Part shown: piece by piece, positions 1 through 64,000 of the stretch
Layout of the letters: every line of letters starts with the position of its first letter
Numbering within the stretch: the first letter of the stretch is position 1
From: Thermoplasmata archaeon
GTDB taxonomy: Archaea; Thermoplasmatota; Thermoplasmata; Lutacidiplasmatales; UBA184
Reading direction: 5' to 3'
Assembly: GCA_021817605.1 (NCBI GenBank)
Contig: JAKAUN010000009.1
Coordinates: 62,001 to 126,000 of the forward strand
Length of the DNA: 64,000 bases
Translations under genes and position numbers: made by a program
Notes under the pieces: generated by a model
What the model was told of the DNA's origin: nothing
What the model saw: only the letters and a program-made list of their open reading frames with translations
The model's database searches: none

Positions 1-1133
1 GCCTCCTCGAGAAGCTCGGTGGAGGTGGCGAAGGCCGCAAGATCGAGGCCGACCTCCGCGGCGGAGACCAGACGGGCCATCGCGGTCGCTCCGGGCCGGT
101 TGGCAAGGTAATGCCGCGCCACCTCGATCCGTCGTGCGAACGTCGGCTCCGGGGAGAGCGCTTCGAGCGCCTCGGCGATCTCCCGGTGCATCGCGGCGCG
201 TTCCGCCTCGGGAAGGAGGCCGGCAAGGATCCTCGCGGCCGCGCGGTCGAGGAAGGCGACGCGAGCGTCCCGGACCCGGAGGAGACCACGTTCGGCGGCC
301 GGGACGAGCAGGTCGCCGAGCGCGACCACGCTCAGGCGCGAGACGCGCCCGAGCACGAGCTCGGTGACGTCCCCGCCGAGCAGAGCGAGGAAGCCCGCCA
401 GCCGGCGGGTGCGCTCGGGGAGCTGGTCGAGCAGGTCCCGGTAGCGCCGCACCTCGCGGGGGTCGGCGGAGGCGTCGGGCTGGTGGACCCAGTCGACATC
501 GGCCCGGTGGCGGAGCGCCTCCTGCCAGAGCGTCGTGCCCGGGACGGTGATGTCGAGCGCGGCCGCGACCAACAGGGGGCGAAGCCGCCCGCGGGCGGAG
601 AGCTGGAGGAGGAAGCCTCGGCTCTCCGGATCGAGGAAGGCGGCGTCATCGACCAGGAGGACGACCGGATGGGCTGAGGCGCCGCGGAACTCGGGGAGGA
701 TCTCCTCCCAGTAGCTCGCCAGATCTATCGCATCCGCCGCTCGGGGACGCGAGGGTTCTCCCAGGAAGAGCGACCCCGGACGCTCTGCCCTCCGACGGTG
801 CGAGCGGGGCATCGTCCCCGGATTGACCGCGACCGGTGCCATAGGGGCGAGCCCCTCGGGGAGGGGGCTGTCCCCGACCGCGTCGCCCGCGACCGACGGA
901 AAGTCCGAGGGGCTTCCCCGAAGGCCGACCAGGCCGGCGAAGGGTACCATCCGATCGCCGTAGCTCCCCCGCAACCGTACGACGCGGGCCGAGAGCTGCT
1001 CGGCACGGGCACCGATCTCCTGGAGGAGCTCCGACTTCCCGCTCGTCGGGGGGCCCAGGATGACCACCGTTCGGCCGGAGAACTCCCGCAACCCTTCGAG
1101 GGCACGGAGGATCGCGGGGACCTCGGCCGGCAC
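1..1133 (-). CDS. STAND/AAA-type ATPase, C-terminus cut by window edge
   Basis: The visible ~377 residues begin at a GTG (VPAEVPAILRALEG). A clear Walker A, GPPTSGKS, lies near residue 35 and a Walker B-like VVLLVDD follows about 120 residues later. The part after that is Leu/Arg-rich helical sequence, as in winged-helix and helical regions of STAND ATPases (AfsR/MalT-like signalling NTPases). The C-terminus lies outside the window, so an effector or TPR domain cannot be judged. Unlike the regulator at 2679-5117 there is no DNA-binding domain before the P-loop. The start was chosen because an AT-rich TATA-like element (1164-1173) lies about 35 bp upstream. It is divergent from deoxyhypusine synthase. 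The family call is fairly safe; the signal sensed is unknown. Confidence 0.75.
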   Translation of the reverse strand, partial: MPAEVPAILRALEGLREFSGRTVVILGPPTSGKSELLQEIGARAEQLSARVVRLRGSYGDRMVPFAGLVGLRGSPSDFPSVAGDAVGDSPLPEGLAPMAPVAVNPGTMPRSHRRRAERPGSLFLGEPSRPRAADAIDLASYWEEILPEFRGASAHPVVLLVDDAAFLDPESRGFLLQLSARGRLRPLLVAAALDITVPGTTLWQEALRHRADVDWVHQPDASADPREVRRYRDLLDQLPERTRRLAGFLALLGGDVTELVLGRVSRLSVVALGDLLVPAAERGLLRVRDARVAFLDRAAARILAGLLPEAERAAMHREIAEALEALSPEPTFARRIEVARHYLANRPGATAMARLVSAAEVGLDLAAFATSTELLEE

Positions 1134-1163
1134 CGGGCACCTCCGTCCCCGTTCGGCCCGATG

Positions 1164-1173
1164 TAATTTAACA
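1164..1173. promoter_or_regulatory. shared divergent TATA-like element
   Basis: The AT-rich run taatttaaca sits alone in GC-rich DNA between two divergent genes. It lies about 35 bp from the GTG start of the ATPase on the minus strand and about 38 bp from the GTG start of deoxyhypusine synthase on the plus strand. It reads as TATA-like in both directions, so one element could serve two near-leaderless transcripts. This is inferred from position and composition only. Confidence 0.5.
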
Positions 1174-1206
1174 AGGCGCTGGACCCCCCCGGGAAGCGGG
1201 AGGGCC

Positions 1207-2310
1207 GTGCCAACGGCTAAGAACCGTGCGACGCTGCCCGGCACCGTGCCGCCACGCCTTGCGACGCAGCGCAAGCGCCTCCTGACCCGCCCGGTGCGTC
1301 CGGTGGACGTCCGCCGGGTCCACGGGCTAGGCGAGCTCCTCGATCAGTTCAGGACCACGTCGATCCAGGCGCGGAACCTCGGCCGATGCCTGGAGGTCTG
1401 GGAGAACGCACTCACCGACCGGCGACGCCCCACGATCTTCCTTGGCCTTGCCGGGCCGCTCATCGCCGCGGGCCTCCGCAAGGTGCTGCGGGACCTCATC
1501 GACTGGGGCGTCGTCGACGTGGTCGTCTCCACCGGCGCGGTCCTCTACCAGGACCTCTACCAGACGATCGGCGGCCGCCACTGGATGGGAAGCCCGACAG
1601 CCGACGACCTGCGTCTGCGCGAGCTCTATCTCGACCGCATCTACGACACCTACGTCGACGAGATCAAGTTCGAGGAGACCGACCGGGAGATCGCTCGGGT
1701 CACCCACGAGTTGCCCCCACGGCCCGCCTCGTCGCGGGAGTTCCTTCAGTTCCTCGGCTCGAGGTTCCCGGACCGCGAGTCGATCCTCGCGACCGCCGCC
1801 CGGCGTGGGGTGCCGGTCTTCTCGCCGGCGCTCATCGACAGCTCGATCGGGATCGGGCTCACCCTCCACTACCAGGCGAACCGGGGCAAGAAGGAACGGT
1901 TCCTCCTGGACGCGGTGCGCGACAACTACGAGCTCGTCCAGATCCTCGCTGCCTCCGCGCGGACCGCGGTGGTCTATGTCGGAGGGGGGACGCCGAAGAA
2001 CTGGATCAACGACGGCATCGTCATGGCGAACTACGCTTTCGGCCGCGAGGGCGAGGGGCACTACTACGCTCTCCAGATCACCACGGACGCGCCCCACTGG
2101 GGAGGGCTCTCGGGGAGCACGCTCGACGAGGCCCAGTCCTGGGGCAAGATCTCCCGCACGGCACGACGCGCGATGGCCCATGTCGAGGCGTCCATCGGTC
2201 TGCCCCTCTTGGCCGGCGGCCTCTGGCAGCACCGCCGTCGGTGGAGCGGCCGGCCTCGCCTTGCGTTCTCGTGGAACGGCGACCGGGTCACGCTGCGGAA
2301 GCGTGCTTAG
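1207..2310 (+). CDS. dys: deoxyhypusine synthase (DHS family)
   Basis: Makes the deoxyhypusine side chain on archaeal translation factor aIF5A by transferring the aminobutyl group of spermidine to a lysine, with NAD as cofactor. The C-terminal half carries the family signatures: GGGTPKNWINDGIVMAN (NAD and substrate site), the TLDEAQSWGKI stretch holding the catalytic lysine, and an N-terminal Rossmann-like core (IFLGLAGPLIAAGLRKVL, VDVVVSTGAVLYQDL). Length from GTG 1207 is 367 residues, close to the usual 310-370. The reading frame stays open to 1060, but that start lies inside the divergent ATPase and upstream of the TATA-like element, so 1207 (or GTG 1246) is preferred. A homospermidine-synthase-like paralog is the main alternative. 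Confidence 0.9.
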   Translation: MPTAKNRATLPGTVPPRLATQRKRLLTRPVRPVDVRRVHGLGELLDQFRTTSIQARNLGRCLEVWENALTDRRRPTIFLGLAGPLIAAGLRKVLRDLIDWGVVDVVVSTGAVLYQDLYQTIGGRHWMGSPTADDLRLRELYLDRIYDTYVDEIKFEETDREIARVTHELPPRPASSREFLQFLGSRFPDRESILATAARRGVPVFSPALIDSSIGIGLTLHYQANRGKKERFLLDAVRDNYELVQILAASARTAVVYVGGGTPKNWINDGIVMANYAFGREGEGHYYALQITTDAPHWGGLSGSTLDEAQSWGKISRTARRAMAHVEASIGLPLLAGGLWQHRRRWSGRPRLAFSWNGDRVTLRKRA

Positions 2311-2453
2311 CCCCGCGGCCCCGACCCCGGCGCTGCGACAGGCAGGGCCTCCGGACCGCGGACTCCTTCGCGAGGCCGCCAGGGAGATGGGAAGGATCTC
2401 GCCAACGATTCCGCTTAACCGACCGATGGGCCGTTCCCAAGAATTCTCATTTT

Positions 2454-2529
2454 CATGCGCATGCTGGCGCATACATGCGGGCGGTATATCTGACGAGGCA
2501 AGAGGCCCCATAACCGGCATCTTAAAGTA
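2454..2529 (+). promoter_or_regulatory. palindrome and two TATA-like elements before a micropeptide
   Basis: In the 370-bp gap after DHS there is a perfect 10-bp palindrome, catgcgcatg (2454-2463), then an imperfect one, cgcatacatgcg. Two AT-rich boxes follow: ggtatatctg near 2484 and cttaaagtag near 2521. The second is placed to give a transcript start near 2548, just before a strong Shine-Dalgarno-like aggaggt and a 14-codon reading frame. The arrangement suggests a regulated promoter; no binding protein can be named. Confidence 0.4.
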
Positions 2530-2564
2530 GCGAAAATCCGCCCGCCAGCTTAGGAGGTCGTGCA

Positions 2565-2609
2565 ATGTACGTGCCCATTCCCCCGTTCATGGCCGTTGAA
2601 CTCCCGTAA
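2565..2609 (+). CDS. candidate 14-residue micropeptide
   Basis: The frame reads MYVPIPPFMAVELP and stops at TAA. An aggaggt Shine-Dalgarno match ends about 6 nt before the ATG, which is rare in this window, where most genes look leaderless. A TATA-like element lies about 40 bp upstream, and a perfect 10-11 bp GC hairpin begins 16 nt after the stop. The peptide is hydrophobic and proline-rich. No family is recognised. It could be a real small protein, a leader peptide controlling the downstream hairpin, or chance. Confidence 0.35.
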   Translation: MYVPIPPFMAVELP

Positions 2610-2625
2610 GGTTCCCTTTGCCGAT

Positions 2626-2651
2626 CGGGCCACGGGGTGACCCGTGGCCCG
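2626..2651 (+). terminator. perfect GC hairpin after micropeptide
   Basis: gggccacggg (2627-2636) and cccgtggccc (2641-2650) are perfectly complementary around a gtga loop, with one more C-G pair outside. There is no T-run after it. It may terminate or stabilise the short transcript from about 2548, or act with the micropeptide as an attenuator. It also lies just downstream of the regulator gene (stop at 2679), where it could terminate that minus-strand transcript. Confidence 0.5.
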
Positions 2652-2678
2652 GTCGGATTCCCTCCGGGTCCCTTGGGA

Positions 2679-5117
2679 TCAGGAGGGAGCTTCGGTCGCA
2701 GCAAGACCGAGGCGGGGACCTAGATCGGCAGCGATGCGTTGGGTGGTGCGGATGAGATTGAGTTGGTTACCCAGCGCCAAGGCCACGCCGTAGTATTTGC
2801 GAGCGAGGGGGATGCCCTTCTTCGTGAGCCATACCTCGGCGAGGTAGCAGTTCGCCATCACGAGCAGCTCCGAAGGAGGCATCCGGCCCAGGACCTCGAC
2901 GCTCCTTTCGAGGTAGACGAGCGCCCGGTTTGCGCGGTCCAGGTCGTCCGCCCCGTCGTCCGTCTGACGCAGGGTCGCAGCGCTCAGCGTGAAGAGCGTG
3001 TAGCCCAGGATCATGTCGTTGCCGACCTGCTCCGCGACGGCGATTGCCTGGCGGGCGTAGCCGCTCGCAGCCGTCCACGCGGACTTCTCGATCGCCAGGC
3101 TCGCAAGGCTGCTGAGGGCGTAGGCCAGCAAGCTCACGTACCCGAGCGACTCGGCCTCGGAGCGGATGGCCAGCACGTCGACCTCGGCCAGATCCGTCCT
3201 TCCCTCCTCGAAGTGGGCCCGGGAGCGTGCCATGAGGAGGTTGAGGACCACGTCCGTCCGGTTCGCGCGGCGCGCCCGCGGCAGGGCCGATTCCAGCACC
3301 CGGAGCACGGTGTGCGGCTCTTTGCTGGACGCGGCCAAGCGCGACCAGGCTCCGATCGCCTCAAGGCCGAGGTCCGGGTCCGAGCTCTTCGATAGGTCGA
3401 CCGCTTCCTGGTAGAGCTTGAACGCGGCCTCGCTATTGCCCCGAGCCTCCGCGACCCGGCCTTCGGTCAGGCGAAGCAGGATGCCGAGCCGGCGCGTCGG
3501 CCGAGGAAGCTTGCGCGCCCTCTCGAACTCGACGAACGCCTCGGCGGGTTGGCCTGCCCTCAAAAGCTGCTCCACGATGCCGAGCCGAGCCTCCTCCGCG
3601 AGGGGGTTGCGTTCCCCCGCCTCCGCGATGACGCGGCGAAGCGTCACGATCGCCTCCGCGTTCTCGGCGTGGCGGCGCACGAGGGCAGCCTCCGCCATGA
3701 GCACTTGCAAGCGGCTTGGCCCACGCGGAAGCCCCGCGGAGAGATGCCGGAACGCCCGGCGTAGGCTGTCGGAATAGCCGAGCCGTAGGATGACCTGTTG
3801 GTGCTCGCGCAGCAGCCGCAGGGCTCCGGTGAGCTCCTCCCCCGCGACCAGGTGCTGGAAACGCTCCCGGAGCGCCTCCGGGCGGTGGCTGAGTCCGTAG
3901 AACCGGGCCAGCGCGAGACGGGCCTCCCGCTCGTCCCGGGGGTGCATCGTCTCGAGGACGGCCTTGCGGACGACCTCCAGAGCCTCGACGCGGTCGTTGC
4001 CGCTAGGCTGGAGGACCCCGGTCCGGACCAGGTCCTGGAGCCGGTTGGCGTCCACGCCCGCCGTCTCCCGGACCAGGTCCGCCGGAAGCGGCTCGTTCGC
4101 GAGGGTCACCAGGAGCACCGCGCGGAAGTCGGTGCTCGGGAGCTGCCGGATGACCTCGAGCGGAAGCATTCCGGGCGTGGCTTCGAGGGTCGGATTGGAG
4201 GCGGCCAGCATGAGGAGGAGCGGGGAGCCGAGCGTCGTCTGGTAGATCCGCTCGAACTGGGCGGCGGGCCCGCCCTGCCGGACGATGAGCTCGTGCGCCG
4301 CGACACGGTCGAGTCCCCCGAGGACGAGCCTCCGCGGCGCCGGAGGGAACCCCTCCGACAGGACGACCTCCTGCCCGACGATATAGAACTGGTGGGCGCC
4401 GCGGGGGGCCAGCGACGCCGCAAACGCACCCAGGAACTTGCGCAGATCGGTGGAGGCGAACTGGTAGTCGTCCACGACGCAGACGAGCGGCCGCCGCTCG
4501 AGCGCGCGGCCGACCAGGTCCGCGACCTCCCGTGCGATCGGCTCCCGGGGCAGCTGGGCGTAGTAGGCCATCTGGGGGTTACCCGAGAACGAAAGGACAT
4601 GGGCGAGCCCGGTGACGAACTCCCGGGCAGAGCTCGAGGGGCGTACCGTGAACCAGTACGGGGCCGCCCCGGGCCGCAGCTTGCGCAGATGGTGGGCCAG
4701 GAGCGAGGTCTTCCCGATCCCCGGGGGCCCCTCGATGATCGTCATCGGGGCCTGATCGGCAGCCACCGACGTCAGCTGCTCGAGCTCGTCCTTCCGTCCC
4801 AGGAACGGCTGGGGAGGAATCGGGGCATCGCGGCCCAGCAGAGGGACCGAGCGGGTCTCCCGACGCAGACGGGCGACCCCCTGGGGGGTCACGCGATAGG
4901 TGAGCTGCTTTCGCTGCGCGCCCCGGACGAGCCCCCGCGTGGCGGTCAGGAACCCGTCCCGAAGAAGCCGATCGAGGGGTCGCGACATCGAGCAGGGGTG
5001 GTAGCCGAGGCTCTTGGCGAGCTCTCGTTGGCTGATACCAAAGTGCTCCTCCCCCGATCGGGCGTGGGTCTCGATGTAATCGAGTATCTCGATAGGGAGG
5101 TAGGTCTGGCGACCCAT
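2679..5117 (-). CDS. winged-helix / AAA-STAND ATPase / TPR transcriptional regulator
   Basis: 812 residues in three parts. Residues 1-80 form a MarR/ArsR-like winged helix (ISQRELAKSLGYHP then LDRLLRDGFL). A STAND NTPase follows, with Walker A EGPPGIGKTSLL near 127 and Walker B-like VCVVDDYQ near 213. The C-terminal ~350 residues are Ala/Leu/Arg helical repeats of TPR type (AEAFVEFERARKLPRP, GNSEAAFKLYQEAVDL). This is the plan of MalT/AfsR-type regulators, in which NTP-dependent oligomerisation controls DNA binding. The start at MGRQTYLP was chosen because an AT-rich element lies about 35 bp upstream; the frame runs on to 5162 but would cross the promoter. A 14-bp palindrome (5152-5165) in the divergent promoter is a plausible own operator. 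The ligand is unknown. Confidence 0.8.
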   Translation of the reverse strand: MGRQTYLPIEILDYIETHARSGEEHFGISQRELAKSLGYHPCSMSRPLDRLLRDGFLTATRGLVRGAQRKQLTYRVTPQGVARLRRETRSVPLLGRDAPIPPQPFLGRKDELEQLTSVAADQAPMTIIEGPPGIGKTSLLAHHLRKLRPGAAPYWFTVRPSSSAREFVTGLAHVLSFSGNPQMAYYAQLPREPIAREVADLVGRALERRPLVCVVDDYQFASTDLRKFLGAFAASLAPRGAHQFYIVGQEVVLSEGFPPAPRRLVLGGLDRVAAHELIVRQGGPAAQFERIYQTTLGSPLLLMLAASNPTLEATPGMLPLEVIRQLPSTDFRAVLLVTLANEPLPADLVRETAGVDANRLQDLVRTGVLQPSGNDRVEALEVVRKAVLETMHPRDEREARLALARFYGLSHRPEALRERFQHLVAGEELTGALRLLREHQQVILRLGYSDSLRRAFRHLSAGLPRGPSRLQVLMAEAALVRRHAENAEAIVTLRRVIAEAGERNPLAEEARLGIVEQLLRAGQPAEAFVEFERARKLPRPTRRLGILLRLTEGRVAEARGNSEAAFKLYQEAVDLSKSSDPDLGLEAIGAWSRLAASSKEPHTVLRVLESALPRARRANRTDVVLNLLMARSRAHFEEGRTDLAEVDVLAIRSEAESLGYVSLLAYALSSLASLAIEKSAWTAASGYARQAIAVAEQVGNDMILGYTLFTLSAATLRQTDDGADDLDRANRALVYLERSVEVLGRMPPSELLVMANCYLAEVWLTKKGIPLARKYYGVALALGNQLNLIRTTQRIAADLGPRLGLAATEAPS

Positions 5118-5151
5118 CGTACTTGTGACGGCGTCCCCCCTACTTAGATTT

Positions 5152-5182
5152 ATTTTGTACAAAATTGTGCTTGAGGTTTAAG
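5152..5182. promoter_or_regulatory. perfect 14-bp palindrome and divergent promoters
   Basis: attttgtacaaaat (5152-5165) is a perfect inverted repeat in the 91-bp gap between the divergent starts at 5117 and 5209. It sits in the TATA/BRE zone of the minus-strand regulator gene. A separate TATA-like tttaag (5177-5182) lies 29 bp before the plus-strand ATG at 5209. A dimeric winged-helix protein bound here could control both genes; the adjacent regulator is the obvious candidate. Confidence 0.55.
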
Positions 5183-5208
5183 TACGAAATCAGACAACAA
5201 TCTATCCG

Positions 5209-5583
5209 ATGAGCCGACTCGGGGAGAGCGCGGGATATCTCGGCGGCATCGGGGTAATGCTCGAGGTCGCTAGAGTATGTCCGCGGTGTGGAAAGAGGCT
5301 TTCGGCCTCCCCCTCGGCCTCCGCGCGGCACCTTGCGGGACGCGGGTGCCGCCCGACGGTGTTCGCGGCTCTGCCAGAACGTGACATCCCGACCGCCGAG
5401 CCCGAGGGCGAGGAACCCCCCCCTCTCCCCGCAGCGCAGCGGATCCGGGCGTTCGAGGCCCCCCTACCCACCGCGAGCCACCGTGCCCCCGACGCGTCCC
5501 CCCCGACCCCGGCAGGCCGTGAACACGGACGGGCGCCAAGCATCCCCTGGCTTCCCCCCCCGGATCTAGGAGAGATATTCTGA
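5209..5583 (+). CDS. small protein with CxxC...HxxxxxC zinc motif
   Basis: 124 residues. The N-terminal third contains CPRCGKRLS followed by HLAGRGC, a possible C2HC zinc site. The rest is Pro/Ala/Glu-rich and probably disordered. The ATG at 5209 lies 29 bp from a TATA-like tttaag, matching a leaderless start; ATG 5257 (MLEVARVCPRCG) would keep the zinc site. It is divergent from the STAND regulator and shares its palindromic control region. It ends in TGATG, overlapping the next small frame. No function is known. Opposite-strand frames exist but have unnatural composition. Confidence 0.45.
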   Translation: MSRLGESAGYLGGIGVMLEVARVCPRCGKRLSASPSASARHLAGRGCRPTVFAALPERDIPTAEPEGEEPPPLPAAQRIRAFEAPLPTASHRAPDASPPTPAGREHGRAPSIPWLPPPDLGEIF

Positions 5584-5783
5584 TGCTGCGGTCCGTGGGC
5601 CTGCCGGCGGTCGGTCGCCGTGGGAGCCGTTCCCGCGCGGCGGATCGCAGCTTCTTCCTCGCAGTTGCCCCTCCGTCCAAGCTCGACAGTCCCACCCACT
5701 GGGGATGGCCCCGATGGCTCTCTCCAGGCTGCCCGACGGAAGGGCAACGCCCCCCCACCGCCTCGGCCGAAGGAGAGGCATGA
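5583..5783 (+). CDS. hypothetical small protein, possibly coupled
   Basis: 66 residues (starts MLRSVGLPAVGRRGSRSR) beginning in a TGATG overlap with the stop of the upstream zinc-motif gene. It ends in an ATGA overlap with a 7-codon frame. The two overlaps hint at translational coupling, but the composition is Arg/Ser/Pro-rich and no family is recognised. In GC-rich DNA such a frame can be chance. Confidence 0.2.
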   Translation: MLRSVGLPAVGRRGSRSRAADRSFFLAVAPPSKLDSPTHWGWPRWLSPGCPTEGQRPPTASAEGEA

Positions 5784-5803
5784 TCGACGACATCCCTCTG
5801 TAA
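5780..5803 (+). CDS. candidate 7-codon frame before a hairpin
   Basis: MIDDIPL followed by TAA. An aggagag Shine-Dalgarno-like run lies just upstream and a perfect 13-bp hairpin begins 14 nt after the stop. The order SD, micro-frame, hairpin repeats what is seen at 2565-2651. It may be a leader peptide or a chance frame. Confidence 0.2.
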   Translation: MIDDIPL

Positions 5804-5817
5804 TCTCCCGATGCTTT

Positions 5818-5851
5818 GGGCCCCCACGGGATTCCCGGCCCGTGGGGGCCC
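5818..5851 (+). terminator. perfect 13-bp GC hairpin
   Basis: gggcccccacggg (5818-5830) and cccgtgggggccc (5839-5851) pair without mismatch around an 8-nt loop. It is followed by tgatttcccccc, with no real T-run. It lies at the end of the possible 5209-5803 operon and before the promoter of the gene at 5942, so a terminator role is the simplest reading. Confidence 0.6.
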
Positions 5852-5941
5852 TGATTTCCCCCCCTAAAGCGCGCGGGTCGGGGCGTTTCTGCACCAGCGC
5901 AAAAAAGAGATAGCCCGCCCGTTCTGACGGCGCGTAGTTCC

Positions 5942-6175
5942 ATGGCCGATCGGCGATGCGCGGTATGCGGGGGGCCCACCGAGACCGGGTTCGTGACGAC
6001 CACCAACGGCTCGGGGTTGTTCTGGTCTCACGAGGCGTCGACCACCCGTCTACGCCCCAAAGGCCTCGAGGTGCTGGTAGGTACGGGCTTCGGTGGAACG
6101 TACTCCGCGAACCTCCCCGGGAGCCGCTGCCCGGCGTGCAACACGATCCTTCTGGCCTTGCTGAAGAAACCCTGA
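5942..6175 (+). CDS. small zinc-ribbon protein (DUF6487-like)
   Basis: 77 residues with two knuckles: CAVCGGPTETG near the N-terminus and CPACNTILLALL at the C-terminus. Between them is a tryptophan in GSGLFWSHEA and a Gly-rich segment. This resembles small zinc-ribbon domains in which the first knuckle is followed by a conserved Trp and the second closes the fold. An A-rich run (caaaaaagagata) near 5900-5912 is a plausible promoter about 34 bp upstream. It is convergent with the TldE gene. A structural or adaptor role is likely; the partner is unknown. Confidence 0.65.
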   Translation: MADRRCAVCGGPTETGFVTTTNGSGLFWSHEASTTRLRPKGLEVLVGTGFGGTYSANLPGSRCPACNTILLALLKKP

Positions 6176-6206
6176 GCCCCGGCGAAGCGCGCTTCGCGGG
6201 GGTCGA

Positions 6207-7613
6207 CTAGTTCCCGGCGACGGTCAGCGGTCGCACCAGGCAGGCGGGGGAGGCCAGGCTCTCGCTGAGCTCGGTTCGCGCGCCGACCGCCGCGATGCGG
6301 GTAAGCAGGGACGGAGCGCCCTGCGGGGCGATCGCCACGCCCCCCACGATCCCTCCGCGCACGGGCTCGGCGAGCTTGCCGTGGCGGATGCGGTAGCCGA
6401 TGCGGATCTCTCCGCCGAACGCCCCCGAGATCGGGTCCGGACGGGCCCAGCCAAGCTGCTGGACCCAGAGGCCGTCCCCGGCTTGCTCTATCAGCTCCTC
6501 GTCGGAGCCCCCCGAACCGGGAGGCACGACCAGAGTGGAGACGTCAGAGGAGGGAGTGTGAAGGAACCTCAACCACTCGCGGGGCGCCAGTCCCGCGCGC
6601 GTCGCGTTACCGGTCGACCGCTGTCCGAACGCCGCCGCATGGAGGGAGTCGTAGAGAAGTCCCCGCAAGACCCCCCGCTCGATGACGGTCGGCCTTCCCG
6701 CGGAGGTGCCTTCCCCGTCGAACGGGGCGGAGCCCTGGGCCCAGGGGTAGGCCTGGTCGTCGAAGATGGTCAAGTTCTCGGAGCCGATCGTGCTGTCGAT
6801 CGCGGGGGAAAGGTTGCGAAGGCGACCGACCCCCGAACAGCGCAGCCCGACCACCGGGGGTAGGATCCCGGAGAGGACGGTCGTCGGCAGAACGACGGCG
6901 AGCTCTCCGGTCGGCGGCGCGACCGCCCGCCGCGCGTCGGCGGCGTAGCGGCACCAGGCGTCGACCTCGGATCCCAGGGAGCCGGTTTCCAGCCGGCGTG
7001 CCCCTTCGTCGACCCAGTACTCGCCGGCCGGAGAGCCTTCCGGACCGCCGGAGGCCTTGATCGCGAGTTCGCGCGAGACCAGGGTGTGCTCGTAGCTCCT
7101 CCGGAGCCCCGAGGAGTTCACGAGGGAGGTGCGCACACGCGTCGTGCGGATCGCGCCAAAGCTCAGGACCACGTTCGTGCGGCCGGAGAACCGGTTCGAG
7201 AGCTCGGTGACGTACTCCTCCACCGCCCGCGCCGGGTCCTCCCAGAGCTTCGGATCGGAGATCTGGACCGAGGGGGAGCCGCCGCCCCCGGAGGGAAGCT
7301 CCGCCTTGGCGGCGGGGAACTCCGAGTGCCGCAGCACCGCCTCGGCATCGGCGATGACCTCGGCGATGCCCGCGTCAGAGAAGTTCGTGGAGGCTTGGAA
7401 GCCGGTCGCCAGCTTGCCCGAGCTCGGTCGGAGGAGCCTCAGGCCGTAGCCTTCGATCGCGATCGGTCCCCGGACCAGCTCGACCCGGGTCCCGTTGAGG
7501 TAGACCTCGTAGCGGTCGGCCTCCTCGGCAAAGACCTCCCAGGGCGGCTCCAGCCGCAGCCGCTCGGCGACGCGCTCGGCTGCGGTCGGGCCGCTCCTCC
7601 ACGGATCGCTCAT
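6207..7613 (-). CDS. tldE: TldE/PmbA-like subunit of the TldD/TldE protease
   Basis: 468 residues of the PmbA/TldD family without the HExxxH metal motif, which identifies the non-catalytic partner. Family features include the central VVLPTTVLSGILPPV region, the GEGTSAGRPTVIERGVLRGLL stretch and YDSLHAAAFGQ. In bacteria, TldD and TldE form a heterodimer that unfolds and cleaves small peptides and antitoxins. The ATG overlaps the TldD stop by 4 nt (ATGA at 7610-7613), so the two are made from one transcript in the order TldD then TldE. Natural substrates in archaea are unknown. Confidence 0.9.
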   Translation of the reverse strand: MSDPWRSGPTAAERVAERLRLEPPWEVFAEEADRYEVYLNGTRVELVRGPIAIEGYGLRLLRPSSGKLATGFQASTNFSDAGIAEVIADAEAVLRHSEFPAAKAELPSGGGGSPSVQISDPKLWEDPARAVEEYVTELSNRFSGRTNVVLSFGAIRTTRVRTSLVNSSGLRRSYEHTLVSRELAIKASGGPEGSPAGEYWVDEGARRLETGSLGSEVDAWCRYAADARRAVAPPTGELAVVLPTTVLSGILPPVVGLRCSGVGRLRNLSPAIDSTIGSENLTIFDDQAYPWAQGSAPFDGEGTSAGRPTVIERGVLRGLLYDSLHAAAFGQRSTGNATRAGLAPREWLRFLHTPSSDVSTLVVPPGSGGSDEELIEQAGDGLWVQQLGWARPDPISGAFGGEIRIGYRIRHGKLAEPVRGGIVGGVAIAPQGAPSLLTRIAAVGARTELSESLASPACLVRPLTVAGN

Positions 7614-9004
7614 GCCGGTCCGACCACCGCCTGCGAGAGCAGGTAGACCCCGCCGGAGCCTACCGGGATGTAGTCGCCGTGGCCCTTGCCGCAGAAGCCC
7701 GACTCGATGCGGAACTCGCCGCGCACTCCGACCCCGCGGATCGCCCGTAGGAACTTGAGCACGCTTCCCGAGAGCGCCATCGATCCGACCAGGTCCGTGA
7801 TCTTGCCGTTCTCGATGAGGTGGCCCGCCTTCACCTTGAGCTGCATCTGGCCCCCCAGAGGGTCCTCGATCCCGCTCGTGCCGCGCTCCAGGATCACGCC
7901 GTTCTTCGTCTCCGCGACCAGCTCGTCCAGGGAGAGCTCCCCCGGTTCGACGTAGGTATTGGTCATGCGCACGTAGGCGCGGCTCAAGAAGTCCGAGCGA
8001 CGGGTGTTGCCGGTCGCCCGCGTGGAGAACGCCGCGGCCGTCTCCCGGTCGTGGAGGGCGGCGGTGAAGCGCCCGGCGTCGACGAGCTTGGTCTTCTGGC
8101 CCGGATGGCCCTCGTCGTCGAAGAAGAGCGTACCCCAGCCGTTCGGGTAGCTACCGTCGTCGACGATCGTGAGCGACGGGGGCCCGACCTCGCTCCCGAG
8201 GAGGGGCTTGAGGTAGGAGCGGTCGCGGGTGAACTGGTCGGCCTCCGTCCCGTGGCCGAAGGATTCGTGGGCGAAGAGACCGGCGACGCTCGGGTCGAGG
8301 AGGACCGCCATCTCGCCGGTCGGAGGGCTCTTCGCGGAGAGGAGCTCCTTCGAGCGCCGTGCGGCCGTGAGGACATTCTCCTCCGTAAGCTCCCCGAAGA
8401 GCTCTTGGCCGCCCTCTCCGCCGCGGACGAGCGGCTCGGTTTCCGCCTTCCCGTTCTCCATCGCGATCGGGGCGACCACGAAGACGGCACGGTCGATCGT
8501 CTGGAGGCAGCGGGCCCCTGCGCTGTTGAGGTAGAGACGCTGGTCGTTCGAGCGGAAGATGCGGACCTGCGCCTCGGCGATCGAGGGCTGCGAGAGCCCC
8601 CAGCCGCGGGCCTCCTTGGCGAGCGCCAGGAGGCTCTCCGGGGCCATCTCCGAGAGCGGACGGGCCGAGCTCGTCGCGCGCTCCTCCCGGACCGTCGACG
8701 CGCTCCCGGGGGCGGCCCCCGGACCGCCGACGCGTCCGAGCCCGCGCTCCAGCAGCTCGGCGCACCGCTCCAGGGCGGTCGGGGTGAGATCGGAGCTCGC
8801 CGCCTCGATCCATCGCTCTCCGGCCCATAGGCGGAAGACGGCCCCCTGGAGGCGGGGCTCGGCCGAGACATCGAAGAGCTTGGAATCGACCCTTACCGTC
8901 ACGCCGTGTCCGCCTTGCAGGAGAACGTCGGCGAACGCGGCCTTTCGAGCGAGCCGGGAGAGGACCTTCTCCACGCCTTCCTCGAAATCAACGAGCGAGC
9001 GCAC
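7610..9004 (-). CDS. tldD: TldD metalloprotease subunit
   Basis: 464 residues. The zinc-binding HExxxH motif is present as AHESFGHGTEAD, roughly in the middle, followed by the conserved LTIVDDGSYPNGWGTLFFDDEG region. The C-terminus (GGVYLLSQAVVGPA) is typical. GTG 9004 was chosen because a TATA-like element (minus strand gttaag, 9026-9033) lies 26 bp upstream, implying a leaderless message. An ATG eight codons further up (9028) overlaps that element. It is the first gene of a two-gene operon with TldE. Confidence 0.9.
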   Translation of the reverse strand: MRSLVDFEEGVEKVLSRLARKAAFADVLLQGGHGVTVRVDSKLFDVSAEPRLQGAVFRLWAGERWIEAASSDLTPTALERCAELLERGLGRVGGPGAAPGSASTVREERATSSARPLSEMAPESLLALAKEARGWGLSQPSIAEAQVRIFRSNDQRLYLNSAGARCLQTIDRAVFVVAPIAMENGKAETEPLVRGGEGGQELFGELTEENVLTAARRSKELLSAKSPPTGEMAVLLDPSVAGLFAHESFGHGTEADQFTRDRSYLKPLLGSEVGPPSLTIVDDGSYPNGWGTLFFDDEGHPGQKTKLVDAGRFTAALHDRETAAAFSTRATGNTRRSDFLSRAYVRMTNTYVEPGELSLDELVAETKNGVILERGTSGIEDPLGGQMQLKVKAGHLIENGKITDLVGSMALSGSVLKFLRAIRGVGVRGEFRIESGFCGKGHGDYIPVGSGGVYLLSQAVVGPA

Positions 9005-9145
9005 GGGGGGTCGCACGAGCGCACGCACTTAACGAGGACCGTGCTCCTGAGCGGCCGGGGCGCCTCAAGGTCGGCCCGCGGCTCGGCCGGCCCGGCCGTC
9101 GGAAACGGCGCAGCCGATATAGAGCAAGACGAGTGTCCCGCCGAA

Positions 9146-9592
9146 GTGCCCGCGCGCCGTGCCAACAGGGATTTCGGTCTGGTCGGCTTCGACCACGTCG
9201 ATCTGTTCGTCAAGGACCGGCCCCGAGCCCAGAGGTTCTTTGTCGAGCAGCTGGGCATGGAGGTCATCGGAGAGGGGCCGGATCATGCCTTCCTCCTCTT
9301 TGGCGACCAGGTCCTCGGACTGCACGATGCCAAGGAAGGCGCTTCGCTGGGAGGGGTCGACCACCTCGCGCTGCGCGTGGCCGAGTGGACGGGGCTACGC
9401 AACCGGATCGGACGCGCCCGCGTGACGATCACCGGAGAGAAGGAGCGGGAGGACTCGCGCTCGCTCTTCCTGCGGGGGCCCGAGGGGCTCAAGATCGAGC
9501 TCGTCTGGCGCCCGGACCCGCACGTGCACTCCTGCTCGCACGGGCCCGCGGCCCCGGAGCCATCTCCCGAGTCCGAGGACGAGGAAGACTAG
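9146..9592 (+). CDS. VOC/glyoxalase-superfamily protein
   Basis: 148 residues. It opens with the beta-strand GFDHVDLFVKDRPRAQRFF, followed by LGMEVIGEGPDHAFLLFGDQVLGLHD and a second half GGVDHLALRVAEW ending in RGPEGLKIELVW. This is the paired beta-alpha-beta3 fold of glyoxalase I, dioxygenases and related metalloenzymes. His (DHVDL), His (DHLAL) and Glu (IELVW) are candidate metal ligands. The tail HVHSCSHG is His/Cys-rich and then acidic. GTG 9146 lies 28 bp from a TATA-like gatatag (9116-9122), so upstream in-frame codons are unlikely to be translated. The substrate cannot be told. Confidence 0.8.
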   Translation: MPARRANRDFGLVGFDHVDLFVKDRPRAQRFFVEQLGMEVIGEGPDHAFLLFGDQVLGLHDAKEGASLGGVDHLALRVAEWTGLRNRIGRARVTITGEKEREDSRSLFLRGPEGLKIELVWRPDPHVHSCSHGPAAPEPSPESEDEED

Positions 9593-10545
9593 CGGCGGGC
9601 TGCTCGGGGCGAAGGGACCGCGAGCGTCGGGACCTTGGACAGCCAAGAGGCGTAGCGCGCGTCCTCGCCACGGACGGCCTTCTCGAACGCCGCCATGATC
9701 TGCCGCGTCACCGGTCCGGGCGTCTCCGACCCGACCCTGTAGCCGCCGACCTCGCGGATCGGCGCGAGCTCGGCGTAGGTGCCGCTGAAGAACGCCTCGT
9801 CGGCGGTCAAGAGCTCGTTCGGCGAGAGCGCCTTCTCTACGACCTCGAAGCCGAGGTCACCGGCGAGCCGCATGACCGTGTCGCGGGTGATGCCGAGCAG
9901 GATGTCCGACTCGAGGCCGGGCGTGTAGAGCTTCTCCCCTCGGACGAGGAAGATGTTCTCGCCCGTCCCCTCGGCGAGGTTCCCGGCCGCGTCGAGAAGG
10001 ATCGCCTCGTCGTAGCCGTCGTGCTGGGCATCCAGACCGGCGAGGTAGCTGTTGGTGTAGTTGCCGCACGCCTTCGCGAACGACGGGAGGGCGTCCGACC
10101 GGGGCTTTCGCAGAGGGGAGATCTTCGCACGGACCCCCGCCTCCGAGCCCTCTCCCAGGTACTTCTTCGCGGGGATCGCCGCGATGGCGAGCGACACCTT
10201 CCCGGTCGAGTTCTTCACCCCGAGCGCGGGCTCGCCGCGATAGACGAGGGGTCGGATGTACGAGGGAAGGACGCCGTTGGCCGCCTGGGTCTCCAAGATG
10301 GCGCGGCCGATCGCCTCCGCATCCCAGGGCAGCGGCATGTGGTAAAGCCGGGCCGAGGTGATGAGGCGCTCGACGTGCTCCTTCAGGCGAAAGATCGCCG
10401 GTCCGCCCCGGGTGGGGTAGGCCCGGATTCCCTCGAAAACCCCGACGCCGTAGTGCAGCGTGTGGGTGAGGACGTGGACCTTGGCGTCCGCGAAGTCGAC
10501 CAGCCGTCCGTCCATCCAGACCTTCTTTCCGCTTGCGGCCATCAT
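9589..10545 (-). CDS. ilvE: branched-chain amino acid aminotransferase
   Basis: 318 residues, a class IV PLP aminotransferase. The catalytic lysine is K158 in SFAKACGNYTNS. Other family motifs are HYGVGVFEGIRAY, the EGTGENIFLV loop and GTYAELAPIREVGG. It transfers amino groups between branched-chain 2-oxoacids and glutamate, the last step of Val/Leu/Ile synthesis and the first step of breakdown. The 3' end overlaps the convergent VOC gene by 4 bp. A TATA-like gttaag (minus strand, about 10584) lies about 40 bp upstream. No other ilv genes are visible. A D-amino acid aminotransferase is less likely given the length and motifs. Confidence 0.92.
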   Translation of the reverse strand: MMAASGKKVWMDGRLVDFADAKVHVLTHTLHYGVGVFEGIRAYPTRGGPAIFRLKEHVERLITSARLYHMPLPWDAEAIGRAILETQAANGVLPSYIRPLVYRGEPALGVKNSTGKVSLAIAAIPAKKYLGEGSEAGVRAKISPLRKPRSDALPSFAKACGNYTNSYLAGLDAQHDGYDEAILLDAAGNLAEGTGENIFLVRGEKLYTPGLESDILLGITRDTVMRLAGDLGFEVVEKALSPNELLTADEAFFSGTYAELAPIREVGGYRVGSETPGPVTRQIMAAFEKAVRGEDARYASWLSKVPTLAVPSPRAARR

Positions 10546-10762
10546 CGTCCGACTCCCCCGAGCGAGGTACGACCTAGTGGACTTAACTCCGGCTCAAAAG
10601 GCTAGCTTCGCGCAGATCGCACGAACGCCGGGTGCCGGTCGACTGGACTGGACGGGACGCTCCCTTTTCGCGCTCGCCACGAGCAGATGTCCAGCCAAGG
10701 CGGTGGGCCGCGCCGCGACCGACGGCCCGCCGCCCGGCGGAGGGAAAGGGTTCGCGCCCGCC

Positions 10763-13456
10763 CTACGAGCTACCGGACGGGGGACTCGGGCCCGACGGGG
10801 GGCTCGGGGTTCCCGTAGCGTTTCCTCCGCTCACCCCGGCCGGGGGACTCGGCGCCGGCGGCGCGGGGGTTGGCGCCGCCTTGCGGCGCCGGCGGACGAG
10901 CAGCAGCGCCGCGACCGCGACGATCAGCACGATCGCGGCGACGAGCCCGAAGACCCCCGGCGGGGTCGTCAGCAGGGTGAGGAACGACGTGCTTGCGCTC
11001 ACGGTGAGCGTCTTGGTCTGCGATACGCCGGCCGCGTCCGTCACGACGACCGTCACGGTGTAGGTTCCGGCCTTGCTGTAGGAGTGCGTAGGAGTCGCGG
11101 AGGTCGAGCTCGCGCCGTCCCCGAACGACCAGGCATAGGTGTACGGGCCGGTCCCGGCGGAGACCGGGACGCCGAACGTCACTTTTGCACCGGTCTGCGG
11201 GCCCGTCGAGCTCGCCGTGATGCTCCCTACCACCATCGCCGGGTGCACGGTGACGGTGGTCGAGGTGCTCGCGGTGAAGCCGGCGGAATCGGTGACGTTG
11301 AAGTAGACGGTGTAGGTCCCCGGGGTACTGAACGTGTGGGTGGCGTCCTTGGTCGACGCACTCGCCCCACCACCAAACGCCCAGGAGTAGGTGCTGTAGG
11401 TGCCCGACCCGGCGGAAGGGGTCCCGGCAAAGAGGACGGGGGCGCCGGCGTCTGAGGGGCTCGGCAGCGCGGCCGCCGAGGCCTGAAGAGCCGGGTAGAC
11501 CAGCACAGAGAAGCTGATGTTGTTGATGCCGCCGCCCAGATCGGTGACGCGGACCCAGCCGTGGTAGGTTCCCGGCTTGGCGTAGTTATGGGAGGGACTC
11601 GTCAGCGTGGAGGTAGAGCCGTCCCCAAAGTTCCATACGTAGCTGTAACCCGGCGCCCCGCCGGTAACGGCCTCCGAGAAGGACACTGCCGCTCCGACTT
11701 CGGTGGGGGCAGGGGTCGCGACGACCGGGGGGGCGGACATCGACGCGTTCACCTGGATGGGGCTCGTGCTCGTCCCAAAGACGCCGAAGAAGTCCCAGAC
11801 GCTCGCGTAGAGTGCGTAGAACCCGGGGGCGTAACCGGTGTAGTTGAAGTCGTAGGAGAACGTCAGGCTCGCCGCGCTGGTGCTGGACGAGTTGAAGAAG
11901 CCCAGGACGTTGTTGCCCAGCGTGATGTCGAAGAGCTCGTACTGCAGATACGGTCCCGTTCCCGTCCCTTGCTTGATCGAGGACTGGACGAGGGCGTGCG
12001 CCCCGGAATCCACCGGGTCGACGGCGGATATCGGCGGGGTGACCTGGGGACGGAAATCGAGGACCCAGGTCGAGTTGCCGCACCCGTAGTAGGGGGTGCA
12101 GCCGACGCCGCCAATGAGGACCGGTGCTATCACGGAACTGTTGGTCGGCATCGCTCCGAAGAGCACGGTCGGAGGCTCAGTCAGGTTACTGTTGGACGAC
12201 TGGCTCGGCGGAAACCAGGAGCCGTTGTCGAAGAACCACGTGCCGTTGTTCGCGCCGAGGGCGCCGTACGCCTCGAACATGACCACGGCGCTGATCTGGC
12301 CGTCCCAGGTCATGCTCCCGGCCGCCGAGGGGGCCGGAGAGGAGCAGCCGCCGGCCGCGCACCGGACGGAAGTGGTGGTGATGTTGTACCAGCCTGTGGC
12401 GTTGAGCTGCCAGGTGTCGTTAAGCGTGGCGTTGACGAGAGGCCCGGTGACCTCCCCGCCGTAGAGCAGCATGTAGGCGTCGTTGTAGTCGTAAGCCATT
12501 TGGCTCGCGTACGTCCGGCCTGGGCCGCCAAGGACGGCGGTGTAGTTTACCCACTGCCAGACCCCCGGGCTGCTCTGCTCGAGCATCCAGGTCTGATTGA
12601 GGTTCGTCGAGCAGTTGAGCTCGCCGCAACCGTTCACCGAGACGAGGGCGTTGTAGACCGGGTCGTACGCCACGCTGCTCAGGTAGCCCAGCGGGGCAGC
12701 CCCCCAAGCGAAGGTTTCGTTGGTCCAGGACCCGTTGAACAGCCACGTCTCGTTGCTTAGCGTCTGGCCAGCGTAGAGGCCGCCGGTGAGGACCAGACCC
12801 CCCAGGTCCGGCACCCACGTCAGGGAGGCGTGGGCGAGCCGGGTCGGGAGGCCGCCCGCGGATAACCCGAGGGAGAGGGTCTCGTTGTACCAAAAGTTGC
12901 CAAAGTACGCCCAGGTGTCGTTCGTTGCGAGGAGCGAGTAGCTGTCGCCGAAGACGACCAATGCACCGAGGATAGGATCGTACGCCGCGGCCGCAGTACC
13001 CCCTCCGTTGGAGGGAACCCCCGACGGGCCGGTCATATAGCTGGTCTGGTTCGTCCAGTTGAGGAGGTCATTGCCCGCGGCTGCGGGATGGACCGACGAG
13101 GGCCTGTTCGGGGAGGCAGCGGCCGCCGCGAGCGGCTCGGCGGCCTTGGACGGGGAGCTCACTCCACAGGAGAAGGAGTTACCGCTAACGGTCGAACAAA
13201 GCCACGGTACGCCGCCCGCAGGCCCGGCTCCCTGCTCCAGGCTCGAGAGCCCAGCTCCGTCAGACGTCGAAGACGCACGGGGTGAAAAGGTGGCGGCGGG
13301 GCTGGCGGCAGGAGCTGCGAGCGACCCCGGGCTCGCGGCGCGCGTCGGGGTTTGCTGAGAGCTTGCCGTAATTCCTACGGCCACGAAGGCAGAGCTCATC
13401 ACGAGAGCGATCGTCACGACTACCAGCCCAGCGGCGTACCACAGGCCACGGTCCAT
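10763..13456 (-). CDS. secreted kelch-like/PKD surface protein with C-terminal anchor
   Basis: 897 residues. An N-terminal signal/TM segment (YAAGLVVVTIALVMSSAFVAV) precedes a kelch-like propeller region with repeated DTWAYF, NETWLFNGSW and DTWQLNATGW blades. Three PKD domains follow, marked by WNFGDGSTSTL, WAFGGGASAST and WSFGDGASSTS. One TM helix (VFGLVAAIVLIVAVAALLLV) and RRRRK come near the C-terminus, then a Pro/Ser/Gly tail. NxS/T sequons are very frequent, fitting an N-glycosylated cell-surface adhesin or S-layer-associated protein. The start MDRGLWYAAG lies about 29 bp from a weak AT element. It is monocistronic. Confidence 0.85.
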   Translation of the reverse strand: MDRGLWYAAGLVVVTIALVMSSAFVAVGITASSQQTPTRAASPGSLAAPAASPAATFSPRASSTSDGAGLSSLEQGAGPAGGVPWLCSTVSGNSFSCGVSSPSKAAEPLAAAAASPNRPSSVHPAAAGNDLLNWTNQTSYMTGPSGVPSNGGGTAAAAYDPILGALVVFGDSYSLLATNDTWAYFGNFWYNETLSLGLSAGGLPTRLAHASLTWVPDLGGLVLTGGLYAGQTLSNETWLFNGSWTNETFAWGAAPLGYLSSVAYDPVYNALVSVNGCGELNCSTNLNQTWMLEQSSPGVWQWVNYTAVLGGPGRTYASQMAYDYNDAYMLLYGGEVTGPLVNATLNDTWQLNATGWYNITTTSVRCAAGGCSSPAPSAAGSMTWDGQISAVVMFEAYGALGANNGTWFFDNGSWFPPSQSSNSNLTEPPTVLFGAMPTNSSVIAPVLIGGVGCTPYYGCGNSTWVLDFRPQVTPPISAVDPVDSGAHALVQSSIKQGTGTGPYLQYELFDITLGNNVLGFFNSSSTSAASLTFSYDFNYTGYAPGFYALYASVWDFFGVFGTSTSPIQVNASMSAPPVVATPAPTEVGAAVSFSEAVTGGAPGYSYVWNFGDGSTSTLTSPSHNYAKPGTYHGWVRVTDLGGGINNISFSVLVYPALQASAAALPSPSDAGAPVLFAGTPSAGSGTYSTYSWAFGGGASASTKDATHTFSTPGTYTVYFNVTDSAGFTASTSTTVTVHPAMVVGSITASSTGPQTGAKVTFGVPVSAGTGPYTYAWSFGDGASSTSATPTHSYSKAGTYTVTVVVTDAAGVSQTKTLTVSASTSFLTLLTTPPGVFGLVAAIVLIVAVAALLLVRRRRKAAPTPAPPAPSPPAGVSGGNATGTPSPPSGPSPPSGSS

Positions 13457-13750
13457 GGGCGCCTCCAGCCGTGGTCGGGCTTTTGAATGTTGTGTCGGGA
13501 GTGGGTGGGGACTAGAACGAACTCCCAGAGGGCCGGGCTGGGCCACCCTGCTTGGAGGTACCGACCCTACTCAGGGTAGCCGCGAAGGGCGACCGCAAGC
13601 CCCCCGATGATTAAGGCCGGTCTCGAGCCCTCGAAAGTCGTCCTCCGCCGAGCGGGGGGCGAGGATCCCCGCACGACGGCCCCGACCACCGACAACCAAG
13701 ACACCACCGACCAGGAACCTGCCCGGGCATCCCCCCGACCGAGAACACGA

Positions 13751-13768
13751 CATCTGCATATGCATATG
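13751..13768. repeat. orphan copy of the 18-bp VapB operator motif
   Basis: catctgcatatgcatatg is identical, in the same orientation, to 15220-15237 immediately upstream of the VapB-like gene. It contains the palindrome catatgcatatg. No antitoxin-like frame follows this copy. An 18-bp AT-rich exact match in ~68% GC DNA is unlikely by chance. Confidence 0.7.
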
Positions 13769-14295
13769 TTGACTGGCCGTCAGCTGCCATGCGGGCCCGA
13801 GAAACCTCCGCCACGCGCAAGGGTCGTTCGACTCCTAGAGGATTAGCCGCCAAGCCGGCGGAGGACAGGCGGGGCTCCCCCGATCGCTCGGCGAGGATAC
13901 CGGATGGACCGGTGTCCAAGTGTTCCGAAGAAACCTATCGGAGACACGAGAGACACGCTTCTCGCGGTCCCCAGAGACGCACTCTGCGCTCTCCGAAGCC
14001 CGGACTTCAGGCCCCCTCGGAGACGCCGAGCTCGCCGACACAAACCGTCAAGCCCGCGATGGATCCCGTCCCCACCCACGGAGGCCCCGCTACGCTAACG
14101 CCGCGCCAGGGGCACGCGGCGGGAGGGGCCCCGCTGCGCAATCCGCACCCCCAACCCCACACTGGACCTCTGGACGCCCCCGGGAGCTCCCCCCGGACCT
14201 CGGGAGCTCACGACGTTGCATGCGACGGACCCACCTGGCCGATCGCGGGCGCCCCTCCAACAGGGTCAGGCCCTCAAATTTGCCCCAACGGCCTT

Positions 14296-14315
14296 CGTAT
14301 AACTCCTGTTATACG
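14296..14315. promoter_or_regulatory. AT-rich inverted repeat
   Basis: cgtataac and gttatacg flank a 4-nt spacer in the gene-poor stretch. A TATA-like caaattt (about 14276-14282) lies just before it. It looks more like an operator than a terminator because it is AT-rich and precedes no T-run. A short basic frame (MPPTRPPHPMRRGRKQRL, 14331-14387) follows but is not supported otherwise. Confidence 0.35.
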
Positions 14316-14610
14316 CCGTCTCGAGAGAGAAATGCCGCCGACCCGCCCCCCACACCCTATGCGACGAGGGCGTAAGCAGAGACTTTAGACACGCATATTA
14401 CGTGACAAGCACGTCACCCGATGCCAATAAGTGGAACTGGTAGGAGAACAGGACGCCGACCCGAATCTGGCCCGTAGACCCCACCCCTTTGCGTGCAAAT
14501 GTGGGCGATCGCGGCCCGTACGGGCCCCACCGCCACCCGGCGAGCCCCCGCAGGAGCCATGTTTCACCCCTAAGAGATATGGAGGAATGGTAAAAGCGCA
14601 ACAAGCATTA

Positions 14611-15015
14611 CTACTTGCCACTTAGGCCGAAGCGACGCACTTTGAAGCGCCAGCGACCGCGGAGCTCCGCAGGGCTGGAAGTCAACAGCTCGTCACAGCC
14701 GGCCGCCTCGAACGCACCGAGAGACCCCAGCACCGCAGGAGGGAGAGCCCCCGCCGGACCGGTGAGATGCCGCGCCGCCTCCTCGATCGCGCGCGCGTCC
14801 AGGGGAAGGACCGTCAAGCGCCGCCGCAGCCGCGCAAGCGCGGTCCGACGGGCGAGCTGGGAGTTCGAGCCACCCCGAGCCGCGAGATACCCCAGCTCGA
14901 GGAAACAGGCCTCCGTCGTCGCCAGCTCCTCCCCACGAAGTCGGCGGAGCTCCTTGCGGGCCGCAGGGGAGCCCTCGAGGATCTCGAGAAGCGCCCACGT
15001 GTCGAAACCCTTCAT
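14611..15015 (-). CDS. VapC-like PIN-domain toxin, degenerate active site
   Basis: 134 residues. The N-terminus MKGFDTWALLEILEGS and the ATTEACFLELGYLA helix match the first acidic residues of PIN ribonucleases (Asp5, Glu near 36). The usual second-half acidic motifs are altered: the position normally read as an ADALIAA-type helix is PPAVLGSLGAFEAA, and the usual TGDPDF-type end is TSSPAEL. So two of four metal-binding acids may be missing. The ATG overlaps the antitoxin stop by 4 nt (ATGA). It may be an inactive or altered toxin. Confidence 0.75.
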   Translation of the reverse strand: MKGFDTWALLEILEGSPAARKELRRLRGEELATTEACFLELGYLAARGGSNSQLARRTALARLRRRLTVLPLDARAIEEAARHLTGPAGALPPAVLGSLGAFEAAGCDELLTSSPAELRGRWRFKVRRFGLSGK

Positions 15016-15218
15016 CGTCCGCGCTCCCGTCTGAGCCCCCGTAGCAGCACGCGATCGGCCTTCTTGCCGGCGACACCCCACGCCCCCACGAGGTCCTCCA
15101 GGCCACCCCGCTGCTCGAGTAGACGCCGAAAGAGCTGAGTGAAGCTCTCACCGCGGCGCTTCTCCCGCAGCAGCGCCTCGAAGACCGCCTTCTGAATGGC
15201 CACGTTGTGCGATGGCAT
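15012..15218 (-). CDS. VapB-like antitoxin (DUF217/PF02697 type)
   Basis: 68 residues. The signature KRRGESFTQLFRRLLEQRG is the GESF motif of the archaeal VapB family, after an N-terminal strand MPSHNVAIQKAVFEALL that would form the DNA-binding part. It precedes VapC with a 4-nt ATGA overlap, the classic antitoxin-first order. The start codon is 2 bp from the palindromic 18-mer and about 25 bp from a TATA-like gaaata, so autoregulation by binding between promoter and start is likely. The basic C-terminus (KKADRVLLRGLRRERGR) is the expected toxin-binding tail. Confidence 0.8.
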   Translation of the reverse strand: MPSHNVAIQKAVFEALLREKRRGESFTQLFRRLLEQRGGLEDLVGAWGVAGKKADRVLLRGLRRERGR

Positions 15219-15219
15219 G

Positions 15220-15246
15220 CATCTGCATATGCATATGCTGTATTTC
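15220..15246 (-). promoter_or_regulatory. VapBC operator and promoter
   Basis: catctgcatatgcatatg (15220-15237) covers the space between the TATA-like element (minus strand gaaata, 15241-15246) and the VapB ATG at 15218. It includes the self-complementary catatgcatatg. A repressor here would block the transcription start, which fits antitoxin or toxin-antitoxin autoregulation. Confidence 0.65.
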
Positions 15247-15327
15247 AAGCTCGACTTGCTCACGCGGGAGAAGCCGCTCCGGACCGGGGAGTGCCGAAGG
15301 CTCGCGGCAGGCCGAAAGGGCCCCGGT

Positions 15328-16617
15328 TCAACCCGCCACCGTACCCTCGCGCCGGCGGAAGCGCCGGTAGAGGATGAGGTCGTAGACGATCTTGATCGAA
15401 CCGGCGAGGACGAAGGGACCCGCGATCCAGGGGCCACCGGCCTCGAGGAAGGCGCCGGTGACGGGCGCGCCGAGGGCTTGGCCACTACGGCCCGCGGTCG
15501 TGTAGCCGGCCGCCGCGGCCCGCTCCTCGGGCCGAACGATCGACTGGACGTAGGACTGTCGTGTGGGCACGTCCATCTGCGAGATGGTCGAACGGACGAC
15601 CCAGACAGCCCCCGCCGCGAACACGGACGGCATGAACGCGAGCGCGATGAGCAGCAGGTTCGAGGGCAGGTGGGTGAAGACCATCGTGTTGACGAGGCCG
15701 AAGCGTCGCGCGAGCGGCACGGCGAGCAGGAGCGAGGCCGCCGCGGCCACGCTGCCACCGGCGAGGATGAGGCCGATCGTGAGGACGGCGGGATGGAACC
15801 GCTCGACCAGATAGGCCGTCACCAGCGTGTTGGCGATGAGCCCTCCGCCGAACGCGTCCACCGAGAACAGACCGGTGAGCTCGAGGATCGGACGTCGGCG
15901 CTCTGGGGAGAGGCCGGCCACGCGCTCGGAGGAGCCTTCGTTCACGTGCTGGGAAAGCCCAAGGTACGCGGGAAGGAGACCGAGGCCGAGCAGGGCGTAG
16001 AGCAGGAGGACCGAGTCGTGGGTTCCCGAGGGCAGCCACGGGATGGACAGGGGCTCACTCGCCAGCGGGACGGCCGCGAGAGCGCCGGCCGCGGTTGCGA
16101 GATACCCCGCAAGGTTGTAGACCGCGAACCAGAGGGTCCGGTCCTTCTGGGCGCTCACCGACCCCAGTCCGGCTTGTTCCATCGCACCCAACGGGCTGAT
16201 GTCGCTGCTGCTCGCGACGATCCCACCCAGCGCGAGGGCAACGACGATGGTGATCAGGCTGGAGAGGTCGAAGAAGAGAAGCGCCCCGCCGGCCGCGAAC
16301 AACAACGCCCCGAGGCCCAACACCTGGCGACGGGCGAGGCGGCGCTCCATTCGAGGAGCCGCGATCGCCCAAAGGGCGGCTGCGGCCATGGCGAGGCCGA
16401 CCAGCAGCCCGATCGCGAGCGACGAATACCCTTCGCGGGCAAGATCCAGGGCGAAGACCACGCTCAGCGAACCCGCCCCAAAGCCCCGCAGCCCTCGGGT
16501 CAGGACGAGGAGCTTGAGGTCGCGTCCAGCGCCCCCCGAGCCGCTGACGGCTCGAGCGGCCGCGGCCAACGGCGGGTCGGTCGCCCCCCCTTTCGCGGTC
16601 GGAGGCCCAGCCCGCAC
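15328..16617 (-). CDS. MFS transporter
   Basis: 429 residues with about 12 hydrophobic helices, including LAIGLLVGLAMAAAALWAI, VLGLGALLFAAGGALLFF and LIANTLVTAYLV. The loops between helices 2-3 (RMERRLARRQ) and 8-9 (PLARRFGL) have the basic character of the MFS signature. It is a single-polypeptide secondary carrier; the substrate cannot be told, though drug/sugar exporters are common in this subgroup. GTG 16617 was chosen because upstream in-frame sequence reads as a shadow of the preceding gene. It follows the phosphodiesterase gene by 34 bp on the same strand, suggesting an operon. Confidence 0.8.
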   Translation of the reverse strand: MRAGPPTAKGGATDPPLAAAARAVSGSGGAGRDLKLLVLTRGLRGFGAGSLSVVFALDLAREGYSSLAIGLLVGLAMAAAALWAIAAPRMERRLARRQVLGLGALLFAAGGALLFFDLSSLITIVVALALGGIVASSSDISPLGAMEQAGLGSVSAQKDRTLWFAVYNLAGYLATAAGALAAVPLASEPLSIPWLPSGTHDSVLLLYALLGLGLLPAYLGLSQHVNEGSSERVAGLSPERRRPILELTGLFSVDAFGGGLIANTLVTAYLVERFHPAVLTIGLILAGGSVAAAASLLLAVPLARRFGLVNTMVFTHLPSNLLLIALAFMPSVFAAGAVWVVRSTISQMDVPTRQSYVQSIVRPEERAAAAGYTTAGRSGQALGAPVTGAFLEAGGPWIAGPFVLAGSIKIVYDLILYRRFRRREGTVAG

Positions 16618-16651
16618 GTAGCCTCGGTCTGTCGGCCCGGCCGCCCCGTCG

Positions 16652-18040
16652 CTAGACGAACTGGGGGATCGGGCGGCCCTGCATCTCGGCCGGGATCTCG
16701 AGCCCGAGCAGGGAGAGAAGGCTCGGCGCGATGTCGAGGATCTTCTGGGTTGGGCCCGGGCCCTTTCCCGCCCCCGAGAGGGCATAGACGCCCTCGAAAG
16801 AGTGGACCGAGTCGTCCGGCCCGGTATCGTTCTCGGAGAGGTAGGGCGAGTCGTAACCGACCGTTCCGGCCGACCGCCAGGTGGCGTTCGCGAAGTAGAC
16901 CATCAGGTCCGGGGGATCGCCGTTGACCTCATGGTAGACCTTCCGCGGGACCCGTACATCGACCCCCATGGGGGAGCCGTCCGGTCGGCGGATGGTCGCG
17001 AGGTGCCGGCTGAGCTCCTCTTCGAATTCCGGGAGCTTGTTCGGCGCCAGGATCCCCTGCGGTTCGCGGCCCTTCACGTTGTAGAAGATGCGCGCGTAGT
17101 AGCCTCCCGCACCCCACGCCCGCGTCTTCGACCAGTCGATGTCGGTCTTCTCGATCGGGGTGCCGGCGGGAGGCCGCTTCCCCCGGAAAGCGAGGTACCC
17201 CTCCTTCGCAAGCCAGTCGTTGATGCAGAAGCAGCCCTGCATCGCCTGGCTGCCGTGGTCGGAGGCGACGAGGATGCGCACGTCCTCGGGCACGATATCG
17301 AGAAGCCGACCAATCTCGGCGTCGAGCAGCGTGTAATACTCGTCGGCGACGTCACGGAACTTCGAGTCGGCCTCGTAGCGGGGATGCTGGGGGTCGAAGT
17401 ACTTCCAGAAGGTATGGTGGAGGCGGTCCGGGCCGATCTCGTGGAGGGCAAAGAAGTCCCACTTTTCCTTCGCGTAGAGATGGCGGGCCACCGCGAAGCG
17501 CTTGGTCGTCATCTCGCGGATCTCCTGGGCGATCCGCTCGCGATCCTCCGCACGGAAGGTCACGTCGAAGACGTAGCCCCCGGCGGCCTGGTCGACCTCT
17601 CCGCGCATCGAGATGGGGTTCACGTAATCGGTGACGTTGTCCGGGGTGAGGAAGTCGGAGATGTAGACGCCGTTCACCGCCGGCGGAGGGTAGCCGGGGG
17701 GCATGCCGATGACGCAGACGCGACGTCCGATGCGCGACAACCGATCCCAAAGCAAAGGGCGTCGCATGGTGCGGGAGGTTGGAATATAGTTGTCCCAGTA
17801 CGATCCCGGACGGCGGTGACGGAAGCCGTACAGGCCGAGCGTGCCAGGGTCGACACCCGCGAACATGACGGCCCACGCCGGCACAGTGATGGGGGGATCG
17901 ACCGTGGTGAGGGTGCCTCGGAGCGAGCGGTCAAGCAGTTCTTTGAGACGCGGCATTCTCGGCAGGAAGCGCTCGTAGAGGAGCCAGGGTGAGACCGAAT
18001 CCAAGCCAAGGACGAGAAGGCGGGGAGAGCCGGAAGGCAT
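16652..18040 (-). CDS. alkaline-phosphatase-superfamily phosphodiesterase
   Basis: 462 residues of the type I phosphodiesterase/nucleotide pyrophosphatase family. The N-terminal metal site is LLVLGLDSVSPWLL. The nucleophile is probably the Thr in DPPITVPAWAVMFAG. A second metal site is seen in RILVASDHGSQAM. A long insert (YISDFLTPDNVTDYVNP, ALHEIGPDRLHHTFW) resembles archaeal AP-like proteins linked to nucleotide or lipid phosphodiester cleavage. There is no signal peptide, so it is cytoplasmic. The start MPSGSPRLL is 30 bp from a TATA-like element shared with the divergent MFS gene. Confidence 0.85.
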   Translation of the reverse strand: MPSGSPRLLVLGLDSVSPWLLYERFLPRMPRLKELLDRSLRGTLTTVDPPITVPAWAVMFAGVDPGTLGLYGFRHRRPGSYWDNYIPTSRTMRRPLLWDRLSRIGRRVCVIGMPPGYPPPAVNGVYISDFLTPDNVTDYVNPISMRGEVDQAAGGYVFDVTFRAEDRERIAQEIREMTTKRFAVARHLYAKEKWDFFALHEIGPDRLHHTFWKYFDPQHPRYEADSKFRDVADEYYTLLDAEIGRLLDIVPEDVRILVASDHGSQAMQGCFCINDWLAKEGYLAFRGKRPPAGTPIEKTDIDWSKTRAWGAGGYYARIFYNVKGREPQGILAPNKLPEFEEELSRHLATIRRPDGSPMGVDVRVPRKVYHEVNGDPPDLMVYFANATWRSAGTVGYDSPYLSENDTGPDDSVHSFEGVYALSGAGKGPGPTQKILDIAPSLLSLLGLEIPAEMQGRPIPQFV

Positions 18041-18063
18041 GTCGGCTGGGCGGAAACCCCCCT

Positions 18064-18078
18064 CGTAATAAAGATAGC
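18064..18078. promoter_or_regulatory. shared divergent TATA-like element
   Basis: cgtaataaagatagc is the only AT-rich run between the phosphodiesterase (start 18040, 30 bp away on the minus strand) and the MFS gene on the plus strand (TTG 18106, about 35 bp away). As at 1164-1173, one element could drive both directions. Confidence 0.5.
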
Positions 18079-18105
18079 TCAAAACGTCGAGAGAGGGAGG
18101 CGGCT

Positions 18106-19370
18106 TTGGTCGCTTCTCGCGAGGAGCTTGGGGCGTCTCGCCCGCCCGACATCGGGACCGGCTACCGCGGGCTCGTCCGGAACCGTCGCTACCTTCTCTG
18201 GCAAACCGGCGCGACCGCCGCAAGCGTCGGCTACGCGGTCTATGCGATATCGGTACCCTGGGTCGCCTTCCAGAGCACGGGGGACCTCTGGGTCGTTGGC
18301 CTCGCTCTCTTCGCAGAGCTGGGCATCTACACGCCCACGTTCCTCGTCGGTCCGTGGGTCGATCGCGCGCGGAACAAGCGGACCATCTACCTGCTCTGCT
18401 ACCCGGCCCAGGCCGTCGGCGCTGCGGTTCTCGGCGCAGCGGTCCAGGGTAGGTTCCTCACTCTTCCTCTCTTCTTCGGACTCATCCTCTTCCTCTCGCT
18501 TCTCTGGGACTTCGCCTGGGCGGCGAACAACGTCGCCCCCCGCCTCTTGGTCGAGAGGGACGAACTCTTTCCCGCCGCCGGGCTCGGCGGAGTGCTCGGC
18601 GGGGGGATCCAGCTTGCCGGCTATGCCGGCGGTGCCCTCCTCCTTGCGCTCGTAGGCTCGGCCGGAGGGTTCTACCTGTATGCAACCCTCCTCGTCGTGG
18701 CGGCCGGGTTCTCAACTCTCGTCTCTCTCCCCGGCGGTGGGGGTTCCGTCGAAGGCGGATACCTGGCCGAGTTCCGCGAGGGAGGGGCCTGCTTCGCGAG
18801 AAGGAGCGCCCGTCCCCTGCGTAAGCTCGCGTCCGTCGAGCTCCTCCGGGGGTTCTTCTTCAGCGCCCCCACTCTTCTCTCTTTGTCCTGCTCGCCTCGC
18901 AGCTGTTCCCCGACGCGCGTGGCGCCTACGCGACCCTCTACGTCGCCTGGGTCACCGGAGGCCTCGCCGTCGGCCTAGTCCTGGGCCGGATCAACCCACG
19001 TCGACGCATCGGGACGGTCCTCGCAGGAAGCAACCTGGCCGCCGGAGCTCTCCCGGGTAGCGCCGCCCTCGTGGCTCCGTCGGTCGTTCCGAGCGTGCTC
19101 GTCTGGTTCGCTCTCGGTTGTGCCCTGACCTCCTCGTCGACGACCAAGAGCGTCTTTCTCCAGGGCACCCGGTCTCCGCAGGCCCTCGGGCGGATCACCG
19201 CGAACCTCTACCTCTTCTCGGGCGCCTCGGGTGCGGTCGGGGCCATCGTTCTCGGCTACCTCGCCCGCACCGCGGTGCCTGCCGATCTCGGTCTCCTGTT
19301 CGCCGCGGGTTACCTGCTGGCCGGCGGCGCGTTCGGCGCGGTCCCGGCGCTCCGACGGCTGGCCTTCTGA
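18106..19370 (+). pseudogene. MFS transporter broken by a frameshift
   Basis: The N-terminal ~250 residues (GYRGLVRNRRYLLWQTGAT through VELLRGFFFSAPTLL) are in one frame. From about 18870-18885 the homologous-looking continuation (LFVLLASQLFPDARGAYATL, VAWVTGGLAVGLVLG, PSVLVWFALGCALTSS, NLYLFSGASGAVGAIVLGYL) is in the frame one base back, as if one base were lost in the Ser/Leu-rich actcttctctctttgtcc. The joined protein would be about 420 residues with 12 helices and end LRRLAF. It could be a true pseudogene, two coupled fragments or a sequencing error. There is no ATG; TTG 18106 is the best start. Confidence 0.7.
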
Positions 19371-19666
19371 GCTAGAGGAGGTGGCGGTCCCACCCTCCCC
19401 CGGTCGGGCGAAAGGGGCCCGTACGACGGGGTGCCGGCCCGGGGGTGCGGGGATCGGGGGAGGAGGGTGGCCCAACTCCCGCCGACAGAACGCCTTGGGC
19501 CCACGGGAGCCTGCGATCGCTTCGGAGCGCGCGGGTCTCCCGCCGCCCGGTGGGGGAGGCCAGAAGTACGGCGTGCGTCCCTGGCAAGGCGACAGTAGCG
19601 GCCCTCTCGGTCAAAGGGAGAGTATTTGAACTCTGTCCATGGCAATAGTACGACGGTGCAACGTCC
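19371..19666. other. intergenic, promoter of the YVTN protein
   Basis: 295 bp with no supported gene. A TATA-like gtatttgaac (about 19622-19631) lies roughly 40 bp before the ATG at 19667 and would leave a leader of about 15 nt. Nothing else stands out. Confidence 0.4.
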
Positions 19667-22600
19667 ATGCCATCGAACGGTTTCGCAAGTCGCCTCGCCG
19701 CGTTGAGCGTCGTGGGCCTGCTGCTCGTGACGACCCTCGCGGCCGTCGCGACGCTCGGCGTCGGAGGGTCAGTGCGTGGCCCTCCAGCTCCCGAGAACTC
19801 CCTCGCTTCCAGCTCCAACGGCTCGGTCGGCTCCCTTCAGCCGACCGTAGGGCTTCCCGCGATTCCCGTGGCGCAGAGCTCGCGAGGATCCCCCCTCGGT
19901 GCCGCGTCCTCCGCCCAGTCCGCTGCGGTCTGCGAGTTCACCGGCGCGCCCTCGGCACCCTCCCCGGCAGCTGCCGTCGTAGGTACGTTTTCGCTTGCCA
20001 ACGTCCTTCCGCGAGGGGTCGCGGTCGATACCGCGAACGGCCTCCTCTACGTGAGCGCCTCGGGAACGAGCGCGCTCCTGGTCGTCAACCCCCAGCTCCA
20101 CGCGGTCGTTGACACCATAGCCACGGGTCGCTCGCCTGCGGGTCTCGTCTTCGACCCGGTCAACGGGTATCTCTACGTCGCCGACAACGGCCCGGGTCGT
20201 CACGTCAGCGTGATCAACGCGGCCAACCAAACGGCCGTCGGCTCGATCACGGTCGGCAACTTCCCCGACGCCGTGGCGCTGAATCCGACCGGGCGGCTGC
20301 TCTACGTGGCGAACTCGCGCTCGAACTCCGTCTCGGTCGTCAACACGTCGACGTCGGCCGTCCTCGCGACGGTGGGAGTTGGCTCGTCCCCTGACGCGTT
20401 GGCGGTCGACTCCGCGACCGGCTTCGTCTACGTCGCCAACTCGCTCTCCAACAACCTCACGGTCCTCAACGGCACTTCCCTCGCCCCCGTGGCGGCGATC
20501 TCGGTGGGGTCGGCGCCGTCGGCCGTCCTGTTCGATCCCGCCAACGGACGGGTCTTCGTCGCCAACGCAGCCTCCGACAGCATCTCCGTGATAAACCCCA
20601 CGAACAACACGGTCCTCGCAAGCTACACCGGGGGCCCCGCGCCCTCCGCTCTCGCCGTCGAACCGGTGGATGGTTCGCTCTTCGTGGCCGATGCCAACGG
20701 CAGCGCGCTGACGGCGCTCAACGCCTCCAGTGGCACCGTCACGGGAACGATCTCCCTCTACCAGGCCCAGCCCTTCGCCATGGTCTTCGACCCTCTCGAC
20801 GCCGAGCTCTACGTCACGGACAACCGCTCGAACAGCCTGCTTTCCGTCGACCCGTCCCTCGGCCAGCCGAACTGCTCCACGCCCCTCGATTCCCCGGGCC
20901 CCTCGGCGGTTGCGTTCGATTGCGGAAGCCAGACACTGGCCGTTGTCGACTCCGTCCCCAACCAAGTGACCTTCCTCAACGCCAGCTCCGGCACTCCGCG
21001 TTCTTCGGTCTTCGTCGGTAGCCACCCCGTAGCGCTGACGCTGGTCGCGACGACCGCGTGCGGTAACGCCACCTACTACGTGGCGAACGAGGGCTCCAAC
21101 AACGTCACCGTGATCGCCGCCGCGACCGGCGCCACGCTCGGGTCGATCCCCGTCGGGATCTCGCCGGACGCGATCGTCGCGGACCCCGCCCTCGGTCAGG
21201 TCTATGTCGCGAACCGCGGCTCGAACGACGTGACCGTGATTAGCACCTCCACCAACCTCCCCGTCGCCAGCCTCCGGGTGGGCGCCGCTCCGGACGCCCT
21301 CGCGATCGACCCCGCGAGCGGCCAGGTCTTCGTGGCCAATCTTCTCTCGAACAACGTCTCCGTCCTGAACGGCACGACGGATTCGGTCCTGGGGGCGATC
21401 CCCGTGGGCGCCGACCCCTCCGCGCTGACCGTCGACCCGTCGCTCGGTCGGCTCTACGTCGCCTCAGCCCAGACGGGGAACCTCTCCGTTTACTCGACGA
21501 CCGGCCACCAGCTCCTCGGCGAGATCGTGGTCGGATCCTCGCCCGCCGCTCTCGCCTATGACGCGGCGAGCGCGAGGGTCTACGTGGCCGAAGCAGGCTC
21601 GAACTCGCTCACGGTGATCGACGGGCCGGGCTTCAGCGTCCTCGGGACGGTCGGAGTCGGGGCGGGACCTTCCGCGCTCGTCCCCGACGGGCTCCTGGGA
21701 GAGGTCTACGTCGCGGACGGCATCGGCGGGACGATCACCGCGGTCGCCCCGGGCGCGGTCGCCACCGCTTCCGTGACGTTCGACCAGAGCGGGCTGCCGG
21801 CCGCGACCCCGTGGGCGGTCGTCCTGCAAGGGTTCGCCCAGGTAGGCTCCGGAAGCTCCGTCAGCTTCCTTGCCCCCAACGGCTCCTTCGCGTTCCGGGT
21901 AGGGGCGGTGGGAGGGCATCCGGGCTACGCGCCGACCCCTGCGACCGGGACGGTCAACGTCGCCGGCGCGCCGACCACGGTCGCTCTCACCTTCGCCCCG
22001 GAGTCCACGGTCACCTTCGTCGAATCGAAGCTCCCGATCGGCGCACCCTGGTCGATCACCGCCGCTGCGCCGGGAGCCATCTCGGTGCGGACGGAGACCG
22101 CCACGACGACCGCCAAGGGGACCTCGTCGACGGCGTCCAGCAGCGCGCTCACCTTCCAGGAGCCGAACGGAACGCTCGCGTACTCCATTCCGAACGTCAC
22201 GTTCGCGGGCACCACCTACGGCGTCGCGAGGATCGCCGGGTTCGGTTCCCCCAACATCACGTCCGGGCTGGTGAGCGGGGCGAGGCTCTGGAGGGTCGTG
22301 TTCGGACCGCTCGAGAGCGTCGTGTTCAACGAGAGCCCCCTGGTCAAGTACGACCCGTATCCGGGGGCCTTCTGGGGCATTGCCCTCGTCCCCGCCGCAG
22401 CCCACGGCGGGCCGCTGCCCCGTGCGTCGACCACGAACGGCCGCTCCCTCGGCTTCGAGCTTCCGGCGGGGGCGAGCTACAAGTTCACGGTGACCGTCCC
22501 CGGCCCCGAGTACAAGGGGTTGCCGAGCAAGGGACACTTGCGCGTCCCGGTCCACGCCGAGGAGCGGCTCGTCAAGTTCAAGCTGCTCACCGCTGCCGAG

Positions 22601-22852
22601 GTCTTCACCGAGAGCGGGCTCGCCGCGGGGACGTCGTGGACGATCACGATCACCGGAGGGAGCTCGCCGGCACTCAGCTACCCGATCAGCCTCACGAAGA
22701 CGGTCGGAACCGGGGCGATCAAGTTCTTCCTCCCTGCGGGGACGTACACCTGGACGGTTAGTGCCACCGGCTTCTCCGCGACTCCCGCGGGAGGCACGTT
22801 GACGGTGATCGTCCCTGCGAAGGCCACAACGCATCCGGTCGCGTTCGCCTAG
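19667..22852 (+). CDS. secreted double beta-propeller (YVTN) protein with SGLP modules
   Basis: 1061 residues. The signal peptide is LAALSVVGLLLVTTLAAVATL. Residues ~105-700 hold 14 YVTN/YncE-type blades, each with a core such as LLYVANSRSNSVSVVN, FVYVANSLSNNLTVLN or QVYVANRGSNDVTVIS. This is enough for two seven-bladed propellers, with a shorter Cys-containing join between blades 7 and 9. Four C-terminal modules follow, marked VTFDQSGLPAATPW, VTFVESKLPIGAPW, VVFNESPLV and EVFTESGLAAGTSW. These recur in extracellular proteins of Thermoplasmatota. No C-terminal TM is seen. Sequons are frequent. A surface-binding or adhesive role is likely. A GC hairpin follows 7 bp after the stop. Confidence 0.85.
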   Translation: MPSNGFASRLAALSVVGLLLVTTLAAVATLGVGGSVRGPPAPENSLASSSNGSVGSLQPTVGLPAIPVAQSSRGSPLGAASSAQSAAVCEFTGAPSAPSPAAAVVGTFSLANVLPRGVAVDTANGLLYVSASGTSALLVVNPQLHAVVDTIATGRSPAGLVFDPVNGYLYVADNGPGRHVSVINAANQTAVGSITVGNFPDAVALNPTGRLLYVANSRSNSVSVVNTSTSAVLATVGVGSSPDALAVDSATGFVYVANSLSNNLTVLNGTSLAPVAAISVGSAPSAVLFDPANGRVFVANAASDSISVINPTNNTVLASYTGGPAPSALAVEPVDGSLFVADANGSALTALNASSGTVTGTISLYQAQPFAMVFDPLDAELYVTDNRSNSLLSVDPSLGQPNCSTPLDSPGPSAVAFDCGSQTLAVVDSVPNQVTFLNASSGTPRSSVFVGSHPVALTLVATTACGNATYYVANEGSNNVTVIAAATGATLGSIPVGISPDAIVADPALGQVYVANRGSNDVTVISTSTNLPVASLRVGAAPDALAIDPASGQVFVANLLSNNVSVLNGTTDSVLGAIPVGADPSALTVDPSLGRLYVASAQTGNLSVYSTTGHQLLGEIVVGSSPAALAYDAASARVYVAEAGSNSLTVIDGPGFSVLGTVGVGAGPSALVPDGLLGEVYVADGIGGTITAVAPGAVATASVTFDQSGLPAATPWAVVLQGFAQVGSGSSVSFLAPNGSFAFRVGAVGGHPGYAPTPATGTVNVAGAPTTVALTFAPESTVTFVESKLPIGAPWSITAAAPGAISVRTETATTTAKGTSSTASSSALTFQEPNGTLAYSIPNVTFAGTTYGVARIAGFGSPNITSGLVSGARLWRVVFGPLESVVFNESPLVKYDPYPGAFWGIALVPAAAHGGPLPRASTTNGRSLGFELPAGASYKFTVTVPGPEYKGLPSKGHLRVPVHAEERLVKFKLLTAAEVFTESGLAAGTSWTITITGGSSPALSYPISLTKTVGTGAIKFFLPAGTYTWTVSATGFSATPAGGTLTVIVPAKATTHPVAFA

Positions 22853-22859
22853 GCGCCGC

Positions 22860-22886
22860 AGGGCCGGCCCCGGCGGGGCTGGCCCT
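22860..22886 (+). terminator. GC hairpin after the YVTN gene
   Basis: agggccggcccc and ggggctggccct pair over 12 positions (one G-U) around a ggc loop, starting 8 bp after the stop codon. No T-run follows. Its position supports a terminator or 3'-end stabiliser. Confidence 0.6.
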
Positions 22887-23073
22887 GAGCGCCTCCCGGG
22901 AGAGCCCCGGACGGTCGGCGGACCACGGGGCCGCTCCCGGCGCGCGGGAGGGTGCCGCCCGGGGCCTCGCGGGCTTCCCCCCGCTCTAGCGTCCCGGGCG
23001 GGCCGCGGACGTCAGCGAGCCCAGGGAGACCTCTCCGAAACGGCTTAACGCTCCCCCGTGTGCCGTCGGTGCT

Positions 23074-23361
23074 ATGAGCGGCATCGCCGAATTGCGCGCG
23101 AACTCCAGCGCCACGATCGACGCGACGATTATTGCGATCTCCCCCGTCCGGGACGTCACGACTTCTCGAGGACCCTCTCAGGTGGCGGACGCCACGCTCC
23201 AGGATTCGACCGGGACCATCCAGTTGACCCTCTGGGGCGACGACATCAAACGGTTCTCGGTGGGCCAGAAGATCCGTATCTCCGACGGTTGGGTCAAGGA
23301 CTTCCGCGGGAAGCTCCAGATCTCCGCGGGCCGGTCGGGCACCATCAGCATCCAGCCGTAG
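23074..23361 (+). CDS. OB-fold nucleic-acid-binding protein (RPA/SSB-like)
   Basis: 95 residues forming a single OB fold: SSATIDATIIAISPVRDV, then VADATLQDSTGTIQLTLWG, then FSVGQKIRISDGWVKDF. The pattern is that of archaeal single-domain ssDNA-binding or RPA-like proteins, which act in DNA replication and repair. It lacks the zinc finger and tail of longer RPA forms. It is possibly monocistronic: ATG lies 28 bp from a TATA-like cttaac (23044-23049), and the next gene begins 57 bp after its stop. A tRNA-binding OB domain is the alternative. Confidence 0.8.
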   Translation: MSGIAELRANSSATIDATIIAISPVRDVTTSRGPSQVADATLQDSTGTIQLTLWGDDIKRFSVGQKIRISDGWVKDFRGKLQISAGRSGTISIQP

Positions 23362-23418
23362 GCTCCCGAGCGAGCCGGCCCTGCACCCTTGAGGGCCCCG
23401 GAGCGCGAACGGACCGGG

Positions 23419-24384
23419 ATGGCTGCAAGCGCTCCTTCGACGGCGAGTCCTCACTCCCCGTCCGCGCCGACCGCGGTGGCCCCGTCGCGCCAAAGGATCG
23501 CCGTCGTCACCGGAGGGGCCTCCGGTCTGGGCCTCCAGATCAGCCTCGATTTGGCGCGGACCGGCGCGACCGTCGTCGTGGTGGGCCGGGATGCCGCGCG
23601 GCTCGCGCGCGTCCGCGAGGAGATCGACCGCGCGGTTGGGCGGCCCGCGACGCGGACCATCGAGACCTCCGATCTCGCACTCCTCCCCGAGGTAAAACGG
23701 GTGGGCGAGCTGCTCGCCCGGAGCCTCCCTGAGATCGACATCCTCGTCAACAACGCCGGCGGCGTCTTCGCGCCCCGCGAGCTCACCGCCGACGGCCTCG
23801 AACGGACCTTCGCGCTCAACGTCGTCGCACCGTACGTTCTCACCACGCTGCTGCTCCCTTCGCTCGCCCGGGCGGCTCCCTCCCGCGTCGTGAACATCGC
23901 CTCCGCGGCCCATCGGTTCCAGCACCTCGACTTCGACGACCTCGGCCTGGCGCGCCGCTACTCAGCGATGCGAGCCTACGCTCGCTCCAAGCTCGCTCTG
24001 ATCCTCCTCACCCGTGAGTTCGCCAGACGCCTCGAAGGCAGCGGGGTCTCGGTGTTCGCCGTCCACCCCGGGTTCGTGCGCACGCACTTCGGACAGAACA
24101 ATCGGGGCGGGCTGGGGGCGGGTCTCAAGCTCGCCTCCCTCCTCTTCGCGATCGAGGTCGCCCGCGGCGCAGAGAGCCCGGTGTTCGCCGCGACCGATCG
24201 CTCCCTAAACGGCAGGAGCGGCCTCTACATCGCCCGCCGACTGATGCGGCCGGGCTCGGCGGCGTCGCGGGACCTCACGGCCGCCGCGCGGCTGTTCGAG
24301 GCCTGCCGCACGATCTCGGGGAGCGAGATGGCTCCCTTCGGACGGAAGGGGACGGACGGATCGCCCGCCGAGAGAGCGCGCTAG
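23419..24384 (+). CDS. short-chain dehydrogenase/reductase, retinol-dehydrogenase-like
   Basis: 321 residues. Rossmann motif TGGASGLGLQISLDL; NNAGG (DILVNNAGGVFAP); catalytic Ser in VVNIASAAHRF; and the Tyr-Lys pair in YARSKLALILL. The segment FAVHPGFVRTHFG after the active site is typical of classical SDRs of the retinol/WW-domain oxidoreductase type, using NADP(H). The substrate is unknown. ATG 23419 was preferred to an upstream TTG. The stop overlaps the convergent ROK kinase stop within a CTAG. Confidence 0.85.
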   Translation: MAASAPSTASPHSPSAPTAVAPSRQRIAVVTGGASGLGLQISLDLARTGATVVVVGRDAARLARVREEIDRAVGRPATRTIETSDLALLPEVKRVGELLARSLPEIDILVNNAGGVFAPRELTADGLERTFALNVVAPYVLTTLLLPSLARAAPSRVVNIASAAHRFQHLDFDDLGLARRYSAMRAYARSKLALILLTREFARRLEGSGVSVFAVHPGFVRTHFGQNNRGGLGAGLKLASLLFAIEVARGAESPVFAATDRSLNGRSGLYIARRLMRPGSAASRDLTAAARLFEACRTISGSEMAPFGRKGTDGSPAERAR

Positions 24385-25487
24385 CGGGTCCGCGGACGGG
24401 CCCCGCGCTCGCGGGCGAGCGCGGCCGCACCGATGAGCGTCGCGTTCTCCCCGAGCTGCGCCTCGACCACCTGCGCTCCCGCAGCTGGAGGCTGGCAACG
24501 GGCGCGGACGGCCGTTCGGACCGCTGACGGGAACTCGGGCATACCCCGAAGCAATCCGCCTCCGAGGACGAGGACGGCGGGGTTGAAGGCGTTCACGACG
24601 CTCACCGCCCCGTCCGCGAGGTAGCGCTCGGTCTCGCGGACCAGGCGTCGGGCGAGAGGGTCGCGACGGCGGTAGGCGCGAAAGAGCGTGCCGGCGGAGA
24701 TCGCCTCGGGCGAACCCCCCGCGAGCTTGAGGATCGTCCGCCCGGCATGCGGGTCCTCTCGGACCGCCTCCCGGGTCCGCTCTTCGATGGCCCAGCCGCC
24801 GGCGTAGGCCTCGAAGCAGCCCCAGCTCGGGCAGTGGCACTTGCGGCCCCCGCTCACTATCGTGAGGTGCCCGACCTCGCCGGCGGCGTGGGAGCTTCCT
24901 TCGACGAGCCGACCACCGACGATGGCGGAGCCTCCGATCCCGGTTCCGAAGACGAGTCCGAAGAGCTCCTCCACTCCCCTGCCCGCTCCGAAACGCCACT
25001 CGGCGTAGGTCGCGGCACGAGCGTCGTTCACGACGCTCACGGAAGCGATCCCCAGCGCGTCGGAGACCCGTCGGGCGAGGGGAACGTCGCGCCAGCCGAG
25101 GTTGGGGGCATGCACGACAGAGCCGCTCATCGGGTCGACCTGCGCCGCGACGCCGAGACCCACCCGGGTAACGGGGCTGGCTGCCTCTTTGAGGCAGAGC
25201 TCGGCGGAGGCGACCAGACTACGGAGGACGCCGCCCGGGCCGTCGTTGGCATGCAGGTGACGCCCGCTGTGGACGAGGAGCCGCCCTCGGGTGTCCACGA
25301 GGGCGCTGACGACCTTGGTCGCGCCGAGATCGATCCCGAGGACGGCCGCACGGGCTCGCGTCGCCGTGCGGTCGGACGGGCGTCGGGAGGTCGGGCGCGT
25401 CACAGGGCTCCGTCGTGGACCCACCGCATCGGGGCCCACGAGCTCTTGGGGAGGCTCGGGGGCTCTTGGCCTCTCCGGACGAGGCAC
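24381..25487 (-). CDS. ROK-family sugar kinase (glucokinase-like)
   Basis: 368 residues from GTG 25487 (GTG 25403 is an alternative that trims 28 residues). The phosphate-1 motif is VLGIDLGATKVVSAL, then GTGIGGSAIVGG. The ROK zinc site is GEVGHLTIVSGGRKCHCPSWGCFEAYAGG in family terms, with the CxC and C residues visible. Phosphorylates glucose or a related hexose with ATP at the entry of glycolysis. It is the last gene of a minus-strand run small protein, triosephosphate isomerase, ROK. An N-acetylmannosamine kinase or a transcriptional ROK is less likely because no HTH is present. Confidence 0.88.
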   Translation of the reverse strand: MPRPERPRAPEPPQELVGPDAVGPRRSPVTRPTSRRPSDRTATRARAAVLGIDLGATKVVSALVDTRGRLLVHSGRHLHANDGPGGVLRSLVASAELCLKEAASPVTRVGLGVAAQVDPMSGSVVHAPNLGWRDVPLARRVSDALGIASVSVVNDARAATYAEWRFGAGRGVEELFGLVFGTGIGGSAIVGGRLVEGSSHAAGEVGHLTIVSGGRKCHCPSWGCFEAYAGGWAIEERTREAVREDPHAGRTILKLAGGSPEAISAGTLFRAYRRRDPLARRLVRETERYLADGAVSVVNAFNPAVLVLGGGLLRGMPEFPSAVRTAVRARCQPPAAGAQVVEAQLGENATLIGAAALARERGARPRTR

Positions 25488-25526
25488 CGCCCGGGACCGG
25501 GGGAGCGCGGCAGGCGGCCGCGACCG

Positions 25527-26180
25527 CTAGAACCCCGAAAGGAGGTCCTCGATGGCTCTCCGCGGCTCGCGTGCGCGCGTGACTGCGCTGGCCACCAGGA
25601 TCCCTTCGCTTCCGAGCTCGAGGGCCCGGGCGACATCGACACGGGAGTGGACCCCGGCGCCGCAGAGGACGCGGGTGGAGCGCGAGACCGACCTCACCGC
25701 TCGGACGGTGTTGGCGACCAGTTCCGGTCGCGCGGTGGAGACGGCACGTCGCCCGCCGATGAGCTCGGGAGGCTCCACCGCGAGGTACGGAGGCTCGAAC
25801 GCCGCGAGCTGCTTGGCCCGGCGCTCGTCGCGGGCGCAGACCACGGCGACCAAGCCGAGAGCGCCCAGCCGGCGGATCGCCTCCCCTGTCGCGTCCGTCG
25901 ACAACGGGTGCTCGGAGTGGTTCACCAGGCTCCCGCGGGCTCCCGACGCCGCGAGGGCTTCGGCGGGGACGAAGCCGGTGCGGGCCCCCGGCTCGACCGG
26001 ATCGACATGCTGCGCGAGGACCGGGATAGGGACCTCCGAGACCACGCGCCCGAGGTCCGGGAGCGCCGGAGCGATGGCGACCGCGACCCCGGCGGCGCTT
26101 CCGGCCCGGTAGAGCTCGCGGGCGATCCGAAGGCCCGCCATCCCGAGGACCTCGGGATAGGCCTTGAGATTGAGGACCAG
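25527..26180 (-). CDS. tpiA: triosephosphate isomerase, archaeal type
   Basis: Interconverts dihydroxyacetone phosphate and glyceraldehyde 3-phosphate in glycolysis/gluconeogenesis. The short archaeal form is seen: LVLNLKAYPE (catalytic Lys), QHVDPVEPGARTGFVPAEAL, VNHSEHPL (catalytic His) and AVEPPELIGG (catalytic Glu). The phosphate loop is LCGAGVHSR and GILVASAV. Length of ~217 residues fits the archaeal family. The oddity is the start: no in-frame ATG, GTG or TTG lies near the first strand. The best position is CTG 26180; the next canonical start is about 48 codons upstream inside the preceding gene and would add an unnatural Ser/Arg-rich tail. Confidence 0.85.
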   Translation of the reverse strand: MVLNLKAYPEVLGMAGLRIARELYRAGSAAGVAVAIAPALPDLGRVVSEVPIPVLAQHVDPVEPGARTGFVPAEALAASGARGSLVNHSEHPLSTDATGEAIRRLGALGLVAVVCARDERRAKQLAAFEPPYLAVEPPELIGGRRAVSTARPELVANTVRAVRSVSRSTRVLCGAGVHSRVDVARALELGSEGILVASAVTRAREPRRAIEDLLSGF

Positions 26181-26202
26181 TACTGGGGAGCCGAGAGGGG
26201 GC

Positions 26203-26412
26203 TTAGTGGACGGCCGCCTGCTTGACGCGTTTCGGCCGGGAACAGATCGCGTACTCGTCCCCGTCGAAGAAGACCTCCCGGTCCGGGTGTTTGCGCTGGA
26301 GTTCGGAGATCCTCGCGAGGACATCTTCGAGTGTTGTGGATTCATCGTTGGGGTCGATCCTCAGGTGCACCGTCTTCTCGGGCCGCTCGGTCGGTTGACC
26401 GGTTCCGGGCAT
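26203..26412 (-). CDS. small conserved-looking protein upstream of TIM
   Basis: 69 residues: an N-terminal tail, then KTVHLRIDPNDESTTLEDVL, a helix ARISELQRKHPDREV and a strand pair FFDGDEYAICSRPKR. Composition and codon use look natural. It has no recognised domain; the alternating charged pattern suggests a compact alpha/beta protein. It precedes the TIM gene on the same strand with about 22 bp between, so the two are probably co-transcribed. A TATA-like element (minus strand gcttaatt, about 26450) lies about 38 bp upstream. No function is assigned. Confidence 0.6.
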   Translation of the reverse strand: MPGTGQPTERPEKTVHLRIDPNDESTTLEDVLARISELQRKHPDREVFFDGDEYAICSRPKRVKQAAVH

Positions 26413-26583
26413 GAGGCTTCGGGAGGAAGGGAGCACAGCGGCCCCAATTAAGCATTCTAACGGGCGATCGTTGCCCGCGGCCACCTCGGGATCCGGTATT
26501 CTCCTCGCGCGGACGACGCACCGGCCAAGGTAATTTGCGCCCGGGCGTTGGCGCCCCGCGCACGAGCAGGGCTCCTGCGCACG

Positions 26584-28689
<2,106 letters not shown>

Positions 28690-28761
28690 CTCCCGGTGGC
28701 CGTCGGGTCACGGGACCCTCGTTGGGCTCTCCGCCGGCCCCCGCCGGCTCGGACTCGGACG

Positions 28762-29463
28762 CTACCCGGCCCCGGGCACGGTCCTGGGCGCGTAGGCCGG
28801 AATGTAGAGAAGGTGGATCGACGCCAAGAGGAGCCAGAGCAGCAGGGGGGCGGCCGCGAGCCGCTCCATGCCGCCGCGTCCCAGGGCGAAGTAGTCTCCC
28901 GCGGCGTAGAGGCCGATGGCGACCAGGCTGACGAGGCCAGAGAACAGGGTGTAGGCACGGTAGCCGTCCCATCGCGTGTCACGGAACATCGCCAGCGAGA
29001 GGAAGACCAAGGCGAGCCCTCCGCCCACGAAGGCGATCGCCGCGGAGACGACATGGACCGAGCCGTTCACGTTCTCCGGGAATAGCCCCACCCCCGCCAG
29101 CCCGAGCCCTGCGACCAGGAGAGCGCCGAGGCCGAGGGCGCTCGTGCGCCGCTTCGGCGGGAACGCCGACGCCACCAGGAGGGCGCCGAGCACCACCAGC
29201 GCGCCGAGGACGAGGAGGGAGACGTTGAAGAGCACGTGGTACGGCGAGCAGACGACCGACGAGGTGCTCGTGGGATACGGGCCGCAGGCCGTGTTTCCGA
29301 GGTCGCTGATCACGTTGTGGGAGAGGCTGTAGGGATGGGTCCAGGCAAGCTGGACCCCGGCCATCACGAGCAGGAACTGCAGGGTCCCGAAGAACCAGAG
29401 CGCCGCCGCGTGGTGGACCGAGCGACGCACCAGGGGCCCGAGCTTGGGATCGGAGACCGCCAT
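28762..29463 (-). CDS. DUF998-type membrane protein
   Basis: 233 residues with six predicted helices: FFGTLQFLLVMAGVQLAWT, VLFNVSLLVLGALVVLGALL, LGLGALLVAGLGLAGVGLF and three more. The signature ISDLGN after the first helix, the PYHVLFNVSL stretch and the FPENVNGSVHVVSAAIAF segment match DUF998 proteins, whose function is unknown. It is related to the protein at 48752-49411, which shares the TNLGT/ISDLGN and FNVSLVVLG patterns. ATG 29463 (MAVSDPKLG) avoids an unlikely Ser/Thr-rich extension. It is convergent with the acetyl-CoA synthetase gene. Confidence 0.75.
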   Translation of the reverse strand: MAVSDPKLGPLVRRSVHHAAALWFFGTLQFLLVMAGVQLAWTHPYSLSHNVISDLGNTACGPYPTSTSSVVCSPYHVLFNVSLLVLGALVVLGALLVASAFPPKRRTSALGLGALLVAGLGLAGVGLFPENVNGSVHVVSAAIAFVGGGLALVFLSLAMFRDTRWDGYRAYTLFSGLVSLVAIGLYAAGDYFALGRGGMERLAAAPLLLWLLLASIHLLYIPAYAPRTVPGAG

Positions 29464-29485
29464 GGCGGCGAGAGAGGGTCGCTCC

Positions 29486-29629
29486 TTACTTCTCGCGGGC
29501 GTTCCGCTCGTAGGAGGCGTCGCTCGCGCGCTTGAGCCGGGCGCCGTCCCGGTCACAGACGGGCCGTGCGCTCGGAGGCACGTCGATGACGTACCCTCCC
29601 CCGCACTTCGGGCACTCGTAGTACGGCAT
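29486..29629 (-). CDS. 47-residue zinc-ribbon protein
   Basis: MPYYECPKCGGGYVIDVPP followed by PVCDRDGARLKRASDASYE. One CxxC knuckle and a lone Cys in PVCDRDG are visible, as in short zinc ribbons or rubredoxin-like stubs whose fourth ligand may be His or another Cys in a dimer. The ATG lies about 36 bp from a TATA-like ctataaagg (about 29660-29668) in the gap to the divergent methyltransferase. It is upstream of the DUF998 gene on the same strand (22 bp), possibly co-transcribed. The longer frame to 29725 would cross the promoter. Confidence 0.5.
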   Translation of the reverse strand: MPYYECPKCGGGYVIDVPPSARPVCDRDGARLKRASDASYERNAREK

Positions 29630-29711
29630 GGGCTCGACCGGCCGGGGGATGAGGTCCGACCTATAAAGGAACCGACCTTCCTCGCGAGAGGGAGTCGGGC
29701 TGGACCGCAGA

Positions 29712-30662
29712 GTGCGGAACCTCACCTACGGCGACGCGCCGGGCGGGGGACATCCGACCGGTCGGAGCAGGCGGTCGGCGGCCGCACAGGAGGGCGAGAG
29801 CTCTCCTGAGCGTTTCGCCGAGCTTTCCCCCTACCGCGCCGAGCGCGAGTGGACACGGTACGAGGGAACGGCCCAGCGCGACCTCTTCCGGGAGCTCCGC
29901 GAGAGGTTCCTGGAAAGGAACCGGCGGGCGTGCGCCTGGACCCTTGACGGCGGGGCAGGGCCCGGGCGGTTCACCGCGCTGCTTGGCGGGAGCGGCGCAC
30001 GACGTGTCGCACTCGACCTCTCCGTCGAGATGCTCCGACTCGCCCGGAGCGGCCGCGCCGGCGCGCCTGGAGCGGAGGGAGCGCCTTTCGTGGTCCGCGG
30101 CGACCTCGGCGCAGCGCCGTTCGCTTTCGGCTCCTTCGGTCAGGTGGCTCTTCTCGGCAACGTCCTTGGCTTCGCGGGCCCGGCCGGGGAACGGCTCCTT
30201 TCCGAGGCCGAGAGGCTGCTCACTGTTGATGGGCTGCTCCTCCTCGAGATCGCTCCCGGGCCCGGGGTCAGGTCCGCCTACCTCGAACGCCTCCCCGCTT
30301 CTGCGGTCGGGCGCCTCTTCGAGGCGCCGCCTCGGGCGGTCGTGCCGCGGATCCTTCGGGAGGGTTTCGTCCGGGAGCCGCGACGCCATCGGGAGCGGGG
30401 GTTCAAGCGTTGGAGCGTCCCCGAGATCGTCGGGCGCTACGGTGCTCCCCTCTGGGCGGTGCAGGAGATCCTTGCCGTTGCCCCCGCGCTTGGGGCGGAC
30501 CCGGCGCGGATCGGGGCGGTGGCCTCCCGTCGGCGTGCCTGGGCGCGGCTCCTCGAGACCGAGGAGGCCGTGGGACACCAGAGGGGCTGCTGGGAAGAAT
30601 CGGCTGCGGTACTCGTTGCCGTGCGGAGGACCGGAGGCGCCCCCGTCCCCCCTCCGTCCTAG
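29712..30662 (+). CDS. class I SAM-dependent methyltransferase
   Basis: 316 residues from GTG 29712. Motif I is WTLDGGAGPGRFTALL; the acidic end of beta-2 is RRVALDLSVEMLRLA; motif IV-like is GSFGQVALLGNVLGFAG; motif V-like is LTVDGLLLLEIAPGPG. The N-terminal ~75 residues (FAELSPYRAEREWTRYEGT) resemble those of UbiE/MenG-type methyltransferases. The C-terminal part is long and basic. The acceptor molecule is unknown. It is divergent from the 47-residue zinc-ribbon gene and may share its ctataaagg promoter. Confidence 0.8.
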   Translation: MRNLTYGDAPGGGHPTGRSRRSAAAQEGESSPERFAELSPYRAEREWTRYEGTAQRDLFRELRERFLERNRRACAWTLDGGAGPGRFTALLGGSGARRVALDLSVEMLRLARSGRAGAPGAEGAPFVVRGDLGAAPFAFGSFGQVALLGNVLGFAGPAGERLLSEAERLLTVDGLLLLEIAPGPGVRSAYLERLPASAVGRLFEAPPRAVVPRILREGFVREPRRHRERGFKRWSVPEIVGRYGAPLWAVQEILAVAPALGADPARIGAVASRRRAWARLLETEEAVGHQRGCWEESAAVLVAVRRTGGAPVPPPS

Positions 30663-30795
30663 GAGCGGAGGGGCCCGAAGGCGTCGGCCGGACGGGCGCT
30701 CTTGCGGGAAGGCGCCACGGAGGCTCCCGGGGGCTTCGGCCGACTTTGCCAACATTAATTAGGCAGGGTCCCGCCCTTGAATGGGCGGGGGTCCC

Positions 30796-33516
30796 ATGCC
30801 TAAGCGGAACCCGCCCTCCTCAAGCGACCGTACCACGCGTCGGCGGACAGGCCTCAGTGGTCAGGACCTGGAGGCGGCCAAACGGGACGCGCTCCTCCAA
30901 CTCAAGATCGGCCGCTCGGCCCATCTGTTGACGGTCGTGGTCTCGGCCCTCCTCGGGCTCGACGCGATCCTTCTTCTGTTCTTCTTCTCGCCGCTCCCCA
31001 CGCTCACGGGAGCCGAGCACGGCTCCGCCGCGGTGCTGCCGACCGTCTACCTGCTCCTCCCGCTCCTGGCAGCGGTTCTGCTATCGACGATCGGGCTCGG
31101 AACCAAGTGGGCGGAGTTCCGCTACTGGCCGTGGGAGGGTCACTTCAGTGCTTCCGTCGGAGGCGTCGCGCTGAGCCTCGTCGCGGCCGGCCTCTACGTG
31201 GGCCGCGTGGAGGGGTTCGGGCCGTGGGGGAGCCACGCGCTGTTCCCGGGGTTCCTCGCCCTCACGCTCGCGACGATCACCGTTTCGCTGCTCGGGCTCG
31301 CGCTCACCTGGCGCCCGTGGGGAAGCCGCCAGTATGCGAGCGCCCTCTGCGCCCTCCTCCCGCTCGCCACCTCCCTGCTCGTCTACTTCCCCCCGACGCA
31401 GACGGGCACCGGCTCGGAGCCCCTCGCGGTGGCGCTCCTCGTCTCGGCCGTCCTCTACCAGACGTCGGGGTCTTTCCTCCACCTTCTCTCCTCCGGCACG
31501 CAGCCCCACCGCCAGGCGCTCGTCCTCTCCGGCCAGACCCGCATCGGACAGCTGGCGGACGAGGTCCAGCAGAAGGAGGAGGCGCTACGCTTCCGAGAGC
31601 TCGCGTTGCTCCGCCGCGAGGCGGATGTCGAGACCGCTGAGGCCTCCGCCCGACGGCGCCAGGAGATCGTCTCCGCCTCCAAGGACCGCCTCGAGACCCT
31701 CGACGGCGACCTGCGGCAACGCTCCGACGCGCTCGCCCAGAAGGAGCGGGATCTGGCCGGGCAGGCCGCCGAGCTCGAGGGGAAACGCCGGGCGGCGGAC
31801 GACCGGGAGAAGTCGCTTGGCATCAAGTCCCACGAGCTCGACCAGGTGGTCGTGGGGCTCAACGAGAGGGCAGAACGGCTCTCCGGGCGCGAAGGCGAAC
31901 AGGCCCAGCGCGACGTGGAGCTTGCCGAGCGGCTGGGCGAGGTCGAGCGGAGGGAGGCCGAGCTGCCTCAGCACGAGGAGCGCCTGGCGGCCCGCGAGCA
32001 GCAGATCGCGGAGAAGACCACGGAGATCCTTCGTCGGGAGGGCGAGGTCGCGGCCCGCGAGCAGGCGGCTCCTGCCGCCGGCCGTGGAGCGGCCGCCCCG
32101 TCGGCCCTCGAGCAGGACCTCGCTGCCCGCGAGGCGCGCTCCCGGCATCTCAAGACGCTCCTGGACGAACAGAACGCGCTGTTGAGCCAGCGCGCGCAGG
32201 AGGTCGCCTCCCAGGCACGCACGAACGAGGTCGCTCGACGCCAGATCGCCGAGCGTCAGGCGACCGTCGCAGCACGGGAGGCGGCGCTCGCCCAGAAGGA
32301 GGCCGACCTCGTGAGCCGGCTCAAGGCGGTCGAGCAGCGTGACAGCCAGCTCACGGGCATGCTCAAGGACTACCAGGGACGGCTCCAGGAGGTCGGGCGC
32401 CAGCAGGCCGAGATCGCCCGCAAGTCGGTCGACGTCGACCGCTCCCTCGCATCGCTGCCCGACCGGGAGAAGATCCTCGCCGAACGCGAGGGGAAGCTCG
32501 CGCAGGCGCTCTCCGAGCTCGAGCACCGGGAGGCTGGCCTGCTCTCCCGCGAGCGGGCCGCCGAGGCAAGCGAGGCCGAAGTGGCTCTGCGTCGCCCGGA
32601 AGCCGACTGGAGCTCCGGAGCGACCCGGGAGGCTGCGCCACCCGTGGCGTCGGCGGCTTCCGCGGCTGGCACCGGGCGTTCCTCACGGCCGATGCGTGCG
32701 CGCCTGTTCTCCTCGTCTTCCGAGCGCCCGCCACGCCCTGACCCGGAGAGCCAAGACGCCTCCGATACCCTCGCCCCGGCCGGCTCCCGTCGGTACCCCG
32801 ACCGTCTTGCCAGCGGCACCCCGCGCTTGGACGACCTGCTGCTGGGCGGCCTTCCGCCTCGCAGCCACGTGGCGCTGGTAGGGGATGCGTTCGTCGGGAA
32901 GGAGATCACGCTCTACGCCTTCGTCGCGGAGGGGCTCAAACGCTCCGAGCCGATCGTCCTCGTCACGGCGACCCGGTCTCCCGAGGAGGTCTCCGAGAGC
33001 CTGGGGCTGCTCCTTCCTCAGTTCCGTGAGTTCGAGCAGAAGGGCAAGGTGACCTGGGTCGATGCCTCGGGGGCGCAAGCGACCGCGGGGCCCCACCGTC
33101 TGCTCCCGCATGGGGCCGACGACCTCGCCGGGATACTCTCGGCGCTCGTCCGGGCCTCCAAGGAGTTCTCGGAGAAGCCGCCCGGAAGGTTCCGCGTGGG
33201 CTTCCTCGGGCTCTCCGCGGTCCTCGCGCACGGCGACGAGCGGGCCGGGTTCTCCTTCCTGCAGAACGTGGTCGGAATCCTCAAGCCCCGCGACGCGATC
33301 GCGATGTACTCGCTCGAGGCCGGGGCGCTCTCCGAGCCCCAGGTCGAGTCGCTGCTCTCGCGGATGGACGGGGCGATCCTGTTCCGCCAGGACCGCGACA
33401 GGACGTTCCTCTCCGTGAAGGGATTCGGCGATGTCGAGACCCGGGACTGGATCGAGTGTCGCGCCACGAACCGTGCGCTGGTCGTGGGCTCGTTCGCCCT
33501 CGAGAGGATCCGCTGA
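30796..33516 (+). CDS. membrane-anchored coiled-coil protein with KaiC/RecA-like domain
   Basis: 906 residues. Six TM helices (residues ~35-225; for example LLTVVVSALLGLDAILLLFFF and VLPTVYLLLPLLAAVLLSTIG) are followed by ~350 residues of heptad-rich coiled coil (QQKEEALRFRELALLRREAD, HEERLAAREQQIAEKTTEIL). A Ser/Pro linker leads to a RecA/KaiC-like domain (LASGTPRLDDLLLGGLPPRS). The P-loop reads GDAFVGKE: the final Ser/Thr of Walker A is Glu, so ATP binding may be altered. ATG 30796 is preferred; ATG 30781 sits at or before the expected transcript start from attaatta (30754-30761). Its role may be scaffolding or signalling at the membrane. Confidence 0.8.
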   Translation: MPKRNPPSSSDRTTRRRTGLSGQDLEAAKRDALLQLKIGRSAHLLTVVVSALLGLDAILLLFFFSPLPTLTGAEHGSAAVLPTVYLLLPLLAAVLLSTIGLGTKWAEFRYWPWEGHFSASVGGVALSLVAAGLYVGRVEGFGPWGSHALFPGFLALTLATITVSLLGLALTWRPWGSRQYASALCALLPLATSLLVYFPPTQTGTGSEPLAVALLVSAVLYQTSGSFLHLLSSGTQPHRQALVLSGQTRIGQLADEVQQKEEALRFRELALLRREADVETAEASARRRQEIVSASKDRLETLDGDLRQRSDALAQKERDLAGQAAELEGKRRAADDREKSLGIKSHELDQVVVGLNERAERLSGREGEQAQRDVELAERLGEVERREAELPQHEERLAAREQQIAEKTTEILRREGEVAAREQAAPAAGRGAAAPSALEQDLAAREARSRHLKTLLDEQNALLSQRAQEVASQARTNEVARRQIAERQATVAAREAALAQKEADLVSRLKAVEQRDSQLTGMLKDYQGRLQEVGRQQAEIARKSVDVDRSLASLPDREKILAEREGKLAQALSELEHREAGLLSRERAAEASEAEVALRRPEADWSSGATREAAPPVASAASAAGTGRSSRPMRARLFSSSSERPPRPDPESQDASDTLAPAGSRRYPDRLASGTPRLDDLLLGGLPPRSHVALVGDAFVGKEITLYAFVAEGLKRSEPIVLVTATRSPEEVSESLGLLLPQFREFEQKGKVTWVDASGAQATAGPHRLLPHGADDLAGILSALVRASKEFSEKPPGRFRVGFLGLSAVLAHGDERAGFSFLQNVVGILKPRDAIAMYSLEAGALSEPQVESLLSRMDGAILFRQDRDRTFLSVKGFGDVETRDWIECRATNRALVVGSFALERIR

Positions 33517-33591
33517 AGCGCTCGTGGCGCCCGGGGAGGCCTCCGAGACGACGGCCCCGCCCTATTTCTGCGCCGCAGGGCTAGCCTCTCC

Positions 33592-34464
33592 GTGAACGAG
33601 GCGCGCGCCGAGCCGGCTCCACCCTCTTCCGGGGAGCTGTGCATCCCCCAACCCCCGGGCGGCGGTCAGGACGGTCCGGTCCGGGCGGTGACCCTCGACC
33701 TGTGGCACACCCTGGTCTATCTCGAGCCGGAAGCGGAGGAGGCGTACATGCGTGCCCAGCTCGACCTGGCGACCGACGCGCTTGCCTCCTCCCCCGGCCC
33801 TGCAGGTGCGGCCGAGCTCGGGGTCGAAGAGCTGCGGGCGGCCTTTGCCGCGGAGTACGGCGCGGCCGTTGCGGCGGCGCAAGGGGGGAGCTCCGTGACC
33901 CCAGCCCAGCAGCTCGAGCGCGCGGCGGCACGCACGGGACGAGAGGTGGACACCCCGGCCTACCTCAAACGCCTGCACGAGCTGGTCGCGGCCACGCCCT
34001 TCCAAAAGGCCCCGGGAGCGCTTCAGATGTTGGCAGAGCTGCGCGAGCTCGGGCTGCGCACGGCCGTCATCTCGAACACCACCGGAGAGCCGGGGGCAGC
34101 GCTCCGCCCGGTCCTGCGCCGCCTGGGGTTCGACGGGCTTCTCGAGACCTTCGTCTTCAGCGACGAGCGCCCGTGGTCGAAGCCCGCCGCGGAGATCTTT
34201 GTCGATGCCCTCTCGAGACTCGGCGCGGATCCGTCCCGCGCCGTTCACGTAGGGGACGGCTGGGTCGACATCGAAGGGGCGCGCCGAGCAGGGTTCCGGG
34301 GAGGGATCCTATACACCGGCCTCCAGCGCTACGGGGAGCAGTACCGCGCCCTCTTCCTCCCGGAGGGGTGGACCAATCCCCCGGCCCAGTACAGGGTCGA
34401 GCGGCTCGAGGAGATCCCCCGGCTCGCCTGCCGTCTTCTGGACGGCGCGGCGGGCGGAGCGTAG
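33592..34464 (+). CDS. HAD-superfamily hydrolase
   Basis: 290 residues from GTG 33592. Motif I is VTLDLWHTLVYL, in which the usual second Asp of DxD is Trp. Motif II is TAVISNTTGE, motif III Lys is in PWSKPAAEIF, and motif IV is VHVGDGWVDIEGA. A helical cap lies between motifs I and II (about residues 45-150). The DLW variant is seen in archaeal and haloacid-dehalogenase-like HADs, where the transphosphorylating Asp is absent, so hydrolysis of a C-halide or a specific phosphate is possible. The substrate is unknown. It lies 75 bp after the KaiC-like gene on the same strand. Confidence 0.85.
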   Translation: MNEARAEPAPPSSGELCIPQPPGGGQDGPVRAVTLDLWHTLVYLEPEAEEAYMRAQLDLATDALASSPGPAGAAELGVEELRAAFAAEYGAAVAAAQGGSSVTPAQQLERAAARTGREVDTPAYLKRLHELVAATPFQKAPGALQMLAELRELGLRTAVISNTTGEPGAALRPVLRRLGFDGLLETFVFSDERPWSKPAAEIFVDALSRLGADPSRAVHVGDGWVDIEGARRAGFRGGILYTGLQRYGEQYRALFLPEGWTNPPAQYRVERLEEIPRLACRLLDGAAGGA

Positions 34465-34470
34465 GCCGGC

Positions 34471-34746
34471 CTACTCCTCGCCCATGTGGCGCGGCGTAGG
34501 GATGACCTTCGGCTGCTCGGCCTCGGTCGGCATCCCGGTCTTTCCGGGCACGATCTCGCAGTCCCGCCAGCCGACCCCGACCGTCACCTTGGGGAAGGCG
34601 ACCTTGAGGGTGTAGTTCGCGATCTTGCCGACGACGAGCCCCTGGGCTCCGGCGACCAGGTTGGGGTTCATCACCGAGAGGTCCCGGGTGAGCACCACGC
34701 GGGTCTTCCCGAAGACGATCTTGTCGAGCTCCTCGTGCTCCTGCAT
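34471..34746 (-). CDS. hypothetical protein, probably SH3-like barrel
   Basis: 91 residues. The middle, KTRVVLTRDLSVMNPNLVAG then AQGLVVGKIANYTLKVAF and VGVGWRDCEIV, alternates short strands around a GxxGxVxG turn, as in KOW/SH3-like domains such as NifZ or ribosomal KOW folds. This is fold-level inference only. Start ATG 34746 was chosen because the frame above it (to 34773) overlaps an AT-rich element (minus strand ttatccttt, about 34780). It is convergent with the HAD gene, 6 bp apart. Confidence 0.55.
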   Translation of the reverse strand: MQEHEELDKIVFGKTRVVLTRDLSVMNPNLVAGAQGLVVGKIANYTLKVAFPKVTVGVGWRDCEIVPGKTGMPTEAEQPKVIPTPRHMGEE

Positions 34747-34791
34747 GGCCCGGGCAACTACGACCGCGCCCAAAGGATAAGACTAGCGCGC

Positions 34792-34826
34792 CAACGGACC
34801 CACCCCCTGCGACGCGGGGTCCGTTG
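34792..34826. terminator. 10-bp inverted repeat near a small gene promoter
   Basis: caacggaccc (34792-34801) and gggtccgttg (34817-34826) pair perfectly around a 15-nt loop that itself contains a GC-rich cccc/gggg pairing. It lies between the divergent small gene (start 34746) and the AceTr-like gene (start 34937), so it terminates neither. A structured RNA, an operator or an insulating hairpin are possible. Confidence 0.35.
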
Positions 34827-34936
34827 AGCTCGGTGTGACGGCCGTTTTCGGCGATTTCGCTCGGCGGTGGGGCGTAACACCGAATTACCGTCGAAAAGAG
34901 GCATTTATCTACTAGGACCGCGTCGTCAGCCCCCGA

Positions 34937-35587
34937 ATGCCAGCGACGGCAGAGGCGATGGGGATGGGGGCAGGCGCTTCCATGACCGCCGAGAAGAGCG
35001 ACACGGGGTCGAACGTGAAAGTGGTCGGCCTGTTGGCGATGGGCCTTACCCTGATCATGATCGGGCTGGGGCTCCTGCCTTCGCCCTACGCCAATGGGTT
35101 TGCCGGGCACTGGGCGGCGTTTCCCATTGCGTCGATATTCGGTGGGATCGTCCTCGCCGTGGTCGGGCTCCTCGCCCTCTCGAAGGGCCACCTCTACTGG
35201 GGCTCGGCGTTCACGAGCTACGGCGCGTTCTTCCTGGTCTGGGCGAGCACGCTGACCTCCTATAACTCGCTCGGCGGTGGGCCGTTCGCAGGGGTCTTCT
35301 CCTACGGGCTCGCCGGGTTCACCTTCGTCTTTCTGCTCATGACGCTCACCTACCTGGTGAGCTCGCTCAAGCACGGATGGATGGCGTTCTTCTTGTTCCT
35401 GTTCTTCTTCGTCTCGTTCGTCCTCTGGCTCAGCGAGTACTGGACGATTGGGGCGGGCAACTCGGTCTCCAAGGGCATGGAGTGGGCGACCGGGGGTCTC
35501 ACCATCCTGACGGGCCTCCTCGCGTGGTACATGGCCACGGCCCACCTCACGAACACGACCTACGGGAAGAAGTTCCTGCCCGGGTAG
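34937..35587 (+). CDS. acetate transporter-like (AceTr / GPR1-FUN34-SatP) membrane protein
   Basis: 216 residues with six TM helices (VVGLLAMGLTLIMIGLGL, WAAFPIASIFGGIVLAVVGL, FVFLLMTLTYLVSSL, WMAFFLFLFFFVSFVLWL and others). The GSAFTSYGAFFLVWAS stretch matches the conserved YGAFW segment of the AceTr family, which moves acetate or succinate with protons or forms a channel. The N-terminal NPA-like signature is weak here (LPSPYANGF). ATG 34937 lies 31 bp from a TATA-like atttatc (34903-34909). A link with the acetyl-CoA synthetase is functional, not operonic. Confidence 0.75.
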   Translation: MPATAEAMGMGAGASMTAEKSDTGSNVKVVGLLAMGLTLIMIGLGLLPSPYANGFAGHWAAFPIASIFGGIVLAVVGLLALSKGHLYWGSAFTSYGAFFLVWASTLTSYNSLGGGPFAGVFSYGLAGFTFVFLLMTLTYLVSSLKHGWMAFFLFLFFFVSFVLWLSEYWTIGAGNSVSKGMEWATGGLTILTGLLAWYMATAHLTNTTYGKKFLPG

Positions 35588-35704
35588 GTCGGAGTAGGGC
35601 CCTCTCAGGCCAACCCTTTCCTTACTCCTTCCAACCGATCCGGGTCTACGGGGTCCGTCGCCCGGGACCGTGAGGTCCCCTGGACCGGCCCGGACCCCCG
35701 GGGC

Positions 35705-36403
35705 TTACGCAGGCGAAACGCGCGTGCGCCGGAGGCCGATCTCCACGCCGAGGCGGACGACCCCGAGGGCGACCAGGAAGAGACCTGCGAGAACGAGGTC
35801 CCCGTAGGGCCAATGGTAGCCGGCGGCCTCGCCCGTCCAGAAGACGGCGAAGGCGAGAACGAGCGAGGTCGCCCCGAGCTTGAGCCACGGGGTCTTGATC
35901 CGGCGGATGCGCTCGTGCACGAAGAGGGCGGCGACCACGAGCGCGGCTCCGCCCACGAGGGCGCCGAAGAGCGCCGAGAGGCCGTGGCCGGCGGCGGTCA
36001 GCGCGAGGAGGACCACTACGGCTTCGGTGGTCTCGACAGCGCCGACCGTGAAACCCCCCGCGAACTGGAGGCCCGAGCGGGACGGAGCGGGAGGAGAGGT
36101 CCCTGCGGGCGCCTGCCGGCGCCGGAAGGTCTTCAACGTGCTGCGGAAGAGGAACACGGTGAACGCCGCCAGGATCACCGCCGATGCCCAGAGGAGATCG
36201 ACATCGGGAAAGGCGAGGACGACCGCTCCCGCGACGAGCGCGGTCGTTCCGACCACCGCGGTGCCCACCCCCGCGCCGACGACTCCGTGGCGGACGCTCC
36301 CTTGCTCCGCGCCGAGCGCGAAGACCAGGGCGACCACCTCGGTGAGCTCGAGAACGGTCACCACCAGGGCGGCGATGACGGCAGGCAGGTAGAACCAGCT
36401 CAT
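35705..36403 (-). CDS. integral membrane protein with internal repeat (COG4280/GDT1-like)
   Basis: 232 residues with six to seven TM helices. Two homologous halves each open with a Glu-Thr/Leu-Glu motif in the membrane: VTVLELTEVVALVFALG and VGAVETTEAVVVLLALT. This duplication resembles GDT1/TMEM165-like cation transporters (ExGDK motif), but the exact motif differs, so only distant relation is claimed. Acidic residues in helices suggest ion transport. ATG 36403 (MSWFYLPAV) was preferred to 36418. It is divergent from the epimerase gene. Confidence 0.6.
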   Translation of the reverse strand: MSWFYLPAVIAALVVTVLELTEVVALVFALGAEQGSVRHGVVGAGVGTAVVGTTALVAGAVVLAFPDVDLLWASAVILAAFTVFLFRSTLKTFRRRQAPAGTSPPAPSRSGLQFAGGFTVGAVETTEAVVVLLALTAAGHGLSALFGALVGGAALVVAALFVHERIRRIKTPWLKLGATSLVLAFAVFWTGEAAGYHWPYGDLVLAGLFLVALGVVRLGVEIGLRRTRVSPA

Positions 36404-36589
36404 GCAGCGCTCCGCCAAGGACGAGGGAGGGCCATCGGATCCAGCCTGGGGGGCGACGACATCGGCTTCTGGCCGAACCTCCCGCTTTCAAAGCCTCTTT
36501 GCGTCGACACCGAACGTCGGTCGGGGGGCTCCCGGGCCCGGTCCGCAACGAGGCGCAAGCAACAATGGGCAGCAGGAGATGGCCCGGAG

Positions 36590-37546
36590 ATGCCCGCACT
36601 CGCCTCCTCGCAACCGGTGACGGAAGAGACCGCCGGCGGAGCGACCCTCGTCGTCGGAGCCGGCGGCTTTCTCGGAAGCGAGGTCGTTCGCGCCCTGGCC
36701 GCAGGCGGACACAGGGTCGTCGGCCTCGTACGTGACGGCACCAAGGCGGCTCGGGTCACCGCCGCGGGAGGAACGGCGGCCGTAGGCGACGTTCTCGACC
36801 AGCCGTCGCTCGTGCGCGCGGCGCAGGGGTGCACGAACTTCGTCCATCTCGCGTCGGCCTGGAACGACAGCTCAGCCCCGGAGGCCCGTGCCCTTGAGGT
36901 GCGGGTCGAAGGGGCACGCAACCTCGCGCGCGCCGCGGGGGAGGTTGGGGGGCGACGGCTCGTGGTCGGCTCCGGCTACTGGATCTATCCCGACACCCCC
37001 GGTCCGATCGACGAGACGACGCCCGCGGCACCCGAAGGGGAGTCCCGGGCCAACCATGATGCCGAGACGGCGGCGACCGAGGCGGCTCGAGAGGCGCACG
37101 CAGAGGTGCTCGTCGTCCGTCCCGGGATGGTCTACGGCGACGGGGCCTGGTTCCGCCCGATGGCCGAGGCGATCCGGGAGGGGAGCTACCGCGTCGTGGA
37201 GGGGGGCACGAATCACTGGTCGTTCGTCGCGCTCTCCGACACCGGCGCCGCGTTCCGCGCGGTGCTCGAGAGCGGCCGGGCCGGAGAGGTCTACAACGTG
37301 GTGGACGGGATGCCCGCGACCTGGAGGGATTTCGTCCGCACGGTCGCCGCCGAGCTCGGGCGGCCGCCTCCACCGAGCATCGACCGCCGGACGGCCGAGG
37401 AGCTCTACGGGCCGATCGTCGCACGCCATCTGCTCGCCAACCGCTACCTCCTTCCCGAGCGGCTGCGGGCGCTCGGCTGGCGCCCCCGCTTTCCGAGCTA
37501 CCGGGAGGGGATTCCTCCGCTCCTTCGCGAGATGGCCTGGCCGTAG
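36590..37546 (+). CDS. NAD(P)-dependent epimerase/dehydratase (extended SDR)
   Basis: 318 residues. Glycine motif VVGAGGFLGSEVVRALA, then VGDVLDQPSLVRAAQGCTN, catalytic-region GSGYWIYPDTPGPIDE, and VVRPGMVYGDGAWFRPM. The YxxxK pair typical of classical SDRs is not clear (the YWIYP tyrosine is followed by no Lys at +4), as in atypical SDRs. The C-terminus (GWRPRFPSYREGIPPLL) is usual for nucleotide-sugar epimerase-like proteins. ATG 36590 fits natural composition; the open frame upstream is the shadow of the divergent membrane gene. The substrate is unknown. Confidence 0.8.
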   Translation: MPALASSQPVTEETAGGATLVVGAGGFLGSEVVRALAAGGHRVVGLVRDGTKAARVTAAGGTAAVGDVLDQPSLVRAAQGCTNFVHLASAWNDSSAPEARALEVRVEGARNLARAAGEVGGRRLVVGSGYWIYPDTPGPIDETTPAAPEGESRANHDAETAATEAAREAHAEVLVVRPGMVYGDGAWFRPMAEAIREGSYRVVEGGTNHWSFVALSDTGAAFRAVLESGRAGEVYNVVDGMPATWRDFVRTVAAELGRPPPPSIDRRTAEELYGPIVARHLLANRYLLPERLRALGWRPRFPSYREGIPPLLREMAWP

Positions 37547-37626
37547 CCAGGGGTCCTTCGCGCGCGCGCCCGCCCCCGCCGACGGGCCGAGCTGCCAAGG
37601 TTTCCCCGGTAGGGCCCGTTCGCGGT

Positions 37627-38505
37627 CTACCGTCGCAACGAGCGCTGCTGGCTCACGAGAAGATAGCCGGCGACGACTCCGACCAGGGCGAGGACGATCC
37701 AGGGGATGACCTCGGAATAGATGAACGTCTTCTTGACCGTCGTGAGGTCGGAGAGGTCGGCGGCGGAGAACTGGTTGGGCGGACCGCCCGAGAGCCGGGA
37801 GATGGCGGTCGTCTCGACGGCCCAGTACATCACGTCCGAAGGGTCGGAGGAGTGGTACGGATGGTTCGGGTCCTCGTTGGGAGCGTAACCGACGATCCCG
37901 ACGAGGCCGAGCTCGTGGCCGAGCTCGTGGACGAGCACGGTCGTCGTCACCGCGGTCGCTCCGACAGCCCCCGAGGCGGTGGCGATCGTTCCGGCGAAGA
38001 CGGCGATCGAGCTACCCCGATACGCCATGCCGAGCGTTCCCGGGTTGCTCGAGTCGCTCCCCCCTAGGTAGAGGTAGAACAGCGACATCGTGCCCCAGGT
38101 GGGCCAGACCTGGCGGACGTGGCTCTCGAGCGTGAGTATCTGCGACTCGCTGAAGGAGCTCTGCGAGCTCGAGAACGCGTGCTCGTCGAGCTGGACGACC
38201 GACTTCTGGCAGGTCTCGTGGATGCGGCTCAAGAGTGTCGCGACCGAGGGCCCCGGCGGCGGCCCGACCGTCGTCTGGTAGGCGATCTCGACCACCAGTC
38301 GGTCGTCCGGGAACCCCTCGAGGAGGAGATGGGCCTCGCTCCCGACGGCTGCGTACTCCGCCGAGGCGACCGGGTTGATCTGCCAGAAGCCGACCACTAC
38401 GCCGAGCACCAGGGGCGTGACGGCGAGGACGGCGATCTCCACGGCGAGGGTCCTCGTCCAGAAGCGGCCCCGGGAAGGGGGGAGGCCTGCCGGCGCCTGC
38501 GCCAC
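37627..38505 (-). CDS. membrane-bound zinc metalloprotease (metzincin-like)
   Basis: 292 residues. TM helix VEIAVLAVTPLVLGVVVGFW near the N-terminus, a globular extracellular part, then the zinc site TTVLVHELGHELGLVG (HExxHxxGxxG type). A Met-turn-like SDVMYW lies about 40 residues later, and a second TM (VIPWIVLALVGVVAGYLLV) is near the C-terminus. The catalytic domain would face outside. GTG 38505 is 26 bp from a TATA-like cttgtatg (minus strand, 38528-38535); the longer frame to 38736 runs into the divergent GH15 gene. The target could be surface proteins. Confidence 0.8.
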   Translation of the reverse strand: MAQAPAGLPPSRGRFWTRTLAVEIAVLAVTPLVLGVVVGFWQINPVASAEYAAVGSEAHLLLEGFPDDRLVVEIAYQTTVGPPPGPSVATLLSRIHETCQKSVVQLDEHAFSSSQSSFSESQILTLESHVRQVWPTWGTMSLFYLYLGGSDSSNPGTLGMAYRGSSIAVFAGTIATASGAVGATAVTTTVLVHELGHELGLVGIVGYAPNEDPNHPYHSSDPSDVMYWAVETTAISRLSGGPPNQFSAADLSDLTTVKKTFIYSEVIPWIVLALVGVVAGYLLVSQQRSLRR

Positions 38506-38620
38506 GTCCGCGGCGAGCCGGGCGGGACATACAAGCCTGAGCCTGGGGAGAGACAGAGACAAACTCGTAAGAGCAGCGCCGGGACTGGGAGCCGGGGGTC
38601 GGGAGCCGCTGGAGCCGTCG

Positions 38621-40480
38621 TTGCGTGATTTCGGACTGATCGGCAACCTCCACACGGCGGCTCTTGTCTCGCGCCACGGATCGATCGACTGGGCCTGCCT
38701 ACCTCGTTTCGCCTCGCCCAGCGTCTTCGCCCGCATCCTCGACCCCGAGAAGGGCGGCTACGCCCGGCTCGCTCCCGTGGGCCCCTACCGGTCGCGCCAG
38801 CGCTACCTGCCGTCGACCTGCGTGCTCGCCACCGAATTCTTCCTCTCCGGAGGGCGACGGCTCGAGCTGCTCGACTTCTTCCCCATTGTCGAGGGGGCCG
38901 GGCCCGAGGGCGCCTCGCTCGTCGTCCGACGCCTGCGCGCCGTCGGTGGCGCGGTGTCGGTCCGCTTCGATTGCCTGCCGGCGTTCGGCTACGCGCTTAA
39001 CCCGCATGCCTGGACGCTCGGCCGGGGTCGGGCGGTGGCACGCGCCGGCGACGCGAGCCTCGAGGTGTCCTCCGACCCGCCCCGCTACGTGGACGGCTCG
39101 CACCTGCGCTCCGAGTTCGATATGGAACCGGGCGACCCGCTCCTTTTCGAGATCGCGTGGGGCCGACGCCCGAAGGGACTCGCCCCGGCCGAGGAACTGC
39201 TCGTCACGGCCAAGCGCTACTGGAGGAGGTGGGCGCACTCCTCCCGGGCCCCCGTCCACCGTGTCGCCCACCGCTGGCATCGCTGGGTGCTGCGGAGCGA
39301 GCTCACCCTCAAGCTCCTCTCGCATGCCGACACCGGGGCGTTCGTCGCCGCCCCGACGACCTCGATCCCCGAATTCCCCGGAGGGGTGCGGAACTGGGAC
39401 TACCGCTACGTCTGGATCCGCGACGCGGCGTTCGCCGCCCAGGCGATGCTGCGTCTCGGCCACGAGCGCGAGGGTCTCGCCTTCCTGCGCTGGGTGCTCC
39501 TGAGGCTGAGGGACGACCCGATCCATCGTCTGCGGGTCGTCTACGGCGCGCACGGAGAGCGCAACCTCGCCGAGCACGAGCTCTCCCACCTCCAGGGGAT
39601 GTGGGACTCGCGCCCGGTGCGCGTGGGCAACCGCGCCTCCCAGCAGTTCCAGCTCGACATCTACGGCGAGCTGCTGGATGCCGCTGCCCTTCTCGACAAG
39701 GTCGACCCCGCGTTCGTCCGAGAGAACTGGAACGAGGTGCGATCGATCGCCGAGGTCGTCGTGCGGCGTTGGCGGCTTCCCGACCGGGGGATCTGGGAGG
39801 TCCGCGGACCGCCCCAGCAGTTCGTCCACTCCAAGCTCATGGCCTGGGTCGCCCTCGACCGCGCCACCCGCCTCGCCCGGCGCCACGGCAGGACCGGGGA
39901 CGTGGAGCGCTGGTCGAACGAGGCACAGAAGGTCCGCGCCTGGATCCTTTCCGAGGGGATCGACACCTCCCGGGCGACGTTCCGCCAGGCCGCCTCCTCG
40001 ACCGCGATCGACGCCGCGAACCTCCGCATTCCGCTGGTGGGTTTCCTCCCGTTCGACGACAAGGTGGTGCAGGGAACGATCGAGGCCGTGGTCCGCGAGC
40101 TCGCGGACGGCCCGTTCGTCTACCGCTATCGGGCGCCGGACGGGCTCCCCGGGGCCGAGGGAGCGTTCCTGCCCGCGTCGTTCTGGCTTGTCGAGTGCCT
40201 GGCGCGATCGGGACAGACCGAGCTCGCGCTGCGTTTCTGGCGGCGCCTCCTCGGGGCCGGCAACGGCCTCGACCTGTTCAGCGAGGAGTATGCCTCCGCA
40301 TCGCGGACGATGCTCGGCAACTTCCCGCAGGCGCTCACGCACATCGGCATCCTGCGCGCCGCCGTGGCCCTGGGAGAGACGACCGGACAACCCGTGGCCG
40401 ACCCGGAAGAACCTCTCCAGGCTGAGCAGAGCGGGTCGCTCGCGCCCGGGACCACGGGAGCGAATCTGCTCCCGCTGTAG
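38621..40480 (+). CDS. GH15-family glucoamylase/trehalase-like hydrolase
   Basis: 619 residues. The N-terminal beta-sandwich begins LRDFGLIGNLHTAALVSRHG and SIDWACLPRF. The (alpha/alpha)6 catalytic part has NWDYRYVWIRDAAFAAQAML (catalytic acid region, about residue 258) and GLDLFSEEYASASRTMLGNF (catalytic base Glu in SEEY, about 553). No signal peptide, so intracellular. Breaks alpha-glucans or trehalose; in Thermoplasma several GH15 proteins of this form act as trehalases, so trehalase is a serious alternative. The start is TTG 38621, which precedes the conserved LRDFG; there is no nearby ATG. It is divergent from the zinc protease. Confidence 0.88.
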   Translation: MRDFGLIGNLHTAALVSRHGSIDWACLPRFASPSVFARILDPEKGGYARLAPVGPYRSRQRYLPSTCVLATEFFLSGGRRLELLDFFPIVEGAGPEGASLVVRRLRAVGGAVSVRFDCLPAFGYALNPHAWTLGRGRAVARAGDASLEVSSDPPRYVDGSHLRSEFDMEPGDPLLFEIAWGRRPKGLAPAEELLVTAKRYWRRWAHSSRAPVHRVAHRWHRWVLRSELTLKLLSHADTGAFVAAPTTSIPEFPGGVRNWDYRYVWIRDAAFAAQAMLRLGHEREGLAFLRWVLLRLRDDPIHRLRVVYGAHGERNLAEHELSHLQGMWDSRPVRVGNRASQQFQLDIYGELLDAAALLDKVDPAFVRENWNEVRSIAEVVVRRWRLPDRGIWEVRGPPQQFVHSKLMAWVALDRATRLARRHGRTGDVERWSNEAQKVRAWILSEGIDTSRATFRQAASSTAIDAANLRIPLVGFLPFDDKVVQGTIEAVVRELADGPFVYRYRAPDGLPGAEGAFLPASFWLVECLARSGQTELALRFWRRLLGAGNGLDLFSEEYASASRTMLGNFPQALTHIGILRAAVALGETTGQPVADPEEPLQAEQSGSLAPGTTGANLLPL

Positions 40481-40496
40481 CGGGCGACGGCCCGGC

Positions 40497-41255
40497 TCAG
40501 GTTTCCCGCCAGCTCGGGAGGACGGAGCGGCCCGAAGTGCTCACGTAGGACTCGCGGGCGCCGCGAACGAACTCGCCGAGCCAGCTGACCTCGCCGAGGG
40601 CGCCGTCGACGGCCTGCTGGCGACCGGCGTTGCGGCGCCAGCGGCGTGCCGCCACACGCTCGAAGCCGGGAACCGGGCTCGAGTAGCCGATCGTGAAGGA
40701 GACCGAGCCGGCCCCCGCGACTAGGAGCGCAAAGGCGAACCAGTCGAGGAAGAGACCGAGCCCGACGAGGTCTCGGGTCGTGAGGACCGATCCGAGCCCG
40801 ACCAGGAGGGCCGCGGGGAGGGCGAAGACGGCGGCGAGGGTGAAGAATCCGAGAGCGTAGGCATGCGCCCGCGCGACCCGTCGCGACTCCTCCGCTGCGG
40901 AGACGTAGGCGCGCCAGATCCCCGCGAGCGGGGCGTCCGACGCCGGGGGGCTGCCCGACCCAACGTAGGCAAGGACCGTCCTCGACAGGTCGAGCTCGAG
41001 ACGCTGGTAGGCGGTGATGTCCCCTCCCAGCATGGTGGCGAGGGCGAAGGCGCCGAGCAGCGCGGCGAAGAGCGCCACGGGGGCGACCCAGAGCGCAAGC
41101 GACCTCATCGGGTCGTACGCCGCCACGAAGACGAGGATGTAGGCAAGCCCCGCCGCGAAGGCGAGGGCGAGAATGCCCCCGCCCGGCGTGTCGGGCGCAG
41201 GAACGCGCGGGGTGCGGCGGGGGCTGCTTTCGGTCGGCCGCGAGGTCGGGTGCAT
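40497..41255 (-). CDS. four-helix membrane protein of unknown function
   Basis: 252 residues. Helices at ILALAFAAGLAYILVFVAAY, ALWVAPVALFAALLGAFALA, LGFFTLAAVFALPAALLVGL and WFAFALLVAGAGSVSFTIGY. Between the second and third lies a cytoplasmic helix-rich loop (AYQRLELDLSRTVLAYVG). No family is recognised. ATG 41255 lies 27 bp from a TATA-like cttaatag (minus strand, 41278-41285), a well-placed leaderless start. It is convergent with GH15, 17 bp apart. A role in the envelope is possible but unsupported. Confidence 0.65.
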   Translation of the reverse strand: MHPTSRPTESSPRRTPRVPAPDTPGGGILALAFAAGLAYILVFVAAYDPMRSLALWVAPVALFAALLGAFALATMLGGDITAYQRLELDLSRTVLAYVGSGSPPASDAPLAGIWRAYVSAAEESRRVARAHAYALGFFTLAAVFALPAALLVGLGSVLTTRDLVGLGLFLDWFAFALLVAGAGSVSFTIGYSSPVPGFERVAARRWRRNAGRQQAVDGALGEVSWLGEFVRGARESYVSTSGRSVLPSWRET

Positions 41256-41368
41256 CGAGAATTAACCGATGGGTGCACTATTAAGAACTGTCGAGCCAGA
41301 TGCTGCGACGCGCTCCGCGCCGAGAGCCGTCCGCCTCCCTTCTTTCGAGGGGCCGAGGGACGGCTGTT

Positions 41369-42880
41369 CTAGTAGCCCCAGCCCGCGATCCGACGTTCGA
41401 TCGACCCGTGATACGGCTGCGCGGCGATCCTCGCGGACGCGAGGTCGTGGGCCTGGCGCGCGAGCTCAGCGACGCGCCGCGTCTCGGGGCCCTCCTCCAG
41501 CGGCGTGGGGCGCACGCCGCGTTCCGGCATCGCGACGCGGTAGCTGCGGACCGCGCCGGCCTCCCCGGCCACCGCCTTGGTCGCCCCGGAGTAGACCGCG
41601 ATCTCGAGTCGGTCGAGGAAGCCCTTCCTGGCCGCCGAGACGTTCGGGATCTCACCGGAAGGGATGCCGTCGGTCATCGCATAAACCGGGCGGTCCTCGC
41701 CCGGAGCCGGCGACGAGAGCAGCGAGCGGGAGCTCGGGTCCCCGAAGCTCTCGCGCCCTACGAGCCCCGCGATCGTCCGGGGCACGTCCACGAGGCTCAC
41801 CCACTCGCCGGACCGCTCCCCGCGTACCGTGGCGCCCGGGGCCCGCACCCAGAGCGGGATGCGGGCGATCGGTTCGTCGACGCGGAACCGGTGGAAGAGC
41901 GTCTCCTCCTCGAGGAACGCTTGTCCGTGGTCGCTCGTGAGCACGAAGAGCGTGTTCTCCCAGTTGCGACGTCGTTGGAAGGTCTCGATGAGGGAACGGA
42001 GCCTCCGGTCGATCGTCCGCAGCGACGCGACGTAGGCGTCGCGGACCATCGCCAGCTCTTCCGGAGTGGGCTCCCAGCGTCCCTGGACCCAGAGCACGGG
42101 GTCCTGCGAGCAGCCGGCGTAGCGAAGCCAGCGGCCGAGGGGGACCTCGAGGCCGGCGTCGGCCAGGTAAGGCTCGTGGGCCTCGAAGAGGTTGACGAAG
42201 GAGAAAACCGGGCGCTCGGATGGCTGGGAGGCGAGCCAGCTGTCGAGCGACGGCTCGATCCAAGGGGCGATGGCCGGCATCGCCGTCCGGAAGGTCCCGC
42301 GGACGTGGCCTCCCACGCGGTTGAGGCCGTCCCAGACCGCCGGCAAGCGTGAGAACGCCTTCATCGCGAAGTCCCGGAGGGGCGACGGCTGGCTCTCCCC
42401 GGCGACCTTCGGGAGCCAGACGAGCGCCGGCCCGCCCAGGTTGGGACAGGTCGCCTTGTCGATGCCGAGGAAGCGCAGGTAGAACTCCCTCCCACCGCCC
42501 CAGAGGCTCTGGTCGAAGCCGCGGGTGAGTCCCGTGGAGGGTTGCACGTAGGCGTTCGCGGAGTAGAAGGAGGTCGCGTAACCCTCGCGGAGCAGGGCCT
42601 CGGCGATCGTCTCGGGCTCGCGGGTGAGGATCGGCCCGTTGCGGTAGTGGGCTCCATGGTCCCAGGGGTAGAGCCCGGTGAACAGGCTGGCGTGGCCGGG
42701 GACCGTCCAGCTCGAGGTGCTCACCGCGCCGGGGAAGGTGAGGAGCTCGGGGCGCAGCTCGTGGAGGAACGGCATCGCGCCCGGGCGGTCGACCTCCTGG
42801 TCGAAGAGGTCGGAGCGGACACAGTCGAGGACCACCAGCAGCACGTCGGGACGGGCGTCGCCCCCGGCTCCGCCGCTCAT
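41369..42880 (-). CDS. sulfatase-like hydrolase/transferase
   Basis: 503 residues of the alkaline phosphatase/sulfatase superfamily. Metal site LLVVLDCVRSDLFDQEV; nucleophile region STSSWTVPGHASLFTG, where sulfatases have a formylglycine Cys/Ser but here Thr is placed; second metal site VLTSDHGQAFLEEE; and EPIARIPLWVRAPGA. The Thr suggests phosphoester or phosphotransfer chemistry rather than sulfate ester cleavage. It overlaps the upstream epimerase/reductase by 4 nt (ATGA at 42877-42880) and ends a four-gene glycan operon. It has no signal peptide, so action on lipid-linked or nucleotide intermediates inside the cell is possible. Confidence 0.85.
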   Translation of the reverse strand: MSGGAGGDARPDVLLVVLDCVRSDLFDQEVDRPGAMPFLHELRPELLTFPGAVSTSSWTVPGHASLFTGLYPWDHGAHYRNGPILTREPETIAEALLREGYATSFYSANAYVQPSTGLTRGFDQSLWGGGREFYLRFLGIDKATCPNLGGPALVWLPKVAGESQPSPLRDFAMKAFSRLPAVWDGLNRVGGHVRGTFRTAMPAIAPWIEPSLDSWLASQPSERPVFSFVNLFEAHEPYLADAGLEVPLGRWLRYAGCSQDPVLWVQGRWEPTPEELAMVRDAYVASLRTIDRRLRSLIETFQRRRNWENTLFVLTSDHGQAFLEEETLFHRFRVDEPIARIPLWVRAPGATVRGERSGEWVSLVDVPRTIAGLVGRESFGDPSSRSLLSSPAPGEDRPVYAMTDGIPSGEIPNVSAARKGFLDRLEIAVYSGATKAVAGEAGAVRSYRVAMPERGVRPTPLEEGPETRRVAELARQAHDLASARIAAQPYHGSIERRIAGWGY

Positions 42881-43962
42881 CGACGGCGTCGGACACCCCC
42901 CGAGGTCCGTGCGGGCCGTCGGGATGGGCGAGAGGGGCGGGAAGAACGGGAGCGGGGGGGAGAGCGGGTCGGGCGGCGTCCTCGCGCGACGCGGCGCGGA
43001 CGGGGCGTAGGGGCCGACGTTTGGTCGGCCTCCGCCCGCCAGAAGTCGAGCGACTCGCGGATCGTCCGCTCGAGGGGATACTCCCTACGGTAGCCGAGGG
43101 CCTCGAGCCGATGGGTGTCCGAGGCGTTGTCGAGCTCGTCCGTCGGCCGCAGCAGGTTCGGGTCCGTTTCCACGGAGAGCGGCACCTTCGAGAGGGCGAC
43201 CAGTTGCTCCACGATCGAGCGGACGGAGTAGCTCTGGCCGGCGCCGACATTGATCGGTTGCTTCGGGTCGCCGGCCTCGAAGACCTTCCAGAGGCCCCGG
43301 ACCGAGTCGCGGATGTCCGAGATGTCCCGACGTGGCTCGAGGTTGCCGACCTTGAGGACGGCGGGTCCCTCGGTGCGCTCGAGCCGGGCCACCTGGCGAG
43401 CGAAGTCGTTGAGGGCGTCGCCCGTCTTGCCGGGCCCGGTCGTACCGAAGAGGCGGGCGCGCACGATGCGCAGACCGAAGTTGAGGTGGTACTGGTAGGA
43501 GATCGCCTCCTGAGACGCCTTCGAGACACCGTAGGGATTGGTCGCCCAGAGAGGGGCCTCCTCCCGGACCGGAAGGCTGGGGGGAATGCCGTAGGCTGCC
43601 GCCGAGGCCGTCAACAGCACTCCCTCGCCCGGCGGGGACCTGCGCAGCGCCTCGTAGAGGTGGATGGTGCCAAGGACGTTGGTCTGGAACGTGTCGATCG
43701 GATCGGCCCACGCCTTCTTCGCGTAGGCCTGGGCCGCAAGGTGGAAGACGGCCTGAGGCCGGAGCGTCTCGACCATGCGACGCACCGCGCGTCCGTCGCG
43801 GATGTCGAGCTGCTTCCAGCGGATGCGCCCGTCGGTTAAGATGCGGGAGGAGAGCTCCGGAGGGGTGAGGTAGGTGCCCGTCACCTCGTGGCCAAGGCCC
43901 GCCGCGTAACTCGACAGGTATCGTCCGATGAACCCCGAAGCCCCCGTGACCAAGATCCTCAT
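42877..43962 (-). CDS. NDP-sugar epimerase/reductase (GDP-mannose 4,6-dehydratase / RMD-like)
   Basis: 361 residues. Rossmann motif ILVTGASGFIGRYLSSYA; Asp-rich QLDIRDGRAVRRMVE; VFHLAAQAYAKKAW; Ser in LLTASAAAYG; and YGVSKASQEAISYQYH (YxxxK). EPRRDISDIRDSVRGLW is typical of the GDP-mannose dehydratase/GDP-6-deoxy-lyxo-hexulose reductase branch. It makes an activated deoxysugar or related sugar for surface glycans. The last ~45 residues are an Arg/Pro/Ser-rich tail not expected in the family; this may be a real extension or a frame change near the end. It is preceded by GT2 (118 bp gap) and overlaps the sulfatase gene. Confidence 0.87.
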   Translation of the reverse strand: MRILVTGASGFIGRYLSSYAAGLGHEVTGTYLTPPELSSRILTDGRIRWKQLDIRDGRAVRRMVETLRPQAVFHLAAQAYAKKAWADPIDTFQTNVLGTIHLYEALRRSPPGEGVLLTASAAAYGIPPSLPVREEAPLWATNPYGVSKASQEAISYQYHLNFGLRIVRARLFGTTGPGKTGDALNDFARQVARLERTEGPAVLKVGNLEPRRDISDIRDSVRGLWKVFEAGDPKQPINVGAGQSYSVRSIVEQLVALSKVPLSVETDPNLLRPTDELDNASDTHRLEALGYRREYPLERTIRESLDFWRAEADQTSAPTPRPRRVARGRRPTRSPPRSRSSRPSRPSRRPARTSGGVRRRR

Positions 43963-44080
43963 CGCTTCCCTCCGCGCAGCGGCCAGGGACGCACGCCTGC
44001 CGCTGGCGCGTCGCAGGCTCCGCCGCGGGGCAGGGCCTGCAACGGACCAACATAACCCCGACGGGGGTACGCCAGCGAGC

Positions 44081-44872
44081 TCACGCCCCCGGGTCCGGGG
44101 ACGGCGCCACCACCGGCGGGTGACGACGCATCCTTCCGGCGAGGCGTCGGGCGAGGATGAGCTCGATGAGGAAGACCCGAACGAACGCGAGGCCCTGCGT
44201 CACCTTGCTCGCCCCGTCCCCGCGTGGCTCGAAGACGAAGCCGACCTCCTCGACGTCGCGGCCCCGACACATGACGAGGAGGAAGAGCAGCAGCTTGTAG
44301 CCCCGGTAGCCCGGGTCGATGCCCACGTAGACCGACCGATGGAACGCAAAGTACCCCGAGACCGGGTCGGAGACCGCCCTGCTTTCCGGTAGAAGGAGCT
44401 GGGCGAGCCACTCGGCCGACCGGGAGATCACCGCGCGCAGAGGGGAGCGCGGCCCCGGCGAGCCGCCGTCCGCGTAGCGGCTCGCGACGACAAGCGAGGC
44501 GCCCTGTTCGAGGCGGGCGAGCATCGGGGGAAGGAGCTCGGGGGGATGCTGAAGGTCGGAGTCCATGACGACGGCGAACTTCCCTCGGGCGGCCCTCAGG
44601 GCGAGGACCTGCGCGCGTAGCGTGGTCTGCTTACCCTGGTGAAGGATCGTTTGCAGTCTCGGGTCCGCCTGCGCCTGCTCGAGGAGGAATTCGCGGGAGC
44701 CGTCCGTGCTGCCGTCGTCGACGACGATCGCCTCCCAGGACGGGAGCGGAAGGCTCCGGAGCCGTCGCAGCAGCTCGGGGAGGTTCTTGCGTTCGTTGTA
44801 GACCGCGAGGACGATGGAGAGCTCCGGAGGTGAGGCCGTGTCGGACGCGCGGGAGGAAGCTGCGTCGGACAT
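44081..44872 (-). CDS. family 2 glycosyltransferase (dolichyl-phosphate mannosyltransferase-like)
   Basis: 263 residues. The GT-A core opens ELSIVLAVYNERKNLPELL, with the UDP/GDP-binding VVDDGSTDGSREFL and the metal motif VVMDSDLQHPPELL. The acceptor region VSDPVSGYFAFHRSV matches the DPM1 subgroup, which puts a sugar onto dolichyl or undecaprenyl phosphate. The C-terminal half has basic and hydrophobic helices (ASKVTQGLAFVRVFLIELI) that may lie on the membrane. It follows the GHMP kinase gene by 12 bp. It would supply a lipid-linked sugar to the GT-C enzymes of the island. Confidence 0.88.
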   Translation of the reverse strand: MSDAASSRASDTASPPELSIVLAVYNERKNLPELLRRLRSLPLPSWEAIVVDDGSTDGSREFLLEQAQADPRLQTILHQGKQTTLRAQVLALRAARGKFAVVMDSDLQHPPELLPPMLARLEQGASLVVASRYADGGSPGPRSPLRAVISRSAEWLAQLLLPESRAVSDPVSGYFAFHRSVYVGIDPGYRGYKLLLFLLVMCRGRDVEEVGFVFEPRGDGASKVTQGLAFVRVFLIELILARRLAGRMRRHPPVVAPSPDPGA

Positions 44873-44884
44873 CGTCCCCGTCGC

Positions 44885-45931
44885 TCAGACCGCGGGCCGC
44901 ACCGACCAGGTCTGCAGCCCGTTGGGCTCGAGGGAGAAGTCCTCGACCCGGCCGCCGGCTTCCTGCACCGCCTTCGCGACCTTGGCCCGTCGCGCGAAGT
45001 CGCAGAAGAAGAGGAGATAGCCCCCCCCACCGGCTCCCACGAGCTTGCCGCCGAGGGCCCCGGCCTCACGTGCACGCGAGTAGAACGCGTCGATCCTGTC
45101 GTTGGTGATCCCGTCGGCGAACTGCTTCTTGAACTGCCAGCCGCGGTCGAGCAGGAGGCCCATCTCGTCCAGGTTGCCCCGGAGGAGAGCGTTCTTCATG
45201 TCGACGGCCAGCCGCTTGGTCTCGTCCAGAGCGTGGACCGTCTCCGCGCGACGCTCGGTGTAGCCGGCCTGCTGGCGGACGATGATGTCGTTCGAGTAGT
45301 GGCCGGTGCCGGTGTAGCAGAGGAGGAGGCGATAGGCGAGCTCGTTGGAAACCTCGCTCGGGATCTTGAGCGGGTTGACGATGGTGTGGTTGCGGGTGAA
45401 CTCCATGAAGTTGAATCCCCCGAAAGCGGCGGCATACATGTCCTGGCGGCCCCCGCGCATGCCGAACTCGTTGCGCTCGATCTTGTAGGCGAGCTCGGCG
45501 ACGTCGTACGGGGTCCAGGGCTCCCGGAGGTAGTGGCGGAAGGCGCCGACCAACGCGACCGTCATCGTCGAGGAGGTCCCGAGGCCCGTGCCCGCAGGCG
45601 CGTCCGAGTGGAGGAAGAGCTTGAGGGTGTCGTGGACCCGGTCGCCGTTCGCCTGGGGTCGCAGCACGCGCAGGGCGGCCTTGACCAGATCGAGCTCTCC
45701 GTTGTAGACCAGGTCGGCGGGCTTCTCGTAGTTGACGCTCAGGTTATAGTCGAGCGACTCGACCGCCGTGGTCCCGCTACCGTCCGGGACCGCCTCGAGC
45801 GTCGCGTAGGCGAACTTGTCGATCGTGCAGTTGAGGACCGCGCCGCCATTCTCCTCCGGGTACGGGGAGACATCCGTCCCCCCGCCCGCGAAACTGATTC
45901 GGAGCGGAGCCTTGCTCCGAACGATCTGCAT
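44885..45931 (-). CDS. GHMP kinase, D-glycero-D-manno-heptose 7-phosphate kinase-like
   Basis: 348 residues. N-terminal signature IVRSKAPLRISFAGGGTDVS; ATP-binding motif APAGTGLGTSSTMTVALVG; C-terminal GGKLVGAGGGGYLLFF. This ordering with the FAGGGTD motif is that of HddA-type heptose kinases and the related GDP-fucose/heptose pathway enzymes. It phosphorylates a sugar at C1 with ATP for later nucleotide activation. ATG 45931 lies 31 bp from a TATA-like cttaat (45959-45964). First gene of the operon GHMP, GT2, epimerase/reductase, sulfatase. Fucokinase or galactokinase are alternatives. Confidence 0.87.
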   Translation of the reverse strand: MQIVRSKAPLRISFAGGGTDVSPYPEENGGAVLNCTIDKFAYATLEAVPDGSGTTAVESLDYNLSVNYEKPADLVYNGELDLVKAALRVLRPQANGDRVHDTLKLFLHSDAPAGTGLGTSSTMTVALVGAFRHYLREPWTPYDVAELAYKIERNEFGMRGGRQDMYAAAFGGFNFMEFTRNHTIVNPLKIPSEVSNELAYRLLLCYTGTGHYSNDIIVRQQAGYTERRAETVHALDETKRLAVDMKNALLRGNLDEMGLLLDRGWQFKKQFADGITNDRIDAFYSRAREAGALGGKLVGAGGGGYLLFFCDFARRAKVAKAVQEAGGRVEDFSLEPNGLQTWSVRPAV

Positions 45932-46343
45932 CCGTCCCGGCGAGACCACAACCGGGCGCTTAATGCTTCGGGCATGCGAGCAACCGCGCTGCACCCGCCG
46001 TGGGGGACCCAAGGTCCGGCAGCCCTGAGGATGCGGCTATTCGCAAGTCCCGCGCGAGCCGTCCTGAGGTAGCGAGCGGGCCTCGACTTCTCGAGACCCA
46101 TCTGCCCCTCTCGCACCGGCCTTGGATCGGTCAAGGGTCTCTGAGCCCGTGGCCGCCAAACGAGGGGCGATAGGACGTGGGTCGACCACGGCTTCCCGAG
46201 GAGAAAATCCGAGCTACACGACAGGTTACCACCTATTCTAGAGGTAAAACACCCCTCTGAGACGGCCGATCGCCTCCGCTCAAGACCATCGTTTAAATAC
46301 GTGGAAATGCGCATTCAAACGCACCCCTGTGGGGATTGAAGCC
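45932..46343. other. divergent intergenic region with two promoters
   Basis: 411 bp between the GHMP kinase and the first TasA-like gene. A TATA-like element for the minus strand sits at 45959-45964. A strong tttaaatac sits at 46292-46300, about 48 bp before the ATG at 46344. No protein is supported. A short imperfect inverted repeat (gaggtaaaacacccctc region, about 46240-46258) lies in the middle and may be regulatory. Confidence 0.4.
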
Positions 46344-46895
46344 ATGAGGAGAAAGATGAACACACGAGTGAGTGGACGGCTGATCTACGTCGCGACACTT
46401 GTCGCAATCGTGGGCGTGAGCGGAGGTGTAGCCATGGGTAGCGCGATTCTATCCCCTACCGCCGTCGCGCAGACAGCGGGGATGTACGCCGGTACCAACA
46501 GTGCCCCAAACGGTTATTCGACCCCGACACTGTCGATTGCCAACATCCCTACGGGGGTCACCTCTTGCACGACCACCCCCATCACCGAAGCCACGAGCGG
46601 CAAGACCGTCACAATGTATCTTTCGGATGTCACTGGCGGAACCGCCTGCACCGCCGGAGACTTTGCCGAGATGTTCAATGTCTCCTACTCCTTCTCCATT
46701 ACGAGCGCGCAGACGGACAAGTTCACGATTACGACGTCCTACGGCACGACCATCACTACCGGCTTTAACAGCCTCAGCGTGACTACTGGAGCGACCGGTT
46801 CGCCATGGACACAGAACGTCGACGTGTACGTCGACTACGGGTCTCCGAGCATGCCTGCTGGCGGGATCGATACTCTCACTCTGGTCATCCAGTAG
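46344..46895 (+). CDS. small secreted protein, paralog 1 (TasA/AbpA-like, inferred)
   Basis: 183 residues. Short basic N-terminus, signal/TM helix LIYVATLVAIVGVSGGVAMG, then a Ser/Thr/Gly-rich beta-strand sequence with two Cys (TSCTTTPITEA and GTACTAGDF) that could form a disulfide. Strand-like repeats such as FNVSYSFSITSAQTDKFTITT follow, ending DTLTLVIQ. Size, plan and ending resemble the proteins at 51883-52452 and 57962-58528. Such single-helix, beta-rich secreted proteins include TasA and archaeal bundling pilins, which polymerise by strand exchange; that link is inference. Own promoter and a hairpin after the gene point to a strong monocistronic unit. Confidence 0.65.
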   Translation: MRRKMNTRVSGRLIYVATLVAIVGVSGGVAMGSAILSPTAVAQTAGMYAGTNSAPNGYSTPTLSIANIPTGVTSCTTTPITEATSGKTVTMYLSDVTGGTACTAGDFAEMFNVSYSFSITSAQTDKFTITTSYGTTITTGFNSLSVTTGATGSPWTQNVDVYVDYGSPSMPAGGIDTLTLVIQ

Positions 46896-46918
46896 GCACG
46901 AAGGTCCTTCCCGACCCT

Positions 46919-46939
46919 GGGGGGGCTGTAGCCGCCCCC
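46919..46939 (+). terminator. GC hairpin after TasA-like gene 1
   Basis: A G-run ending in gc, a tgta loop and gccgccccc form an 8-bp stem with one bulged G. It begins 24 bp after the stop codon. It suits a 3'-end signal for a monocistronic transcript. Confidence 0.45.
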
Positions 46940-47024
46940 AACCTCTTCCTCGCCCTTCTCTCTCATGCGACAAGTTGTTAACAGGCGAGCGACCTAGCTC
47001 TTCAGCGGTGGATTAACCGCCGTC

Positions 47025-48614
47025 ATGCTGAGATCGATGGTCAGGTCGTCCCGGGGATTTGCCCGCGAGCGGAAGGACCGACCCCCGCGCTCGATAGAAA
47101 GGTCCGCACCCCGTCTCCACCTTGCGGAATCGATGCCCCTCCTGGTCCTAGGAGGGGTTTGCCTAAGCCTCGCAGCCTACCTCACCCTGACGCACTCGGC
47201 GACGACCTTCGGCCGCTACAGGCTCTGGCCGGTGCTGGCCATGATTGGGGGAATATCTCTTGGGGGGGGGCTCGCGAGCTCCCTCGCTAAGTGGCCCGAA
47301 GATGAGGCCGAAGAGCGAGATACACGAGCCGTGGGACCCGATGAGGTGGTCATTTCCCGAAGGGAATGGGAGGCATATCAGCGAGCGATGATGGATCCTG
47401 TCCGCGCAAAGGCTCCCCCGTCCCGCCTTCCAGAGACCACGGTTCCGGCCGCACCTTTCCTCGGACCCGTTATGCCACGGGCGTCGGGCGCTGTACCCGC
47501 ACCCGGCCCCTCGCGGGAGGCCCCACGCTCCGCGCCGCGACCGAGTCGTCAAGCAGAGGAACCAGCAAAGCGCGTGCCGCCAGCTGTCGTGTCACCGGAT
47601 ATCCCCGCGGGCCTGCCACCTCCTGCTCCGATGGCGTCGCCCGCGCAGATCCTCGCCCGTCGCTTGGCAGCCCAGGCGCAACGGGAGAACGCGCGGCAGG
47701 GTCCGAGTTCCCGGTCCGAACCGCGGGCGCAAGAGGACACCACCCGTGCCGCTTCCCGCGATGAATTGAGGAGAGCAGCCCTGGCGGTGACCCCGCCTTC
47801 CGCCTCTCCCACATCCCCTTCCGGACCGGACTCGGCTTCGCAGCCGACGGTCGTCGGTCGCGCAGAGACGCCTGCAGAAGCACCCCGATCCTCACCTAGC
47901 CCCCCTGCCCTGAGCACCGGCAGCCCATCTACCGCAATCGCACAGCCAGTTGTCGCGAAGCCAACAGCACGAGGCACACCGCCCGCAGCCACGGCCCCGG
48001 CATCCGCGATACCCGAGCCAGCCGAGCCCACAGCGACCGCTGGGACCGACAACGCACAGACCGCCCCTCCGATTGTGGGGCAACCCAGCGCTCGACGGGT
48101 CGCGGCCGCTGGGCTGAGCCCATCGCCCGGCATGCCATCCTCCGCAGAGGAGCTCGAGTTGCTCCTCGCGGGCCTCATCAACCAAGCACCGGAGGCGGTG
48201 AGAGTGGACGGGGAGAAGGGCGTACCGGCGCCACAATCTCAGCAAACGATTGGCAGCGACCCCCACGGACCCGACAACACCCCATCTCCCCCCACCCCGC
48301 GAACTGACGATTCGTCGGCCGTCGCCGCGAGGGTCGAAACGGGCCTGGAGGCGGGTCCGCCTGCTGACCAGGAGATCGAGCAGGAGTTCGACAAGCTCCT
48401 GGCCGAGCTTTCTCCGCGCAAGCCAGCCCCTTCCGGCTCGGGAGGGTCGCCATGCGTCTCCTGCGACCGGCCGGTCGCGTCCCCGCACGCTTCCTGCGGC
48501 GCATGCGGCAACCCGCTCTGCCGGGACTGCGAGACGAGCGCGGAGAGAGAGGGGACCCCCGGGCTCTGCCCGACCTGTGCCCTCCTCGAGCAGTACTCCC
48601 GCCCGCGAAGGTAG
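47025..48614 (+). CDS. membrane protein with long Pro/Ala-rich region and C-terminal zinc ribbon
   Basis: 529 residues. Two TM helices near the N-terminus (SMPLLVLGGVCLSLAAYLTL and WPVLAMIGGISLGGGLASSL) are followed by ~350 residues rich in Pro, Ala, Ser and charged residues, with no predicted fold. A short helical part (IEQEFDKLLAELSPRKPA) leads to four C-terminal Cys pairs: CVSCDRP, CGACGNPLC, CRDC and CPTC. The last looks like a double zinc ribbon or B-box-like domain facing the cytoplasm. No family is recognised; the plan parallels the KaiC-like protein in being a membrane anchor plus long linker plus terminal domain. An AT-rich gttaac near 46978 could be the promoter. Confidence 0.65.
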   Translation: MLRSMVRSSRGFARERKDRPPRSIERSAPRLHLAESMPLLVLGGVCLSLAAYLTLTHSATTFGRYRLWPVLAMIGGISLGGGLASSLAKWPEDEAEERDTRAVGPDEVVISRREWEAYQRAMMDPVRAKAPPSRLPETTVPAAPFLGPVMPRASGAVPAPGPSREAPRSAPRPSRQAEEPAKRVPPAVVSPDIPAGLPPPAPMASPAQILARRLAAQAQRENARQGPSSRSEPRAQEDTTRAASRDELRRAALAVTPPSASPTSPSGPDSASQPTVVGRAETPAEAPRSSPSPPALSTGSPSTAIAQPVVAKPTARGTPPAATAPASAIPEPAEPTATAGTDNAQTAPPIVGQPSARRVAAAGLSPSPGMPSSAEELELLLAGLINQAPEAVRVDGEKGVPAPQSQQTIGSDPHGPDNTPSPPTPRTDDSSAVAARVETGLEAGPPADQEIEQEFDKLLAELSPRKPAPSGSGGSPCVSCDRPVASPHASCGACGNPLCRDCETSAEREGTPGLCPTCALLEQYSRPRR

Positions 48615-48713
48615 AGAGTCTGGATCTCCCTACACACCAACCGGGCGAACCCAACTAGCGGACGCGTCGGTTTCGGGCCAGATCTGCCAACGCGGACCTA
48701 GTGGGTCCGGTCA

Positions 48714-48763
48714 GCGGCCGCCTAAGGTGGGGGGGGTTGACCCTGGGGGGTCTAGGCGGCCGC
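48714..48763. repeat. 11-bp inverted repeat spanning the DUF998 stop codon
   Basis: gcggccgccta (48714-48724) and taggcggccgc (48753-48763) are perfect complements with a G-rich 28-nt loop. The right arm contains the stop codon and last Ala codons of the DUF998 gene on the minus strand. It lies in the convergent gap to the zinc-ribbon protein, so a bidirectional terminator is the likely role; a shorter stem (cggacc/ggtccg) sits just before it. Confidence 0.5.
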
Positions 48764-49411
48764 GACCTTCACATGAAGTCCCGGTGCGAACCGGTGAAGG
48801 AGAGCGATGTGGGCCCCTTCGACCATGGGCCAGAGGAGGGCCACGCCGAGACCCAGGCGCTCGATCCCCCCGGGTCCCAGCCCGAGGTAGGTCCCCGTGG
48901 CGTAGAGGGCCCCGCAGGCGAGGACGGCGACCCCGCTCGCGAGTGTGTAGGCACGGGAGGCCCGCCAGCGTTCCTGACGGTGCATCGCGAAGGCGACGAC
49001 GAGGTAACCGAGCCCGACTGCCGTGACACCGGCGCCGCGCGCCCACACGATGCTCGAAGCGGAAGAGGAGACGCCCCCGAGGGAGAGGGCACCCACACCG
49101 ATCGCCGCGGCTGCTCCGGCAAGGAGCAGGAAGAGACCGATCCCCCGGGTCGGCCGGGTGTCGAAGGCGCTCCAGGAGAGGAGAAGGGCGACGGCAGCGA
49201 CGACCCCGAGGACCACGAGGGAGACGTTGAACACCAGTCCCCAGGGGGACGGGGCGGTGCCGAGGTTAGTGACGCGGGCCGATAGGAGGCTCGCGCGGGA
49301 AAGGCGGCTCTCGGTGAGGAACAGGGCGATCACGAACTGCAGCGAGGCGACGACCAGGAGGAGACCCCCGGTCCGTACGCTGCGGTGGACCAACGGTGTT
49401 TCGGCGGCCAT
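48752..49411 (-). CDS. DUF998-type membrane protein, second copy
   Basis: 219 residues with six helices: [56 protein letters not shown] and three others. [20 protein letters not shown] corresponds to ISDLGN and PYHVLFNVSL in the protein at 28762-29463; both end with an RAYTL (WDGYRAYTLFSG / [11 protein letters not shown]) helix, so they are paralogs. The function of the family is not known. It ends inside an inverted repeat with the convergent zinc-ribbon protein gene. It is divergent from the Nudix gene. Confidence 0.72.
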
Positions 49412-49526
49412 GGCGACGCTCTTCCAGAGGCAGGCTGCGAACTCCTCCCGTATAAGCCATGGAGGTTCACTGGAAGGAGAGCGGCCGTGCCCCGCAAAGG
49501 CAGGGTACGCGCTGCTAGGGAGGACC

Positions 49527-49976
49527 GTGTCGCCCCGCTACCAGAACCCTGCACTCACAGTGGACGCCGTGTGGATCAAAGGGCAAAGGATCCTGCTGGT
49601 CCGGCGGAGCCGAGCCCCTTTCCGAGGCTGCTGGGCGCTGCCGGGTGGGTTCGTGGAGCTCCGCGAGACGGTCGAGGAGGCGCTCGTGCGCGAGATCCGT
49701 GAGGAAACCGGACTCTCCGCACGGCCGAAGGAGCTGGTCGGCGTCTACTCCGGTCCCAAGAGGGATCCACGCAAGCCGAGCACGAGCGTGGTGTTCCTCG
49801 TCACCGGCCGCGGGGGTACGCCGCGCCCGGGAGATGACGCGGGGGAGGCGGCCTGGAGGGACCTTGGCGAGGCGCGCGAGCTGGCCTTCGACCACGCGCG
49901 GATGGTCGCCGACGCCCGCCGCCTGCTGCGTCGAGCCGCACGGGTCCGCGGCCAGGCCCGCCGCCGTCCCCGGTAG
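49527..49976 (+). CDS. Nudix hydrolase
   Basis: 149 residues from GTG 49527. The Nudix box [24 protein letters not shown] fits GX5EX7REUXEEXGU exactly, so the metal-binding Glu residues are present. Upstream is [20 protein letters not shown], then [10 protein letters not shown], as in the ADP-ribose pyrophosphatase / 8-oxo-dGTPase-like group. It cleaves a nucleoside diphosphate linked to another group; the exact substrate cannot be told. In-frame sequence runs upstream but has the composition of the divergent DUF998 shadow. A TATA-like gtataag near 49450 is 75 bp away, so the leader may be longer than usual here. Confidence 0.85.
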
Positions 49977-50067
49977 GGTCCCTCGGGGCAGAAAGGCGCG
50001 GGCGGCGGGAGTTCGGGCCGCGTTGCGGTCAGAATCCCTTATCGGGGGGGGAAGGGTGCCGAGCCGC

Positions 50068-50772
50068 ATGGCCCATGCGGAGGCCGGAGGAAGGGAGGGG
50101 CACCCTAGACCCACGCTCCTCTCCGACTTCATCCTGGGGAGCCAGGACGGGCTGGTAAACGTCCTCGGGATCCTGCTCGGCCTGGTCGCGGCGGGAACCA
50201 CGACCCGCATCATCCTCGTCGCCGCGTTCGCGGCTCTCGCCGCCGAGACGATCTCGATGGGCGCGGTCGCCTACACCACCACGCTCTCGCGCCGTAACCT
50301 GTTCCTGAGCGAGGTCGAGCGCGAGCGGCGGGAGATGCGCGAAGTTCCCGAGGCGGAGCGGGAGGAGGTCCGCGTGATCCTCCGCGGCTGGGACTTCGAG
50401 GGCGAGGAGGTCGAGGAGATGGTCCGTCGCATCGAGTCGAAGCCCAAGGCCTGGCTTGAGCTCATGATGGCGTTCGAGCTCAACCTCTCCGAGATCCTCC
50501 CCGACCAGCCGCGGAACAGCGGCCTCATCGTGCTGAGCGCCACGGCGCTCGGCTCAGTGATCCCCCTCGTGCCGTTCCTCGTGGGGCTGTCCAACGAGCT
50601 CGCGGCGATCGTCGCCGTCGTGCTGAGCGCCATCACGCTCGGCGCGGTCGGCGTCTACGAAGCTCGGACGACCGTCGGACCGCTGTGGCTTGGTGCAGCC
50701 CGCATGCTGCTGATCGGGCTTGGGGCCGGCTTTGCCGGCTTCCTCATCGGACGGATCGTGCCGATCCTCTGA
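50068..50772 (+). CDS. VIT1/CCC1-family metal transporter
   Basis: 234 residues. Helix 1 FILGSQDGLVNVLGILLGLV carries the family DGxVN motif. A helix with ETISMGAVAYTTT follows, then a cytoplasmic Glu-rich helical domain (EREEVRVILRGWDFEGEEVE), which binds iron in the plant and yeast relatives, and three more TM helices. It moves Fe2+ or Mn2+ out of the cytosol, as in detoxification. ATG 50068 lies 28 bp from a TATA-like ccttatc (50037-50043), so upstream in-frame codons are unlikely to be used. A 7-bp GC hairpin follows the stop. Confidence 0.88.
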   Translation: MAHAEAGGREGHPRPTLLSDFILGSQDGLVNVLGILLGLVAAGTTTRIILVAAFAALAAETISMGAVAYTTTLSRRNLFLSEVERERREMREVPEAEREEVRVILRGWDFEGEEVEEMVRRIESKPKAWLELMMAFELNLSEILPDQPRNSGLIVLSATALGSVIPLVPFLVGLSNELAAIVAVVLSAITLGAVGVYEARTTVGPLWLGAARMLLIGLGAGFAGFLIGRIVPIL

Positions 50773-50781
50773 GGCGCCGGG

Positions 50782-50798
50782 GCCGCCCGCAGGGCGGC
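50782..50798 (+). terminator. GC hairpin after the VIT1-like gene
   Basis: gccgccc and gggcggc pair perfectly around a gca loop, 10 bp after the stop. No T-run follows. Small but well placed as a 3'-end signal. Confidence 0.5.
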
Positions 50799-50813
50799 AG
50801 GAGCCCGAAGAGA

Positions 50814-51038
50814 TCAGACCGCCCGCGTCGGGAGCGCCCAGGCGAGCACGAACAATCTCCGGCGGGAGCGCCACGGGCGGCGCATCCTTCGGACCTCGTG
50901 TCGGTGGCACGCAGCGCAGAAGACGACCTGCTCGCCGTCGGCGGCTAGCTCCGGAGTGGGGACGTGATGCTCCTCGGGGTGCCCACACGGCGACGCGACA
51001 CACGGGTGGGGCCCGCGGACGAACGGAGGCGCGTACAC
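50814..51038 (-). CDS. small Cys/His-rich zinc-binding protein
   Basis: 74 residues from GTG 51038. HPCVASPCGHPEEHH and VVFCAACHRHEVRRMRRPWR give two Cys pairs and several His, enough for one or two zinc sites, followed by basic helical sequence. The GTG lies 27 bp from a TATA-like tattaatacg (minus strand, 51060-51070), a strong sign that it is transcribed. The HNH-like spacing is suggestive, but catalytic residues cannot be assigned. No family is claimed. Confidence 0.5.
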   Translation of the reverse strand: MYAPPFVRGPHPCVASPCGHPEEHHVPTPELAADGEQVVFCAACHRHEVRRMRRPWRSRRRLFVLAWALPTRAV

Positions 51039-51085
51039 GCTGTAATAGTGCGCATTGATGCGTATTAATATGTATGCCCAAGGGC

Positions 51086-51328
51086 TCAGGCGGACAAGGC
51101 CTTGACCTGGCGGGTGGCGTGGGCGGTACGCTCCCGTTCGGTGAGCTCCCGAAGGTGCACCGAGACGGTCAACGTGCCGTTGAGCTCGACCGCTCCGCCA
51201 AAGTACGGCAGCTTGAGCGACATCTTCTCCAGCCGGATGTCAATCTGTCCTTGACGGTTCGACAGCGCTTCGACCAGATCGAAGAACGGGTTGGTGGGAT
51301 GCTCGGCTTCGTTCGACTCGGGGGCCAT
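51086..51328 (-). CDS. small hypothetical protein
   Basis: 80 residues: an acidic start (MAPESNEAEHPTNPFFDL), then VEALSNRQGQIDIRLEKMSL and KLPYFGGAVELNGTLTVSVHL, and a basic end. The amphipathic strands after LEKMSLKLP resemble a small beta-barrel or dimeric cap, as in Hsp20-like or gas-vesicle-associated small proteins, but no family is recognised. The frame above ATG 51328 contains an AT-rich atacgaaact about 29 bp upstream, so 51328 is the preferred start. It is transcribed in the same direction as the zinc protein at 50814 but has a separate promoter between them. Confidence 0.55.
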   Translation of the reverse strand: MAPESNEAEHPTNPFFDLVEALSNRQGQIDIRLEKMSLKLPYFGGAVELNGTLTVSVHLRELTERERTAHATRQVKALSA

Positions 51329-51882
51329 GCGCCCCCCATCGCGCTCCCGGGATACGAAACTAGCGTGAAGTCGGCCCAAGCGGCGGTCTGGTTCCGTTCG
51401 CTCACGGAATCATCTACAGACCCCCCGACCCTCCCGAAGTCGATGCACGGACCCACTAGAGGAGGGGGGTCGCCGTCGGCCGCGGTCGGCTCCTCGGCCG
51501 CGACACGGGACCTCCTCCCTTAGCGGCGGCCGGAGATCTTCCTCAGAGGCTCGCGGGCTAGCTCTCGGTCTCGAAGGTCGCTGCCCCCCGGCACCTACCG
51601 AGGCTAGAGGGAGACGGGCTGGCCGAGCGCGCCTACCGCCGCGCGCGCGGACTAGCTTTGCCACGGGCTCGGCGACGGCCGCCTTTCCCTTCCCGGACGG
51701 GCCGTGGAAACGGCAGCCGCGCGGGAGACTTCGGGGTGGCACCGCTTCCCTCGGCGGGGGTCCCGTGAAAGCCGGTCTTCGAGGGAACGGGACGGGCCGC
51801 AGGCCCCGCTCCGACGCCCCCGCGAGGCGCCGGTGCGCGCACGCGGGTTCAAATACCCCACCCGGTTTGTCAGAGGGGGGCC
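51329..51882. other. intergenic region before TasA-like gene 2
   Basis: About 550 bp with Arg/Pro-rich chance frames only. A TATA-like ttcaaatac (51848-51856) lies 31 bp before the ATG at 51883 and would give a leaderless message. The adjoining gggttcaaataccc has a tRNA T-loop look, but no cloverleaf surrounds it. Nothing else could be supported. Confidence 0.4.
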
Positions 51883-52452
51883 ATGGTCGAGAAAGGGCGC
51901 CGACGCTCGATCCGGGTCGTCTATCTCGCGGCGGCCGTCGTGGCGGTCGTGGGCTTCTCCGGATATGTGGTCGGAGTCCTGACGATCGGCACGTTCACTT
52001 ACAACCCTCATCAGACGAGCGTGACCGGTAGCCCGAGCCCGCCGCCGGGAGTCTCGTTCCCCTTGGCTACGGAGGTACTCGTCACGGCGACGAGCTCTCC
52101 GGCCGCCGGAGCGTGCACCGCCTCGAACCTCGGGACGCCGGCGAGTCCCACCGCGCTTACCTCAGGGACCAGCACCACCGTCTGTCTCACCACCTCCCCG
52201 AGCGGTTACGCGCTGGGGGATTCTGCCTATGTCGTGGAGGTCTCCTGGAATGCGAGCGCCGCGTCGAGCACCACGTTCGAGGTGGAGGTCTTCTTCGCCC
52301 TCACGCCGAGCTCATCCGACATCATCGCGGCCTCCTACGTCCAGACCTCCGCGACGATCTCCGGTACGGAGATCGGTGTCTTCGCCATCGACCTCACCCA
52401 GTCGGGGGCTCAGTCCCTCAACGGGTTCAACGTCATCGTCACCCAGGACTGA
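51883..52452 (+). CDS. small secreted protein, paralog 2 (TasA/AbpA-like, inferred)
   Basis: 189 residues. Basic start, TM/signal helix VVYLAAAVVAVVGFSGYVVG, then LTIGTFTYNPHQTSVTG, two Cys (GACTASNLGTP and TTVCLTTSPSGY) and strand-rich sequence VVEVSWNASAAS, SDIIAASYVQTSATIS, IDLTQSGAQSLNGFNVIV. It aligns along its length with the protein at 57962-58528: TIGTF, PPGVS, CLTTSPSGY/CLSTSPSGF, SSSDIIA and SATI blocks are shared. The segment right after the signal helix could be a donor strand as in TasA and archaeal bundling pilins. It sits between a metal transporter region and two GT4 genes, with its own promoter and hairpin. Confidence 0.7.
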   Translation: MVEKGRRRSIRVVYLAAAVVAVVGFSGYVVGVLTIGTFTYNPHQTSVTGSPSPPPGVSFPLATEVLVTATSSPAAGACTASNLGTPASPTALTSGTSTTVCLTTSPSGYALGDSAYVVEVSWNASAASSTTFEVEVFFALTPSSSDIIAASYVQTSATISGTEIGVFAIDLTQSGAQSLNGFNVIVTQD

Positions 52453-52471
52453 GGTGTCCCGCCGGTTTCGT

Positions 52472-52493
52472 CCCTGCCTCCCCGCGTGCAGGG
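52472..52493 (+). terminator. hairpin after TasA-like gene 2
   Basis: ccctgc and gcaggg flank a 10-nt loop 19 bp after the stop codon. The same gene-plus-hairpin arrangement follows the two related genes. Confidence 0.4.
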
Positions 52494-52554
52494 CCGCCAC
52501 GCTCCGGCTCCTTGACCGCGGGGCGGGGAGGGGCCCGACGTCGGTCGGGTCTTC

Positions 52555-53751
52555 ATGACGGACTCGGGGCGGGACCGACCGAGCGTGCTCGTGGGCGGGA
52601 CCGGGATGGTGCGACTTCCCCCAGGGACGGGAGGCGCGGTCGAGGCGTACATCCACGACATCCTCGCGATGTTCTCCGACACCCCCGAGAACTACGGGCC
52701 GGCGGCGGTCCGCGCGGTCTCCGATTGGGTTCCCGGCTACGAGTTCCGGGACCGTTGCCTCCCGGTGCGCAGCCCGATCGACCGCTACCCGCTCCCTCCC
52801 TACCTATCGGCCCTCGCCCATTGGGTAGGTGGGACGCTGACGACTCGGGCCATCGAGAAGGAGGTCCGTCGGCATCCCCCGGACGTCCTGCATCTCAACG
52901 AGGAGGTGACGATCCGCCTCTGCGAGGGAATGGACCTTGCCAAGGTCGTCACGATCCACGGCCCGGCCGAGTACCTCCTGCGACTCGCCCGCTCCCGGGG
53001 CTGGTTGGGCGACGAGCCCAGGTCCGACGGGACCCTCAACACGCTGTTGCGCCGGATCGACTGGGAGCTGGTCTGGGAGGCACTGGGAAGCTACGACCAG
53101 GTGATCGTGCTCACCTCCTTCGCGAAGGAGACGCTCGCGCGCCTCGGGATCCCTTCGACCCTGATCCCGCTGCCGGTCGACACCGGCCGCTACCACCCTC
53201 TCCCCGATCCGCCCGCGGCGACGCCGAGGACCGTGCTCTTCGTCGGGCGGCTCGAGAAGCGCAAGGATCCGACCCTCCTCGTGGAGGCACTCACGAAGCT
53301 CCCGTCGGACGTCCGGCTGGTCCTCGTGGGACGCGGCCCGGAAGAGCCCGCGGTCCGCGGCCTCGCCTCGCGGCTAGGGCTCGAGGGGCGGGTGACCCTC
53401 CTCACCGAGTGCAGCTCCGACCGGCTCACCGAGCTCTACCGTAGTTCGGGGGTCTTCGTTCTGCCCAGCCGCATCGAGGCCTACGGGAAGGTCGTCAACG
53501 AAGCGCTGGCCTCGGGCCTCCCGGTCGTCGTGGCGAAGTCGCGGATCTACGACGGCCTTTTCGAAGCCGGGGTGGTCTCCTGGTTCGACAACGTCGACGA
53601 GTGCGCCGAGGCGGTCGGTCGCCTCCTCGACCAAACGGAACTTCGACAGGAGCGCTCGAGCCGTTCGCGGGAGTACGCCGAACAGAAGCTGTCGTATGCT
53701 TCGATCCGAGGGCAGCTCTCCCGGGTGTATGGAGCTCCGAGCCCGTCCTGA
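52555..53751 (+). CDS. GT4-family glycosyltransferase
   Basis: 398 residues with a GT-B fold. N-terminal Gly-rich acceptor loop region LPPGTGGAVEAYIHDILAMF; the C-terminal donor domain opens RTVLFVGRLEKRKDPTLLVE; and the E-x7-E motif lies in VFVLPSRIEAYGKVVNEALASG. It is a retaining transferase using a nucleotide sugar, most likely adding a sugar to a lipid-linked glycan on the cytoplasmic face. The gene begins 102 bp after the second TasA-like gene and is followed by another GT4 gene 111 bp on, in the same direction. The sugar is unknown. Confidence 0.9.
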   Translation: MTDSGRDRPSVLVGGTGMVRLPPGTGGAVEAYIHDILAMFSDTPENYGPAAVRAVSDWVPGYEFRDRCLPVRSPIDRYPLPPYLSALAHWVGGTLTTRAIEKEVRRHPPDVLHLNEEVTIRLCEGMDLAKVVTIHGPAEYLLRLARSRGWLGDEPRSDGTLNTLLRRIDWELVWEALGSYDQVIVLTSFAKETLARLGIPSTLIPLPVDTGRYHPLPDPPAATPRTVLFVGRLEKRKDPTLLVEALTKLPSDVRLVLVGRGPEEPAVRGLASRLGLEGRVTLLTECSSDRLTELYRSSGVFVLPSRIEAYGKVVNEALASGLPVVVAKSRIYDGLFEAGVVSWFDNVDECAEAVGRLLDQTELRQERSSRSREYAEQKLSYASIRGQLSRVYGAPSPS

Positions 53752-53862
53752 AAGCCCCGAGTCCCTCCCGAGGGTTCGGCCGGATCGCTGTCGGCCGATG
53801 AGGCGGCCTTCCAAGGACCGAGGCGTCGGCGGAGGGTCGAAGATGGCGGGGGGAGCCCCCTC

Positions 53863-55086
53863 GTGAAGATCCTGCTCTTCGCGCCCAACGCGGGCGTGAG
53901 TTTGAGCACGGGAGGCGGCTCGACCTTCACCGAGACGCTCGCGAGGACCCTCCTCGAGCTCGGCCACGAAGTGGACGTGGCGGCGTATCACGCGCTGGCG
54001 CCGTCACGGCTCCCGAACGCCGACGCGTGGGCCGCGCTGTACGCGCACCCCCGCTTCGCCCTCCGCTGCCAAGAGGCAGGGGCCCTCCCCTACACGGCGT
54101 TCCGCATATTCCCGGCAAAGCTCTCCGCCTACGTCGGCCTTCTCCTCCCGGGGTTCGACGGCTGGGTCCGTCGAACGATCCGCGCAGCGCACCCGGACCT
54201 GCTGTGGTTCCAGGACGACATTCCCCGGGCCGCGCTCCCGAGCCTTCGTTCCGTCCGATCGTCTCTCTACGTCCACTACCCGCTCGCGGCCCGCTCTCCG
54301 CGGATCGCCCCGGCCCTCTCCGAAACCGCTCCCCTCACCGAACGGGTCGGGGAAGCCGTTGTCGGCCGGGTCCTCGGCAAGGTGGTGGCGGATCCGCCGC
54401 GATGGACCCAGGCGATCTGGGCGAACTCAAGCGTCACGGCCCGTGCCGTGACCGCCGCGTGGGGCGGGGCCCCCGTACCGGTGGTTCCGGCCGTCATCGA
54501 CCCCGTAGGCAACCCGCCGGAGCCGGTCGATCGTACCGCCCAGAGCGTGGCGGTGGGAACGATCTCGAGGGGCAAGGGCTACCACGTTCTGGTCCCCTGG
54601 TTCGCCCAGGCGACCCGGGGCGAAGCGCGCGCGCGGCTGATCATCGCCGGGTTCTCCGGCGATCCTAGCTACCTCCGCAGGTTGCGACGGGCCATCCGGG
54701 CCGCGGAGGCGGACGAGCGAACGACCCTCCTTTCGGACGTTCCGGGCGAGCGGCTCGTCGAACTTTACCGGGGGTCGCGGACGATCCTCCACGCGGCGGC
54801 ATTCGAGCCGTTCGGGATGGTCGTTCTCGAGGCAATGGCCCGGGGGTGCATCCCCGTGGTGCTGCGGAGCGCCTTCTCAGGGGCCTGGGTGGACCTCCTC
54901 GAGGAAGGCCGATGGGGGTTCGGCTTTGGCACCCCCGAGGAGCTGGGCGAGGTCCTCCACCGGCTCGAGGACGAGCCGGCCTACGCACAGAACGAGTCGC
55001 TGCGTGCGGTGGCACGGGCCGCCTCCTTCGATCGCCCGAGGTTCGTCGCCCGCGTGCGGGAACTCCTCAACGGGTTGTCGACCTGA
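53863..55086 (+). CDS. GT4-like glycosyltransferase
   Basis: 407 residues from GTG 53863. N-terminal ILLFAPNAGVSLSTGGGSTF (glycine-rich loop), then LARTLLELGHEVDVAAY; the donor half has VAVGTISRGKGYHVLVPWF and AAFEPFGMVVLEAMARGCIP with the EPFG...E catalytic pattern. The mid part (DLLWFQDDIPRAALPSL) is divergent from standard GT4 enzymes. Likely works on the same surface glycan as its neighbour. The 3' end overlaps the convergent GT-C-like gene by 20 bp. Confidence 0.85.
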   Translation: MKILLFAPNAGVSLSTGGGSTFTETLARTLLELGHEVDVAAYHALAPSRLPNADAWAALYAHPRFALRCQEAGALPYTAFRIFPAKLSAYVGLLLPGFDGWVRRTIRAAHPDLLWFQDDIPRAALPSLRSVRSSLYVHYPLAARSPRIAPALSETAPLTERVGEAVVGRVLGKVVADPPRWTQAIWANSSVTARAVTAAWGGAPVPVVPAVIDPVGNPPEPVDRTAQSVAVGTISRGKGYHVLVPWFAQATRGEARARLIIAGFSGDPSYLRRLRRAIRAAEADERTTLLSDVPGERLVELYRGSRTILHAAAFEPFGMVVLEAMARGCIPVVLRSAFSGAWVDLLEEGRWGFGFGTPEELGEVLHRLEDEPAYAQNESLRAVARAASFDRPRFVARVRELLNGLST

Positions 55087-57304
55087 AGATGGTCACCGGC
55101 CCGTCAATGAAGACCACGACAACCGTCGGGCTCGCTCGGCCGGCCTCCACGCTCATCCGCACGAAAACCGCGTAATTCACCGACGAGTTCACGACGTAGT
55201 AGGAGATTCCCAACGCGGCGGCGAGCGAGGAGGTCACCACTACCTCGGACGATGCGGAGACCCCCCAACTCCAGCCGAGCAGGGCGACGGAGAGTGTCGC
55301 CCCCGACGGCGCGAGGTCGATGATCCCCCAGCCCGAGGAGAGCGACTCGGCGAGGACGGACTCGTTGGGTGCGACCCCCAGACCGAAGCTCGTCCCTTGG
55401 TAGTCAAAGGCATTCGCGAGCCCCGAGGCCGAGGTGACGTTACGGAAGGGAGTGTAGTTGAAGAAGTAGCCGCTCGGAGGGATTCGGAAATCCTCCCTCC
55501 ACGGGAGCACGAGGTTGTTTCCGGGCGCGGTCAGCTTCTCCTGGACAACAGAGCCGTCCAGCGTCACCGTCGCCAGCACGGTGAGGTTCTGGGCAACGAA
55601 CCTGAAGCTTGCGTCGAGGTACGGGGCACCGCCGCCGGTGCGCCCTTCCGAGACCCCCTCAAACGCGGCGGACGAGAGGGGTACCTCTCCCGTGCCGTTG
55701 GGCAGGGTGACGTACGTCGAGTCGGGTCCCGACTCGAGGAAAGGAAGGTAGGAGCCGGCCGTCCGCAGGTAGACCGCCGGCGAGGAGATCTCGCCGGGGA
55801 GGTTCTCTCCGACGTAGAGCGCCCCGTCGCCGAGCACGTAGGAGCCTAGGGTGATGAGGTTGGCATCGAGGGTGAACTGGTAGGACTGGCTCGTGATCTC
55901 GTTCTGGAGGTTGCCGGGTGAGAATCCCAATCGCCCGGCATACCCCGGGATCCAAGAGTTGAGGTTAGCCCCGTCGTAGATGCCCGCCGTGGCCGGGGTG
56001 TTATCGCGGAGCCAGTTGAGAGCACGCACAGTGTCCTCGTTGAGGGTGAGATAAAACCGGCTGGACTGCTCCATCTCGGAAAGGGAGAGGGTGGCGGCGC
56101 TTCCGACCAGCAGCACGGCCAGCGCCCCCGCGCCCATCGCGGCGAGCGGGAGCCGAAAAGGACGCGAGGCGAGGGTCTCGCGGACCGCGGGAGCCGACGG
56201 GGGAGCGGGTCGTCCGTAGGCGGAGCTGAGGAGGGAGCGGAACGAAGGGACCAGCGCGACGAGCGCGGGCATGACGGCGATAGGCATGAAGTAGCCGAGC
56301 CGCACCGCGTTGCCGGGGTCGAGCGGGCCGAGGAGGAGGGCTGTGCCCACCACGGACGCGGTCAGGAGCGCGAGAAGCCGGTGCGCCCGGTCGCTCCAGA
56401 CCAGCACGAGGACGGCCAGGCCGAGGGCGATCAGAGCGGCGTATACCCCCCCGACCAGGGTCGGGGGCGGAAGGTCTCCCTGGAATCCCCAAGCAAGCGC
56501 CGGAAACCCTGCGTAGGTGTGGAGGAGGGCGCGGGCCGCCGAGCCGGGGAGAGGAGTGCCCACCCCGGTCGATGTGGTGACGTTGGCGTACAATATCGAG
56601 ACGAAAGGCATGCTCGCCAGCGCGCCGTAACCGATTACCCTCCCGACCGCCCGCGCGGCCGCGCGCCGGGGGCGCCGCATGGCGAGGTAGCCGAGGGAGA
56701 CCAGGCCCGTGCTCACGACGGCGAACAGGAACGTGAGCGGGTGCGTCCCCGCGAGAAGCCCGATGAGGATCCCGGCGAGGATCGCCCTCTTGTCCGTCGG
56801 GCGCTTGAGGTGGGCCAGCAAGGCCGCGTAGTAGGCCGTGAGGAGGAGCAACGCGAAGCTGTTGTAACCGGAGTTCCACGTGACCATCAGGCTGAGCGCG
56901 CCGGCCGAGCCGAGGAGCGCCGCGATCACGACGGAAGTGGGCCGGTCCGCGTCGCCCGCTCGGGCGAGCCAGTAGCCCGGCAGCACCAAGAGGCTCGGGA
57001 CCACGGCCATGGTCAGCTGCGCTCCCCCGAACGGGCCGAAGAGGAGCCCGAACGGCGCGACCACGGCGAAGAAGTAGACCGGGGGCTGCAGCTGGGAGAG
57101 GTCCATCCCCGGAACGGGATGCCCAAGATAGGTATGCAGCCAGGTGAGGTCCCCGCCCGCGTCCGAGCTCGGGGGATAGCCAAGGGGAGCTAGCACGAGG
57201 TAGCGCGCGAGCGTGAAGGCCGCGACGAGCCCTAGGAGGACGAGCAGTATGCGGAAGCGGGGGGGGAAGCGGGAGACCTGCGACGGGACCGGTTTGGGTT
57301 GCAT
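55067..57304 (-). CDS. large GT-C-like membrane glycosyltransferase
   Basis: 745 residues with roughly 12 TM helices in the N-terminal two thirds (ILLVLLGLVAAFTLARYLVL, SVVIAALLGSAGALSLMVTW, GVYAALIALGLAVLVLVWSD and others). The first extracytoplasmic loop, SSDAGGDLTWLHTYLGHPVP, holds acidic residues of the sort used for catalysis in GT-C enzymes. The C-terminal ~280 residues are extracellular, beta-rich and end with a TM-like stretch. It resembles GT39/ArnT or related DUF6541-type proteins, which use lipid-linked sugars. ATG 57304 (MQPKPVPSQV) was chosen over a Ser/Arg-rich extension to 57649. Exact enzyme activity is inferred. Confidence 0.7.
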   Translation of the reverse strand: MQPKPVPSQVSRFPPRFRILLVLLGLVAAFTLARYLVLAPLGYPPSSDAGGDLTWLHTYLGHPVPGMDLSQLQPPVYFFAVVAPFGLLFGPFGGAQLTMAVVPSLLVLPGYWLARAGDADRPTSVVIAALLGSAGALSLMVTWNSGYNSFALLLLTAYYAALLAHLKRPTDKRAILAGILIGLLAGTHPLTFLFAVVSTGLVSLGYLAMRRPRRAAARAVGRVIGYGALASMPFVSILYANVTTSTGVGTPLPGSAARALLHTYAGFPALAWGFQGDLPPPTLVGGVYAALIALGLAVLVLVWSDRAHRLLALLTASVVGTALLLGPLDPGNAVRLGYFMPIAVMPALVALVPSFRSLLSSAYGRPAPPSAPAVRETLASRPFRLPLAAMGAGALAVLLVGSAATLSLSEMEQSSRFYLTLNEDTVRALNWLRDNTPATAGIYDGANLNSWIPGYAGRLGFSPGNLQNEITSQSYQFTLDANLITLGSYVLGDGALYVGENLPGEISSPAVYLRTAGSYLPFLESGPDSTYVTLPNGTGEVPLSSAAFEGVSEGRTGGGAPYLDASFRFVAQNLTVLATVTLDGSVVQEKLTAPGNNLVLPWREDFRIPPSGYFFNYTPFRNVTSASGLANAFDYQGTSFGLGVAPNESVLAESLSSGWGIIDLAPSGATLSVALLGWSWGVSASSEVVVTSSLAAALGISYYVVNSSVNYAVFVRMSVEAGRASPTVVVVFIDGPVTIFRSTTR

Positions 57305-57961
57305 CGGAGTTCGTCGGTGACCGTCGCGGGGCCGTCCGTCGTCGCGAGAGCTCTCCTGCGGATAACCGACGCCGGTCCCCGTCGCCTGACCCCCACGGGA
57401 TCGGTCCCCCGCCCCGGGGCGCGTGGCTCCTCCCTTCCTCACCAGGGACCGCGTCGAACGAGTGGACCCGCTTAGGGCGCGTCGCGACCAGGTGACAGAG
57501 ATGACTCCGACGGCCCGGGGGGGGATCCGACCGGTCGGCTCCGGAATGCCCTCCACGCGTCCGGGACGGCGCCCCTGGGCAGGCTCGCACCGCCCATGGG
57601 ACCCCTCCGCTCTGGGAAGGGGGCCGAAGTGGCTCTCCAATCCGACCAACCGAGTTCCCCCCCGCGCCGGGGGCCAAGCGAACCCCGCGATTGATTTCTC
57701 CCCGGCCCCCCGGGCCGGCCGCGCTGCGGTGAGCCGCCCTCCTCAGGGAAACGGGACAACGGCCCCAGGGGGCCCTCCCCGGGGAAGAGAGGGGAGCTCC
57801 CGAGAGCGGTCCGGATAATGGCGGGATCAGGGATGTTGGCAGGTACCCGGGCGAGCCAGGCAAGGGTCTACCGACCTCCGTGGCGCGCACGGTGCGGCCG
57901 GTGCCTCTGATGAACAGTTTTAACCCCCTCGCAGTCTAGACTCCTCCCCCGGGCAACATCC
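57305..57961. other. divergent intergenic region, 657 bp
   Basis: Lies between the GT-C-like gene and the third TasA-like gene. A TATA-like gttttaac (57917-57924) is the only AT-rich element and lies about 41 bp before TTG 57962. The rest is GC-rich with Arg/Pro/Gly chance frames. No gene could be supported. Confidence 0.4.
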
Positions 57962-58528
57962 TTGACGAAGTGGCGGAGACACCGTGTCACGACCCTCGTC
58001 GCGGTGGGGGCCATCGCCGTGGTAGGCATCCTCGGTGGGGCCGCGTTGGCCGCGTTCACCATCGGGACGTTCTCGAGATCCCCGACCCAGAGCAGTGCGA
58101 CGGGGGTTCCCCAGTCGCCTCCCGGGGTCTCCTACGTGCTGGCCGAGGCAGTTCCCATCGGGCCGAACACCACTCCCGCTGCGGGCAGCTGCAAGACCCC
58201 GAATCTCGGCACCTCGGTCTCCCCGGTCCTCCTCACGAACGGCTCCTCCACGGTCCTCTGCCTCAGCACCTCCCCCTCGGGGTTCCAGAGCTCGGACGTC
58301 GTCTACGTGCTCGAGATCGCCTGGAACTTCACGGCGATGACTTCGACAGAGTACCGTGTCGACGTCGCGATGGGCGTCACTCCGGCGTCGAGCGACATCA
58401 TCGCCGAGTCGTTCGTCAAGACCTCCGCGACGATCACCGTCAGCGAGACCGCGATCTACGCCTTCGACCTCAGCCAGGCGGCCATCACGTCCCTAAACCA
58501 GTACACGGTCATCGTCACTCTGCTCTAG
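57962..58528 (+). CDS. small secreted protein, paralog 3 (TasA/AbpA-like, inferred)
   Basis: 188 residues from TTG 57962. Basic KWRRHR, signal/TM helix VAVGAIAVVGILGGAALAAF with a signal-peptidase-like ALAA end, then TIGTFSRSPTQSSATG, two Cys (GSCKTPNLG, VLCLSTSPSGF) and strands YVLEIAWNFTAMTSTEYRVD, SDIIAESFVKTSATIT and FDLSQAAITSLNQYTVIVTL. The whole chain aligns with the protein at 51883-52452. As in TasA-like fibres, the TIGTF segment after the signal helix may swap into the next subunit; this is inference. It is followed by an 8-bp hairpin. Confidence 0.7.
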   Translation: MTKWRRHRVTTLVAVGAIAVVGILGGAALAAFTIGTFSRSPTQSSATGVPQSPPGVSYVLAEAVPIGPNTTPAAGSCKTPNLGTSVSPVLLTNGSSTVLCLSTSPSGFQSSDVVYVLEIAWNFTAMTSTEYRVDVAMGVTPASSDIIAESFVKTSATITVSETAIYAFDLSQAAITSLNQYTVIVTLL

Positions 58529-58545
58529 CCGCGAGCTGGGTGAGC

Positions 58546-58568
58546 CCCTGGCCCACCGGCGGCCAGGG
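58546..58568 (+). terminator. hairpin after TasA-like gene 3
   Basis: ccctggcc (58546-58553) and ggccaggg (58561-58568) pair perfectly around a 7-nt loop, 18 bp after the stop codon. Confidence 0.55.
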
Positions 58569-58725
58569 TTGTGCACGGGTCCGTCACCGTAGCTTGCTCC
58601 GAGCGTGGGAGGGACACCGAGGAGGCCCGCCCACGCCAGAGAGGGCCCCCGCCCTCCCGCGACGGCTCCGCCGGCGGGTGGGACCGAGGCCCTAAGGAGG
58701 CCGCCTCAGGTCCCGGGGAGGAGGC

Positions 58726-59652
58726 CTACTCCCTCCCGAGGTTGGCTCGTGCCCGCAGGGCGTGGTAGAAGCCGCCGAAGCTGGTAGCGGTCGGGGTCTT
58801 GAGCCCCTGGACCCTCAGCTGCTCGCGGACCTCCTTGGCGCTCTGCCGCAGGTCGAGGGTCTTCGAGTTGTCGTACTTGTAGCGGAACGTGCCCGGAGGA
58901 CCGCGGGGGAACGACTCCCAGTCCTTGGGGGTCGTCACCCTGAGGTCGTGCAGTCTCTTGCCGTCCGGGGCGCCGAAGCCGGGAAGCCCCGTGTGCTCCT
59001 CGGTGAGCCAGAGCATCGTCGCGTCGCGGATCGCCTCCTCCGTGGTCTGGTCGAGCTCTCCGGGGGCGACCTGGGACTGGACCCAGGTGACGAGGGCGTC
59101 GAACGTCTTCTCGGAGTTCTCCTCGAGCATCTGGAGGACGGCGAGGCGCAGAGCGGTGCGGCGGATCTCGTGGACGCCGCTCTCGCTCAGGCGGAAGTCG
59201 GCCGTGAGCCCGACCAGGTTCTCGGCATGGACGGGTAGCTGCTCGAGGGCGAGGACAAAGAGCTGCGAGGGGCTCGCCCCGCTGCCGACGTACCAGAGGG
59301 AGAAGGAGGCGCCGTTCGTCAGGAGGACGAGCGGCACGCCCGAGGCCTTCGCATGCTCGCCGACCGGCCCGATCTCGGACACTCCCGCCGAGCGCTCGCG
59401 GACGTCGAGGAACAGCTTGGGAGCGCCCTCGGCGTTGAGGAGGGCGTAGTCGACCGTCTCCTTCCCTTCCTGGACCGCGTAATCGAGGTAGACCTCCCGC
59501 TTGTCGTGCGGGTCCCATCCGAGCGACGTGAGGAACGGGTTGACGATCCAGTGACGGATCTGCTGCTCGGTCACGTTCGGAACGTCACGGAGGACCTCCC
59601 CCGCGACTTGGCCGAAATCCACGAGTCGACGATTAAGGTCGGGGGCTTCCAT
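58726..59652 (-). CDS. HsdR-N-like (type I restriction enzyme R N-terminal) protein
   Basis: 308 residues. The beginning, VTEQQIRHWIVNPFLTSLGW then KREVYLDYAVQEGKETVDYA, matches HSDR_N-type endonuclease domains. The expected PD-(D/E)xK core would follow at ETVDYALLN and then an E-x-K strand; here the strand reads LFLDVRERSAG, so the catalytic Lys may be missing. SLWYVGSGASPSQLFVLAL is also typical of the family. No methylase or specificity gene is nearby. The C-terminus (TATSFGGFYHALRARANLGR) is helical. The start is 30 bp from a TATA-like gtttaag (minus strand, 59678-59684). It may be a nuclease-derived nucleotide-binding or defence protein. Confidence 0.7.
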   Translation of the reverse strand: MEAPDLNRRLVDFGQVAGEVLRDVPNVTEQQIRHWIVNPFLTSLGWDPHDKREVYLDYAVQEGKETVDYALLNAEGAPKLFLDVRERSAGVSEIGPVGEHAKASGVPLVLLTNGASFSLWYVGSGASPSQLFVLALEQLPVHAENLVGLTADFRLSESGVHEIRRTALRLAVLQMLEENSEKTFDALVTWVQSQVAPGELDQTTEEAIRDATMLWLTEEHTGLPGFGAPDGKRLHDLRVTTPKDWESFPRGPPGTFRYKYDNSKTLDLRQSAKEVREQLRVQGLKTPTATSFGGFYHALRARANLGRE

Positions 59653-59775
59653 CGACGCAACGATGCGAGGTTCGCCGCTTAAACCTACCCCAGGTTCTCG
59701 CGTGGCGAGGAGGCTACCGGACCCCAAGGCGTAAGGCCGATGGAACCTACCGGTATTTGGGGAGGGAAAGCGGCC

Positions 59776-60054
59776 ATGGGGCCGACGATGACCGCGCCGA
59801 CACACGACGCCGAGGGGGAGCCCCGCGCCAAGCCGCTGCATGCCGAAGGACCACGTCCGTGGTGGTCGCCAGGAGCTGTCGAGTCCCTCGTCCCGGGCCC
59901 GTCGCCGTTGCGGGCCCTCGGCTCCGCGGCGCTCACAGCCCTCGGAGGCGGTTCCTCTTCCACGGCCCCGTCACATCCCTGGGTCCCTCCGCCCGCACCC
60001 CCGACCGGCGCGCGACGGCGCAAAGCCGCCCGCCGGGCCACGAAGCCAAAATGA
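59776..60054 (+). CDS. hypothetical short protein (weak)
   Basis: 92 residues (MGPTMTAPTHDAEGEP...), Pro/Ser/Ala-rich, ending in a basic RRRKAARRATKPK tail. It ends in an ATGA overlap with the next frame at 60051. A TATA-like ggtatttgg lies only about 21 bp upstream. No family is recognised and chance cannot be excluded. Confidence 0.2.
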   Translation: MGPTMTAPTHDAEGEPRAKPLHAEGPRPWWSPGAVESLVPGPSPLRALGSAALTALGGGSSSTAPSHPWVPPPAPPTGARRRKAARRATKPK

Positions 60055-60554
60055 CGGACGACCAGAGCGGCGCGGCGGAGGCAGAGCGACCTTCTCCCGA
60101 GGCCCGGCCCGTTCGGTCCGAGGCCGTCGAGGAGACCTGGCGCACCCTCGCTGGCCTCCTGGGACGCGCGTGGCTCGCGCGCGAGCGCCCCGCGCTCTCG
60201 GGGGGATGGGCGATGGCTGCCGAGCCGACCCTGCGTCCCGAGCCGGGAATACCTGTGGGTGTCGGCCCCCCTGCGGAGCCGGTCGGCGGCCCCGAACCCC
60301 CGCCTGCCGGGGGGGCAGGAGCCCCTCCCGCGGGCCCGGAGGCGACCGCGGCCGTGCGGCCCCGGGGAGGGGTCGCCTCGTTCGTCGTGGACGTCGCCAC
60401 GTCGCAGCCGTCCCTTGATCCGGCGACCGCCACGCGCCAGCGGAGGGCCACCTTGGCCCTCCGCAACCCCCGGCCGCTCCATTGCCATCTCGGCGGGCCC
60501 CACGCGCACGTCTCCCACAACACCTGCCAGCGTCCCGCGCTTCCGCCAGCGTAG
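60051..60554 (+). CDS. hypothetical protein with Cys/His-rich C-terminus
   Basis: 167 residues. The first ~55 residues look natural (RSEAVEETWRTLAGLLGRAW, an amphipathic helix), the middle is Pro/Gly-rich linker, and the end RPLHCHLGGPHAHVSHNTC carries two Cys and five His that could bind metal. GC at third positions is high, in line with coding sequence. The ATG overlaps the stop of the weak frame upstream by 4 nt. It is convergent with the NmrA-like gene. No function is assigned. Confidence 0.35.
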   Translation: MTDDQSGAAEAERPSPEARPVRSEAVEETWRTLAGLLGRAWLARERPALSGGWAMAAEPTLRPEPGIPVGVGPPAEPVGGPEPPPAGGAGAPPAGPEATAAVRPRGGVASFVVDVATSQPSLDPATATRQRRATLALRNPRPLHCHLGGPHAHVSHNTCQRPALPPA

Positions 60555-60599
60555 CGGGAAAACGGCGAGGGAAGAGGCTCCCCTCTCGAGCGGATCGGC

Positions 60600-61505
60600 T
60601 CAGTAGCCGTGCAGGCGGGCGACCTCCGCCTCCACGAACGTCTCGAGCGAGCGGAACGGCCGTCCGAGCTCGGGGTAGGGAGGGAGCCCGAGCATGTCGG
60701 AGAGCAGCCACTCGACCTCGTAGGCATAGAGCTTGGTCGAGCCGACGCTCTCCACGAGCCGGGCGAAGGCCACGGACATCCGCGGGCCGAGGGAGAAGTA
60801 GCGCGGCTCGAGCCCGAGGAAGGCGAAGAGGCGGTCGGTGAGCTCGCGGTAGCGCCAGCGACGGGGTCCTCCGACCTCGACCGTGCGGCGGCCACTCTGC
60901 CCGAGCTCGCGTCGGAGGACGAGGGCGAGGTCGCGGGCGGCGATCGGGCTGATGTGGTAGTTGCCGTCCCCGAACATCGGAAAGCGGCGGTAGCGGTGCA
61001 TCGTGCCGAGCATGACGGTGAGGAGCTTGTCCCTCGGTCCGAAGAGCATCGTCGGGCGCACGATGCTGTGCTCGAGGGCGCTTTCCTCGAGGGCTCGGTC
61101 GACGGCGCGCTTGGCGTAGAGGTAGGGAAGCGAGCGCTCGAGCCGCTCCGGGGCCGCCGGAACGCTCACGTGGACGAGCCGACGGAGACCTGCCTTCTCG
61201 GCGTCGTGGACGAGGCGGACGAGCGAGCGGGCGAGCGGGACGAAACGACGCCGGCCCCCGGCCCGATGCCAGGCGAGCAAGAGGACCTCATCGACCCCCC
61301 GGAGCAGCGGGGTCCAGTCGGCTATAGACACCGCGTCGGCAGGCACCCACTCGACGTTCGCCGCGGCCTCGTTGGCTGCCCGATGGCGGTGGACCGAAAC
61401 GATCCGACGGTCGGGAGCGAACTCCTCGAGAACGGCCCGTCCGACGAGTCCGCCGCATCCCCCGACGACGAGGAGCGGACGACCGGCCGGGGTCGCGGCG
61501 CTCAT
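60600..61505 (-). CDS. NmrA/atypical-SDR NAD(P)-binding protein
   Basis: 301 residues. Rossmann start LLVVGGCGGLVGRAVLEEF, then VEWVPADAVSIADWTPLLRG, VDEVLLLAWHRAGG, HVSVPAAPERLERSLPYLYAK and IVRPTMLFGPRDKLLTVML. The C-terminal half (YHISPIAARDLALVLRREL, RRWRYRELTDRLFAFLGLEP) is that of NDUFA9/NmrA-like atypical SDRs, which often act in lipid, quinone or complex I-related roles. ATG overlaps the LipB stop by 4 nt (61502-61505). Last gene of the dehydrogenase/lipoate operon, so a role in redox or cofactor work is possible but unproven. Confidence 0.8.
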   Translation of the reverse strand: MSAATPAGRPLLVVGGCGGLVGRAVLEEFAPDRRIVSVHRHRAANEAAANVEWVPADAVSIADWTPLLRGVDEVLLLAWHRAGGRRRFVPLARSLVRLVHDAEKAGLRRLVHVSVPAAPERLERSLPYLYAKRAVDRALEESALEHSIVRPTMLFGPRDKLLTVMLGTMHRYRRFPMFGDGNYHISPIAARDLALVLRRELGQSGRRTVEVGGPRRWRYRELTDRLFAFLGLEPRYFSLGPRMSVAFARLVESVGSTKLYAYEVEWLLSDMLGLPPYPELGRPFRSLETFVEAEVARLHGY

Positions 61506-62161
61506 GAGGGCGCCGCCGGTAGGGGGACCCGGGACTCCGTCCCCGGGGAGGTGCCCGTGCCCTCGGCGAAGAGCTCCCTCCACGCCCTGAGGAGGTGCGG
61601 CCGAACCTCTGCGAGACCGACCGAGCGCCCGAGCTCCCGCGCAAGCGAGGTCATCACGGCGCCCTCGAAGCCGCACGGATGGAAACGCGCGAAGGCCGAG
61701 AGGTCCGGTTCGACGTTGAGGGCGAAGCCGTGGAAGCTCACCCAGTGGTCGACGGCGATGCCGACCGAGGCGATCTTGCGCTCGGAGGCGACCCAGACCC
61801 CGCGGCGGCCGCGGAGGTGTCCCGCCTCGACCCCGAGGGGGGCGACCGCCCGGACGACCAGTTGCTCGACCTCGCCGACGAAGCGACGGACGTCCGAGCC
61901 CCGTCGCGCGAGGTCGACGATCGGGTAGCCGACCTGCTGGCCGGGTCCGTGGTAGGTCGCCTTGCCTCCGCGCTCGACCGCGACGAGGGGAAGGCCGCTG
62001 TCCCGGGCGCTGCCGTCGTCGCCCTCGACGCCGACCGTCACTACCGGAGGATGCTCGACCAGCACGAGGGTGTCGCCGATCGCCCCGCGGCGGCGCTCCC
62101 GGACGAGCGCGCGCATCGCCTCGAGGGCGTCCGGATACTCCCGGAGGCCCCAGTCAACCAC
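61502..62161 (-). CDS. lipB: lipoyl(octanoyl) transferase LipB
   Basis: 219 residues from GTG 62161. Signature GGKATYHGPGQQVGYPIVDL with His71; catalytic Lys129 in SERKIASVGI; and catalytic Cys163 in ARFHPCGFEGAVM. It moves octanoyl from acyl carrier protein to lipoyl domains, after which LipA inserts sulfur. It overlaps the dihydrolipoamide dehydrogenase stop by 8 nt and the next gene by 4 nt, so the operon is tightly coupled. LipB is common in bacteria but unusual in archaea, which more often use LplA-type ligases, so acquisition by transfer is plausible. Confidence 0.92.
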   Translation of the reverse strand: MVDWGLREYPDALEAMRALVRERRRGAIGDTLVLVEHPPVVTVGVEGDDGSARDSGLPLVAVERGGKATYHGPGQQVGYPIVDLARRGSDVRRFVGEVEQLVVRAVAPLGVEAGHLRGRRGVWVASERKIASVGIAVDHWVSFHGFALNVEPDLSAFARFHPCGFEGAVMTSLARELGRSVGLAEVRPHLLRAWRELFAEGTGTSPGTESRVPLPAAPS

Positions 62162-63602
62162 TGCGGGGCCGGGCAACGCCTCCCCTCCGGGCGACGTGCA
62201 TGGGTTCGCCGAGCCAGAGCCAGCACGCCTCTCCGAGAGCCTCGGAGAACGTCGGATGCGGATGCACGGTGAGCGCGACGTCCCGGACGGTCGCCCCCAT
62301 CTCGAGAGCGTGGGCCGCCTCGGCGACGAACTCGCCGACCGACGCGCCGGCGGCATGGACCCCGAGGAGGAGGCCGGTCGCCTCGTCGCCCACGACCTTG
62401 ACCCAGCCGCCGGTCGCGTGGCTCGCGTACGCACGACCGAGGGCGGCGAAAGGGAACCTCGCCTCCCGCACGTGCGAGCCCGCCGCCTCCGCCTGCGACC
62501 GGGTGAGGCCGACGCTCGCGAGCTCGGGGTCGGTGAAGACCACCGACGGCATCCCCCGCACGTCGAACCGGCTTGGCAAGCCGGCGATCGCCTCGGCGGC
62601 GACGATCCCTTCTCGGTAGGCCTTGTGCGCGAGCATCGGGGGCCGCGCGACGTCGCCGGCGGCGAAGATGTGAGGGACGCTCGTGCGCATCTGGGCGTCC
62701 ACCGTGACAAAGCCGCTCTTCGGATCGACCGCGACCCCGGCGTCCTCGAGGCCGAGGTCTCTTGTCGTCGGCCGCTTTCCGACCGTGACGAACAGCTTGG
62801 AGGCCTCGAGCGTTTCGGCTCCGTCGGGGCGCGTGACCTCCACGCGGACGCCGTCCTTGACGCGGGTGAGCGCCGTCGCGCGGGTGCCGGTGAGGATCCG
62901 CACCCCGGCGCGCTCGAGGGCGCCGGTGAGCTCCCTCGAAAGATCGGGCTCGAGCCCCGGGAGGATCTCCGCGAGCAGCTCGACGATCGTTACCCGGACC
63001 CCGACGCGGGAGAGGTACTGGGCGAGCTCGCAGCCGCTCACCCCGCCGCCGAGGACGACGAGGGAGGAGGGAACTTCCTTGAGCGCGAGGATGTCGGCGG
63101 CGTTGAGGACCGTCGTCCCGTCGGTCTCGAACCCGGGCAGGTTGGTGTGCACCGCCCCGGTCGCCACCAGGGCGTAGGCGAAATCGACACGCTCGTGGCC
63201 GCCGTCCGGTGCCCTGACGTCCAGCGAGCGAGGCCCGGTGAAGCGAGCCTCCCCCGGCAGCACGGTGACCCCCGCCGAGCCGAGCAGGCTCGCGACCCCG
63301 GTGCGCTCGCGGGTCACGACCGAGTCCTTCCAGCGCGAGGCGGCCGCGAGGTCGAAGCTCACCTCGCTCGCTCGGACGCCGATCTCGGGCCCCTCCCGGC
63401 GCAGCTCGTCCAGGAGCCGCGCAGCGTGGATGAGCGCCTTCGAGGGGATGCATCCGCGGTTGAGGCACTCCCCTCCGAGCTCCGCCCGCTCGACGAGGAG
63501 GACCTTCTTACCGAGCTGGCCGGCCCGGATCGCGGCCATGTAACCCGCCGGCCCGCCGCCCAGCACGGCGACCTCGGTCGTGCGCGAGTAGGTGCCTGCC
63601 AT
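62154..63602 (-). CDS. lpd: dihydrolipoamide dehydrogenase (E3)
   Basis: 482 residues. FAD-binding VAVLGGGPAGYMAAIRAGQL, redox disulfide ELGGECLNRGCIPSK (Cys46, Cys51), NAD-binding VVLGGGVSGCELAQYLSRVG, FAD GxxxxxxxD motif in PHIFAAGDVARPP, and the C-terminal catalytic His in LTVHPHPTFSEALGEA. It reoxidises dihydrolipoyl groups of the 2-oxoacid dehydrogenase complex with NAD+. It lies 3 bp after the E1 alpha gene and overlaps lipB, giving the order E1 alpha ... E3, LipB, NmrA-like on one transcript. Confidence 0.95.
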   Translation of the reverse strand: MAGTYSRTTEVAVLGGGPAGYMAAIRAGQLGKKVLLVERAELGGECLNRGCIPSKALIHAARLLDELRREGPEIGVRASEVSFDLAAASRWKDSVVTRERTGVASLLGSAGVTVLPGEARFTGPRSLDVRAPDGGHERVDFAYALVATGAVHTNLPGFETDGTTVLNAADILALKEVPSSLVVLGGGVSGCELAQYLSRVGVRVTIVELLAEILPGLEPDLSRELTGALERAGVRILTGTRATALTRVKDGVRVEVTRPDGAETLEASKLFVTVGKRPTTRDLGLEDAGVAVDPKSGFVTVDAQMRTSVPHIFAAGDVARPPMLAHKAYREGIVAAEAIAGLPSRFDVRGMPSVVFTDPELASVGLTRSQAEAAGSHVREARFPFAALGRAYASHATGGWVKVVGDEATGLLLGVHAAGASVGEFVAEAAHALEMGATVRDVALTVHPHPTFSEALGEACWLWLGEPMHVARRGGVARPRSG

Positions 63603-63605
63603 GGT

Positions 63606-64000
63606 CTACCCCGTTTCCGTCCCGCGTCCGGAGCCCATAAGCTTCGGCCCCCGGGGCGCATAGATGTCCTCGGTGAGCGTGCTCTCCGCCGGCAGCGCGG
63701 TCGCCTCCGCCGCCTCGATCGCCGCCCGCACGCTCGCCTCTGCCGCCGAGACGAGCTCTTCGCGAACGCCGGCGGCGAGAAGCCCGTTCTCGCTCATCCA
63801 GAGCTCGAGGCGGGCCACCGGGTCGTGGCGGCGGGCCCTTTCGGCCCAGTCGGGCGGCTGGTAGCGGCCCGGGTCGTCCGAGCTCGAGTGCGGGGTCATG
63901 CGGTAGAGCAGGAACTCGAGCAGCTCGGGGGGAGCCCCGTCGCGCAGCCTGCCAAGGGCCCCGGACAGCGCGGCGTAGGACGCCACGAAATCGGTCCCGT
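63606..64000 (-). CDS. 2-oxoacid dehydrogenase E1 alpha subunit, C-terminal part (cut by edge)
   Basis: About 131 residues visible, continuing past the right edge. GTDFVASYAALSGALGRL and LEFLLYRMTPHSSSDDPGRY match the C-terminal part of E1 alpha, where the HSSSDDPxxY loop and the helix HDPVARLELWMSENGLL (as in the branched-chain/pyruvate E1 alpha family) are conserved. With E1 beta it decarboxylates pyruvate or branched-chain 2-oxoacids using thiamine diphosphate; the thiamine-binding part is off-window. The Ser residues in HSSSDDP are the phosphorylated loop in eukaryotic enzymes. E1 beta and E2 genes are expected elsewhere in this operon or nearby. Confidence 0.9.
   Translation of the reverse strand, partial: GTDFVASYAALSGALGRLRDGAPPELLEFLLYRMTPHSSSDDPGRYQPPDWAERARRHDPVARLELWMSENGLLAAGVREELVSAAEASVRAAIEAAEATALPAESTLTEDIYAPRGPKLMGSGRGTETG

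Follow-up and report, generated by a model that had tools for sequence, protein, structure and literature searches.

The divergent promoter between an archaeal STAND regulator gene and a gene encoding a zinc-motif protein contains a palindrome whose core is invariant among orthologous promoters, whose spacing to the promoter elements on either side is nearly fixed and whose occurrence is restricted almost entirely to this locus. This palindrome is probably a private operator of the gene pair, read by the winged helix of the STAND regulator itself. Operators located between divergent genes are of a known kind; for archaeal TPR-type STAND regulators, none appeared in our searches of one open-access library. 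The site provides a precise predicted operator for a regulator of this type, a class with a solved structure. Its invariant 9-bp core amid drifted spacers indicates the strength of selection acting on a regulon that comprises a single gene pair, and its nearly fixed geometry makes it testable in vitro whether a single bound regulator represses one gene and activates the opposite one. The features of the locus are listed below with their positions in the window, that is, the whole 64-kb stretch of DNA that was analysed.

2679..5117, minus strand: STAND regulator P0001, 812 aa (Pfam AAA_16; nearest structure PH0952)
4848..5099, minus strand: winged helix of P0001, residues 7-90 (model and alignment of 35 sequences)
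5141..5148, minus strand: TATA-like box of the STAND gene, TCTAAGTA (conserved spacing in orthologous loci)
5149..5156, minus strand: putative BRE of the STAND promoter (from its position and A-richness)
5151..5166, no strand: predicted operator, 16-bp frame of the consensus TATTTTGTACAAAATA (conservation in orthologous promoters)
5177..5184, plus strand: TATA-like box of the zinc-motif gene, TTTAAGTA (conserved spacing in orthologous loci)
5209..5583, plus strand: zinc-motif protein P0002, 124 aa (ORF at orthologous loci)

Direct inspection of the sequence located a perfect 14-bp palindrome, ATTTTGTACAAAAT, at 5152-5165, with its centre upstream of two start codons, by 41.5 bp for the STAND regulator (ATG 5117, minus strand) and by 50.5 bp for the divergent zinc-motif gene (ATG 5209, plus strand). 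Read on the minus strand, the window copy of the 16-bp frame (5151-5166) is AATTTTGTACAAAATA; its inner 14 bp are perfect and its outermost bases (5151/5166, T/T) are unpaired. A longer STAND open reading frame with a TTG start was discarded, because it would begin inside the palindrome and the starts of relatives align with ATG 5117. Taken by itself, a 14-bp palindrome is unremarkable, the window containing 16 perfect palindromes of at least 14 bp, and it is conservation that is decisive. The original prediction had placed a perfect 14-bp palindrome in the divergent promoter of this gene pair, as we found; the 14-bp extent that it gave holds for the perfect repeat and turned out to be only the inner part of a 16-bp consensus. 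Its placement of the palindrome relative to both TATA-like boxes was correct, with a nearly rigid spacing, and the winged helix that it assigned to the regulator is supported, at the N-terminus, by Pfam, by an AlphaFold model and by fold comparison.

To describe the conservation of the site, 78 congeneric genomes were searched, 47 of which gave a STAND match at E 1e-20 or better. From these, 45 distinct upstream regions were collected (tblastn start within query residue 6, >40% identity and at least 60 upstream bases). Orthologues were also present at 54 loci of named records, nearly all of them Thermoplasmata MAGs, including UBA184 and Candidatus Lutacidiplasma silvani. Fifty-two of these loci were taken, L174 and L188 being left out because they begin inside the protein; L139 and L144 have no upstream DNA and the remaining 50 carry the site, 7 of them being new. 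The 45 regions and the 7 additional ones from named records gave 52 promoters, which are distinct and not all independent, the upstream DNA of L178 and L179 being nearly identical. C-terminal or contig-edge pieces (L010, L017, L018, G012, G083 and G099) were left out of this set. The full-length regulators behind the 52 promoters are 39-53% identical to that of the window. The order Lutacidiplasmatales is described as inhabiting acidic environments and as having genomes rich in G+C (∼69% in the type; PMC9287336); the G+C content of the window, in 2-kb steps, is 64-73%.

Results showed that TTGTACAAA is invariant in 52/52 distinct orthologous promoters. The promoter consensus is a 16-bp palindrome, TATTTTGTACAAAATA, present as a perfect 16-mer in 24/52 promoters, and the window copy departs from it at one outer base. 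Mean pairwise identity was 0.99 for the 10-bp core and 0.91 for the 16-mer, 0.81 and 0.77 for the two TATA-like boxes and 0.45 for the spacer, while the STAND leader reached 0.34 against the 0.27 expected from composition alone. When the 45 regions were aligned on the site without gaps, the core was invariant, pairs 7 and 8 from the centre were kept in 41 to 45 of the regions and pair 6 was variable on both sides (T in 27 and A in 34 of 45). The tolerance to change at pairs 6, 7 and 8 is thus roughly symmetric, which fits the expectation for a two-fold protein. The two halves are unequally constrained, position -5 being T in 41/45 and +5 being A in 45/45, and the STAND-proximal half is somewhat more constrained than the distal one. 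Compensatory changes at -6/+6 were also considered and rejected, since the changes are mostly one-sided (T/A in 29/52).

The distance from the site to the core promoter elements of both genes is nearly constant. The TATA-like box of the STAND gene lies 2 bp past the operator frame, with its centre ∼27 nt upstream of the start codon, and its spacing to the operator is identical in 47/52 loci and 1 bp shorter in 4, the pattern rule having missed 1. On the other side, the TATA-like box of the zinc-motif gene lies 10 bp from the operator frame, with its centre ∼29 nt upstream of the ATG, and the spacing is identical in 46/52 loci (6/52 were missed by the pattern rule). The distance between the operator centre and the STAND start codon is 40-45 nt in the orthologous promoters, and we infer that STAND transcription starts at or near the start codon. 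The putative STAND BRE overlaps the STAND-proximal half of the operator. In the 45 aligned regions, position +8 is A in all 45 and position +9, outside the symmetric site, is A in 40, and position -9 shows no conservation. These TATA and BRE assignments are putative and based on conservation. The AT profile upstream of 21 start codons of the window rises weakly near -30, and the attempt to derive a general promoter consensus from the window was abandoned because 21 start codons are too few to define TATA and BRE elements. Reading the palindrome as an att site or as a hairpin in RNA was rejected as well, since the neighbours are kept at the locus and transcription of both genes is inferred to start downstream of the site.

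The gene on the opposite side of the site encodes P0002, a protein with an N-terminal block around GGIG-x-ML, a C-x2-C motif and a variable, proline-rich C-terminal part, which is probably disordered as judged by eye; family searches gave no family match for it. A zinc-type ORF pointing away from the site is present at 52/52 loci, 45 by the strict rule and 7 with SGI or GAI replacing GGI. The ORF check covered 47 sites kept by a promoter pattern and was repeated on all 52; the repeat used the first in-frame start, and some starts consequently fall at 40-49 nt. In 39/45 ORFs tested, the CxxC motif is followed by H after 2-3 residues, and a motif of this kind could bind zinc. A search for the zinc-motif gene, which covered 61 of the 78 genomes, found 30 matches besides itself, with 32-63% identity, 29 of which lie beside the module and 1 (G026) at a contig edge. 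Loss of the palindrome from relatives that keep the gene pair, which the original prediction regarded as telling against it, was sought and not found, and the divergent neighbour that it described is present at all 52 loci. The reading that it gave, probable self-control with the neighbour as a possible target, is supported. The check that it proposed, a search before other genes, found no copy of the palindrome in such a position in the source genome, where both other copies of the 8-mer TTGTACAA sit within long open reading frames.

The site is almost entirely restricted to this locus. No further copy of the palindrome was found at up to 2 mismatches within the window, or at up to 3 mismatches across the 1.75-Mb genome. 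Among the 78 congeneric genomes, TTTGTACAAA gave 44 sites in 41 genomes, 42 of them in the STAND-zinc promoter, and the reversed-pattern control gave 0 matches in the same genomes. In 41/44 cases, a STAND start follows on the same contig, at a distance of 40.5-45.5 bp from the centre of the site; the G085 site follows a zinc ORF on a contig that ends just past the operator, and in that genome the start of the STAND gene is found at the end of a different contig. Two sites lie elsewhere, each in one genome of 78: that of G061:C12 is 64 nt before a TFB-like ORF, and that of G022:C12 has a transposase-like ORF nearby, the two ORFs having been named by eye. The 8-mer TTGTACAA gave 212 matches against 361 for its reversed control, so it is depleted and conceals no excess of sites. 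A dispersed regulon was rejected because only 2/44 TTTGTACAAA sites lie outside the STAND-zinc promoter and TTGTACAA falls below its control. In viral contigs, the exact 23-letter promoter pattern, which fits only 20/52 known promoters, gave no match. Publications retrieved with the exact DNA string of the site were, among the matches listed, on unrelated subjects by title. An operator that is conserved between two promoters and is not dispersed, as found here, is one of the features of a local autoregulator with a divergent target.

The presence of the site follows that of the STAND gene. The site is retained in each of the 44 STAND-bearing genomes whose promoter can be read: the 47 STAND genomes comprise 40 with the exact 10-mer and 4 with ATTGTACAAA (G030, G064, G079 and G092), as well as G012, G083 and G099, which hold only C-terminal STAND fragments and in which the promoter is absent. 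Among the 31 genomes without a STAND match (E 1e-20), the site is absent in 30, and in the one exception, G014, it precedes a STAND start truncated by the contig end. The co-occurrence of site and STAND gene has a Fisher p of 8e-14, a value that ignores relatedness. Many of the assemblies among the 78 are incomplete; in the 25 with a completeness of at least 90% and a contamination of no more than 5%, STAND is present in 15 and the exact 10-mer in 13. Such co-occurrence of the site with an adjacent gene would be equally expected for any binder dedicated to the locus.

In most sufficiently long loci, the gene order is tldD/E-like gene, zinc-motif gene, STAND gene and deoxyhypusine-synthase-like gene (families by BLAST, names by eye). 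We probed 11 STAND-less genomes at these neighbour genes, with the STAND-bearing G018 as comparison. In four of them (G001, G002, G063 and G084), both outer neighbours lie on one contig, ∼420 to 1,090 bp apart; between them there is no TGTACA and no STAND match, and the zinc-motif protein gave a single chance-level match, in G001 (E 0.24). The remaining seven either lack a neighbour or have it on a separate contig or at a contig end; the 1.9 kb past tldE in G080 show no trace of the module. G026, which has no STAND match and carries the zinc-motif gene at a contig edge, probably has the module in unassembled form. Two STAND loci with the same operator occur in one genome, G100/JOPF056, which was left out as evidence because JOPF056 and JOPF349 share a locus with identical upstream DNA (L149 and L150), possibly through MAG contamination.

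The regulator P0001 consists of an N-terminal winged helix, an AAA_16/NOD ATPase core and a C-terminal TPR-like sensor. Pfam assigned AAA_16 above the cut-off (E 3.2e-9), together with weak MarR-type winged-helix matches (residues 24-60) and weak TPR matches. The solved structure that matches best in sequence is PH0952 (6mfv; E 4e-8, residues 103-424). When the full-length protein was modelled with AlphaFold (mean pLDDT 81.7, pTM 0.61), the model had 6mfv_A as its top Foldseek match (E 1.6e-16, TM 0.43/0.52 across the multi-domain chain), with an rmsd of 10.6, the domain angles being different. In 29 sequences, the P-loop and Walker B residues G130, G133, G135, K136 and D216 are invariant and D217 is nearly so. 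P0001 thus has two features of STAND ATPases with a TPR sensor, namely an NTPase core with P-loop and Walker B and a NOD plus superhelical TPR fold like that of PH0952.

The winged helix comprises helices 7-19, 30-37 and 45-53, wing strands 57-62 and 71-76 and helix 78-90, and it is 51-72% identical to that of the window among 35 sequences. Its recognition region carries the motif HPCSMSRPL at residues 40-48, of which H40 and S43-L48 are invariant in 35/35 sequences and P41 and C42 nearly so. Over residues 1-97, the best sequence match among solved structures is the PadR-type Rv3488 (5zhc, E 5e-4). Modelled separately with AlphaFold (mean pLDDT 80.4), residues 1-103 show a wHTH fold with a wing and a C-terminal helix, and the nearest Foldseek neighbours of this model are the PadR Rv3488 (5zi8), a MarR (4rgu) and a PadR with operator (5x11), at E-values of only ∼1e-3; several of the matched regulators were solved with DNA. 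The PadR model matches 17/35 members at E 0.01. Because the domain of the window does not reach a curated family cut-off (MarR_2, 24.1 bits vs 27), we place the winged helix at the PadR/MarR superfamily level only.

As to the binder, its stoichiometry, the sign of regulation and the inducer, we infer the following scheme. The two-fold symmetry of the site suggests a protein with two equal DNA-binding domains. A single clear domain of this kind is encoded at the locus, namely the STAND winged helix, and its recognition region comes close to the site in invariance. Two STAND winged helices, contributed by a dimer or by two protomers of a larger STAND assembly, would bind the half-sites. At the archaeal BRE/TATA region, a bound site usually blocks TFB, and archaeal activators usually act just upstream of the core promoter. 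The bound STAND protein would cover the putative BRE beside its own TATA box and limit the access of TFB, with autorepression as the most likely outcome, and the same complex would stand just upstream of the TATA-like box of the zinc-motif gene, most likely an activated target (or a co-repressed one). An inducer sensed by the TPR domain may switch the ATPase core and hence the occupancy of the site or the contacts made there. Autorepression combined with activation of the neighbour is what we tentatively propose, at somewhat less than even chances; co-repression of both genes is rather unlikely, and other regulatory signs would be surprising. It is possible, if doubtful, that this STAND ATPase, from a class known to multimerize into large signalling hubs, has become a dedicated switch of one bidirectional promoter, anchored by a single palindrome of fixed geometry, that turns its own gene down and the zinc-motif gene up, with the zinc-motif protein feeding back as inhibitor or sensor and the module being gained or lost as a whole.

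The operator might be read by another regulator, encoded elsewhere, for which the STAND-zinc pair is the only conserved target. No computed link leads from the DNA site to any particular protein. The site and the winged helix are both nearly invariant, so no covariation links one to the other. Related winged helices do occur in other proteins of some relatives, as weak matches within residues 7-99 in G018, G028 and G024. In the source genome, however, P0001 is matched only by itself at E 1e-3, and a regulator whose sole target is missing in 30/31 STAND-less genomes is less economical than a winged-helix protein encoded next to the site, which makes this alternative quite unlikely. That the zinc-motif protein binds the operator, regulating its own gene and targeting the STAND gene, is improbable: its gene is present at every locus and its CxxC motif could bind zinc, but the protein has no family match, its C-terminus is the proline-rich, probably disordered part seen by eye, and outside the short N-terminal block it is variable, in contrast to a nearly invariant site. 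We consider it very improbable that the site merely belongs to the core promoter, recognized by TFB/TBP as a strong BRE or as an upstream element, with no regulator involved. Such a role would suit the overlap of the proximal half with the putative STAND BRE and the greater conservation of the proximal side, seen in the A at +9 and the unconserved -9; yet a general promoter element would recur before other genes, which the site does not, and the distal half lies outside the BRE with a TTGT that is equally invariant. A chance origin, for all the palindromes of this size in the window, is negligible given an invariant TTGTACAAA at 52/52 loci despite diverged spacers.

The winged helix of the STAND regulator, as the probable reader of the site, can be compared with known systems. 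Pyrococcus horikoshii PH0952 (6mfv), an archaeal TPR-type STAND protein, shares the layout of N-terminal DNA-binding domain, STAND core and TPR sensor; its winged helix is ArsR-like, whereas that of P0001 looks PadR/MarR-like. In the literature consulted, no operator is named for PH0952. Escherichia coli MalT, a STAND activator, carries a LuxR-like DNA-binding domain at its C-terminus and recognizes repeated non-palindromic sites in several promoters. P0001 differs from it in having an N-terminal domain, one palindrome and one locus. MalT shares with P0001 a STAND core and a TPR-type sensor that controls transcription, and STAND proteins are considered to work as multimers (PMC6468293). Given STAND multimers and the repeated sites of MalT, a single dimeric palindrome is not the pattern expected of a MalT-like regulator.

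In Pyrococcus furiosus, the divergent copR and copA genes have a semi-palindromic site for CopR located between their TBP/TFB sites; CopR stimulates transcription there in vitro and a relative is reported to repress, reports thus differing on activation or repression of copA, and a dual regulator has been proposed (PMC7830388). The STAND-zinc site likewise lies between two divergent promoters, one of them the regulator's own. CopR senses metal through a TRASH domain and has more than one target, several being known, whereas here the site is private and the regulator is a STAND ATPase; a Pfam scan found no C-terminal TRASH domain in P0001, the C-terminal half of which is TPR-like. LmrR is a dimeric winged-helix protein that binds a palindrome at its own promoter and at a target (PMC4534193). 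Local autoregulators of the PadR/LmrR type resemble the STAND-zinc system in their PadR/MarR folds, which are nearest to that of the isolated winged helix of P0001, in the palindrome and in the combination of own promoter and target; they are stand-alone dimers, whereas here the winged helix forms the N-terminal part of an ATPase of 812 aa. In the classical PadR box, the half-sites are spaced apart, unlike in the compact site of the STAND-zinc promoter.

The window holds a small open reading frame beside the module formed by the STAND regulator gene, the divergent zinc-motif gene and the operator between them:

5942-6175, forward strand: CxxC...CxxC protein of 77 aa, starting MADRRCAVCGGPTETG...

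This frame is flanked by a tldD/E-like pair and the zinc-motif gene. Its product is no part of the STAND-zinc module, since in G002, a genome without a STAND match at E 1e-20, a similar ORF still adjoins tldE (locus L247, 194-418, reverse strand). The position that the module takes in other genomes is occupied in G002 by another ORF (L247, 538-1179, reverse strand), a putative protein whose likeness to molybdopterin-dependent oxidoreductases was recognized by eye only.

The zinc-motif protein is shorter, at 82-97 aa, in the subgroup of loci L047, L058, L062 and L123 (genomes G018, G028, G024 and G090), where its N-terminal block is cut down to GGIGTML, followed by CPACG. In a further subgroup, L166-L168, the distance from the operator to the TATA-like box of the STAND gene is shorter by 1 bp.

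Two loci, G076:C50 (L172) and G085:C7 (L100), combine an intact operator with a broken STAND frame. Each frame carries one in-frame TGA and that of G076 consists of two overlapping pieces; these interruptions could be either recent decay or assembly errors. Two MAGs, JOPF056 (L149/L168) and JOPF349 (L147/L150), contain two STAND-zinc loci each, and the operator is present in all four. Because the DNA upstream of L149 (JOPF056) and L150 (JOPF349) is identical, contamination of one of the two bins is possible.

Away from the module, the 10-bp core of the operator occurs in G061 (L117, 2691-2700), 64 nt upstream of a putative transcription factor B gene, identified by eye; this single case is probably due to chance. 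Among the perfect palindromes found in the window, the longest is this one:

40091-40108: perfect palindrome of 18 bp, GTCCGCGAGCTCGCGGAC

Follow-up and report, generated by a model that had tools for sequence, protein, structure and literature searches.

An AT-rich 18-bp motif with the look of a toxin-antitoxin operator occurs twice, about 1.5 kb apart, in the 64,000-nucleotide stretch of Thermoplasmata DNA analyzed here (the window), and the question is what the copy that lies away from the operon is for. The first-pass annotation had reported CATCTGCATATGCATATG in the same orientation at 13751-13768 and 15220-15237 and had argued that such a recurrence exceeds chance, and both statements hold. 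With up to three mismatches allowed, the entire genome (1,746,615 bp, 16 contigs) yielded just these two places, with zero matches for the reversed-pattern control, and the 18-mer did not occur in 100 dinucleotide shuffles of the window; the independent-base expectation is approximately 2e-6 for the genome at 70% GC. The shared orientation is true of the 18-mer but carries little meaning, since the match in full extends over 20 bp that are nearly palindromic (13750-13769 and 15219-15238), and both copies fit the degenerate palindrome ACATATG-N6-CATATGT.

The vapBC operon and its operator motif

As previously described, the copy at 15220 sits between an AT-rich TATA-like stretch, TTGAAATAC, and the vapB start codon (ATG at 15218, minus strand); a single base pair separates it from the latter. 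The features of the operon are as follows.

15239-15250, minus strand: vapBC TATA-like box, GCTTGAAATACA, approximately 26 bp before the ATG, predicted from sequence
15219-15238, minus strand: site 1, predicted VapB operator motif, GCATATGCATATGCAGATGC, situated between that box and the vapB start codon
15012-15218, minus strand: vapB, 68-aa antitoxin of the VAPB_antitox family (Pfam PF02697, 28.3 bits against a cut-off of 27.9)
14611-15015, minus strand: vapC, PIN-domain protein (Pfam PF01850, 33.1 bits, over the cut-off)

The motif was scored over 14 consensus positions with a threshold of at least 11/14. In 33 of 33 genus loci first examined, it lies 16-26 bp (mostly 20 bp) upstream of vapB, and this conservation among relatives supports the earlier proposal of a VapB-type operator motif. 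In the 28 loci compared, the TATA position ahead of site 1 is enriched in AT, and the distance of approximately 26 bp between the box and the ATG is consistent with a leaderless vapBC mRNA. The interval between the TATA-like box and the ATG, where site 1 lies, is a normal location for an archaeal repressor. The two genes overlap by 4 bp (ATGs at 15218 and 15015), giving the VapBC type II arrangement of a VapB-family antitoxin upstream of an overlapping PIN gene, together with a promoter palindrome whose conservation points to an operator. The VapB model, with helices at residues 10-19 and 26-36 after an extended N terminus and a pLDDT of 70, is compatible at moderate confidence with a ribbon-helix-helix fold; no convincing relative of VapB was found among solved structures. 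High-scoring VapB orthologues are present in more than 25 genomes of the same genus (Thermoplasmata metagenome-assembled genomes).

The second site and the dif-like element

The copy at 13751-13768 had been labeled an orphan and read as a possible decoy, a site for another transcript or the remnant of a second locus. A pattern search of 61 genus genomes found motif pairs 1.2-2.6 kb apart in many of them, and site 2 is present in 28/28 oriented loci with enough downstream DNA, at +1123 to +1995 (in the other 5 of the 33 vapB loci the contig ends too soon, and these were left out). It was also found in additional loci, in G117, G061, G072, G077, G068, and G067, and in G066 together with a weak site 1, and it occasionally appears as overlapping registers of one site. 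Besides sites 1 and 2, the 255,752 bp of oriented loci contain zero further motifs at or above 11/14. The orphan label is thereby withdrawn, and a constant site at an equivalent position beyond vapC does not fit a decoy. Both motifs are under continued constraint in the genus loci, with no decay, and the window pair is almost certainly an instance of a conserved VapB-type pair.

Comparison of the two sites over the 28 loci gave a likeness of 15.4/20 within genomes and 15.6/20 between genomes (p = 0.91), so that each is to be seen as a separately maintained version of a single degenerate motif. The exact 18/18 identity in the window is thus partly luck, and in the window site 2 fits the consensus better than site 1 (13/14 versus 11/14). 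The same evidence, sites no more alike within than between genomes and a partner that is always there, excludes a second vapBC locus, whether recently duplicated or surviving as a remnant, and likewise a target-site duplication from vapBC insertion. The second site and the conserved DNA on its vapC side are listed below.

14315-14331, minus strand: conserved 17-bp flank of the dif-like site on its vapC side, TTCTCTCTCGAGACGGC (genus consensus approximately YTCTCTGACGRAGARGYC), defined by column information content
14292-14319, minus strand: dif-like 28-bp site of 11-6-11 layout, ACGGCGTATAA-CAGGAG-TTATACGAAGG, recognized by anatomy, recurrence, and arm covariation
13750-13769, minus-strand sequence ACATATGCATATGCAGATGT: site 2, second VapB-type motif, the lone conserved second site beyond the dif-like element

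No gene adjoins site 2 constantly across the genus loci; the first neighbor differs, and in two species, as read from sequence, a convergent gene has its 3' end at the site. A TATA-like box is found near site 2 in 2/28 and 1/28 loci on its two sides, compared with 12/28 at site 1. With a TATA box missing on both sides and no constant gene, a role of site 2 as a promoter operator was rejected, and the suggestion of a site for another transcript loses its footing. In the window, the first gene past site 2 (10763-13456, minus strand) encodes an 897-aa cell-surface-type protein with three PKD domains, and relatives carry other genes at this position.

The DNA between the vapC stop and site 2 spans 520-1390 bp and is mostly gene-free. 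Its sequence is not conserved except for the dif-like element and a short, partly shared stretch around GACGTCGGAAAGGCC, approximately 60-120 nt after the vapC stop, which is common to L075, L076, L077, L078, and L081 and absent from the window. No ORF in this gap is conserved across the genus. Two species, L077 and L078, carry a common inserted ORF of approximately 216 aa (E = 6.5e-68 between them) between the dif-like element and site 2, a possible reason for the greater spacing in these two. Rfam and tRNA searches of the gap were empty, excluding a structured non-coding RNA of a known family or a tRNA.

Invariant between sites 1 and 2 is an element of the pattern GTATAAC-NNNN-GTTATAC (GTATAA-CNNNNG-TTATAC), with 11-bp arms and a 6-bp spacer. 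It lies between the two sites in every locus with site 2, in G067 in a diverged form only, at 820-906 bp from the vapB ATG (1312 bp in one species); its distance to site 2 varies from 263 to 1113 bp, with no fixed geometry on that side. The motif GTATAACNNNNGTTATAC was found in 39/61 genus genomes (reversed control 0), once per genome except in G003 and G076, which have a second match on another contig, and the 22/61 genomes without it are mostly incomplete assemblies. Several genus genomes (e.g. G006, G007, and G080), most of them incomplete, have neither the operator pair nor the dif-like motif; G080, which matched neither, is 93% complete. The motif recurs singly in other genera of the family, in family f2 of the same order, and in many genomes of family f19 of the same class.

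In the 28-mer alignment the arms are symmetric over 11 bp, and spacer positions 13-16 are asymmetric with no covariation. The arms covary between lineages (e.g. GCC/GGC, GAC/GTC, and GAA/TTC), and in sites from beyond the genus the bases of pair 4/25 are complementary every time (14/14, expected 5.9), with three pair types. Two diverged sites, ATGTTGTATTG-CAGGGA-TTATACAACAT and ATTTTGTATAT-CAGGGA-TTATACAAAAT, keep the arm symmetry with other letters. Two 11-bp inverted arms around a 6-bp spacer are the published anatomy of archaeal dif, and a mostly single copy in gene-free DNA likewise agrees with an archaeal Xer/dif site. Taken on these grounds, the 28-bp element is probably a dif site and looks like the chromosome's single Xer recombination site throughout the genus. 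Approximately 30 bp beyond the element, L074, L099, and L100 carry a partial inverted copy of the flank (GTTATACGAC...GAGA), perhaps a second XerA half-site or an accessory site.

XerA, chromosomal position, and linkage across the family

The genome encodes the recombinase expected of an archaeal Xer/dif system, a 304-aa XerA orthologue (E = 1.6e-71 against XerA of Thermoplasma acidophilum, 5hxy), and a strong Xer-like match is present in most genus genomes. In this genome xerA lies away from the dif-like site, and in Thermococcales xerA is likewise distant from dif. GC skew is weak, with its maximum near the dif-like site in only one of three contigs, and no polarized words pointing at the site were found. 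In four complete f19 genomes (G149, G153, G134, and G129), the candidate dif (e.g. GTATAACAAACGTTATAC) and the main orc1 gene are separated by only approximately 6-28% of the chromosome. Such candidates, if truly dif, do not face the origin, and archaeal dif has been reported as not normally opposite oriC (PMC5357621); the orc1 distances neither support nor exclude dif.

In the other genera of the family in which both flanks are available, vapBC adjoins the dif-like site in 5/5 loci (G095, G085, G196, G144, and G189), with the vapBC orthologues approximately 550-800 bp from it. The second motif is found beyond the dif-like site in both genomes of genus g24, and in g25 the motif lies on one side of the site; in g27 the operator motif has diverged and a second site was not recognized. 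The linkage of vapBC with the dif-like site persists across at least four genera while the outer gene order changes. Downstream synteny with ilvE in 15/28 loci indicates that the locus is vertically inherited. Beyond the family, different genes surround the dif-like site and vapBC is not among them, so that any role of vapBC at dif would be lineage-specific.

Possible roles of the paired sites

The simplest account of all these features is a VapB(C) complex on both sites that organizes the dif-like site between them. The 20-bp palindrome, of which the 18-mer is the core, would be the binding motif of a ribbon-helix-helix-like VapB. Site 1 would serve as the autoregulatory operator at which VapB(C) represses its own genes, and site 2 as a dedicated distal site retained on the far side of the single-copy dif-like site. 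Known VapBC complexes are hetero-octamers with a DNA-binding domain at each end (PMC3384007); VapB or VapBC bound to both sites could bridge or otherwise organize the approximately 1.5 kb with dif inside. The resulting nucleoprotein structure may regulate when or how XerA recombines dif, and the state of the loop would be coupled to vapBC expression. This reading, in which VapB(C) occupies both sites, represses its own operon at site 1, and organizes the DNA around dif, is tentative; we see slightly less than an even chance for it, and much the same holds for a functional coupling of the sites to recombination. The more specific proposal, in which a toxin-antitoxin complex whose toxin is degenerate has become a dedicated dif accessory factor that folds the locus, gates XerA, fills the role of FtsK or of ArgR/PepA, and reports dimer resolution through its own promoter, is speculative and rather doubtful.

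An alternative is that site 2 is a distal auxiliary operator and that looping strengthens vapBC autorepression, as at lac and gal, with dif in between because vapBC settled there long ago. One motif is common to both sites and to nothing else in the genome, site 1 is plainly placed as a promoter operator, and no promoter accompanies site 2, all of which such looping would accommodate. It leaves unexplained, however, the constant placement of site 2 beyond dif and the linkage of vapBC with dif across at least four genera amid changing outer gene order; closer spacing would also be expected, and 520-1390 bp of mostly gene-free DNA would not be needed. We regard this alternative as unlikely, if less so than the others. 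The palindrome between the sites could instead be bound by another protein, in which case this would be an undescribed chromosomal locus for regulation or segregation, enclosed by two VapB sites, and a terminus-type skew and polarized words are indeed not seen there. The 11-6-11 anatomy with its asymmetric spacer and covarying arms, its mostly single copy per genome, its recurrence across families, and the presence of a XerA orthologue make this quite improbable. Control by site 2 of a separate transcript (a non-coding RNA, an antisense RNA, or a downstream gene) would suit a motif type that normally regulates promoters and a gap in which a conserved gene is missing. The scarcity of TATA-like boxes at site 2 relative to site 1, the changing first neighbor with the convergent 3' end in two species, and the unconserved intervening DNA without an Rfam match leave little room for such a transcript, which we consider highly improbable. 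Least probable of all is that the locus is what remains of a dif module or of a mobile element dependent on Xer, with vapBC an addiction cassette integrated at dif and the second motif the ancestral far end: Acinetobacter dif modules are known to carry toxin-antitoxin genes (PMC6449649), and such genes adjoin the dif-like site here, but each locus has one such site rather than two flanking ones, has held its position across dozens of species with neighbors such as ilvE partly kept, and retains two motifs still under constraint.

The proposed bridging of both sites by VapB(C) can be compared with several known systems. In its antitoxin-toxin pair, predicted N-terminal DNA-binding antitoxin, and palindromic operator over the promoter, the locus resembles VapBC type II loci such as Neisseria FitAB and Shigella VapBC; it differs in a second operator-type site approximately 1.5 kb away beyond a dif-like site, in a VapC without the third catalytic aspartate, and in being a chromosomal locus conserved genus-wide rather than a patchy mobile module. 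Archaeal Xer/dif systems, with XerA of Pyrococcus abyssi and T. acidophilum, share the single-copy 28-bp site with 11-bp arms and a 6-bp spacer, the conserved flank, and the non-adjacent xerA, but not the predicted antitoxin-type binding sites on both sides. Control of Xer sites by accessory transcription factors is known at the plasmid sites cer and psi, with ArgR, PepA, and ArcA, and by analogy a transcription factor beside the core site may shape the synapse here; the position of sites 1 and 2 suggests such an accessory-complex role. In contrast to cer and psi, the accessory-type sites here lie on both sides and hundreds of base pairs away, the proteins would be VapB and VapC, and the system would be chromosomal. 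Toxin-antitoxin genes adjoin Xer sites in Acinetobacter dif modules as well, but those are mobile cassettes between two sites, unlike the one vertically conserved site bracketed by operator motifs found here. In the literature searched, Acinetobacter plasmids are where VapB, a dif site, and Xer are mentioned together, and no description of the vapBC-dif bracketing arrangement was found.

Archaea lack FtsK, with no equivalent known, and the question of how they steer Xer/dif recombination to the resolution of dimers is still open (PMC8371274). The arrangement suggests that, in cells without this bacterial controller, an old toxin-antitoxin complex has come to assist in managing the resolution of chromosome dimers. 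A predicted repressor with just two sites in the genome, one on either side of the dif-like site throughout the genus, offers a named protein, named DNA sites, and a simple test. If the suggestion is true, a chromosomal toxin-antitoxin pair has been kept for chromosome maintenance after the apparent loss of a toxin active-site residue, and such retention bears on the debate over why chromosomal toxin-antitoxin loci persist. The reference catalytic acids of the PIN domain are Asp-7, Glu-42, and Asp-98 of Shigella VapC, of which Asp-98 is an active-site residue (PMC3384007). The VapC of the window keeps Asp-5 and Glu-40 (the glutamate of an LEL motif), and the third PIN aspartate is absent, so that the full catalytic set of a type II toxin is not present; in alignments to relatives and solved VapC structures, the position matching Asp-98 is non-acidic in the aligned VapC proteins. 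We infer that the ribonuclease activity of this VapC is weak or absent, and the apparent loss of the catalytic residue is in keeping with a structural role.
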